Assembly: GCA_945862465.1 (NCBI GenBank)
Contig: CAMAYO010000019.1
Coordinates: forward strand, 1 to 36,989
Length of the DNA: 36,989 nt
Direction of reading: 5' to 3'
Origin: Pseudorhodobacter antarcticus
Lineage (GTDB): Bacteria > Pseudomonadota > Alphaproteobacteria > Rhodobacterales > Rhodobacteraceae
Below the pieces are notes generated by a model. That model searched no databases, was not told the DNA's origin, and worked only from the letters and a program-made list of their open reading frames with translations. Shown one piece after another: positions 1 to 36,989 of this stretch (position 1 is the first letter of the stretch; every line of letters begins with the position of its first letter). The position numbers were made by a program, and so were the translations under genes.

Positions 1-110
1 TGTGGGGGCAGGTATAGGCCAAAGGTCATCTCGCCACCGCAAACCGCTGAGGCGTGCGACACCACCAATTGCCGCCCGCCAAAGGCTTTGTTTTCCGAAA
101 TGATCTTCAT
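1..110 (-). CDS. fghA: S-formylglutathione hydrolase, N-terminal part (cut by window edge)
   Basis: Only the first 36 codons are present; the gene runs off the left edge. The ATG at 110-108 opens a frame starting MKIISENKAFGG and reaching CGGEMTFGLYLPP, the typical start of esterase-D-type S-formylglutathione hydrolases, which hydrolyse S-formylglutathione to formate and glutathione in the cytoplasmic formaldehyde detoxification pathway. A strong ribosome binding site (AGAGGAA) lies about 6 bases upstream of the ATG. The gene follows mbfA on the same strand after 61 bp and may be co-transcribed with it. The identification rests on the N-terminal sequence only; the catalytic serine region is outside the window. 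Confidence 0.8.
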   Translation of the reverse strand, partial: MKIISENKAFGGRQLVVSHASAVCGGEMTFGLYLPP

Positions 111-171
111 GCTTTCCTCTTCGTCTTGGCGCAAACACTGCTGGGGCTGGCCCCCGCTTTGGCATCCGCCC

Positions 172-1149
172 TTAACCGCCACCAATCAACACGCCTGCCG
201 CAAATACCAAAGCCCCGCCCAGCACCACCTGCAAGGCCGCGCGCACAAAGGGCGTGTCCATATAGCGGTTTTGAATCCACGCAATCGCCCAAAGCTCCAC
301 AAACACCACCGCCATGGCCAAGACCGTGGCGGTCCAGAAATCTGGGATAAGATAGGGCAGCGCGTGGCCCAACCCCCCCAAGGTCGTCATCAATCCCGAA
401 GCCAACCCGCGTTTAAACGGGCTACCCCGGCCTGACAGCACGCCGTCATCGTGGGCTGCTTCGGTAAAGCCCATCGAAATCCCCGCCCCGACCGATGCGG
501 CCAGCCCCACCAGCAATGTGGTGTGGGTGTTTTGCGTGGCAAAGGCCGTGGCAAAGATGGGGGCGAGGGTGGAGACCGACCCATCCATCAAGCCCGCCAA
601 GCCCGGTTGCACCCATGTCAGAATGAACTGCCGCCGCGCGCCCGCATCCTCTTCCGCACGGGCATCGCCGTTCAACAGCGCGGCTTCCAGACCCACGGCT
701 GATTTTTCATGCCCTGCCTCTGCCGCGGCCAGATCGCCCAGCAGTTTGCGCGTGGCGGCATCTGATGTGCGCCCCGCCGCCAGCGTGTAAAACTTGGCCG
801 CCTGCGCCTCCATCCCCGAGGCTTCGCCGCGAATCGTGTCCAGCGACAGGTTCTTGGTCAACCAGATCGGGCGGCGGGCGTGAAAGCCTGCGACGTGTTC
901 GCGGCGGATCAGCGGGATCACCTCGCCAAAGCGGGTGCGGTGCATGTCTATCAGCAACTGGCGGTGGCCGTCTTCCTCGACCGCCATGGCGTCAAACACT
1001 TGGGCCGAGGTTGGGTAATCGGCCCGCAGCATCTGCGCATAGCTGCGATAAATCCGCGCATCGTCTTCTTCCGACGATATCGCAAGGGCCAGAACATCCT
1101 GCTCTGACAGATCAGAAAAGCGGCGGCGCTGGGTGAAGCTAGAGATCAT
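172..1149 (-). CDS. mbfA: Membrane-bound ferritin-like iron exporter MbfA
   Basis: 325 aa, two modules. Residues about 15-160 form a rubrerythrin/ferritin-like di-iron domain with Glu28, Glu59-x-x-His62, Glu114 and Glu144-x-x-His147 as likely ligands. Residues about 175-325 form a VIT1/CCC1-type membrane domain with several hydrophobic helices. In Agrobacterium and Bradyrhizobium, MbfA with this fusion exports iron and protects against iron and peroxide stress; that role is inferred here. The ATG at 1149 is preceded by AGGGG. A perfect Irr-box palindrome lies about 15 bases upstream of the start (1164-1178), which fits the known Irr control of mbfA. fghA follows downstream on the same strand. 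Confidence 0.9.
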   Translation of the reverse strand: MISSFTQRRRFSDLSEQDVLALAISSEEDDARIYRSYAQMLRADYPTSAQVFDAMAVEEDGHRQLLIDMHRTRFGEVIPLIRREHVAGFHARRPIWLTKNLSLDTIRGEASGMEAQAAKFYTLAAGRTSDAATRKLLGDLAAAEAGHEKSAVGLEAALLNGDARAEEDAGARRQFILTWVQPGLAGLMDGSVSTLAPIFATAFATQNTHTTLLVGLAASVGAGISMGFTEAAHDDGVLSGRGSPFKRGLASGLMTTLGGLGHALPYLIPDFWTATVLAMAVVFVELWAIAWIQNRYMDTPFVRAALQVVLGGALVFAAGVLIGGG

Positions 1150-1163
1150 GAGTCGCCCCTAAT

Positions 1164-1178
1164 TTGGAATGGTTCTAA
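1164..1178. promoter_or_regulatory. Irr box (iron control element) upstream of mbfA
   Basis: TTGGAATGGTTCTAA matches every defined position of the alphaproteobacterial ICE/Irr box TTRGAAYNRTTCYAA. It lies 15 bases upstream of the mbfA ATG, so it probably overlaps the promoter or the transcription start, as expected for a site where Irr represses under low iron. The consensus is recalled knowledge; binding is inferred. Confidence 0.8.
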
Positions 1179-1223
1179 TATGGTCAAAGGCGGGCAAAAG
1201 GAAAGGCCTTAGCCCCGCCTGTT

Positions 1224-2096
1224 TTACCCGCGCCCCGTCACCCTTTGCCGCCACAGCGTGAACAACCCCGCCGCAATCACAATGGCCGATCCGAAGATAA
1301 CGCTGACCCGCAGGGTTTCATGGAACAGAAAAATCCCCAACAGCCCGATGAACACCAGTTGCAGATAGGCAAAGGGCTGCACCGCACTCGCCTCGGCCAG
1401 ATCATAGGCGCGGATCAGGCAATAGTGCCCTGCGCAAGATGTGCAGCACAACAACAGCATCCAGCCCCAATCCATCGGCGCCATCATGGTCCAGACAGGC
1501 AGGCCAAAGAACGACATCCCGACAGCACCGACGATCCCTGTCCAAAAGAAACTGACCTGCGCTGAATCCTGCCGTGCCGCATAGCGGGTCAGCAGGGAAT
1601 AGATGGCAAAGATCAACGCCGCCATCAGGGGCAACACCGACCAGATCGAAAACACCGACATCCCAGGTCGCAGCATCACCAAAATGCCGCTAAAGCCCAA
1701 AAGAATCGCCGTCCAGCGCCGCCAGCCAACTTTTTCGCCCAAGATCGGGCCTGACAGGGCCGCGACCATCAAAGGGTAGCTGGTCAAAAGGGAATGTGTC
1801 TCGATCAGGCCATTATGGGCAAAGGCCAGACCCGTCATGCAAATTTGCCCGACCAGAATAAGCCCCCGCGCGATGTGCAAGGGTGCTTGGCGGGTGCGTA
1901 CCGCAGCACGCAAGCCGCCCGCTTGGCGTGACAGGAACCAGATGACAAACAGCGCAAAGAACCAAAAGCGCACCATCACCACCATTTGCACGGGGTATTG
2001 CACGGTCAAGTGGCGCGTCACCCCGTCTTGTGCGGAAAAGATCAGCGTGGTCAGCACCATCATCCAGATGCCGCGCCGCGTGTTTTGCTCGGTCAT
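1224..2096 (-). CDS. EamA/DMT-superfamily permease (first of tandem pair, downstream copy)
   Basis: 290 aa, about ten hydrophobic segments in two EamA repeats; typical length for the drug/metabolite transporter superfamily. It probably moves a small metabolite across the inner membrane, substrate unknown. It resembles its upstream neighbour (shared pattern GIW-M, QDG-R and MVVMVR-W near the N terminus), so the two are likely a tandem duplication. The ATG at 2096 overlaps the stop of the upstream permease by 4 bases (ATGA), indicating translational coupling in an mnmD-permease-permease operon. Confidence 0.85.
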   Translation of the reverse strand: MTEQNTRRGIWMMVLTTLIFSAQDGVTRHLTVQYPVQMVVMVRFWFFALFVIWFLSRQAGGLRAAVRTRQAPLHIARGLILVGQICMTGLAFAHNGLIETHSLLTSYPLMVAALSGPILGEKVGWRRWTAILLGFSGILVMLRPGMSVFSIWSVLPLMAALIFAIYSLLTRYAARQDSAQVSFFWTGIVGAVGMSFFGLPVWTMMAPMDWGWMLLLCCTSCAGHYCLIRAYDLAEASAVQPFAYLQLVFIGLLGIFLFHETLRVSVIFGSAIVIAAGLFTLWRQRVTGRG

Positions 2097-2959
2097 GTGG
2101 GCGTTGCCTTGCGCGCTTGGGTCAGCGCGTAAAGCCCCGCCAGCACCACAATCGCAGCCCCAATCGCCACTTCAGGCCGCAACACCTCGCCATAGATCAC
2201 GATGCCAATCACCGTGACAAAGACGATCTGGAAATAAGCAAAGGGCTGCACAACCGAGGCTTCTGCCACCTCATAGGTCTTTTGCAGCAACCAGTTTGAG
2301 ATGACGCAAACCACCGCATAGGCCATCAGGTAGACCCAATCAAAGGGGGCGACACTTTGCCAATGCGGCAGACCAATGATGGTCGACAGCACCAGCCCAA
2401 TCACAGGTGGCCAGAAGAATGCGGCAAAAAACGGCTCTTCGCGGGTCGTCAACCGTGTCAGCACGGAATACAGCGCGAACATAAAGGCCGAGGCCACGGG
2501 CAACAGCGCGGCCCAAGTGAACACCCCCGCCCCAGGGCGCAAAATCACCAGCACGCCGACACAGCCGATGGCCACCGCCAGCCAACGCTTCACGCTCATC
2601 GTTTCGCCTAAGACGGGGCCTGACATCGCCACCACGAACAACGGGCAAACGGTAAAAATCGCCAAGCTTTGGATCAGCCCGATCAGCGTATAGGCATAGA
2701 CCATCACGCAAATCTCGGCCACCAGCAGCACGGCGCGCAAAACGTGCCAGTGCAGTTTGGTCGATTTGATCGCAGCCAGTCCTTCGGGCCTGCGCAGGGC
2801 CAGCACGATGACAAAGGCCCCAAAGACCCAATACCGCACCATGACCACCATCAAGGTGTTGTAGGTTTCTGCCAGATAGCGCGAAAAGCCGTCTTGCACG
2901 GCAAAGGAAAAGACGGCGGCGATCATCAGCCAAATGCCCAAGGTTGGCGCGCGGGTCAT
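2093..2959 (-). CDS. EamA/DMT-superfamily permease (upstream copy)
   Basis: 288 aa with about ten transmembrane segments and two EamA repeats. The frame is open further upstream, but the ATG at 2959 is chosen because it starts directly before the first membrane helix (MTRAPTLGIWLMIAA) and overlaps the mnmD stop in an ATGA. It also overlaps the next permease by 4 bases at its 3' end. The substrate cannot be read from sequence. Two adjacent EamA proteins may be independent or may work as a pair; as each has both repeats, independent function is more likely. Confidence 0.85.
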   Translation of the reverse strand: MTRAPTLGIWLMIAAVFSFAVQDGFSRYLAETYNTLMVVMVRYWVFGAFVIVLALRRPEGLAAIKSTKLHWHVLRAVLLVAEICVMVYAYTLIGLIQSLAIFTVCPLFVVAMSGPVLGETMSVKRWLAVAIGCVGVLVILRPGAGVFTWAALLPVASAFMFALYSVLTRLTTREEPFFAAFFWPPVIGLVLSTIIGLPHWQSVAPFDWVYLMAYAVVCVISNWLLQKTYEVAEASVVQPFAYFQIVFVTVIGIVIYGEVLRPEVAIGAAIVVLAGLYALTQARKATPT

Positions 2960-3621
2960 GGCAATAGTCCTGTGGTCATATGGCGCTTGCGGGCAAATCC
3001 CGCTTGGCGTGTGACGGCAAAGCCCGCCGCTTGCAAGGCCCTGCGCACATGGCCTGCGGCGGTATAGGTGGCAAAGGTGCCGTGCGGGGCTGTGTGGCGG
3101 GCGACTTGGGCCATCAAATCGTCGCCCCACAGTTCGGGGTTCTTGGCAGGCGAGAACCCGTCAAGATACCACGCATCGGCACGACCCTCCCAAGCGGGCA
3201 GGGCGGTGCGGGCATCGCCTTCGATCACGCTCACCTCTATCGCGCCCAAGGTGAACTGCCGCTGCCCCTTGGCCCAAGCCTCTACCAAAGGCCCCGCCAC
3301 CGCCGCCGCTTGGGGAAAGGCGGCATGGGCGCGGGCCATCTCATCCGCGGTGATGGGAAAGGCTTCAAATGACGTGTAGCGCAGCGGAACAGCGGGGGCC
3401 AAAAGGTGGGTGGCAAGCAGGTTCAGGCCCGTGCCAAAGCCCAGTTCTGCAATGTGAAACCCTGCACGCAGCCGTTGGGGCAATCCGTTGCCGGCCAAGA
3501 ACACATGGCCGGTTTCCGCAAGCCCGCCTGCCAGCGAGAAATACGGGTCGTCAAAGCGCAGCGACACGGGAACCCCGCCGTCAAGCCACGCCAGACCTTG
3601 TGCCTGTTCACTGCCCGCCAT
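2956..3621 (-). CDS. mnmD: tRNA 5-methylaminomethyl-2-thiouridine methyltransferase (MnmD-type)
   Basis: 221 aa single-domain SAM-dependent methyltransferase (DUF752 type). Visible are the SAM loop ELGFGTGLN, the acidic segment VIEGDAR and the diagnostic YLDGFSPAKNPELW. The reaction is methylation of nm5(s2)U34 to mnm5(s2)U34 in tRNA, the MnmC(m) half of E. coli MnmC. An ATG at 3690 in the same frame would add 23 residues but would overlap the divergent oxidase gene; 3621 leaves 46 bp between the divergent starts and gives an N terminus (MAGSEQAQGLAWLDGG) reading straight into the conserved DPYFS region. Two permease genes follow with 4-bp overlaps. Confidence 0.85.
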   Translation of the reverse strand: MAGSEQAQGLAWLDGGVPVSLRFDDPYFSLAGGLAETGHVFLAGNGLPQRLRAGFHIAELGFGTGLNLLATHLLAPAVPLRYTSFEAFPITADEMARAHAAFPQAAAVAGPLVEAWAKGQRQFTLGAIEVSVIEGDARTALPAWEGRADAWYLDGFSPAKNPELWGDDLMAQVARHTAPHGTFATYTAAGHVRRALQAAGFAVTRQAGFARKRHMTTGLLP

Positions 3622-3667
3622 TTGCCCTATGCCCTTTTGACGCGGACCATGGGCAAGGGCACCAAGA

Positions 3668-4696
3668 ATGACAAGGGTCGATCTGACCATTCGAGGCGGG
3701 GGGATCTTTGGCCTTTCGGTGGCATGGGAGGCTGCTTTGCGCGGCGCACGGGTGCGGGTGGTGGAAAGCGCGCACATAGGCGCGGGGGCCAGCGGTGGGC
3801 TGGTTGGCGCGCTGACGCCCCATACGCCCGAGGGGTGGAATCCCGTGAAAGCCTTTCAACTGCAAAGCTTGCTGCGCGCTGCTGACTGGTGGGCGGGGGT
3901 TGAAGAGGTCTCTCGCCTGCCGTCTGGCTATGCGCGGATCGGCCGCTTGCAGCCCTTGGCCGATGCCGCCGCCGTTACCCTTGCACAAACCCGCGCCGAG
4001 GGGGCGGCCCAGCTTTGGCAAGGCCAAGCGCTGTGGCAGGTTGTGCCCGCCACGGGGGCCGATTGGGAGCCTGCATCATCTGCCGGCTTGATGATCCACG
4101 ACACGCTTTCCGCTCGCATCAGCCCCCGCATGGCCTTAGACTCGCTGGCGGCGGCGTTGCAGGCCAAGGGCGTGCAGATCGTTCTGGGCGATGCGCCAGA
4201 TGAAGGTGCGGTGATCTGGGCGACCGGAACCGCTGGGCTAGAGGCGTTAAGCCAAGACCTGAACCAATCCATAGGGCGCGGGGTCAAGGGGCAAGCGGTT
4301 TTGCTGCGCTTGGCGGGCTATGAGAGCCGCCCGCAACTGTTCATCGACGGCTTGCACATCGTGCCCCATGCCGATGGCACCATCGCGATAGGATCCACCA
4401 CCGAAAACCAATGGACCGACCTTGCCACCGATGCCCAATGCGACACCCTAATTGACCGTGCCCGCAAAGCCCTGCCCGCCCTACAAGACGCCCCCGAGGT
4501 CGCCCGCTGGGCCGGCCTGCGCCCCCGCGCCGCAAGTCGAGGGCCGCTGATCGGCGCTTGGCCCAAGCGGTCAGGGCATTATGTCGCCAACGGCGGCTTC
4601 AAGATCGGCTTTGGCACGGCGATAGAAACCGCGCGTCTGATCTGCGATCTGGTGCTGGACGGCAAAGACACCATCCCCGATAGCTTTCGCCCTTAA
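3668..4696 (+). CDS. FAD-dependent oxidoreductase, candidate MnmC(o)-like oxidase
   Basis: 342 aa DAO-family flavoprotein. The N-terminal dinucleotide-binding loop GGGIFGLSVAWEAALRG and following VVE bind FAD; GASGGLVGALTPH resembles the FAD-contact segment of the family; the C-terminal NGGFKIGFGTA closes the FAD site. In E. coli MnmC the equivalent domain removes the carboxymethyl group from cmnm5(s2)U34 before the methyltransferase acts. Here the gene is divergent from mnmD, separated by 46 bp, so a split MnmC pair is likely. The protein alone could also be a glycine/D-amino-acid oxidase relative; the context favours tRNA modification. The stop codon overlaps that of the convergent SDR gene in TTAA. 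Confidence 0.65.
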   Translation: MTRVDLTIRGGGIFGLSVAWEAALRGARVRVVESAHIGAGASGGLVGALTPHTPEGWNPVKAFQLQSLLRAADWWAGVEEVSRLPSGYARIGRLQPLADAAAVTLAQTRAEGAAQLWQGQALWQVVPATGADWEPASSAGLMIHDTLSARISPRMALDSLAAALQAKGVQIVLGDAPDEGAVIWATGTAGLEALSQDLNQSIGRGVKGQAVLLRLAGYESRPQLFIDGLHIVPHADGTIAIGSTTENQWTDLATDAQCDTLIDRARKALPALQDAPEVARWAGLRPRAASRGPLIGAWPKRSGHYVANGGFKIGFGTAIETARLICDLVLDGKDTIPDSFRP

Positions 4697-5709
4697 ACCT
4701 GTCCGTGGGTCAGCAGCCAGTCAGCACTGGCGCGCAGGGCGTCAGCGGGGGCGGTGAACTGCATCCCCATCTCGGCTTTAGCGCGGGCGTTGGACACTTT
4801 GGGCACTTGCCCCACCATAGGCAGAACCCCCTTCACCGCCGGATCAAACAGCGCCAACACGCGCAGCAAAAACATCGGCGCGACCTTGGTCGGGATGCGG
4901 CGCTGTGGGTGGGCGGCTTTCAACAGGCGCGCCATGTCAGGCATGGTCATCGTGCCCGCCGCAGCCAGAAAGCGCTTGCCCGCCGTGTCAGACCGCTCTG
5001 CCGCGCGCAGGTGCATCTCGGCCACATCGCGCACATCGACACATTCAAAGCCCAGCAATGGCAACATCGGGTCGCGCCCGCGCAGCAAGCGTTTGACCAA
5101 GTCCATCGAGGTGCCAACGTGCCCGTCCAGCGGTTCCCCCAGAACCAATCCGGGGTTAATGCAGGTCAGCGCCATATCGGGCGCGGATGTCACAAAATCC
5201 CACGCCGCCTTTTCGGCCAAGGTTTTTGACATGGCATAGGCTGTCGTGCCCTTGGCCTTCAGATCGCACCAATCCGACTCGTCCTGAACACCGCGCTTAT
5301 TCTCGTCAAACACCGCCACGATGGACGACGTCATAACCGCCCGCCGCACGCCCGCCGCATAGGCGAACCGCAGCGCACGCTGGGTGCCTTGCACGGCGGG
5401 GGTAATCAGTTCGGATGGGTCTTTGGGCTGCGCCATCGGGAAGGGGGATGCCATGTGCACCAACACCTGCGCCCCAGCGGCAGCCGATGCCCAGCCATCG
5501 TCAGATGTCAAATCCGCCTTGGCGAAGCTAAGGTTCGCCAGTGCCGCCGCTGTCAGATGCGGGGCTAGGGCCTGTCGCACCTCATCCGCGCGGTCAAGGC
5601 TGCGCAAGGTGCCGCGCACGGCCCAGCCCGCAGCCAAAAAGCGCAAGGCGACATGTTTGGCAATAAACCCCGACACGCCAGTGATCAGGGCAAGCTTCTC
5701 TTGGGCCAT
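4693..5709 (-). CDS. NAD(P)-dependent extended short-chain dehydrogenase/epimerase
   Basis: 338 aa extended SDR. The N terminus has the cofactor motif TGVSGFIAKH; RSLDR following strand beta-2 suggests NADP preference; the active site YAMSK gives the Tyr-x-x-x-Lys pair, and SSIVAV lies where the catalytic Ser/Thr is expected. The family resembles dihydroflavonol-4-reductase/cinnamoyl-CoA-reductase-like proteins acting on ketone or aldehyde groups; the substrate is unknown. It ends convergently with the oxidase gene, sharing TTAA at 4693-4696. Its ribosome binding site GGATAGGAGG can pair with an upstream CTCCTATC (see the separate entry). Confidence 0.8.
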   Translation of the reverse strand: MAQEKLALITGVSGFIAKHVALRFLAAGWAVRGTLRSLDRADEVRQALAPHLTAAALANLSFAKADLTSDDGWASAAAGAQVLVHMASPFPMAQPKDPSELITPAVQGTQRALRFAYAAGVRRAVMTSSIVAVFDENKRGVQDESDWCDLKAKGTTAYAMSKTLAEKAAWDFVTSAPDMALTCINPGLVLGEPLDGHVGTSMDLVKRLLRGRDPMLPLLGFECVDVRDVAEMHLRAAERSDTAGKRFLAAAGTMTMPDMARLLKAAHPQRRIPTKVAPMFLLRVLALFDPAVKGVLPMVGQVPKVSNARAKAEMGMQFTAPADALRASADWLLTHGQV

Positions 5710-5715
5710 GCTGCC

Positions 5716-5750
5716 CTCCTATCCAAAAACGTTCCCGCTTTAGATAGGAG
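5716..5750 (-). promoter_or_regulatory. Hairpin that can mask the SDR ribosome binding site
   Basis: CTCCTATC (5716-5723) and GATAGGAG (5743-5750) are a perfect 8-bp inverted repeat with a 19-base loop, just upstream of the SDR ATG at 5709. On the mRNA strand the second arm is the Shine-Dalgarno sequence GGATAGGAGG, so folding would hide it. Whether it regulates translation or is the remains of a terminator for the upstream gene is open; there is no U tract on this strand. Confidence 0.4.
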
Positions 5751-5760
5751 CGCGCAGTGA

Positions 5761-7425
5761 TTAATCCAACAGGCGGCGGGCGATCACATGGGCCTGAATC
5801 TCGGCAGCCCCTTCGAAGATCGACAAAATCCGCGCATCGCACAGCAAACGGCTTGCGGCATATTCCAGCGCAAAACCGTTGCCGCCGTGAATTTGCACGC
5901 CGTTGTCAGCGGCTGACCATGCCACCCGCGCGGCCAACAGCTTGGACATCCCCGCTTCAAGATCGCAGCGCTTGCCCAAGTCTTTTTGCCGAGCAGCGTA
6001 ATAGGTGATCTGACGCGAGACCGCGATTTCCACCGCCATCATCGCCAGTTTCGCCGCCACGCGTGGGAAGTCGATCAACGGCTTACCAAAGGCAATGCGG
6101 TCGGTTGCATAGCGCATTGCCGTTTCCATCGCGGCTTGCGCCACGCCAATGGCGCGGGCAGCGGTTTGGATACGGGCGGATTCAAAGGTTTGCATCAACT
6201 GCTTGAACCCTTGCCCCGTCACCCCGCCCAGCAGGTTTTCGCCCTTTACCGCAAAGTCATCGAACGCCAGTTCGTATTCTTTCATGCCGCGATAGCCCAG
6301 AACCTTGATCTCGCCCCCCGTCATGCCGGCACTTGGGAACAGGTTTTCCTCGGTACCGGGGGTCTTTTCAGCCAAGAACATGCTTAGGCCGCGATAATCC
6401 TTGGTGTCAGGATCGGTCCGCGCCATCAGCATCATCACGTGCGCACGTGAGGCGTGGGTGATCCATGTCTTGTTGCCCGTCACCACCCAATCATCGCCCT
6501 CTTGCACCGCGCGGGTGCGCAAAGCGCCAAGGTCGGACCCTGTGTTGGGTTCGGTGAAAACGGCTGTCGGCAAAATTTCGGCGCTGGACAACTTGGGCAG
6601 CCAATAGGCCTTTTGCGCGTCAGTGCCGCCACAAAGGATCAGTTCTGCCGCAATCTCGCTGCGCGTGCCAAGCGATCCCACGCCGATATACCCGCGCGAC
6701 AGTTCTTCTGACACCACAACCATAGCCGATTTGGGCAGGCCAAAGCCGCCATGCTCTTCGGGAATGGTCAGGCCAAACACGCCCATATCGGCCAGTTTGG
6801 TGATAATCTCCATCGGGATCAGATCATCGTTCAGATGCCAAGCATGGGCAAAGGGCGCGACCTCTTCATCCGAAAAGCGGCGGAATTGGTCGCGGATCAT
6901 CTCTAGCTCGTCATCCAGACCGGATGCGCCAAAGGTCGAAGCGCCGTTTTGCGCCCGCATCAACGCCACCAGCCGCATCTTGGCCCCATCGCCTGCGGCG
7001 GCGATCAGGGCCTGCGCTTCTGGTCCTGGACTGTAGGGCGCAATGCCAAGATCAGCGGCGCGGGCCACTTCGTTCTGGCTCATGGCAATGCCGCCCGCGA
7101 TCTGGGCAAGGTATTCGCCAAAGCCCAGTTGCAGGATCAGGCCTTCCATCTCGGTCAGCTTGCCTTGATCGGCCAGCGTTTCCGCCCATCCGCGCAACTG
7201 GGTCAAAGATTCAACATAGGTCGCAAGCCAAGCCAGCCCGTGGGCCGCATATTGGTGCTGATCCATCGCGGCAGAAGACACTTTGCCCGCCACTGTCACC
7301 CGTGCGGCCAATGCTTGGCGCGCGGAGGCGCAATGCGCCTGCGCTTCAGCCAAGGCCGGGCCGGTCAGGGCCATCAGGTTCGACAAAAGCGGCGTTACAG
7401 ACAGATCTTGACCATCATGAGACAT
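5761..7425 (-). CDS. mcd: Acyl-CoA dehydrogenase, probable (2S)-methylsuccinyl-CoA dehydrogenase
   Basis: 554 aa, much longer than ordinary acyl-CoA dehydrogenases (about 380-400 aa); the first roughly 160 residues are a helical extension seen in methylsuccinyl-CoA dehydrogenases. The core has the flavin/substrate motif FTEPNTGSDLGA, then GNKTWITHASRAHVM, GYRGMKEYELAFDDF, the ESARIQTAARAIG helix, QIHGGNGF and C-terminal IFEGAAEIQ. Mcd oxidises methylsuccinyl-CoA to mesaconyl-CoA in the ethylmalonyl-CoA pathway of acetyl-CoA assimilation, feeding electrons to ETF. The ATG at 7425 has a GAGGGTG ribosome binding site. An alternative is another acyl-CoA dehydrogenase with the same extension; the length and central motifs make Mcd the best call. 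Confidence 0.75.
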   Translation of the reverse strand: MSHDGQDLSVTPLLSNLMALTGPALAEAQAHCASARQALAARVTVAGKVSSAAMDQHQYAAHGLAWLATYVESLTQLRGWAETLADQGKLTEMEGLILQLGFGEYLAQIAGGIAMSQNEVARAADLGIAPYSPGPEAQALIAAAGDGAKMRLVALMRAQNGASTFGASGLDDELEMIRDQFRRFSDEEVAPFAHAWHLNDDLIPMEIITKLADMGVFGLTIPEEHGGFGLPKSAMVVVSEELSRGYIGVGSLGTRSEIAAELILCGGTDAQKAYWLPKLSSAEILPTAVFTEPNTGSDLGALRTRAVQEGDDWVVTGNKTWITHASRAHVMMLMARTDPDTKDYRGLSMFLAEKTPGTEENLFPSAGMTGGEIKVLGYRGMKEYELAFDDFAVKGENLLGGVTGQGFKQLMQTFESARIQTAARAIGVAQAAMETAMRYATDRIAFGKPLIDFPRVAAKLAMMAVEIAVSRQITYYAARQKDLGKRCDLEAGMSKLLAARVAWSAADNGVQIHGGNGFALEYAASRLLCDARILSIFEGAAEIQAHVIARRLLD

Positions 7426-7585
7426 GGCACCCTCGTGGATTCTGCGATTTCAGCGGAGGTAGCGCGTTTGCAGATGCAGCGCAATAATATTTTCCAAAAG
7501 AGTTCAAAAACGCAGCAATGTAACTCAAAGGTGATCGCTTACCTTCGCCCCCTACCCGCGTTAGGGTCGGTGGGTGGAGTTCTTT

Positions 7586-8344
7586 ATGGCGCATCTCTCT
7601 GCCCCGGCTTTTGCAGCTGCGATGGCGATCACCCTTTTCGCGGGCTTTGTGAAGGGGGCTGTGGGTTTTGCTATGCCCATGATCATGATGGCGGCATTTT
7701 CCTCGTTCCTACCGCCAGAATTGGCGTTGGCGGGTTTGATTTTGCCCACCTTCGTCACCAACCTGTCGCAAGCCTTCCGCCAAGGCTTGCAGCCCGCTTT
7801 GGGCACGATGCGCCGCTATTGGCGGATGTTGGTGGCGACGGTGGTGTTCATCGTGATCTCGTCGGCTTTTGTCTATGTTATCCCGCACAAGCTGTTTTTG
7901 CTGCTGCTGGGCGTGCCGATCACGGCCTTTGCGATAGCGCAACTGGCGGGCCTGAAACTGGCGTTGAAATTGCAGCAACGCACCCGTGCAGAGTGGATTT
8001 TGGGCTCTGTGGGGGGGCTTTACGGCGGGGTGTCAGGGATTTGGGGGCCACCCTTGCTGGTGTATCTTCTGTCGATCGGCGCTGACAAGCGCGAGACGGT
8101 GCGCGTGCAAGGTGTGGTGTTCCTGATCGGCGCGTTTGTCTTGCTGCTGGCACATGTGCATTCGGGCGTGATCACACTGGAAACGGGGGCGTTTTCGGTG
8201 GCGCTGACGGTGCCAGCGCAACTGGGGCAGATGGCGGGCACTTGGGTGCAAGACCGGCTAGACCAAAGCCGTTTTCGGCGCTGGACGCAGGTGTTGTTGG
8301 TGCTGACGGGCCTGAACTTGGCCCGTCTGGCGCTGGTGGGTTAG
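7586..8344 (+). CDS. TauE/SafE-family membrane permease
   Basis: 252 aa, about eight hydrophobic segments, with the family pattern [14 protein letters not shown] in the first helix and the repeat-like [19 protein letters not shown] in the second half. TauE/SafE proteins export sulfite, sulfoacetate or related anions, or import some organosulfur acids; the substrate here is unknown. A GTG at 7574 is in frame, but the ATG at 7586 is preferred because GGTGGAG lies 6 bases upstream of it. The gene is divergent from mcd and ends convergently with pckA, sharing TTAG at 8341-8344. Confidence 0.8.
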
Positions 8345-9936
8345 ATGGCGGCGGCCTTCACATCATCGTCGATGAAGGGCAGGTATTGCGCGAAGTTGGC
8401 GGCAAACATCGCCACCAGTTTGCGCGCTTGCGCGTCATAATCTGCCGCAGAGCCCCAAGTGCGGCGCGGATCTAGCAGGGCGTCATCCACGCCCGCCAAA
8501 GCCACCGGCACATCAAAGCCAAAGTTGGGATCCTTGCGGAAGTTAACAGCATTCAGCGACCCGTCCAACGCCGCTGCCAGCAAAGCGCGGGTGGCTTTGA
8601 TGGGCATGCGCTTGCCCACACCGTAAGCCCCGCCTGTCCAACCCGTGTTCACTAGCCAGCAGGTGGCACCATGCTTGGCAATCTTTTCTTCCAGCAATTT
8701 TCCGTAAACTTCCGGCCTGCGCGGCATAAAGGGCGCACCAAAACAGGTTGAGAAGGTGGGTTGCGGCTCTGTTACCCCCCGCTCGGTCCCCGCTACCTTT
8801 GAGGTGAAGCCCGACAAAAAGTGATACATCGCCTGTGCGGGGGTCAGCCGTGCGATGGGGGGCAAAACGCCAAACGCATCGCAGGTCAACATCACAACGT
8901 GCTTAGGATGCCCGCCCAACCCTGTGGCCGAGGCGTTCGAGATATAGTCCAAAGGATAAGCACAGCGCGTGTTGGCGGTTAGGCTGTCATCCTCAAAATC
9001 GAGCACGAAGGTTTCGGGGTTGTGCACCATGTTTTCCACCACGGTGGCAAAGCGGTGCGTGGTGGCGAAAATCTCTGGCTCGGCCTCGGCGGATAGGTTG
9101 ATGGTTTTGGCGTAGCACCCACCTTCGAAGTTAAAGGTGCCCCGATCGCTCCACCCGTGTTCATCATCGCCGATCAGCGTGCGGGATGGGTCGGCGGACA
9201 GGGTGGTTTTGCCCGTGCCTGACAGGCCAAAGAACACTGCCGTGTCGACCGGATTGCCGATGGCGTGGTTGGCGCTGCAATGCATGGGCATGACGCCCGT
9301 GTCGGTGAGCAGATAGTTCAGCAGGGTAAAGACGGCTTTCTTATTCTCGCCCGCATAGGCGGTGTTGGCGATCAAGATCAGCTTGCGGTCAAAGTTCAGC
9401 GCAATCACGGTTTCGCTGCGGCAACCGTGGCGGGCCGGATCAGCCTTGAAGGTGGGGCAGTTGATCACTGTCCACGCGGGTGCAAAACTGTCCAACTCTG
9501 CCCGCTCGGGACGGCGCAGCAAGTGGCGGATGAACAGCCCGTGCCACGCCAGTTCCGTCACCATGCGCAGATCAACGCGGTGGGTCGGGTCGGCGCCAGC
9601 GTAAAGATCCTGCACAAAATAATCGCGGCCCTGCATATGGGCCAGCATATCGGCGTAAAGCTGATCAAAAGCGGCGGGCGTCATGGGGGCGTTGTTTTCC
9701 CACCAGATCGTGCCTTCCACCGAAGGGGATCGCACCACGAACTTGTCTTTCGGTGAGCGCCCCGTAAAGCGCCCCGTTTCACACAAAAACGCGCCGCCAA
9801 GGCCCAGCTTGCCCTCGCCCCGCTGCACGGCGGCGTTGACCAAAGCGGGTTCGAGCTGGTTGTAATACACGCGCCCCAGCCCCGAAATACCCTGATGCTC
9901 CAGCCGCATGGCCGGGTTCACGCGTCCTTCAGTCAT
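8341..9936 (-). CDS. pckA: Phosphoenolpyruvate carboxykinase (ATP)
   Basis: 531 aa, the usual length for the ATP-dependent enzyme, which converts oxaloacetate and ATP to phosphoenolpyruvate, CO2 and ADP at the entry of gluconeogenesis. Visible are the substrate-binding [12 protein letters not shown] (about 56-67), [10 protein letters not shown] (191-200), the kinase-1a P-loop GLSGTGKT (237-244) and the metal-binding DDEHGW (257-262). The frame is open 8 codons upstream to an ATG at 9960; 9936 ([12 protein letters not shown]) is chosen because it matches the usual start region. Divergent from chvI, an arrangement common in Rhodobacteraceae and Rhizobiales. Two CceR-like repeats lie about 155-185 bp upstream. 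Confidence 0.95.
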
Positions 9937-10277
9937 TCTGCAAGCTCCCATCATCGCCAAACGGCGATTTCCTTGATTTCAACCCTGACGGCCGCGCCAA
10001 CAGCCGCCGCACAGGCCCCGGGCCAACAGGGCCTGCGCAAAATGTCTATAACATGCAGATTTCAAAGGGGAAAAGTGCTGAATTGCAGCGTTAGCGCAAC
10101 CATCCTTAGGTTAGCGCAACCAAATGCACCCTGTATGCACACCGAGGGCGGTTTTGCCAAAATCGGTGACGCGCGGCACGAAAATGCCACAAAGTATTAA
10201 CTTAAGGGTTGCAACCTACCCCAAAGCGCAGAATACTGCCGTTAATTAGACCTAAAAGTATAGATTGGAACCGTATT
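9937..10277. other. Divergent pckA-chvI intergenic region
   Basis: 341 bp without a convincing gene; a short plus-strand frame through it shows no family features and no ribosome binding site. It must hold the promoters for both pckA and chvI. The only strong structure seen is the tandem repeat at 10090-10122. The 60 bases before chvI are AT-rich (TTAATTAG, AAAAGTATAGA) and probably contain its promoter, but no confident -35/-10 pair was found. Confidence 0.6.
10090..10122. promoter_or_regulatory. Tandem CceR-like operators between pckA and chvI
   Basis: GTTAGCGCAACCA occurs twice as an exact 13-bp direct repeat (10090-10102 and 10110-10122), start-to-start distance 20 bp, about two helical turns. 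Each copy keeps 10 of 12 positions of the LacI-type palindrome GTTAGCGCTAAC recalled for the Rhodobacter carbon regulator CceR, which activates gluconeogenic genes. The assignment is an inference; direct repetition on one helix face itself suggests cooperative protein binding. Confidence 0.5.
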
Positions 10278-10979
10278 ATGGCACGGATTGCCCTTGTAGA
10301 CGATGACCGCAACATTCTGACCTCGGTGGCGATGACGCTGGAATCCGAAGGGTTTGAGGTTGAAACCTTTAACGATGGCCAATCCGCGCTTGACGCCTTT
10401 AGCAGGCGAATGCCCGACATGGCGGTGCTGGATGTAAAGCTGCCGCGCATGGATGGGATGGACCTGTTGCAGCGTCTGCGCGGCAAAACACGCATTCCGG
10501 TGATCTTTCTCAGCTCAAAAGACGATGAGATCGACGAAGTTCTGGGCCTGCGCATGGGGGCCGATGATTATGTGAAAAAGCCCTTCAGTCAGCGCATCTT
10601 GCTGGAACGTATCCGTGCCCTGCTGCGCCGCCAAGACCCAAGCCCCGCCGCCGAGCTTGCCAATTTGGAAGACATCCGCGTGCTAGAGCGCGGCCATTTG
10701 CGGATGGACCCCTTGCGCCACGCCGTGGAATGGAGGGGGCAGGAAGTGGCCCTGACCGTGACCGAATTTATGCTGCTGCAAACCTTGGCACAGCGGCCGG
10801 GCTTTGTGAAAAGCCGCGAACAGTTGATGGATGTGGCTTATGACGATCAAGTCTATGTCGACGACCGCACGATCGACAGCCATATCAAACGTCTGCGCAA
10901 GAAGATGCGGGGGGCCGATGACAGTTTCAATGCTATCGAAACGCTCTACGGCATTGGTTACCGCTACATCGAAGAATGA
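10278..10979 (+). CDS. chvI: Response regulator ChvI (OmpR/PhoB family)
   Basis: 233 aa. The receiver domain (about 1-120) has the acidic pocket Asp8-Asp9-Asp10, phospho-acceptor Asp52 ([11 protein letters not shown]), Ser79/Ser80 and Lys101. The C-terminal winged helix (about 135-230) has the OmpR-type recognition segment [16 protein letters not shown]. The frame is open upstream to 10209, but the ATG at 10278 starts exactly at the receiver domain ([10 protein letters not shown]). ChvI is the DNA-binding partner of ChvG; in rhizobia and Agrobacterium the pair responds to acid and envelope signals. Context with pckA and HprK is the conserved alphaproteobacterial arrangement. The stop overlaps chvG by 4 bp. 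Confidence 0.92.
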
Positions 10980-12106
10980 CAGCGATTTTCCAAGGCAACC
11001 CAGCAAAAAGGCCAAAAGTCCGGTCAGAACGGGCCGCTTTGCGCTGGCCGCGCCTGTCTTTGATGCGCGTGCCTTTGGCGGGCCAGATTGTTTTGGCCAA
11101 TATTTTGGTGCTTTTTGTCCTCATCGCGGGGATCTTGGCCTTTCAACCAGTGTGGCCCGTGCCAGCGCAGCTTTGGCTGATCTTTGCCGCAGCTTTTGGG
11201 GTTTGTATTGCTTTGTCGCTGGCCTTGGCCACGGCCATCACACGCCCCTTGGCAGCCCTTGCCGCTGCTGCTGAAATTGGCCGCGTGCCGGGTGGGCGCA
11301 CCATCGCCCCCGGTCGTGTTTGGATCCCCGACCTCTCCGCCCGCCCTGACGAAATTGGTCGCCTGTCCGTCGCCCTGCGCAGCATGGTCACCGCCCTGTG
11401 TGATCGGATCGATGCCAACGAACATTTCGCCGCCGATGTCAGCCATGAAATCAAAAACCCTCTCGCGAGCCTGCGCTCGGCCGTGGGCGCTTTGCGCATG
11501 GTCACCAAGGTGGAACAGCGCGAAAAACTTTTGGAGGTGATCGACCATGATGTGCGCCGCTTAGACCGTTTGGTCAGCGACATCTCATCTGCCTCGCGGC
11601 TTGAATCTGATCTGGTGAAGGAAGAGGAAGAGGCGTTTAATCTGCGCAAGACCCTGATCAACTTGGCCGACCATCTGGCCACCCAAGCGCAATGGAAAGA
11701 CGTCGATTTGATCACCGATTTTCCCGATCATCCCCTGACCCTCGTGGGGATAGAGGCGCGCCTGGCGCAGGTCTTTGTCAACCTGATCACCAACGCGATT
11801 TCCTTTTGCAGCGCAGGCGATGCCGTGCGCATCTGGGCGCGCCAGCGCGAGAATCGTGTCTTGGTCGTCGTCGAAGACACCGGCCCCGGCATTCCCGAAC
11901 AGGCGCTGACCAAGGTGTTTCAGCGGTTTTATTCCGAACGACCAGACAGTGACTTTGGCAACCACTCTGGCCTTGGGCTTGCCATATCAAAACAAATTGT
12001 CGAAGCGCATGGCGGCGTGATCTGGGCTGAAAACATCCGGGCTGAGGGGGCCGACCCCCGTTCTGCCCCCTTGGGCGCGCGCTTTGTCGTGGGCCTGCCG
12101 GTATGA
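10976..12106 (+). CDS. chvG: Sensor histidine kinase ChvG, lacking the periplasmic sensor domain
   Basis: 376 aa. TM1 is about residues 37-56 and TM2 about 66-88, with only about 9 residues between them; typical ChvG proteins are about 550-600 aa with a periplasmic domain here. HAMP-like residues follow (ITRPLAAL), then the H box [19 protein letters not shown] with His157, N box [10 protein letters not shown]1 DTGPGIPE and G2 HSGLGLAI. The dimerisation and catalytic domains look intact, and the frame is continuous with a normal ATGA overlap to chvI, so this looks like a clean loss of the sensor domain rather than a frameshift. The stop overlaps hprK (ATGA). Signal sensing must be through the membrane, cytoplasmic partners or another protein. 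Confidence 0.88.
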
Positions 12107-12522
12107 ACACGCAAATCCTTCACGCAAGTTGCGTCGCTTGGCAGGGGCGTGGGGCGCTGATTTTGGGGCAGTCGGGGGCGGGAAAATCGGCGCTGGCTTT
12201 GCAGTTGATGGCTTTAGGTGCTGATTTGGTATCTGACGACCGCACCGAACTGCTGGCCGAAGCCGATGCGCTGACGGCCCGCGCTCCAGCCACGATACAG
12301 GGCCTGATCGAAGCGCGGGGTGTTGGCCTGATGCGCGTGCCCTTTGTGCCGCAGGCCGAGATTGCTCTGGTTATCGATCTGGATCAGCCCGAACCCAACC
12401 GCCTGCCGCCACAGCGCGAGATCACTCTTCTGGGGATAAGTCGTCCTTTGGTGCTGGCCGTGCCACAGCCCCATTTTCCTGCGGCCATTCTGTGCTATCT
12501 TAAGGGTTCACGTTTCGCCTGA
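12103..12522 (+). CDS. hprK: HPr kinase/phosphorylase, short alphaproteobacterial form
   Basis: 139 aa, equivalent only to the C-terminal catalytic domain of Firmicutes HprK (about 310 aa); this short form is normal in Alphaproteobacteria. P-loop GQSGAGKS at residues 22-29, then LVSDDRTEL and the conserved [12 protein letters not shown] segment that contacts HPr. It phosphorylates HPr on Ser46 with ATP and reverses this by phosphorolysis. The ATG overlaps the chvG stop by 4 bp, so kinase and two-component system are co-transcribed; rapZ follows after 22 bp. Confidence 0.9.
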
Positions 12523-12544
12523 CGAACGGCCCAAGTTTGACCCA

Positions 12545-13477
12545 ATGACCGACCCCGCCGAAAGCCTAAGCTTTCACCATCTTGTTCTGGTTACCGGACC
12601 TTCCGGTGCTGGCCGGTCAACCGTGTTTCACGCGCTAGAGGATCTGGGCTACGAGGTGATCGACAATCTGCCCCTTAGCCTGATTCCCCGCCTGCTTGAT
12701 GGCCCACCGCTGGACAGGCCCATCGCGCTGGGGCTGGATGTGCGCAACCGCGATTTCAGCACCGCTGCCGCGATCGAGTTGATCGACCGCCTGACCCGTG
12801 ACCCCCGTGTGACGCTAGAGGTGCTTTATCTGGATTGCGCTGCGGGCATCTTGCAAACCCGCTACAACCAAACCCGCCGCCGCCACCCTTTGGCCGAGAC
12901 GCTATCCCCCAGCGAGGGGATTGACCGCGAGATTGATCTTTTGGTTCCCATTCGGGCGCGGGCGGACCATTTGATCGACACCTCTGATCTATCGCCACAT
13001 GACCTGAAGGCCGAAATAGCCCATTGGTTCGCCCAAGGCACCGAAACGCGCTTGGCCATTTCGGTACAAAGTTTCAGCTACAAGCGCGGCCTGCCGCGCG
13101 GGGTCGACATGGTGTTTGACTGCCGATTCTTAAGCAATCCCCATTGGGTGCCCGCATTGCGCGACAAAGACGGCCGCGATGCGGAAGTTTCTGCCTATGT
13201 TCAAGCTGATCTGAATTTTGCGGCTTTCTTTCAAAAACTGCAGGAAATCATCTTTATTTTGCTTCCCGCCCAGCAGGAAGAGGGCAAAGCCCACCTAACA
13301 ATCGGCTTTGGCTGCACTGGCGGACAGCACCGCTCTGTTGCAGTTGCAGAAAAATTGGCCAAAGTGCTTGCAGAAGCGGGCTGGCAGGTGTCAAAACGTC
13401 ATCGAGAACTTGAGCGGCGGGGAACTTCCTTACCACTTGAGGGGATCAGTGGCGAAACAGGGGTAGGTCGCGGGTGA
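12545..13477 (+). CDS. rapZ: RapZ / YvcJ-type nucleotide-binding protein
   Basis: 310 aa. An N-terminal kinase-like domain with P-loop GPSGAGRS (18-25) and Walker-B-like region, and a C-terminal domain with the family signature [12 protein letters not shown]. In E. coli RapZ delivers small RNAs that control glmS to RNase E; in Alphaproteobacteria its target is less clear. Position between hprK and the EIIA gene is conserved in Proteobacteria. No good ribosome binding site is seen before the ATG at 12545, so it may depend on translation from hprK. Its stop overlaps the GTG start of the EIIA gene (GTGA). Confidence 0.92.
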
Positions 13478-13872
13478 TCGGAGTTGTCATCGTCGCACAC
13501 GGGGGTCTGGCCAGAGAGTATCTCTTGGCCGTTGAACACGTTGTGGGAAAACAAAGCGATATGCAGGCCATCTCGATTGAAGATGATTGTGATCGCGACA
13601 AGAAACAGGCCGAAATCTGTGCAGCGGCCAATGCCGTGGATCACGGCGAAGGTGTGGTGGTGGTGACCGATATGTTCGGCGGCTCACCCTCGAACCTGTC
13701 GCTGATGGCGGGCTGTGCGGGGTCAGAGCGGCGGATCATCTACGGTGCCAACCTGCCCATGTTGATCAAACTGGCCAAATCCCGTGCCTTGCCCGTCAAT
13801 GACGCGGTCGCGGCGGCTTTGGAAGCGGGCCGCAAGTATATCAACAGCCTTGATCTGGGCGTGGGGGCCTAA
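13474..13872 (+). CDS. PTS mannose-family EIIA component (regulatory)
   Basis: 132 aa single-domain EIIA-Man. The probable phosphorylated His is His9 in [10 protein letters not shown], followed by the family pattern [10 protein letters not shown]. It accepts phosphate from HPr-His15. No sugar permease (EIIB/C/D) gene lies here, so a regulatory role is likely, as in other Alphaproteobacteria. Start is GTG at 13474, overlapping the rapZ stop by 4 bp. HPr follows after 3 bp. Confidence 0.92.
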
Positions 13873-13875
13873 CAC

Positions 13876-14145
13876 ATGGCCCAGCTTTCGCTTTTGATTG
13901 TGAATGAAAAAGGGCTGCACGCCCGCGCCTCGGCCAAATTTGTCGAGGTGGTGGAAGAGTTTGACGCAGCCGCCCAAGTGACGCGCGATGGCATGTCGGT
14001 GTCGGGTGACAGCATCATGGGGCTTTTGATGTTGGCAGCCTCGCGCGGAACCACTATTGAGGTAGAGACAAGCGGCCCTCAGGCCGAGGCGCTTGGCATG
14101 GCGCTGACCGCACTTGTGGCCGATCGCTTTGGTGAAGACCGCTAA
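13876..14145 (+). CDS. ptsH: Phosphocarrier protein HPr
   Basis: 89 aa. Has the catalytic His15 (GLHARAS) for phosphoenolpyruvate-derived phosphate and Ser46 (SGDSIMGLL), the site used by HprK. Having both sites means HPr can integrate PEP state (via enzyme I, not in this window) and ATP/phosphate state (via HprK encoded 1.4 kb upstream). Typical length. It is the last clear PTS gene of the operon; the acyltransferase follows after 28 bp. Confidence 0.95.
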   Translation: MAQLSLLIVNEKGLHARASAKFVEVVEEFDAAAQVTRDGMSVSGDSIMGLLMLAASRGTTIEVETSGPQAEALGMALTALVADRFGEDR

Positions 14146-14173
14146 GCGGTTGGCAAAGGAAGGCTAAGGGGTC

Positions 14174-15061
14174 GTGACGCAGTTAGATACACCCAAACAA
14201 ATGGCGTTGAAGCCCGCAACCCCCAAGGTTGTGGTGGCCAATAAGTATGACATGCGCCGCTTGTCCTATGCGGGCACGTTTACCAACCCGCTGAAAGTCT
14301 TCGCTATCCGCGCTATTGAATGGACGACCGCCAAGGTAAAACTGCTGCAAATGATCCGCAGTTTTGAAAAATCTGGTGCTCCGGTGGGCGTGACCTTTTG
14401 GTCCAAGGCCGTGGCCCACATGGGCATTCGCATTGACACCCCGCCCGAAGAAATCGCCCGCATTCCTAAGACGGGGGCGGTGGTGGTGGTGGCGAACCAT
14501 CCGCATGGCTTGGTCGACGGCATGATCATGGGCGAATTGGTCAGCCGTGTGCGGCCAGACTTTCGCATTCTGACGCGCAGCCTGTTGACGGGCATTCCCG
14601 AAATTGAAGAGTTTATGATTCCCGTTCCTTTCCCGCATGAAGAAAACTCACGCGAGTTGGGACTGCAGATGCGCGACTTGACCATGGCGCATCTGGCGGA
14701 AGGCGGGGTGGTGATTTTGTTTCCGGCAGGCAAGGTGGCCTGTTCTGAAACCTGGTTCGGCCCCGCGATTGAAGCCGAATGGAACGTCTTCACCCATAAG
14801 ATGATCACCAAGTCGGGCGCTGTGATCTTGCCAATCCACTTCACGGGCCAGAATTCGCGCGCCTATCAAATCGCCAACAAACTGGCCGCCACGCTGCGGC
14901 AGGGCCTGTTGCTGTACGAAATCCGCCGCGCCTTGTTCAAACCGCAGCGCCCCCATGTGGGGATGCCCATTTCGGCGGAAGAGTTGGACAAGTGGAAAGG
15001 CAATCCGCGCGGCTTTTTGGCGTGGCTGCGCGAACACACCCTGTCCTTGGGGCAAAAATAA
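14174..15061 (+). CDS. Lysophospholipid acyltransferase family protein (PlsC-like)
   Basis: 295 aa. The acyltransferase motif is ANHPHGLVDG: the first His and the Asp are separated by five residues, the spacing seen in the NHP-x-G-x-x-D subgroup rather than the classical HxxxxD of PlsC. Motif III-like LFPAGKVA follows, and VILPIHFTG fits the last motif. It probably transfers an acyl chain to a lysolipid at the inner membrane; the exact lipid is unknown. The start is a GTG at 14174 with AAGGGG upstream. It lies at the end of the PTS operon and ends 4 bp before the convergent smc stop. Confidence 0.75.
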   Translation: MTQLDTPKQMALKPATPKVVVANKYDMRRLSYAGTFTNPLKVFAIRAIEWTTAKVKLLQMIRSFEKSGAPVGVTFWSKAVAHMGIRIDTPPEEIARIPKTGAVVVVANHPHGLVDGMIMGELVSRVRPDFRILTRSLLTGIPEIEEFMIPVPFPHEENSRELGLQMRDLTMAHLAEGGVVILFPAGKVACSETWFGPAIEAEWNVFTHKMITKSGAVILPIHFTGQNSRAYQIANKLAATLRQGLLLYEIRRALFKPQRPHVGMPISAEELDKWKGNPRGFLAWLREHTLSLGQK

Positions 15062-15065
15062 CCCC

Positions 15066-18000
15066 TTAACTGACCATCGCCGCAGCGCGGTTCAGATCCA
15101 CGCTGACCAACTGGCTGACCCCTTGTTCCGCCATCGTCACGCCAAACAAGCGGTCCATCCGGCTCATCGTCACGGCGTGGTGGGTGATCACCAAAAAGCG
15201 CGTTTCTGTCCGGCGGCGCATTTCATCCATCAGGTCGCAAAAGCGGGTGACATTGGCGTCATCCAAGGGCGCGTCCACCTCGTCTAGCACGCAGATCGGG
15301 GCGGGATTGGCCAGAAAGACGCCAAAGATCAAGGCAAGGGCGGTCAGCGTCTGCTCTCCGCCCGACAGAAGCGACAGGGTCGACAGCCGTTTGCCGGGGG
15401 GTTGGCACATGATTTCCAAGCCCGCTTCCAACGGATCATCGCTTTCCACCATGATCAACCGCGCCTCACCCCCGCCGAACAGGTGGGTGAAGAGCGTGGC
15501 GAAATTGGCGTTGACCTGTTCAAAAGCGGTCAAAAGCCGTTCGCGCCCTTCGCGGTTCAGGCCAGCAATCCCCGCGCGCAGTTTCTTGATCGCCTCTTCC
15601 AGGTCGATCTTTTCGGCCACCAGCGCGTCATATTCGGCCGAGACGGTCTTGGCATCCTCTTCGGCGCGCAGGTTCACCGCCCCCAAAGCCTCGCGCTGGC
15701 GTTTCAGGCGGTTCACGTCAATCTCAAGCGCTTCGGCATCGGGCATCCGGTCGGGGTCAAAGCCCAAAGTGTCCAAAAGCTGATCGGGCGTGGCGTTTAG
15801 GTCTTCCAAGATGCGCTCGGCGGCTTGGGTGACGGCGGCGCGCGCGGCGTCTTGCTGCACGTCGGCGCGGGCGCGCGCCTCGCGGGCTTCGCCAGCGGCG
15901 CGCTCTGCCTCACGCTCGGCATCTTGGGCTTGGCGCAGCATGGCCTCGGCCTCGACCAAGGCATCGGCAGCTTGGGCGCGGCGGGCTTCGGCGGTCAGGA
16001 TGCCTTCGGCCAGATGGGCGCGGCGGGTGGCGATGTCGGCGGGTTGCGCCAAGGCTGTTTTAAGGTCGTCTTCCGCCTCTTGCCGCCGATCTGACAATTC
16101 GGTGCTGCGTTTGGCGGCGGTGTCTTGGCGATGCTTCCAGCCCGACAGTTCCTTGACCGCCTCTTGCCGCCGCCGCACCCGCGCCTCGCCTTCGCGGCGC
16201 TGTTCGTCATGGGCGGCGCGGCGGGTCATCATGGCGATACGCGCGCCTTCGACAGCCACGCGCATATCTTCCACCAAGGCGCGGGCCGCCGCCAAATCGC
16301 CCAAGCCTTTCATGCCCGCTTCAGCCTCTGTCAGCCTTTCGCGGGCAAGGGTTGCATCGTCGCCAAAGCGCGCCACAGCGGCAAGGGCCGCTTCCAACCG
16401 CCCGCCGCTGATCGATCGTTCGCCTTCGGCCCGTGCTGCAGCGCGGTTCGCTTCGGTCACCTGCTGATCGGCGGCGCGGCGGTGATCGCGGGCCAGTTGA
16501 TCGGCGCGCGAGGCTTCGACCAAACGGGCTTGCAGCGCGTCATGCGCTTGGGCTGCGCCATCGGCTTTGGCAGCTGCCTCTTCCAGATCACGCTTCACCT
16601 GCACCAAGCGGTTCAACTGCCGCAGACGCGCCGCAGCGGCAGACGGCGCATCTGCCGCCGCTGCCCTAAACCCGTCCCAGCGCCACAAATCCCCCTCGCG
16701 GCTGACCAGCCTTTGCCCGGGGCGCAGGGTGGCTTGCAGGCGCGGGCCATCTGCCGCCTCTACCACCCCCGTCTGCGACAGCCGCCGCGCCAGCACATCG
16801 GGCGCGCCGACATGGCGGGCAAGCGGCGCTGCGCCCTGCGGCAAGGCTTGGGCCGGATCAAAGGCGTCCAGCCGCACCCAGCCTGACCCCGCATCGCCCT
16901 GTACCTCGGCGGTGCGCAGGTCATCGGCAAAGGCCGCACCAAGGGCTGCTTCATAGCCCGGCTCCACCTCTAGCTGGTCCAGCAATTGCTGACCGGCCTG
17001 CGCTTCGCGCTGCACTAGGCGGGCGAGGGCCGCGACTTCAGCGCGCAAAGCATTCGCCTCACCCTCGGCGCCCGAGCGGATGGCGCGCGCCTCAGCTTCA
17101 GAGGTTTGGGCGCTGGCGCGGGCGTCTTCGGCGCGGGTCAGCGCCGTTTCGGCGGCTTCCGCAGCACTCAGGGCACTTTCCTGCGCGGCCGTCGTGGCTT
17201 TGGCCGTTGCCAGCGCCGTTGCCACAGCCGCTTGCGCCGCCACCACGGCCTCGGATGCGCGCGCGGCTTCGTCTTGCAAACGCTCTAAGGTTTTGCGGTT
17301 ATCCGCCACCAAGCGTTCGGCCGATTGGTGGCGCGCAGCCAGACGGGCGGCATCTTCGGTGGCTTGCGCCAAATCGCCTTCGCGGGTGCCAAGGTCACTT
17401 GCGGCGGTGCGGGCAAGGTCGGCGGCGTCTGAAAGGCGTTCGTCCTGCCCCTCGCTGGCGCGGACCAGCTGGGCAATTTCCCACTCCAGCCGTTCGATCA
17501 TCTCGGCGGCGTCGCGGTTCAGCGCCGCTTCGCGTTCGGCGTCTTGGTCCATCTGGGCGATGCGGGCTTGCAGCGTGGCGATGCTGGCCAAGGCTCGCGC
17601 CTCTTCGGCGGCCAAAGCGTCGCGCTGCAGGATCAGGCGTTGCAGAATAGCCCCAGCCACCCCCTCTTCCTCGCGGCGCGGCGCGATATCGCCCTCGGCC
17701 TCTTCCCGGCCTTTGGCGGCAACACGTGCGGCCAGTTCGGCTTGCGCTGCGACCGATAGGCGCTGGCGCAGGGCAAATTCGGCCGCTGCCCGTGCCACTT
17801 CGGCCTCGCGCCAGCGGCGATACAGCAGCATCCCTTCGGCTTGGCGCAATTCGGTGCCAATCTCGCGGTAGCGTGCGGCTTGGCGGGCCTGCCGTGTCAG
17901 GGTGGAAAGCTGCTGGGCCAAGCCCTCGAGCACATCATCCACTCGCAGCAAGTTCTGCTCTGCCGCCGACAGCCGCAGTTCGGCCTCATGCCGGCGCTGA

Positions 18001-18521
18001 TAAAGTCCGCTGATCCCTGCGGCCTCTTCCAAGATCATCCGCCGCGCTTTGGGCTTGGCGTTGATCAGTTCGGTGATCTGCCCTTGGCGCACCAAAGCGG
18101 GCGAGTGGGAACCGGTCGAGGCATCAGCAAACAACATCTGCACATCGCGGGCGCGCACATCCTTGGCGTTGGCCTTATAGGCTGACCCGGCATCACGGGT
18201 GATCCGGCGCACCACTTCGATCGTGTCGGCATCGTTAAATCCCGAAGGAGCCAAGCGGTCATGGTTGTCGATGATCAATGAGACTTCGGCAAAATGCCGC
18301 GCCCCGCGCCCACCAGAGCCGTTGAAGATCACATCTTCCATGCCGCCGCCCCGCATGGCCGAGGCGCGGTTTTCGCCCATCACCCAACGCAGCGCTTCAA
18401 GCAGGTTCGATTTGCCGCAGCCATTGGGGCCGACAACACCGGTCAGCCCCTCCATGATCATCAGATCGGTGGGATCGACAAAGCTTTTAAACCCGTTCAG
18501 GCGCAGCCGTGTCAGGCGCAT
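15066..18521 (-). CDS. smc: Chromosome segregation protein SMC
   Basis: 1151 aa, normal for bacterial SMC. The N-terminal head has P-loop GPNGCGKSN (31-39) and GSGGRGARHFAEVSLIIDN. Two long Ala/Glu/Arg-rich coiled-coil arms (about 170-500 and 660-970) flank a hinge with GYEAALGAAFADDLRT. The C-terminal head has the ABC signature LSGGEQTLTALAL and Walker B VLDEVDAPLDD. It forms a DNA-entrapping dimer with ScpA/ScpB (not in this window). The high-GC repetitive coil produces many open frames on the other strand that are not genes. No terminator is seen in the 4-bp gap to the acyltransferase. Confidence 0.95.
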   Translation of the reverse strand: MRLTRLRLNGFKSFVDPTDLMIMEGLTGVVGPNGCGKSNLLEALRWVMGENRASAMRGGGMEDVIFNGSGGRGARHFAEVSLIIDNHDRLAPSGFNDADTIEVVRRITRDAGSAYKANAKDVRARDVQMLFADASTGSHSPALVRQGQITELINAKPKARRMILEEAAGISGLYQRRHEAELRLSAAEQNLLRVDDVLEGLAQQLSTLTRQARQAARYREIGTELRQAEGMLLYRRWREAEVARAAAEFALRQRLSVAAQAELAARVAAKGREEAEGDIAPRREEEGVAGAILQRLILQRDALAAEEARALASIATLQARIAQMDQDAEREAALNRDAAEMIERLEWEIAQLVRASEGQDERLSDAADLARTAASDLGTREGDLAQATEDAARLAARHQSAERLVADNRKTLERLQDEAARASEAVVAAQAAVATALATAKATTAAQESALSAAEAAETALTRAEDARASAQTSEAEARAIRSGAEGEANALRAEVAALARLVQREAQAGQQLLDQLEVEPGYEAALGAAFADDLRTAEVQGDAGSGWVRLDAFDPAQALPQGAAPLARHVGAPDVLARRLSQTGVVEAADGPRLQATLRPGQRLVSREGDLWRWDGFRAAAADAPSAAAARLRQLNRLVQVKRDLEEAAAKADGAAQAHDALQARLVEASRADQLARDHRRAADQQVTEANRAAARAEGERSISGGRLEAALAAVARFGDDATLARERLTEAEAGMKGLGDLAAARALVEDMRVAVEGARIAMMTRRAAHDEQRREGEARVRRRQEAVKELSGWKHRQDTAAKRSTELSDRRQEAEDDLKTALAQPADIATRRAHLAEGILTAEARRAQAADALVEAEAMLRQAQDAEREAERAAGEAREARARADVQQDAARAAVTQAAERILEDLNATPDQLLDTLGFDPDRMPDAEALEIDVNRLKRQREALGAVNLRAEEDAKTVSAEYDALVAEKIDLEEAIKKLRAGIAGLNREGRERLLTAFEQVNANFATLFTHLFGGGEARLIMVESDDPLEAGLEIMCQPPGKRLSTLSLLSGGEQTLTALALIFGVFLANPAPICVLDEVDAPLDDANVTRFCDLMDEMRRRTETRFLVITHHAVTMSRMDRLFGVTMAEQGVSQLVSVDLNRAAAMVS

Positions 18522-18602
18522 CTGATCCCCTTCCTTAACGAAGGTCTATCTTGGCCAAGCAAGCGCACAAGTCAACCAAATCGCCCTGCGGTCATCTTGG
18601 GC

Positions 18603-18636
18603 TTAAAGCAAAACGCCCGAGGTTTCCCCCGGGCGT
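18603..18636 (-). terminator. Rho-independent terminator after coxM
   Basis: ACGCCCG (18613-18619) and CGGGCGT (18630-18636) form a 7-bp stem with a 10-base loop. On the minus strand the stem is followed by TTTTGCTTT (18604-18612), giving a terminator for the coxG-S-L-M operon about 20 bp after the coxM stop. Confidence 0.75.
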
Positions 18637-18656
18637 CTGCGGCTCTGTTCTTCTGT

Positions 18657-19448
18657 TCAGCGGGCTGCGGTAACGGCCCGACCTGTCATCACCTTGACCA
18701 GATTGGCGCGGTACTCTGCCGTGCCATGCAGGTCGCTGATCATGTCGGTGGCGTCTACCTTCAACCCTGCCAGTGCGCTGGCTGCGAAGTTGGCTGTCAG
18801 CGCTGCTTCCGCTGCTTTCCAGCGGAACACACCATTGTTCGATGCCCCCGTAATCGCCACGCGCACCGATCCATCGGCGGCTTGCGAGACAAAGGCCCCC
18901 GTCAGCGCAAAGCGGCTGGCCGGTTGGTTGAACTTGGCATAGGCAGAGCGCTTGGGGATGGGGAATTCCACGCCCGTGACAATCTCGCCCTCAACCAGTG
19001 CTGTCGAGAACATGCCCGTGAAGTAGTCATCCGCCGCAATCCGGCGCTTGTTGGTGATCACGGTCGCCCCCGATCCCAGCACGGCCGATGGATAGCATGC
19101 CGCCGGATCGTTGTTGGCAATTGATCCGCCAATCGTGCCGCGGTTGCGCACGGCAGGGTCGCCGATGCCGCCGGCAAGACCTGCCAGCCCCGCAAAAGCG
19201 CTGGCCGCTTCCTTGGCGACCACGGCATGAGGCGTTGCCGCCCCTACCCATAGGGTGCTGCCGGTGTGCTTCACGCCCTTCATCTCGGCAATGCCGGTCA
19301 GGCTGACCAGCACATCTGGCGTGGCCAGACGCTGCTTCATCGTCGGCGTCAGGGTCTGCCCGCCCGACAGCGCCTGTGCGCCCGATTGTGACAGGGCCGC
19401 CACAGCATCCGCCACGCTGGAAGGTTTTACGAAATCAAAGTTTTGCAT
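18657..19448 (-). CDS. coxM: Molybdenum hydroxylase FAD-binding medium subunit (CoxM-like)
   Basis: 263 aa FAD-binding subunit. The two FAD loops are SGGQTLTP (28-35) and GTIGGSIANNDPAACYPSAV; a C-terminal CO-dehydrogenase-flavoprotein domain follows. It passes electrons from the [2Fe-2S] subunit to an acceptor. The ATG at 19448 has GGGAGGAG 6 bases upstream and follows coxL after 14 bp. Typical length is slightly above this (about 280). Last gene of the operon, followed by a terminator. Confidence 0.88.
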   Translation of the reverse strand: MQNFDFVKPSSVADAVAALSQSGAQALSGGQTLTPTMKQRLATPDVLVSLTGIAEMKGVKHTGSTLWVGAATPHAVVAKEAASAFAGLAGLAGGIGDPAVRNRGTIGGSIANNDPAACYPSAVLGSGATVITNKRRIAADDYFTGMFSTALVEGEIVTGVEFPIPKRSAYAKFNQPASRFALTGAFVSQAADGSVRVAITGASNNGVFRWKAAEAALTANFAASALAGLKVDATDMISDLHGTAEYRANLVKVMTGRAVTAAR

Positions 19449-19462
19449 CTTTTGCTCCTCCC

Positions 19463-21838
19463 TTACGCGTTCATCGCCGACCAGACGCGCGACGGCGTCA
19501 GGGGCATGTCGATATGGGCAATTTTGTGACCTGCCCGGTTCAGCGCATCCAGCACCGCGTTGACCACGGCTGGAGGAGAGCCAATCGCCCCCGCCTCGCC
19601 GCAGCCCTTCACGCCCAGCTTGTTATGGCTGCACGGGGTGACGCAGGAATGGTCAACCGTGACAAAGGGCACATCATCGGCGCGGGGCATGGTGTAATCC
19701 ATGTAGCTGCCCGACAAAAGCTGGCCATTCTCGTCATAGACGCCATGTTCCAGCAGCGCTTGCCCGATGCCTTGAACCACGCCACCGTGCACTTGTCCGC
19801 GCACAACCATCGGGTTCATCACGTTGCCAAAGTCATCCGCACAGGTGAAGGTGCACACATCCACCTTGCCGGTGTCGGCATCCACCTCAACCTCGCACAG
19901 ATAGGTTCCGGCGGGATAGGTGAAGTTCGCCGGATCATAGAAGGCGGTTTCCTCCAAGCCCGGTTCCAGCGTGGCCAGCGGGTAGTTGTGCGGCACATAG
20001 GCTGAAAACGCGATTTCGCCGAAGGTTTTCGACCGGTTGGTCCCCGACACGGCAAAGACGCCGTCCGAAAACACAATCTCGGCCTCTGCCGCTTCCAGCA
20101 TATGGGCCGCGATCTTTTTGCCCTTGGCGATCACTTTGTCAGCGGCATTGGCCATAGCCTGACCGCAAACCGCCAGCGAGCGTGAGCCGTAAGAGCCCAT
20201 CCCGAAGGGGATTTTCGCCGTGTCACCATGCACGATATCCACCGACGACATCGGAATACCGAACATATCCGAGATGATCTGTGCAAACACCGTCTCGTGG
20301 CTTTGGCCGTGGCTGTGTGCGCCGACCATCACCGACACGTTGCCCGTGGGGTTCACCCGCACGGTGGCTGCGTCATACAGGCCCACGCGCGCACCAAGAA
20401 TGCCCACCAAGTTCGACGGCGCAATCCCGCAAGCTTCGATCCATGTCGACAGGCCCAACCCGCGCAGCTTGCCTTTGGCGGCAGAGGCAGCGCGGCGTTT
20501 TTCAAAGCCCGCCACATCGGCCAGCTCAATCGCCTTATCCAGCGTGGCGTGGTAGTTGCCCACGTCATAGGCCAGACCTGCGGGCGTGGTGTAGGGGAAC
20601 ATATCGGTGGTGATAAAGTTCTTGCGACGCACTTCGAACGGGTCAAGACCCAGTTCGCGGCACATCTGATCGACCACACGCTCCAAGCTATAGGTCGCCT
20701 CGGGGCGGCCTGCGCCACGATAGGCATCGACAGGGGCGGTGTTGGTGAACACGGTTTTCACGTTCACATAGACGTTGGGCACCTTATACGGCCCCGCCAT
20801 CAGTGTGCCGTGCAGGAAAGTTGGCGTCACGGTCGAGAAGTTCGACAGATAGGCCCCCACGTTCGCCATCGTTTCGGTGCGAAACGCGATGAACGTGCCG
20901 TCTTTTTCGCAAGCCAGTTCAATCTTGGTAACATGGTCGCGGCCATGCGCGTCGGACAGGAAGCTTTCCGAACGCTCTGCCACCCACTTAACGGGCTTTT
21001 TGATCTTTTTGGCTGCGGCCAGAACCAAGGCCTCTTCGCCATAGTGATAGATCTTCGACCCAAAGCCGCCGCCCACATCAGGGGCCACGACTTGCAGCTT
21101 GTTTTCCGGAATCCCCAGCACAAAGGCCGCGACCAAAAGGCGCGTCAGGTGGGGGTTCTGGCTGGTGGTGGTCAGCTTGTAATCGCCCGTGCCGGGATTG
21201 AACTCGCCGATCGAGGCGCGCGGTTCCATCGCGTTGGGGATCAGGCGGTTGTTGACCAGTTCCAGCGTGGTGACATGGGGAGCCGCTTTGATGGCCGCAT
21301 CCACTTTGGCGCGGTTGTCTTCGATCCAGCCCCAGTCAAAGCACTGGTTGTCGGCGATCTCGTCATGCACGCGGTTGGTGTTGTCAGCCAAAGCCTGCGC
21401 CATGTCGATGATGGCGGGCAGTTCTTCGAAATCTGACGCATCAGCCACGGCTTGGGCGGCGTCTTTCGCTTCCATATAGGTTTGGGCGATCACGGCTGCA
21501 TAGGCGTCGCCCACATGGCGCACTTTGCCATGGGCCAGAACGGGGCGCTTGGGTTCGCGCATCGGTTCGCCGTTGCGCGAGTTGATCAGCCAACCTGCCG
21601 GATTGCCGCCCACATCTTTAAAGTCTTCGCCGGTGAACACGGCCAAGACGCCGGGCATCCCCGCCGCTGCCGCAACGCCCACCGATTTGATGCGCGCATG
21701 CGCCATGGTGGAGCGCACGAACACCGCATAAGCCTGCCCATGCACGTCGATGTCATGGGTGTAATTGCCCGCCCCGGTCAGGTAGCGGATGTCTTCGGTG
21801 CGTTTGGCTTCCGCGCCAATTCCGAAATCCTTAGCCAT
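19463..21838 (-). CDS. coxL: Molybdenum hydroxylase large subunit, form II CoxL type
   Basis: 791 aa molybdopterin-cytosine-dinucleotide-binding subunit of the xanthine oxidase family. The active-site loop is AYRGAGR (372-378), the form II signature; genuine CO dehydrogenase (form I) has AYxCSFR with a catalytic Cys. GGGFGSK and the C-terminal GCGEAGAIG with the likely catalytic Glu748 are present, so the enzyme looks active but the substrate is not CO with any certainty; aldehydes, N-heterocycles or other small organics are possible. Ribosome binding site GGGAGGGG. coxS lies 14 bp upstream and coxM 14 bp downstream. Confidence 0.9.
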
Positions 21839-21852
21839 CTTGATCCCCTCCC

Positions 21853-22338
21853 TTATTCGGCAGCAACGGCTGCGACATCCTGCCCAGAGGCAGCCATCAC
21901 GGCCTTGACGATGTTATGATAGCCGGTGCAGCGGCAAATATTGCCCTCTAGCCCGTGGCGCACGTCAGCCTCGGTTGGCTTGGGGTTCTTGGCCAGAAGT
22001 TCAGCCGCAGACATCACCATGCCGGGTGTGCAAAAGCCGCACTGTAGGCCGTGGTGGTCTTGGAACGCTTGCTGGATCACGCCAAGACTGCCGTCGGCAT
22101 TGGCCATGCCTTCAATCGTGGTCACTTTGGAGCCCGCCACGTCTTGCGCAAAGACCGAGCAGCTTTTCACAGCCACGCCGTCGATATGCACCACACAAGC
22201 CCCGCATTGCGAGGTGTCGCAGCCGATATGCGTGCCCGTCAGGCCCAGCCCTTCGCGCAGGTAAGAAGAGAGCAGCGTGCGCCCCTCGGTCTCGGCCGAG
22301 ACGGATTTTCCGTTCACGGTCATCGTTACTTTGGTCAT
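21853..22338 (-). CDS. coxS: Molybdenum hydroxylase [2Fe-2S] small subunit (CoxS-like)
   Basis: 161 aa with two [2Fe-2S] sites. The plant-ferredoxin type uses Cys40, Cys45, Cys48 and Cys60 ([15 protein letters not shown]); the second, four-helix type uses Cys100, Cys103, Cys135 and Cys137 ([19 protein letters not shown]). All eight ligands are present. It carries electrons from the Mo centre of CoxL to the FAD of CoxM. Ribosome binding site GGGAGG. Between coxG and coxL in the operon. Confidence 0.93.
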
Positions 22339-22364
22339 CTTATCCTCCCTGGTTGCTTAACGGT

Positions 22365-22898
22365 TCAGCCGATCAAACGGCGGAACCAGCCTTTTTTCGG
22401 TGTGTCTTCGGTGCCTTCGGTCGAGGCTTCTTCAGCCTCGGCGGGGGCCTCTTGGTCGGGCCCTTCGACGGCGGATTGGAAGCGGTTGAAAAACTCTTCC
22501 GCTAGGTTCTTGGCAAAGCCGTCAATGATCCGGCTGCCCAATTGCGCGATTTTCCCGCCGACCGAGGCTTCGACCTCATAGGTCAGCTTGGTGCCGGTGC
22601 CGTCGGCTGTCATGGTCACAAAGGCCCCGCCCTTGGCAAAGCCAGCCACGCCACCCTTGCCTTCGCCCGTAATGCGCAGGCTTTGGGCTTCGACCATCTC
22701 TGACAGGGTCACAGTGCCGGTGAAGCGGGCTTTCACGGGGCCCACCTTTTGCACCACGATGGCTTCAAACCCTTCTGACGGCGATCCCGTCAGGCTTTCG
22801 CAGCCGGGCACGCAGGCCTGCAGGACCTGCGGGTTCAAAACCGCAGCCCAAACCGTCGCAGGGTCGGCCGCGATATGCCGTTCCTCGGCCAGCTTCAT
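22365..22898 (-). CDS. coxG: CoxG-like SRPBCC-fold protein
   Basis: 177 aa. Residues about 1-145 fit the CoxG/SRPBCC fold (start MKLAEERHIAADPATVWAAV, then VQKVGPVKARFTGTVTL and YEVEASVGGKIAQLGSRII). An acidic linker (about 147-165, rich in Glu/Ala) and a short basic-aromatic tail KKGWFRRLIG follow, which could bind the membrane. In Oligotropha, CoxG anchors CO dehydrogenase at the membrane; a similar recruitment role is inferred. The frame is open to 22937 but the ATG at 22898 has GGGAGGGG upstream and the proper domain start. First gene of the operon. Confidence 0.85.
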   Translation of the reverse strand: MKLAEERHIAADPATVWAAVLNPQVLQACVPGCESLTGSPSEGFEAIVVQKVGPVKARFTGTVTLSEMVEAQSLRITGEGKGGVAGFAKGGAFVTMTADGTGTKLTYEVEASVGGKIAQLGSRIIDGFAKNLAEEFFNRFQSAVEGPDQEAPAEAEEASTEGTEDTPKKGWFRRLIG

Positions 22899-23001
22899 GA
22901 AACCCCTCCCTGGGCGTCGTGTGCCTAAAGACCGCAACTGAGCACAGCCAAAGCGCTGCGTTTAGTCACGGTAACAGGGCGAAGATTGCCTGATGCGAAT
23001 G

Positions 23002-23046
23002 AACCTGTCGACTGTGCTGATGCAACCTGTCGCAAATTTGCGACAG
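23002..23046. promoter_or_regulatory. Operator-like palindrome upstream of the cox operon
   Basis: CTGTCGCAAATTTGCGACAG (23027-23046) is a perfect 20-bp palindrome in the DUF4864-coxG gap, about 130 bp upstream of the coxG ATG. The half sequence AACCTGTCG is repeated directly at 23002-23010 and 23024-23032, 22 bp apart, giving an extra half site on the same helix face. It looks like a binding site for a dimeric regulator, probably controlling coxG-S-L-M; the regulator is unknown and not encoded nearby. Confidence 0.55.
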
Positions 23047-23082
23047 ATCGGCGGAAAATCTCTAATCGCGCCGCGAGTCGGG

Positions 23083-23478
23083 TCAGGCCCCGACGTCGGG
23101 GGCTTCTTGCATCTGCACGGCGTTGATGCGCCAGCCTTCGGGGCGTTCGATCATCTGGTAATCCAGCCAATAGGCCCGCCCCTTGGCATCGATCACCCGA
23201 ACCCGTTGCCAATAGGCCCCGCCGATAAAGCGCAACTCCAGCATGGCAACATCGGTGGGGCGATAGACCATCGGATAGCCTTCGCGCACCATTTTGCCAA
23301 AGGCTTGCGGAGTGCCGAACAGCGCATGGATATTGGGCGAGGCGAAGGTGAAGGCGCGGGCAAAATCATCGGCCTGAAACGCCTCAATCTGCGCGCGGAT
23401 GGTGTTTTGGATTGGCCCTTCCTGCGCGGCAGCAGGAGCTGCCAGCATGAACAAGGCGAATAGAGTGGAAAGGCGCAT
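23083..23478 (-). CDS. Exported DUF4864 protein
   Basis: 131 aa. An N-terminal signal peptide (MRLSTLFALFMLAAPAAAQ, cleavage likely after AAA) is followed by a domain matching DUF4864: IQNTIRAQIEAFQADDFARAF, then FASPNIHALFG, and a C-terminal half rich in aromatic strands (YWQRVRVIDAKGRAYWLDYQM). The length fits the family. Function unknown; the fold resembles NTF2-like proteins. It probably acts in the periplasm. It stands between lysK and the cox operon with gaps of 152 and 184 bp and is probably its own unit. Confidence 0.75.
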   Translation of the reverse strand: MRLSTLFALFMLAAPAAAQEGPIQNTIRAQIEAFQADDFARAFTFASPNIHALFGTPQAFGKMVREGYPMVYRPTDVAMLELRFIGGAYWQRVRVIDAKGRAYWLDYQMIERPEGWRINAVQMQEAPDVGA

Positions 23479-23562
23479 GGTGCAGGCCCCCGTTGGAACG
23501 CTGCATGAAAGCTAGAGCAGGGCGCGCCTGTGTCAAACGCCAGTGGGCGCGCGGCGGCCCCA

Positions 23563-23595
23563 GTGTGTGGGGGGGCTGCGCGCGCCCCCACACAC
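23563..23595. repeat. Strong GC hairpin between lysK and DUF4864 gene
   Basis: GTGTGTGGGGG (23563-23573) and CCCCCACACAC (23585-23595) form a perfect 11-bp stem with an 11-base GC-rich loop. It lies about 35 bases beyond the lysK stop on the minus strand. There is no U tract, so it is not a classical intrinsic terminator, but it could protect the lysK mRNA end or stop transcription with a factor. Confidence 0.5.
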
Positions 23596-23600
23596 ACCCT

Positions 23601-23630
23601 GCGGAGTATTGGCGCCTCGGTGAAAGGGGT
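23601..23630 (-). repeat. Extragenic TTTCA-N10-AATA element after lysK
   Basis: Read on the minus strand, the lysK stop is followed at once by ACCCCTTTCA, ten variable bases, then AATACTCCGC. The same design follows the dppDF stop at 33905-33939. Similar 3'-flanking sequences are remembered as common in Rhodobacteraceae genomes. Function unknown; placement suggests a role in transcript ends. Confidence 0.5.
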
Positions 23631-25211
23631 TTAGGCGATGAGGTCGCCCTTCAGCGCCTTGTCGATCAGGGCGATGGTTTCGGGCACGCCGTATAGCGCG
23701 ATAAAGCCGCCAAAGCGCGGGCCTTCGGATGCGCCCATCAGCACCTCGTACAGGGCTTTGAACCAGTCGCGCAGCGGGTCAAAGGCGTGGTCTTTGCCCA
23801 CGGCATAGCAAGCGGTTTGCAGGCTTTCTTCGTCGGTTGCCCCATCCCATGCCGCCAGACGATTGCGCAGATCAAGGATAGCGGCGCGTTCCATGTCGGT
23901 CGGCAAGCGGTAGCTGCGGTTCGGGGCGATCTTGTCGTTGAAATAGCGCAGCGCATAGCCTGCGGCGGCGTCCAGATCGGGATGCGTTTCGGGTGAGGCG
24001 TCTGGGGCGTATTTCTTGACAAAGCCCCAAAGCCCAGCGGCATCCTTGGCCCCTGCGACTGAGGCAAGGTTCAATAGCATGGCAAAGCTCACCACCATCT
24101 TCGATTCGGGCACATGGCCGCTGTGGATATGCCAGACAGGGTTGTTGACCTGCGCGTCGATGTCTTGGGTCGGATAGGCTTTCAGCTGCTGGTGGTATTC
24201 ATCGACCGCTTTGGGGATCACATCCCACCACAGCCGCTTGGCGGTTTTGGGCTTTTGATACATGAAATACGACAGCGATTCCGTGGCGGCATAGGTCAGC
24301 CATTCGTCGATCGTCAGGCCGTTGCCCTTGGATTTGGAAATCTTCTGGCCTTCGAAATCTAAGAACAGTTCATAAGTCATGTGGTTGGGCGCACGGCCCC
24401 CAAGCGCGTTGCAGATGCCGTCATAGATCGGCGTGTTGGTCGAATGGTCTTTGCCGTACATCTCAAAATCAACGCCTAGGGCGGCCCAACGCGCACCAAA
24501 GTCGGGCTTCCATTGCAGCTTTACGTTGCCACCCGTCACAGGCAGCGTCCATTCGCGGCCATCTTCGTCGTCAAAGGTGATGGTGCCATCCTTGGCGTTC
24601 ACCTCTTTCATCGGCACATACAGCACACGGCCAGTTTCAGGGTGGATGGGCAGGAAGCAGGAATAGGTCTGCTGACGCTCTTCGCGCAGCGAGGCCAGCA
24701 TGATCGCCATGATCGCGTCATAACGTTCGGCACAAAGGCGCAGCGTGTCGTCAAAGCGGCCCGATTTGTAGAACTCGGTCGCGGAATAGAATTCGTATTC
24801 AAAGCCGAAGGTATCCAAGAACCGCCGCAGCATGGCGTTGTTATGGTCGCCAAAGCTGTTGAATTCGCCGTAAGGGTCGGGCACCGAGGTCAGCGGCTTT
24901 TGCATATGCTGGCGCAGCATCTCTTGCTGGGGCACGTTTTCGGGCACTTTGCGCATGCCGTCGACATCATCGGAAAAGCAGATCAAACGGGTGGGGATAT
25001 CTGAGATCACTTCAAACGCGCGGCGGATCATGGTGGTGCGGGCCACTTCGCCAAAGGTGCCGATATGGGGCAGGCCTGAGGGGCCGTAGCCCGTTTCAAA
25101 CAGCACATAGCCCTTGTCATGCGCCTTGTGTTCGGTGCGTTTGAGCAAAGCGCGGGCCTCTTCAAAGGGCCAGGCTTTCGACTTCATCGCGGCGTCACGC
25201 AAGGTGCTCAT
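23631..25211 (-). CDS. lysK: Lysyl-tRNA synthetase, class I
   Basis: 526 aa class I synthetase, the archaeal-type LysRS also found in many Alphaproteobacteria in place of the class II enzyme. The HIGH-like motif is PHIGT (48-52) and the KMSKS-like motif is KISKS (290-294), both in a Rossmann catalytic domain; a helical anticodon-binding region fills the C-terminal part. It charges tRNA-Lys in the cytoplasm. The ATG at 25211 has TGGAGGAT upstream. Divergent from the TerB-like gene. The stop abuts a repeat element. Confidence 0.95.
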
Positions 25212-25318
25212 AGGGGTATCCTCCAGGAAAGCGGCGCAATGCCGCCCTTAACCCCCGTCCTCTATTGCCGCACCGGCTTGGCGTCAATATTGTAAGGCCA
25301 AATGCGAAAGGACGACCC

Positions 25319-25744
25319 ATGCTCCATACAACGCCCGCCTCGATGTCGCCGCCCGATGCGCTGATTGCGGTGATGATCGCCGTCTCAGCGTCGGATGAGC
25401 AGATGCGGACGACCGAGTTGGTGGCCATCCAACGCATTGTGCATCATTTGCCGGTCTTTGCCGACTACGACAACGACCGCATTCGCCTGATCGCCCAGAC
25501 GGTGTTTGACCTGTTTGAAGAGGAAGACGGGCTGGCGGCCCTGTTCGGCTTGATCCGCGATGCCTTGCCTGAAAGGTTGTATGAAACCGCTTATGCCTTG
25601 GCCTGTGATGTGGCCGCAGCCGACGGCACGCTGCGCGAGGTAGAGTTGCGGATGCTGGAAGAGGTGCGCGAAGAACTGGCGATTGACCGCTTGCACGCCG
25701 CCGCCATCGAATGGGGCGCTAGGGTGCGGCATTTGCGGCCTTAA
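25319..25744 (+). CDS. TerB-like helical protein
   Basis: 141 aa, mostly helical, similar to the TerB/DjlA-N fold: an acidic stretch SASDEQMRTTELVAIQRIV near the N terminus and a related one AAADGTLREVELRMLEEV later give the two-fold helical pattern with possible metal-binding acids. The frame opens at 25265, but the ATG at 25319 is preceded by AAAGGA at the right distance. There are no other ter genes nearby, so a tellurite-resistance role should not be assumed. The stop overlaps the convergent dacB stop in TTAA. Confidence 0.75.
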   Translation: MLHTTPASMSPPDALIAVMIAVSASDEQMRTTELVAIQRIVHHLPVFADYDNDRIRLIAQTVFDLFEEEDGLAALFGLIRDALPERLYETAYALACDVAAADGTLREVELRMLEEVREELAIDRLHAAAIEWGARVRHLRP

Positions 25745-27159
25745 GCTAAGCTGGCCCAGCGGCGCAGCAAACCGTTTTGCAACACGCGCGCCCGCCCCGT
25801 CCAAGCCTTTTGGCCTGGAGGTTTTTCACGTTCGGCCACGGGCACGGCTTCGCGGCGTTCGGGGTCGGCGGAAAAGATCGCAAAGACCAGATCGCGGCCT
25901 GATGGCTGCGTCATGAATCCCGCCAAACCCGAGACAAAGTTGAGCGTGCCGCTTTTGGCGTTGATTTTCACCGGCCCGTCGATCTGCGGCGCACCCTTTT
26001 CATCTTTTAGGCTGACCTCTTTCAACAAAGCCCTAAGGCCAGCCCCTGATGGCCGCGTTGCCCCCGCCATAAGGGCGCGCATCATGCCCTTTGCCGTGAC
26101 CCGCGACGCGGCACCTAGGCCGGAATGATCGACAAAGCTTGCAGAAAGGCCCAAGGTTTCCTGCGCCCAAGACTGCATTGCCACAGCTGACTCGGGCAAA
26201 GACCGCGCGCCGGATGCACCAAGCCCAACTGTTTCTGCGGTGATGTTGGTGGAATATTTCAACATCTCTTGCAGAATGGGGGACAGGCTGGCGCTGGGCC
26301 ATGTGACGAGTGGGGTTGCAGGGGGCAGGGCGGATATCATCTGTGGTGCGGGCAGGGTTATGCCCTGCATGGCGCAAAGGGTGGAAAAGACCTCGGCCAC
26401 ATAGGGGGCGACATGGCGCACGGGCAGCCAGCGATTGCCCTCTTTGGCCATGGCGGCGCGCGAAACGGTCCAGCTTTCCGAACCTTGGTCGGAATACGTG
26501 AAAACCGGCGTGTCGCGATCCACCACGGCCAGCTTTATCCCCTTCACCTCGGGCAGATAGCGCAAGCCCGGAGAGGTCATGCGCGCAGTGGCCCCGCCCT
26601 TGGTCCATTCCAGATTGACGCGGTTGTTGTTCAGCGACAGGCCCGACAGGCCCGGATCATAGCCCGCTTCGGCGGGCAGGTCGTCACTGATGCGGGCGAA
26701 CGTGGGCAAGGCATCCGCATAAACCAAAAAGCGCCCCGTCACCCGCCGAAGCCCGCTGCTTGCCAAGGCGGCGGCCATGTCGCCAAGGCTATCGGTGTCA
26801 AGCGTGGGGTCGCCGCCGCCAGACAGGATCAAGTCCCCCGCCAAAGTGCCGGCGCTTACAGCCTCTGTCGCCAAAACTTGCGTGGTGAAGTGGTGATCGG
26901 GCCCTAACCTATCCAGCGCATAAAGTGCGGTGATGGCTTTGATCACGCTGGCGGGGGGAACTTGGGCATTTGGCTGAAAGCTGTCGAGGATTTCGCCTGT
27001 GGCCAAATCCGCCACGCAAAAGCCGGTGGTTCCGGTAAGATTGGCTTTGGCCACAAGGTCGGCGGTTGTGGCGTTTTGGGCCGTCGCCAACGACGGGGCC
27101 GCAAGCCCTGCCCCCAAGCCTGCCAAGACCCAGCGCCGTGTTAAAGTTTGTGCCGTCAT
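25741..27159 (-). CDS. dacB: D-alanyl-D-alanine carboxypeptidase/endopeptidase (PBP4, DacB)
   Basis: 472 aa peptidase S13. Start at ATG 27159 gives a probable Tat-type signal peptide (TRRWVLAGLGAGLAAPSLA, cleavage near residue 27). Active-site motifs: SVIK with Ser71 and Lys74, STN in KYSTNITAE, and KSG (usual KTG) in NAKSGTLNF. It trims D-Ala from, or cuts cross-links in, periplasmic peptidoglycan. A longer frame to 27198 would place 13 residues before the twin-Arg region and is less likely. It follows nadD on the same strand after 60 bp. Confidence 0.9.
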   Translation of the reverse strand: MTAQTLTRRWVLAGLGAGLAAPSLATAQNATTADLVAKANLTGTTGFCVADLATGEILDSFQPNAQVPPASVIKAITALYALDRLGPDHHFTTQVLATEAVSAGTLAGDLILSGGGDPTLDTDSLGDMAAALASSGLRRVTGRFLVYADALPTFARISDDLPAEAGYDPGLSGLSLNNNRVNLEWTKGGATARMTSPGLRYLPEVKGIKLAVVDRDTPVFTYSDQGSESWTVSRAAMAKEGNRWLPVRHVAPYVAEVFSTLCAMQGITLPAPQMISALPPATPLVTWPSASLSPILQEMLKYSTNITAETVGLGASGARSLPESAVAMQSWAQETLGLSASFVDHSGLGAASRVTAKGMMRALMAGATRPSGAGLRALLKEVSLKDEKGAPQIDGPVKINAKSGTLNFVSGLAGFMTQPSGRDLVFAIFSADPERREAVPVAEREKPPGQKAWTGRARVLQNGLLRRWASLA

Positions 27160-27219
27160 TCTGCCGCTCCTACCCGCGGCCCAAGTCGTAACGCGCAAGG
27201 CTGCGGCAATGCAACAGGC

Positions 27220-27819
27220 TCAGCGCCGCCATTCGCCCCTTGCGCGGATCACGCTGGAAGAAGCCGTGTGCAGCGGCATATTCACAAAGGCCCAGACCGG
27301 CGCTTTGCGATGCGTCAAAAGGTCGGGCGCTGCCACTTGCGCCCCGCGAAAGGCCCGTGCCGTCACCGAAAGCCGCGCCGCCAGACCAGCCCCGGGGCGC
27401 GCCATCACGGCCACGGGCACCCGCGCCATGATCTGGCGCCAATTGCGCCAGCGGTGGAACTGCACCAAATTATCCGCCCCCATGATCCAGACAAAGCGCA
27501 CGCCGGGATAAAGCGCTTGCAGGCGGCGCAACGTGTCAATCGTGGCGCGGGTGCCCAAGCGCGCCTCAAGATCTGTGACGACCACCCTTGGGTCATTGCC
27601 CAGCTTTTCGCGGGCGCGCGCGATGCGTAAGCCGATAGGCGCGGGCGCATTGGCCTTGAGCGGGTTGCCGGGGCTGACCAACCACCACACCCGGTCCAGC
27701 CCAATGCGCTGCAAAGCCTGATGCGTGATATGCACATGGCCGTCGTGAGCGGGGTCAAACGACCCGCCCAGCAGGCCCACGACCATGCCCCGATAGGCCG
27801 CTGGAAAGCCTTGAACCAT
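27220..27819 (-). CDS. nadD: Nicotinate-nucleotide adenylyltransferase
   Basis: 199 aa nucleotidyltransferase. The N-terminal [17 protein letters not shown] holds the GSFDP loop and the (H/T)xGH motif; [11 protein letters not shown] and WIMGADNL are the NaMN-binding segments, and SSSVIRAR is the C-terminal ISSTxIR-like motif. It makes deamido-NAD from nicotinate mononucleotide and ATP. A TTG at 27852 is in frame, but the ATG at 27819 with GAGGTGGAGG upstream is preferred and matches the usual N terminus. Divergent from ettA. Confidence 0.92.
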
Positions 27820-27948
27820 TTGCCTTGCGGCCTCCACCTCACGAAAGCGCAATTTCAGGGCCTGCTTGCCCTCATGTCAACCGCAATCGGCGTTGAAGAA
27901 GCGCGCCCTTTCCCTTAGATGAGGCCCAAACCCGGATGGAGCGCGCAG

Positions 27949-29604
27949 ATGGCCAGTTATCAATACGTCTACCACATGGACAATCTTTCAAAGACCTATC
28001 CGGGTGGCAAGAAATGCTTTGAGAATATCAAGCTCAACTTCTTGCCCGGTGTGAAGATCGGCGTTGTGGGGGTGAACGGGTCGGGCAAATCGACCTTGCT
28101 GCGCATCATGGCGGGGATTGATACCGATTTCGCAGGCGATGCTTGGGCCGCCAAAGGCGCGCGCGTGGGCTATCTGGCACAAGAACCCGTGCTGGATGCC
28201 AAGTTGAACGTGCGCGATAACGTCAAACTGGGCTGTGCTTCGAAGGTTGCCAAGCTGGATCGCTATAACGAACTGGCGATGAACTATTCCGACGACACCG
28301 CGGATGAGATGTCGCGCTTACAAGACGAGATTGATGCCGAGAACCTTTGGGATCTCGACAGCCAGATCGACGTGGCGATGGAAGCCCTGCGCTGCCCGCC
28401 AGATGATGCCGATGTCGAAAGCCTGTCGGGCGGCGAGCGTCGCCGTGTGGCCCTGTGCCAGCTTTTGCTGGATGCGCCGGATATGCTGCTGTTGGACGAA
28501 CCGACCAACCACCTTGACGCCGAATCCATCGCTTGGCTGCAACAGCACTTGATCGACTATAAGGGCACAATCTTGGTTGTGACCCACGACCGCTATTTCC
28601 TCGATGATATCACGGGGTGGATTCTGGAACTCGACCGGGGGCGTGGCATTCCCTACGAAGGCAACTACACCGCTTGGCTTGACCAAAAAGCCAAACGCGC
28701 CGCCCAAGAGGCGCGTGAGGATAAATCCAAGCAAAAGGCGATGGAAAAAGAACTGGAATGGATCCGCGCGGGGGCCCGTGCGCGTCAGGCCAAGCAGAAA
28801 GCCCGTATCAGCAAGTATAACGAAATGGCGACCCAAACGGTGCGCGAACGCGCCACCTCGGCCCAGATCATCATTCCCAACGGCGAACGTCTGGGTGGCA
28901 AGGTGATTGATGTGGTCGGCCTGAAAAAGCACATGGGCGACCGGTTGTTGATTGAAGACCTGTCCTTCACCGTGCCCCCGGGCGCGATTGTGGGCGTGAT
29001 TGGCCCGAACGGGGCGGGCAAATCGACGCTGTTTCGGATGATCACGGGCCAAGAGCAGCCTGATGAGGGCTCGATCACCTTGGGCACCACGGTGCAACTG
29101 TCTTACGTTGACCAATCGCGTGACGCGCTAGAGCCGGGCAAGACCGTGTGGGAAGAAGTCTCGGGCGGGGCGGAAGTGATCAAGCTGGGCGATTTCGACA
29201 TGAACTCGCGCGCCTATTGCGGGGCGTTCAACTTTAAGGGCACCGACCAGCAGAAAAAGGTCGGCAGCCTGTCGGGCGGCGAACGCAACCGTGTTCACAT
29301 GGCGAAGTTGCTGAAAAGCGGCGGCAATGTGCTGCTGCTTGACGAACCGACCAACGATCTGGATGTGGAAACTCTGCAGGCGCTGGAAGCCGCGATTGAA
29401 GACTTCGCCGGTTGTGCGGTGATCATCAGCCACGACCGCTTCTTCCTAGACCGCCTGTGCACGCATATTCTGGCCTTCGAAGGCGATGCGCATGTGGAAT
29501 GGTTCGAGGGCAACTTTGAAGCCTACGAAGAAGACAAAGTGCGCCGCTTGGGGGCGGACAGCATCGAGCCTAAGCGGGTGAAGTATAAGAAGTTTACGAG
29601 GTAA
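27949..29604 (+). CDS. ettA: ABC-F translation factor EttA
   Basis: 551 aa, two ATPase domains without membrane segments. First P-loop GVNGSGKST and signature LSGGERRRVAL; second P-loop GPNGAGKST and LSGGERNRVHM; Walker B segments LLLDEPTNHLD and LLLDEPTNDLD. The arm insertion in domain one (about 95-140) and the basic linker with KEKELEW-like helices are as in EttA, which binds the ribosomal E site and gates translation according to the ATP/ADP ratio. The ATG at 27949 (MASYQYVYHM) is the family start; ten codons upstream are open but not conserved. Confidence 0.93.
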   Translation: MASYQYVYHMDNLSKTYPGGKKCFENIKLNFLPGVKIGVVGVNGSGKSTLLRIMAGIDTDFAGDAWAAKGARVGYLAQEPVLDAKLNVRDNVKLGCASKVAKLDRYNELAMNYSDDTADEMSRLQDEIDAENLWDLDSQIDVAMEALRCPPDDADVESLSGGERRRVALCQLLLDAPDMLLLDEPTNHLDAESIAWLQQHLIDYKGTILVVTHDRYFLDDITGWILELDRGRGIPYEGNYTAWLDQKAKRAAQEAREDKSKQKAMEKELEWIRAGARARQAKQKARISKYNEMATQTVRERATSAQIIIPNGERLGGKVIDVVGLKKHMGDRLLIEDLSFTVPPGAIVGVIGPNGAGKSTLFRMITGQEQPDEGSITLGTTVQLSYVDQSRDALEPGKTVWEEVSGGAEVIKLGDFDMNSRAYCGAFNFKGTDQQKKVGSLSGGERNRVHMAKLLKSGGNVLLLDEPTNDLDVETLQALEAAIEDFAGCAVIISHDRFFLDRLCTHILAFEGDAHVEWFEGNFEAYEEDKVRRLGADSIEPKRVKYKKFTR

Positions 29605-29612
29605 TGATGGGT

Positions 29613-29638
29613 GGGTGCGCAATGAATGCGCACCCTAC
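29613..29638. repeat. Short extragenic palindrome left of brnTA
   Basis: GGGTGCGCA (29613-29621) and TGCGCACCC (29627-29635) are a perfect 9-bp inverted repeat with a 5-base loop, right after the ettA stop. The outer part GCGCACCCTAC (29628-29638) is repeated in inverted orientation at the end of brnA (30216-30226). It might end ettA transcription, but no T tract follows. Confidence 0.6.
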
Positions 29639-29720
29639 AGTCTTAACGCCTTCTTGACGATTTCCCTGTTTGTTGTTTGGACGGTCATCTTGACTGTCAA
29701 CACAAACGTACATACATTTC

Positions 29721-30002
29721 ATGCAATTCGATTGGGACAATGGCAACGCAGCCAAATGCGCCAAGCATGGCTTGACGCTAAACTGCATCGAAGCCTTTTT
29801 CCGCTTAGGGCCGCTTGTTGCGCCTGATCCGATACACTCGGTGCTGGAGCAACGCTTTATCGCTGTGGGCTCTATGCCGGATGGTCGTCCAGCCTTTGTC
29901 GCCTTCTGCTGGCGCGGCGCGAAAATCCGCCCCATCAGCGCCCGTTACATGCATGCCCGAGAGGCCCGCCGTTATGAAAACCGTCCCAACTCTGACCACT
30001 GA
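29721..30002 (+). CDS. brnT: BrnT-family toxin
   Basis: 93 aa. Starts MQFDWDNGNAAKCAKHGL, the BrnT pattern, and ends with ARYMHAREARRYEN, the conserved basic C terminus (usual Arg-rich region plus RRYE). BrnT is a ribonuclease with a RelE-like fold that stops translation and is held inactive by BrnA. There is no clear ribosome binding site before the ATG at 29721. The palindrome TTGACTGTCAA (29690-29700) upstream may be an operator for BrnA autoregulation. The brnA start lies inside the last 29 bp of this gene. Confidence 0.88.
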   Translation: MQFDWDNGNAAKCAKHGLTLNCIEAFFRLGPLVAPDPIHSVLEQRFIAVGSMPDGRPAFVAFCWRGAKIRPISARYMHAREARRYENRPNSDH

Positions 30003-30219
30003 CGCCGAGGCAGAGGCTTTTTTGGAGCAAGACCTTTCCAGCCTCGACTTCAGCCAGTTCAAACCCGTCTCGTGGGAAACAGCCCCCAAAGCTGCCCGCA
30101 TCAATATGCGCCTGCCCGAGGCGTTGATGGCTGCGCTGAAAGCCAAAGCGGCCAAGCGCGGCATTCCCTATCAACGCCTGATCCGCGAAGCGCTGGAAAA
30201 AGATCTCGCCAAACCGTAG
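29974..30219 (+). CDS. brnA: BrnA-family antitoxin
   Basis: 81 aa. N-terminal part (EAEAFLEQDLSSLDFSQF, then KPVSWE) is the toxin-binding region; the C-terminal ARINMRLPEALMAALKAKAAKRG then IPYQRLIREAL is a ribbon-helix-helix domain that binds DNA. It neutralises BrnT and represses the operon. The ATG at 29974 gives the family N terminus; the frame is open far upstream, but that part overlaps brnT in another frame and is not conserved. The stop codon lies within a copy of the GTAGGGTGCGC repeat. Confidence 0.85.
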   Translation: MKTVPTLTTDAEAEAFLEQDLSSLDFSQFKPVSWETAPKAARINMRLPEALMAALKAKAAKRGIPYQRLIREALEKDLAKP

Positions 30220-30267
30220 GGTGCGCCTACATTGCGCGCCCCTTTGGCGCTTTGTTTGGTGCGCAAT
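30216..30267. repeat. Short extragenic repeat right of brnTA
   Basis: GTAGGGTGCGC (30216-30226) is the exact inverse of the 11 bases at 29628-29638. A second hairpin follows: ATTGCGCGCC (30231-30240) with GGTGCGCAAT (30258-30267), a 10-bp stem with one G-T pair. Both belong to the same GGTGCGCA-type palindrome family. It lies between the convergent brnA and usp genes. Confidence 0.6.
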
Positions 30268-30277
30268 AAGTCCCCCC

Positions 30278-30691
30278 CTACCGCGCGATTGTCACCGAGC
30301 AATGCGCCCGCCCAGCCACATCGGCGGCGACCGATCCCAGCACAAGCCGCGAGATGCCGCGCTTGTCGCCGGTGCCCATGACGATATGGCCCACCTTGTT
30401 CATCTCGGCATAGGTCACGATGCCGCTGGCGGCTTCGCGGTCGATCACGATGGCGGTGCCTGCGGGGGTGACGCCTTTGGCCTTGGCTGTGGCAAAGCCT
30501 GCGTCAAGGATCGCTTGGGCGTCAGCATCGCTCCAATGGTGGATCAGGGGGCCACGCCCGCCACCATGGGCCACGTTGACCACACAGAGCAGCAGTTTTG
30601 CGCCGGATTTGGTCGCAAGGTCGGCTGCGGTTTCAATGGCGTGGGTGGCGTGATCTGTGCCGTCAATCGGGCAAAGGATGGGATGGGTCAT
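30278..30691 (-). CDS. Universal stress protein, UspA family
   Basis: 137 aa single Usp domain. Starts HPILCPIDGTDHATHAIETA (nucleotide-fold strand and loop); near the C terminus MGTGDKRGISRLVLGSVA resembles the ATP-binding G-2x-G-9x-G-S motif but with Asp in place of the second Gly, so ATP binding is uncertain. The ATG at 30691 has AAAGGA upstream; an open extension to 30745 is unlikely. A Crp/Fnr-like palindrome lies 72 bp upstream, so control by oxygen or NO is plausible. Divergent from the cold-shock gene. Confidence 0.85.
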   Translation of the reverse strand: MTHPILCPIDGTDHATHAIETAADLATKSGAKLLLCVVNVAHGGGRGPLIHHWSDADAQAILDAGFATAKAKGVTPAGTAIVIDREAASGIVTYAEMNKVGHIVMGTGDKRGISRLVLGSVAADVAGRAHCSVTIAR

Positions 30692-30762
30692 GGAATGTGT
30701 CCTTTCTGGTTTGGCCTGTTGCGGCGCTGCGCCCAGTTTGCCCAAAAAACAGGCAAAACACC

Positions 30763-30776
30763 TTGACCTGCGTCAA
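30763..30776. promoter_or_regulatory. Crp/Fnr-type palindrome between usp and csp
   Basis: TTGACCTGCGTCAA is a perfect TTGAC-N4-GTCAA inverted repeat, the form bound by Fnr/Dnr-type regulators (Fnr itself prefers TTGAT-N4-ATCAA). Centred about 78 bp upstream of the usp ATG and 209 bp upstream of csp, it best fits control of usp. Inference from motif and position. Confidence 0.55.
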
Positions 30777-30826
30777 ACCAAAGCGCCAATCTCCACCCCA
30801 GAAGGTGAATCCCCCCATATTTATTC

Positions 30827-30855
30827 TTGATTTTGAAATTTCTTGCCGCAATAAA
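30827..30855 (+). promoter_or_regulatory. Possible csp promoter
   Basis: TTGATT (30827-30832) and AATAAA (30850-30855) are spaced by 17 bases in an AT-rich stretch unlike its surroundings. This would give a csp leader of about 115 bases, in line with the long leaders of cold-shock genes; the leader contains a GCCGCC/GGCGGC hairpin (30935-30957). Weak match to the -10 consensus. Confidence 0.3.
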
Positions 30856-30978
30856 TCCTGAGCGACGTTATCTCTATCGACCTGTCTGCCACCACAATCG
30901 GCCACAGCATTCGATCTTAAGCTGACGGGGCCGGGCCGCCGCAATCTCGCGGGCGGCAAAATGACAGGAGTGTTCACG

Positions 30979-31185
30979 ATGGCCAAGGGCACCGTGAAAT
31001 GGTTCAATGAAACCAAAGGCTACGGCTTTATTGCCCCGGAAGGCGGCAAGAAAGACGTGTTTGTGCATATCACTGCGCTTGAGCGCGCTGGTCTGCGCGG
31101 GCTGAAGGACGGCCAAGCCGTCAACTTCGACATCGAAGCCGGCCGGGATGGCCGCGAATCGGCGATCAACATCACGCTGGGCTAA
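30979..31185 (+). CDS. Cold-shock domain protein CspA family
   Basis: 68 aa single cold-shock domain. RNP1 is KGYGFIAPE and RNP2 is VFVHI, with KWFNETKG at the N terminus; binds single-stranded RNA/DNA. The ATG at 30979 is preferred over 30961 because CAGGAG is 8 bases upstream of it and the CSD starts there. The leader is long and ends the gene-poor 30692-30978 gap. A strong terminator follows 18 bp after the stop. Confidence 0.95.
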
Positions 31186-31203
31186 GGCTAAGCGGGTTTT
31201 GAA

Positions 31204-31242
31204 AAAGGGCGCGCGCCGGATCGGTGCGCGCCCTTTGCTTTT
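31204..31242 (+). terminator. Rho-independent terminator after the cold-shock gene
   Basis: AAAGGGCGCGC (31204-31214) pairs with GCGCGCCCTTT (31226-31236), an 11-bp stem with an 11-base loop, followed by GCTTTT. The stem ends in the T-rich tract. It separates csp from the esterase gene starting at 31283. Confidence 0.85.
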
Positions 31243-31282
31243 GCAGTGTCATCTGCAAGACTGCGGTCAGCAGGGAGTGGGC

Positions 31283-32200
31283 ATGAATTATGATCGGCTG
31301 ATCGACGCGCAGACGTGGGCCTTTATCAAGGCCAGCGAAGACGCTTACCCCCCCGATGCCGCAACCTTGTCGATAGCCCAGCAACGCGCGATCTATGACA
31401 CAATGTGCCGCGCGTTCCATCGCGGCTATCCCGACGGGATTACGGCGCAAGACCGCCCTATTGCGGGTGTGATGTGCCGCGTTTTTGCCGGTGCGCAGCC
31501 TGCGATCATCTATCTGCACGGTGGCGGCTTTGTCGTCGGCGGGCTGGAAAGCCATGATGACGTCTGCGCCGATATTCGGGCGGCCACGGGCTTGACGGTG
31601 ATCTGCCCCGATTACCGCCTGTCGCCCGAACATCTGCATCCCGCAGCCTTTGAGGACGCCTTGGCTGTCACCCGTGCAGTGGCTGTGGATGGCCCCGTGC
31701 TGTTGGCGGGCGACAGTGCAGGCGGCAATTTGGCCGCCGCTGTCAGCCATGCATTGCGCGGGCAAGCGCTGATTTTGGGGCAGGTGCTGATCTATCCGGG
31801 TCTGGGCGGAGATGTCGATGCGGGCAGTTATGTGGCTCATGCCAAAGCACCGATGCTCACGCGCGAGGATGTGCTGTTTTATGCGGGCATTCGCCACAAT
31901 GGCGCCGTGCCGAAGGGCGACGCCACGGTTTCGCCGCTGGAGGATACCGACTTTTCTGGCCTGCCGCCCACAATCGCCATCGCCGCAGAATGTGACCCGC
32001 TGTGCGATGATGCCCGCAACTACGCTGAGGCGATCGTAACGGCCGGTGGCCGTGCCCACTGGGTTGTTGAGCCTGGCCTTGTTCACGGCTATCTGCGCGC
32101 CCGCAAAACGGTTGACCGCGCCGCAGCCAGTTTCGCCCGCATCATGCAGGCGCTGCAAACCCTCGCCATAGGCGGGAACCCAAAGGGAGACACCCGATGA
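31283..32200 (+). CDS. Alpha/beta hydrolase, hormone-sensitive-lipase-type esterase
   Basis: 305 aa. HSL-family oxyanion motif HGGG (79-82), nucleophile elbow GDSAGG with Ser145, catalytic Asp238 (ECDPL) and His268 (VHGY). It hydrolyses carboxyl esters of small or medium chains in the cytoplasm (no signal peptide). The ATG at 31283 has GGGAG upstream; the frame is open back into csp but that part is not coding. The stop overlaps the aldolase start by 4 bp (ATGA), so the two act in one operon, perhaps on the same ester-containing substrate. Confidence 0.88.
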   Translation: MNYDRLIDAQTWAFIKASEDAYPPDAATLSIAQQRAIYDTMCRAFHRGYPDGITAQDRPIAGVMCRVFAGAQPAIIYLHGGGFVVGGLESHDDVCADIRAATGLTVICPDYRLSPEHLHPAAFEDALAVTRAVAVDGPVLLAGDSAGGNLAAAVSHALRGQALILGQVLIYPGLGGDVDAGSYVAHAKAPMLTREDVLFYAGIRHNGAVPKGDATVSPLEDTDFSGLPPTIAIAAECDPLCDDARNYAEAIVTAGGRAHWVVEPGLVHGYLRARKTVDRAAASFARIMQALQTLAIGGNPKGDTR

Positions 32201-32943
32201 ACGCCCATGCCAACCTGACCCATTGGTCCGAACGCACCGATATGGCCGCAGCCTTTCGCTGGACGGTGAAGCTGAACCTGCACGAGGCGGTGGCCAACCA
32301 CTTCTCGCTCGCGGTGAATCCCGAAGGCACGCGCTTTTTGATCAACCCCAACGGGCGGCATTTTGGGCGGATCACGGCATCCAGTCTTGTTGAGATTGAC
32401 GCCAACGACCCCAACACAATGGATCGCCCCGATGCGCCCGACCCAACCGCTTGGGGCTTGCACGGTTCAATCCACCGCGCCGTGCCGCACGCGCGATGCG
32501 TGATGCATGTGCATTCGATGCATGCCACGGTTCTGGCCAGTTTGGCCGACAGCCGACTTCCGCCGATTGACCAAAACTCGGCCATGTTCTTTAACCGCCA
32601 TGTGGTGGATGGGGCTTATGGCGGGATGGCCTTTGCCGAGGAGGGGGCGCGCTGCGCGCATATGCTGGCCGACCCCAAGATCACCACGATGGTGATGGGC
32701 AACCACGGCGTGCTGATCATTGGAAAGACTGTGGCGGAAACCTTCAACCGCTTGACCTATTTTGAACGCGCAGCAGAAACCTACATCCGCGCCTTGCAAA
32801 CTGGCCGTCCGTTGCGCGTGCTGTCGGACGACATCGCCGAGAAAACCGCGCAGGAATGGGAGGCTTATCCCGGCGGGGCAGATTTTCACCTGCGCGAGAT
32901 CAAGGCCTTGTTGGACGAAGAAGGTTCGACCTACGCCCAGTAA
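32197..32943 (+). CDS. Class II aldolase/adducin-family protein
   Basis: 248 aa. Zn-binding His in HVHSMH (His104, His106, His109) and His170 in MGNHGVL, with the GLHGSIHRAVP segment before. Members cleave sugar phosphates or act as epimerases or decarboxylases; the substrate here is unknown. The ATG overlaps the esterase stop. The gene ends at the palindrome cluster shared with the convergent phosphodiesterase. Confidence 0.85.
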   Translation: MNAHANLTHWSERTDMAAAFRWTVKLNLHEAVANHFSLAVNPEGTRFLINPNGRHFGRITASSLVEIDANDPNTMDRPDAPDPTAWGLHGSIHRAVPHARCVMHVHSMHATVLASLADSRLPPIDQNSAMFFNRHVVDGAYGGMAFAEEGARCAHMLADPKITTMVMGNHGVLIIGKTVAETFNRLTYFERAAETYIRALQTGRPLRVLSDDIAEKTAQEWEAYPGGADFHLREIKALLDEEGSTYAQ

Positions 32944-33040
32944 CGATTTTTCTGCAAAAAATCTGAAAAACAAATCTTCTGCGAAGATTTTCGGTTCTTC
33001 GCAGAAGAAACGTGCGTTTGATTTTTCGCAGAAAAATCGT
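32943..33040. repeat. Nested palindrome cluster between convergent genes
   Basis: Outer arms ACGATTTTTCTGC (32943-32955) and GCAGAAAAATCGT (33028-33040) are a perfect 13-bp inverted repeat. Inner arms TCTTCTGCGAAGA (32975-32987) and TCTTCGCAGAAGA (32996-33008) are another perfect 13-bp inverted repeat with an 8-base loop. Each arm region is itself palindromic around TGC/GCA. AT-rich, unlike the surroundings. It probably acts as a bidirectional terminator for the aldolase and phosphodiesterase genes. Confidence 0.8.
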
Positions 33041-33044
33041 GGTG

Positions 33045-33878
33045 TCAGGCGGTCAGAAAAGGCGGATGATTCATCGTCGTTGGCACGGCAACGCCAAGTC
33101 GCGTCAGGATGGTTGGCGCAAGCGCCAATTGGTCCAGCACAACATTGCCGGCAGGGCCTTGGGCAGGGCCAAAGTAATACAGGGCAAAGTCACGCTGCAC
33201 ATCGGTCGTGCCGCCATGATGGCCGCGCGCGTCTTGGCCGTGGTCGGCGGTGACGATCACCTCGTATCCCGCCCTGCGCCATCGTGCCAAGAAATTCGCC
33301 AAAGCCTCGTCCATGCGGTAACAGGCGTCGTCCATCTCTTCGCAATCGTGAAAGAAGCGGTGGCCCATGCTGTCCAGCGTGCAGGTGTGCAAGATGCCGT
33401 AGTCGATGCCCTTGCGTTCGCACAGCATCGTCAACGTGGCGAACAGGTCGACATCGGCGGGGGTCATTTGGTTGTAGCCGCTGTCACCTGTCATCGTGTG
33501 AAAGCGGCCATGCGTGATCGGGCCGTCTGGCGCATCATATTCCATGTCTTCGACCAGATCGAAGGGGTAGCGGTTGAAAAACTCTGACCAAAACGAATGC
33601 GTCACGGCACCGGTTTTCAAGCCGGCTTTGGTCGCTTCCGAAAATACATCCGGAAACTCTAGCCGCCGCCGTGTGGCATTGCCCCAGATGCCATGCACCT
33701 GCGGTGGCAATCCAGTGTGGATCGAGGCGTAGCAGGTGCCTGACGTCGATGGCAGCACAGAGCGCATCTTCCAAACCTGCGCTTCGCCGCTGGTAACCCA
33801 GCCTTCCAGATTGCCAAATAAGCGGCGCCAATTGGCATAGGGCACGCCATCCAGCAGGATCAGCAGCAGTTTCGACAT
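33045..33878 (-). CDS. Alkaline-phosphatase-superfamily phosphodiesterase (type I nucleotide pyrophosphatase-like)
   Basis: 277 aa. Metal-binding Asp10 (LLLILLDGVP), nucleophile region LPSTSGTCYASIHTG where Ser46 aligns with the Thr of nucleotide pyrophosphatases, TLDSMGH and TADHGQDARGHHGG provide the remaining Asp/His ligands. No signal peptide, so cytoplasmic, unlike many relatives. It would cleave a phosphodiester or pyrophosphate bond. 61 bp upstream of its start ends the dppDF gene on the same strand, so it may handle a compound imported by that ABC system. Confidence 0.8.
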   Translation of the reverse strand: MSKLLLILLDGVPYANWRRLFGNLEGWVTSGEAQVWKMRSVLPSTSGTCYASIHTGLPPQVHGIWGNATRRRLEFPDVFSEATKAGLKTGAVTHSFWSEFFNRYPFDLVEDMEYDAPDGPITHGRFHTMTGDSGYNQMTPADVDLFATLTMLCERKGIDYGILHTCTLDSMGHRFFHDCEEMDDACYRMDEALANFLARWRRAGYEVIVTADHGQDARGHHGGTTDVQRDFALYYFGPAQGPAGNVVLDQLALAPTILTRLGVAVPTTMNHPPFLTA

Positions 33879-33904
33879 GGACGCCTCCTGTGCCGAGGTC
33901 GCAG

Positions 33905-33939
33905 CCTCCGGCGGGGATATTTAAGCACGTATGAAAGGG
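33905..33939 (-). repeat. Extragenic TTTCA-N10-AATA element after dppDF
   Basis: Read on the minus strand, the dppDF stop is followed by CCCTTTCA, ten variable bases, then AATATCCCCGCCGGAGG. It matches the lysK element (23601-23630) in both conserved blocks and in their spacing, and begins 0-1 bases from the stop codon. Function unknown. Confidence 0.5.
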
Positions 33940-35571
33940 TCAGTTGCCTGCGCTTTCCATTTTGCGGGTTTTTAGCACGCCTTCCAGCCAGCCTGTTTTC
34001 ATCTCCGGCACCGAAGACAGCAACAGGTCGGTGTAATCGTCAAACGGCGGGGCTAGCACGTCAGACTTTTGGCCATAGCGCACCACTTTGCCGCGATACA
34101 TCACAGCGATTTTGTCTGCGATGGCTTTGACGGTCGCCAGATCATGGGTGATGAACAAGTAGGCGACACCTTCTTGGTCTTGCAGGTTCAACAGCAGTTT
34201 CAAAATGCCATCGGCGACCAAGGGATCAAGTGCTGAGGTGACTTCATCGCAAAGGATCAGCTTGGGTTTGGCCGCCAAGGCGCGGGCGATGCAGACACGC
34301 TGCTTTTGGCCGCCCGAAAGTTCGGCGGGATAGCGGTTTTCAAAGCCAGCACCCATTTCGATTTGGTCGAGCAGGTCTTGCACGCGGGCGCGTTTGGCTT
34401 CGCCCTTCAGGCCGAAGTAGAACTCTAGCGGACGGCCGATGATGGTGCCCACGGTTTGGCGCGGGTTCATCGCCGTATCGGCCATTTGGTATATCATCTG
34501 CACTTGGCGCAGATCGTCTTTGCTGCGGGTGGCAAGATCGGGCGACAGGGTGCGCCCGTCAAAGGTAATCTGGCCTGCGCGGGCGGGCAGAAGTCCGGTG
34601 ATAACCCGCGCAAGGGTGGATTTGCCCGATCCGCTTTCGCCCACAATGGCCAAGGTTTGGCCTGCCGCCACGTCAATGGTGATATCTTGCAGCACATCAA
34701 AATCGGTGCCGCGGTAGCGCGCCGTGACGCCCGCGGCGCGCAAGATGGGCGTGGCATCAGTTTTCTCGGCATGGTCAATGCTGCGCACCGACACCAATGC
34801 TTGGGTATAGTCTTGCACGGGGGCCGAGATGATCTGATCGGTCGTGCCGTATTCCACTGCTTTGCCATGGCGCAGCACCAGAATGTCGTCGGCCACTTGT
34901 GCCACCACGGCAAGATCGTGGGTGATGTAGATCGCGGCAACGCCAGTGTCGCGGATAGCCTCTTTGATTGCGGCCAAAACGTCGATCTGCGTGGTCACAT
35001 CGAGCGCCGTGGTCGGTTCGTCAAAGATCACAAGGTCGGGCTTGGGGCACAGCGCCATAGCGGTCATCGCGCGCTGCAATTGGCCGCCAGAAACTTGGTG
35101 CGGATAGCGCCGCCCAAAGGTTTCCGGATCGGGCAGGCCCAGTTTGGCGAACAATTCCACCGCACGGGCCTCAGCCTGTTCCTTGGTCATCAACTTGTGC
35201 AGCAGGCAGGTTTCGATCACCTGCGTCATCAGCCGCTTGGCAGGGTTAAAGGCGGCGGCGGCAGATTGGGCGACATAGGTCACCTCGCGCCCGCGCAGGG
35301 CACGCAGGCCCGACGCATCGGCCGTTCGAATATCGCGCCCGTTGAGCAGAACTTGGCCCCCTGTCAAGCGCACGCCGCCGCGCCCAAAAGACAGCGCCGC
35401 CAATCCAATGGTGGATTTGCCAGCGCCAGATTCACCGATCAGCCCCAGCACACGCCCCTTTTGCACCGAGACGGAAACGTCATCGACCAGCACCAAATGC
35501 TTGGGCGCTTCACCGGGGGGATAGGCTGTCGCCTCAATCCGCAGGTTCTTGATCGTCAAAAGATCAGCCAC
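33940..35571 (-). CDS. Peptide/opine-type ABC transporter, fused DppD-DppF ATPase
   Basis: 543 aa with two complete ATPase domains. Domain one: GESGAGKST, signature VSGGQLQRA, Walker [13 protein letters not shown]. Domain two: [30 protein letters not shown]. The fusion replaces the separate DppD and DppF subunits of the oligopeptide/nickel importer family and powers uptake through DppB/DppC at the inner membrane. It overlaps dppC by 8 bp. The substrate is unknown; the substrate-binding protein gene is not in the window. Confidence 0.92.
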
Positions 35572-36379
35572 CGCGACCCCCTTTCAAGCTTGAGGTGCGC
35601 TGCAAGATCCAATCGGCCACCAAGTTCACCGAAATCGCCAGCACCGCAATCGCCAGTGCGGGCATCAGCGCTGCGGCTTTGCCGTAAACCAGACCATCCT
35701 TATTCTCGCGCACCATGCCGCCCCAATCTGATAGCGGCGGTTGGATGCCAAGGCCCAAAAACGACAGGGTCGAGATGAACAGCACGGCGAAGATAAAGCG
35801 CATCCCGAATTCTGCCACCAAGGGCGACATGGCATTGGGCAATATCTCGCGGAAGATGATCCAGCCTTGGCGTTCACCGCGCAGTTTGGCCGCTTCGACA
35901 TAATCCATCACGGCGATGTCAGCCGCCACAGCGCGGCTCAGGCGGAAGACGCGGGTGGAATCCAAAACGCCCATCACCAAGATCAGCACTGTCAGGTTCA
36001 AGGGCAGAACTGACAGCACGACCAAGGCCACGATCAGCGATGGCACGGCCATCATTAAATCGACAACCCGCGACAGGCCCGTATCAATCCATCCGCCGCG
36101 CGTGGCCGCAAGAAAGCCGAAAAACGCGCCCATCCCGAACGACAAGAGCGAAGATACCAGCGCCACAAAAATCGTCACCGACCCGCCATAGATCAACCGG
36201 CTTAGGATATCGCGGCCGATCGTGTCAGTGCCCAGCCAGTATTGCTGCGAGGGGCCTTCCCAGACTTGGCCCACCGCCGCATCAATCGGATAAGGCGCAA
36301 TCCATGGCGCAAACAGGGCCGACAGCACGAAAGCCCCCGTCATCACCAGACCGATCAGGGCCGAAAGCGGTATTCTCAT
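35564..36379 (-). CDS. Peptide/opine-type ABC transporter permease, DppC type
   Basis: 271 aa. Typical DppC: one N-terminal helix, the WLGTDTIGRDILSRLIYG segment, then five more helices with the EAA-loop region AAKLRGERQGWIIFREILPNAMSPL that contacts the ATPase. Forms the channel with DppB. The ATG overlaps the dppB stop by 4 bp. Confidence 0.92.
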   Translation of the reverse strand: MRIPLSALIGLVMTGAFVLSALFAPWIAPYPIDAAVGQVWEGPSQQYWLGTDTIGRDILSRLIYGGSVTIFVALVSSLLSFGMGAFFGFLAATRGGWIDTGLSRVVDLMMAVPSLIVALVVLSVLPLNLTVLILVMGVLDSTRVFRLSRAVAADIAVMDYVEAAKLRGERQGWIIFREILPNAMSPLVAEFGMRFIFAVLFISTLSFLGLGIQPPLSDWGGMVRENKDGLVYGKAAALMPALAIAVLAISVNLVADWILQRTSSLKGGRGG

Positions 36380-36989
36380 TTCGGATGCCTTAAGCGTGGG
36401 TTGGCGATGATGCCGATCAGGTCGGCCAGAATGTTCAGCCCGATATAGACTGCGGCAAAGATGATCCCCACCGCCTGCACCACGGGCAGGTCGCGTTTGG
36501 CCACATGATCGACCAGATATTGCCCCAAGGCGTTGTAGCTGAACACCACTTCGACCACGACAACGCCCACCACCAGATAGGCCAAGTTGATCACCACAAC
36601 CGAGATGATGGGCGCTACCGCATTGGGCAAAGCGTGCCGCCAGATGACTTGCATGGGCGACAGGCCCTTCAACTCGGCGGTTTCGATATAGGCCGATTGC
36701 ATCACGTTCAAAATCGCAGCGCGCGTCATGCGCATCATATGGGCCAGCACCACCATGACCAGCACGATCACAGGCAGGGCGACCGCATGCAACTTTTCAA
36801 AGAACCCCATGCCGGGGAAGACCATCGACACAGGCTGCAAAATGGGAATGACTTGCGTCAGCAGGAAGATCACAAAATAGGCCGCGACAAACTCTGGCAA
36901 AGAGATCATGGCGAGGGTGACGCCCGAAATCGCCTTATCCGGCCAGCGCCCGTTGTAGCGCGCGGCGATCAGGCCCAGCGCAATGGCCA
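36376..36989 (-). CDS. Peptide/opine-type ABC transporter permease, DppB type (N-terminus beyond window)
   Basis: C-terminal 204 codons of a DppB-type permease; the frame stays open to the right edge (IALGLIAARYNGRWPDKAIS before the internal Met at 36909), so the start is outside the window and the Met at 36909 is not the start. EAA-type loop IETAELKGLSPMQVIWRHALPNAV and helices VISVVVINLAYLVVG are visible. Substrate-binding protein gene probably lies further right. Confidence 0.92.
   Translation of the reverse strand, partial: AIALGLIAARYNGRWPDKAISGVTLAMISLPEFVAAYFVIFLLTQVIPILQPVSMVFPGMGFFEKLHAVALPVIVLVMVVLAHMMRMTRAAILNVMQSAYIETAELKGLSPMQVIWRHALPNAVAPIISVVVINLAYLVVGVVVVEVVFSYNALGQYLVDHVAKRDLPVVQAVGIIFAAVYIGLNILADLIGIIANPRLRHPK

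Follow-up and report, generated by a model that had tools for sequence, protein, structure and literature searches.

A ChvG-type sensor kinase without a periplasmic domain in a five-species clade of Rhodobacteraceae

The chvI-chvG-hprK locus

In Alphaproteobacteria, the conserved ChvG-ChvI system acts as a switch in envelope stress and host interaction. The window (the whole analysed stretch of 36,989 nucleotides from Pseudorhodobacter antarcticus) contains a chvI-chvG-hprK gene cluster with PTS genes downstream and pckA divergent from chvI (Table 1). The chvG start codon overlaps the chvI stop codon by 4 bp (ATGA, 10976-10979), and its TGA likewise overlaps the ATG of hprK (ATGA, 12103-12106), both overlaps being visible in the sequence as originally predicted. 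The gene order, taken from the open reading frames and Pfam matches of the window, is that of a ChvG/ExoS orthologue and agrees with the surroundings and operon known for ChvG/ExoS, as far as the available part of the source describes them (PMC4550343). Synteny is joined by phylogeny in identifying the gene as ChvG, since the HisKA-HATPase core of its product groups with ChvG of relatives in similarity searches and trees.

Table 1. Genes and protein features of the chvG locus, in window coordinates
Feature	Position	Strand	Basis
pckA, PEP carboxykinase (control gene), divergent from chvI	8341..9960	-	ORF, Pfam
chvI, OmpR-family response regulator (receiver and winged helix)	10278..10979	+	Pfam Response_reg, Trans_reg_C
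Short chvG, sensor histidine kinase, 376 residues, ATG start	10976..12106	+	ORF
Cytoplasmic N-terminus, residues 1-30, LGEDW motif lost	10976..11065	+	Alignment, motif count
TM1, residues 33-55, putative counterpart of native TM1; polar Asn42 retained	11072..11140	+	Alignment, model, hydrophobicity
Extracytoplasmic linker, residues 56-63, replacing 174-224 residues	11141..11164	+	Model, hydrophobicity, length count
TM2, residues 64-88, putative counterpart of native TM2	11165..11239	+	Alignment, model, hydrophobicity
HAMP domain, residues 84-141	11225..11398	+	Pfam above cut-off
HisKA/DHp domain, residues 148-211, phospho-acceptor His157 in HEIKNP	11417..11608	+	Pfam above cut-off, alignment
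HATPase_c catalytic domain, residues 259-375	11750..12100	+	Pfam above cut-off
hprK, short HPr kinase/phosphorylase, free of the clade-specific burst	12103..12522	+	ORF, Pfam
rapZ (control gene)	12545..13477	+	Pfam
EIIA-man PTS component (control gene)	13474..13872	+	Pfam
HPr (control gene)	13876..14145	+	Pfam

A direct repeat with a spacing of exactly 20 bp, GTTAGCGCAA, lies between pckA and chvI (10090-10119). The spaced repeat upstream of chvI is retained in all five short forms described below, and TAGCGCAA is present in 71 of the 92 long-form upstream rows, some of which contain almost no upstream DNA. The pair occurs in 15 of the 16 genus genomes, about once per genome (G000 and G013 have a second match with two mismatches). 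This repeat was considered as a motif marking the ChvI regulon and rejected because of its roughly single occurrence per genome; it may belong to pckA, and is likely a dedicated operator, as yet putative, of either pckA or chvI.

Architecture of the short ChvG

The original prediction held that this ChvG lacks the periplasmic domain and that its two transmembrane helices are joined by about nine residues, and both claims stand. In Pfam scans of the short ChvG, Stimulus_sens_1 (PF13756) was not found and Sensor_TM1 (PF13755) reached 14.5 bits, below its cut-off of 26.6; among three long forms scanned, PF13755 was found in all and PF13756 in one (L106), so even long forms do not all match PF13756. 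Hydrophobicity is highest in two segments, residues 34-59 and 64-89, and an AlphaFold2 model of modest confidence (mean pLDDT 64) places helices at 33-55 and 64-100 around a loop at 56-63. The linker thus measured comprises about 8-9 residues, compared with 174-224 residues (median 183) from TM1 to the QMF of TM2 in the 70 of 84 long rows in which this distance was measurable. Intramembrane-sensing kinases are recognized by a linker of less than about 25 residues between two transmembrane helices, and the short ChvG has this architecture.

In the alignment, the two helices match the native TM1 and TM2, with the intervening region gone; MAFFT put the gap before TM1, and equating the short TM1 with the native one is our own reading of the alignment. 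The polar Asn42 of TM1 is retained in 34/34 rows of alignment A1 and in 78/78 long rows read. An N-terminal cytoplasmic segment has been lost as well: 87 of 90 long Rhodobacteraceae rows contain its LGEDW motif, which no short row has. The LGEDW segment of long ChvG (e.g. L042, L106) is also missing from several diverged long forms.

The predicted integrity of the H, N and G boxes is confirmed by alignment A1, in which His157 and the N and G boxes are intact and the catalytic boxes are invariant. The partner ChvI retains its phosphoacceptor Asp52, and with these residues in place the short ChvG is predicted to phosphorylate ChvI. Eight formerly conserved positions of ChvI have changed. Some belong to the receiver, the residue that follows the phosphoacceptor being one of them, and the others are residues 169, 181 and 231; the most diverged region of the protein is its inter-domain linker. 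The segment that we take to be the DNA-recognition helix is unchanged in the rows printed, so the output regulon has probably been kept.

Occurrence in the genus and family

A ChvG match (E 1e-60) was found in 15 of 16 genus genomes, the exception at this threshold being the 75% complete G014. The short form was found in five of these 15 members (G000, G004, G005, G013 and G015; open frames of 381-394 codons), which form one clade. Nine members have a long ChvG (583-609 codons), and in G010 the gene is interrupted by a contig end yet contains periplasmic sequence. Genome size is low in the five short-form members, at 2.9-3.2 Mb, the other eleven genus members having 3.4-4.9 Mb. An assembly, frameshift or other read-level error was considered and rejected, because five separately assembled genomes carry the same structure with no stops inside the ChvG match. 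Named copies of the short form come from metagenome-assembled genomes, the kinase cores of uncultured Rhodobacterales bacterium Ja1_bin-3778 (L040) and Rhodobacteraceae bacterium Jr-16oct17-247 (L041) being identical to those of G005 and G013, respectively.

The family was sampled with 394 genomes from 393 genera, of which 352 contain the kinase core (E 1e-50) and 351 match PF13755. Among 150 matches listed, out of the 352 family genomes with the core, G000 is the sole short form, and comparison of the two match lists by eye gave four genomes with the core and without PF13755 (G000, G108, G366 and G422). A closer look at 12 family genomes with missing or weaker PF13755 matches, and then at nine more (two of them repeated), revealed two further short ChvG proteins, in G204 (row L176, a 348-codon frame) and G108 (row L181, a 385-codon frame). 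Both retain TM1, a linker of roughly 5-10 residues by our reading, TM2 and the kinase, and are adjoined by genes for ChvI, HprK and RapZ. The remaining complete frames among the closely inspected genomes have 500-613 codons. ChvG is present in pieces only in G422, G189, G263 and G185 (contig ends or split frames), runs off the contig in G148, and gave no match at E 1e-40 in G190. In G352 (326), one of the listed matches, a contig end separates the gene from its sensor part, which is on a different contig. In G185 (contig C328, 14439-16030) the ChvG kinase and Sensor_TM1 appear as two frames of 255 and 368 codons, reflecting either a split gene or an assembly error.

PF13755 scores were 3.0e-13 in G341, 2.9e-12 in G397 and 2.3e-7 in G204. 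An overlooked short form with a strong PF13755 match, among the roughly 200 family places outside the listed matches, is unlikely, because even G204, with its well-kept TM1, scored only at that last level. Outside the family, nine of 16 genomes searched from the class gave a match, with no short form among them. Four long, diverged ChvG proteins (L174, L178, L179 and L180, from G353, G298, G180 and G150) match Sensor_TM1 weakly and have reading frames of 500-548 codons, and there may be a wider gradient of sensor change across the family.

Ancestry and number of losses

The five focal short forms are a single clade in four trees with support of 100, including the kinase-core tree (SH-aLRT 100) and the chvIG tree (100/100). 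The chvIG trees give weak support for the place of this clade within the genus, whereas a tree of rapZ, EIIA and hprK nests it beside the long-form genomes G009 and G007 (support 99/94), which places the loss of the sensor within the genus.

Both the weakly supported place in the chvIG trees and a long stem branch might be expected if the short chvI-chvG pair had been acquired from an unsampled lineage instead of arising by local deletion and a burst of change, and the next best match outside the clade, after G009 and G007, is G151 of another genus. Such an origin is nevertheless very unlikely. The two best outside matches are the very sisters in the neighbour-gene tree, and the pair sits at the ancestral location. 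Fourfold-site distances between short forms and sisters (0.45 for chvI and 0.53 for chvG) resemble those of hprK, rapZ and EIIA (0.46-0.55), so the split of the pair is not older than that of its neighbours. At 26 sister-diagnostic columns, the short forms have the sister residue at 10, the outgroup residue at 3 and a third residue at 13. Vertical descent of the short chvI-chvG pair is therefore the favoured reading of these comparisons.

The short forms of G204 and G108 probably represent losses independent of the focal clade, as judged from species placement and trees. The best tree containing both requires three changes, as do all 200 bootstrap trees, and the other best tree requires two (focal clade and G204). 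The G204 core has 65% identity to the focal core and up to 74% to long forms, but with the focal core far from everything these identities carry little weight by themselves. One origin for all short forms is disfavoured by the best trees and species placement; AU tests do not reject a single short clade, either with G204 and G108 (p 0.13) or with the focal clade and G204 (p 0.376). Distances in chvI/chvG from the focal clade to G204 and to G108 fall 8-19% short of what additivity would predict for independent losses; the hprK of G204 likewise falls 17% short, unlike its rapZ, and saturation could explain these values. It is a tentative proposal, somewhat less likely than not, that the periplasmic sensor ChvG of Alphaproteobacteria can be converted repeatedly and independently into a minimal two-helix membrane kinase, at the price of coordinated remodelling of TM2-HAMP and the response regulator, and that this is a path to intramembrane-type kinases; its odds are slightly lowered by the single origin that the AU tests leave unrejected.

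A burst of change in chvI and chvG

The stem of the short clade measures 0.99 changes per column in the kinase-core tree, against a median end branch of 0.089, and 0.46 on the short side of the midpoint root in the chvI+chvG tree, where the end branches of the sisters measure 0.003-0.008. The excess divergence of the clade over its genus-long relatives is +0.90 in chvI and +0.97 in the chvG core, from distance means that include the duplicate rows L040/L041 (=L012/L014) and L043/L045 (=L019/L020). The corresponding values for six neighbours (pckA, hprK, rapZ, EIIA, HPr and an acyltransferase) are -0.05 to +0.14, where pckA, HPr and the acyltransferase are represented by two genus-long rows only and EIIA by rows with at least 60 shared columns.

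The same contrast is found in columns conserved in at least 95% of long rows, with nine diverged rows (L031-L039, of which L031 and L032 belong to the same family) excluded from both the column and the distance counts. In the three fully covered short genomes, 23 of 374 conserved columns of chvI+chvG are replaced, compared with 1 of 569, in the acyltransferase, for the six neighbours (Fisher 5.8e-9); in all five short genomes the counts are 22/374 (chvI 8/179, chvG core 14/195) and 0/127 for hprK, rapZ and the covered part of EIIA (Fisher 0.002). These Fisher tests assume independent columns and describe one lineage. Within ChvG, the replacements are concentrated in TM2-HAMP (residues 65-147; 8/47, versus 6/149 in the rest of ChvG, Fisher 0.006), with 3/51 in DHp and 3/98 in CA; those of the HAMP domain lie at positions 86, 87, 90, 94 and 116.

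These counts also bear on the suggestion, made in the original prediction, that the kinase responds to the PTS proteins encoded beside it. Cytoplasmic control by HPr, EIIA and HprK might be read from the conserved operon and its 4-bp overlaps; however, the operon is equally conserved around chvG in long-form relatives. Moreover, hprK, EIIA and HPr have excess divergences of -0.05, -0.02 and 0.08 and, in the three fully covered short genomes, 0 of 133 conserved columns replaced, and hence no signal of co-evolution. The suggestion is left unsupported, and PTS control is highly improbable.

The ratio of two-component system (TCS) to neighbour divergence is 1.91-2.02 in the five focal rows. It averages 1.01 (sd 0.09, maximum 1.19) in a reference panel of 75 named rows, whose selection for likeness to the query biases it low, and spans 1.65-3.12 in diverged long rows of other genera (L174, L177, L178, L179, L180 and L182), a set that is biased too, most of its rows having been chosen for weak sensor matches. 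Rows not chosen by ChvG likeness are in line with the panel, with ratios of 0.86-1.07 (genus-long rows L015-L024) and 0.85-1.20 (family rows L192-L203), the latter departing at 0-2 of the 14 ChvG sites and at none of the eight ChvI sites replaced in the focal clade. The chvI/chvG genes of L174, L178, L179 and L180 are fast-evolving relative to hprK and rapZ. Because diverged long forms have undergone bursts too, the burst is weakened as a signature of domain loss. Of the focal replaced sites, G204 departs at 4/14 in ChvG and 2/8 in ChvI, and G108 at 11/14 and 3/8; parallel change at these sites among short forms is not claimed, since 0-9 of the 14 ChvG sites are also altered in long forms of comparable divergence.

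Present-day constraint

Comparison of clade members with one another gives a dN/dS of 0.033 in chvI and 0.070 in the chvG core, and branches inside the clade are short again in the kinase-core tree. The chvG kinase core is under purifying selection, and the prediction that the loss is stable agrees with this low ratio and with its presence in five species. Degeneration, in which chvG is on its way out of a reduced genome, would fit the small size of the short-form genomes, and relaxed selection could give a fast stem branch. It is extremely doubtful all the same in view of the strong purifying selection, the short internal branches, the invariant catalytic boxes and the frames free of internal stops in all five genomes.

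Differences within the clade amount to 6-8% in HAMP, DHp and CA, 26% in TM2, 33% in TM1, 49% in the N-terminus and 77% in the linker. For TM1 the corresponding figure is 10% between genus-long rows, and 24% when 67 other long family rows are compared. The pattern suggests a maintained kinase on a hairpin that is loosely held except for Asn42 in TM1.

Input to the short kinase

The five short forms have lost the periplasmic region, share one ancestry, keep an intact and constrained kinase core, and carry a stem burst in ChvG and ChvI but not in their neighbours. Our main reading, to which we assign a probability of about 0.5, is that this ChvG has no periplasmic input and has been retuned to an intrinsic basal set-point, its signal and activity state being deduced from sequence. 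In the ancestor of the clade, a canonical ChvG would have lost the periplasmic stimulus-sensing domain together with the N-terminal LGEDW segment, so that what remained was a membrane hairpin of two helices followed by HAMP, DHp and the catalytic domain. The short kinase would no longer read a periplasmic ligand or partner, and ChvI phosphorylation would be set by a basal autokinase/phosphatase balance that the changes in TM2-HAMP-DHp have reset and to which ChvI is adjusted, with the gross state of the membrane acting through the hairpin as a modulator at most. Shortening of ChvG would favour compensatory replacements both in the kinase itself and in ChvI, in agreement with the stem branch. 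Two observations count against this reading: the burst is not unique to short forms, and the conserved Asn42 may point to a specific function that the hairpin has retained.

Asn42 is equally an argument for a converted intramembrane sensor, whose hairpin would directly sense membrane lipid state or envelope tension, in the manner proposed for intramembrane-sensing kinases. The two helices with a linker of 8-9 residues recall SaeS, whose linker has nine residues and is described as optimised in the available part of PMC4388633, and both helices are retained in the two short forms of other genera. Available passages of PMC8343143 report that loss of phosphatidylcholine (PC) in Sinorhizobium meliloti activates ExoS at an unchanged ExoR level, and propose the transmembrane helices as the route. 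Unlike the optimised SaeS linker, however, that of the clade is highly variable (p-distance 0.77), and its TM1 varies more than TM1 does among genus-long rows (0.33 versus 0.10), a comparison that is not decisive given 0.24 in other long rows of the family and the hydrophobic swaps normal in transmembrane helices. Direct membrane sensing is accordingly possible but rather doubtful, and the intrinsic set-point is modestly favoured over it.

In Caulobacter, osmotic upshift raises ChvG-dependent ChvI phosphorylation and the periplasmic domain directs localisation, according to the accessible text of PMC9731502; by homology, the output of the short system is likely envelope homeostasis.

The original prediction had set the missing domain against the ExoR/acid signal, and this comparison is a rhizobial one. 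The consulted sections of PMC4550343 report ExoR orthologues in five Rhodobacterales only and class C14-peptidase and Sel1 proteins as non-orthologous ExoR homologues. A Sel1 scan gave no match in G000, G010, G012 and G015, and other Sel1 frames in G002, G004, G005, G007 and G013. The Sel1 protein of most genus members is a caspase-Sel1 protein and not a Sel1-only one; that of G009 (L126:1111-2613) is a secreted caspase-like and Sel1 protein with a peptidoglycan-binding-like end, its domains being named by eye. Of the 11 genus members other than the short ones, eight have near full-length matches to the caspase-Sel1 protein, against none of the five short ones, of which G004 has weak matches to the Sel1 part. 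Joint loss of an ExoR-like partner and the sensor was considered on this basis and is kept as a lead only, because G007, G010 and G012 lack the caspase-Sel1 protein too and its absence is confounded by the generally smaller size of the short genomes.

Comparison with known systems

A search of the open-access literature found no earlier report of a ChvG without a periplasmic domain. A natural short ChvG beside sister species with the full domain allows one to ask which outputs need the domain, how a kinase rebalances after losing its input, and whether membrane helices carry signal, with the 14 ChvG and eight ChvI replacements as candidate compensatory sites.

The short ChvG shares with ChvG/ExoS (BvrS) of Alphaproteobacteria the orthologous core, the partner ChvI, the chvI-chvG-hprK order with PTS genes, and TM1/TM2; it differs in lacking the periplasmic region of 174-224 residues and the LGEDW segment, and in the replacement of conserved TM2-HAMP residues. 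The familiar intramembrane-sensing kinases, of the SaeS, LiaS, BceS, VraS and GraS type, are Firmicutes systems. Like them, the short ChvG has two transmembrane helices and a very short linker ahead of the kinase. By contrast with them, it would be derived by deletion from a periplasmic-sensing proteobacterial kinase, it retains HAMP, and a Pfam scan of its gene neighbours found no ABC transporter or Lia-type gene.

Two truncated kinases bear on its activity state. SaeS deprived of its membrane region is locked ON, as stated in the available part of PMC4388633, and the truncated ExoS of the exoS96::Tn5 mutant of S. meliloti acts as a constitutively active kinase, as stated in that of PMC10659215. 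The exoS96::Tn5 product is likewise an N-terminally truncated, kinase-active ChvG orthologue, but it comes from a laboratory insertion mutant, whereas the short ChvG is a natural, selected allele with both transmembrane helices. The short ChvG would work like an intramembrane-type kinase, and by descent it is a ChvG that departs from its kind in one defining feature.
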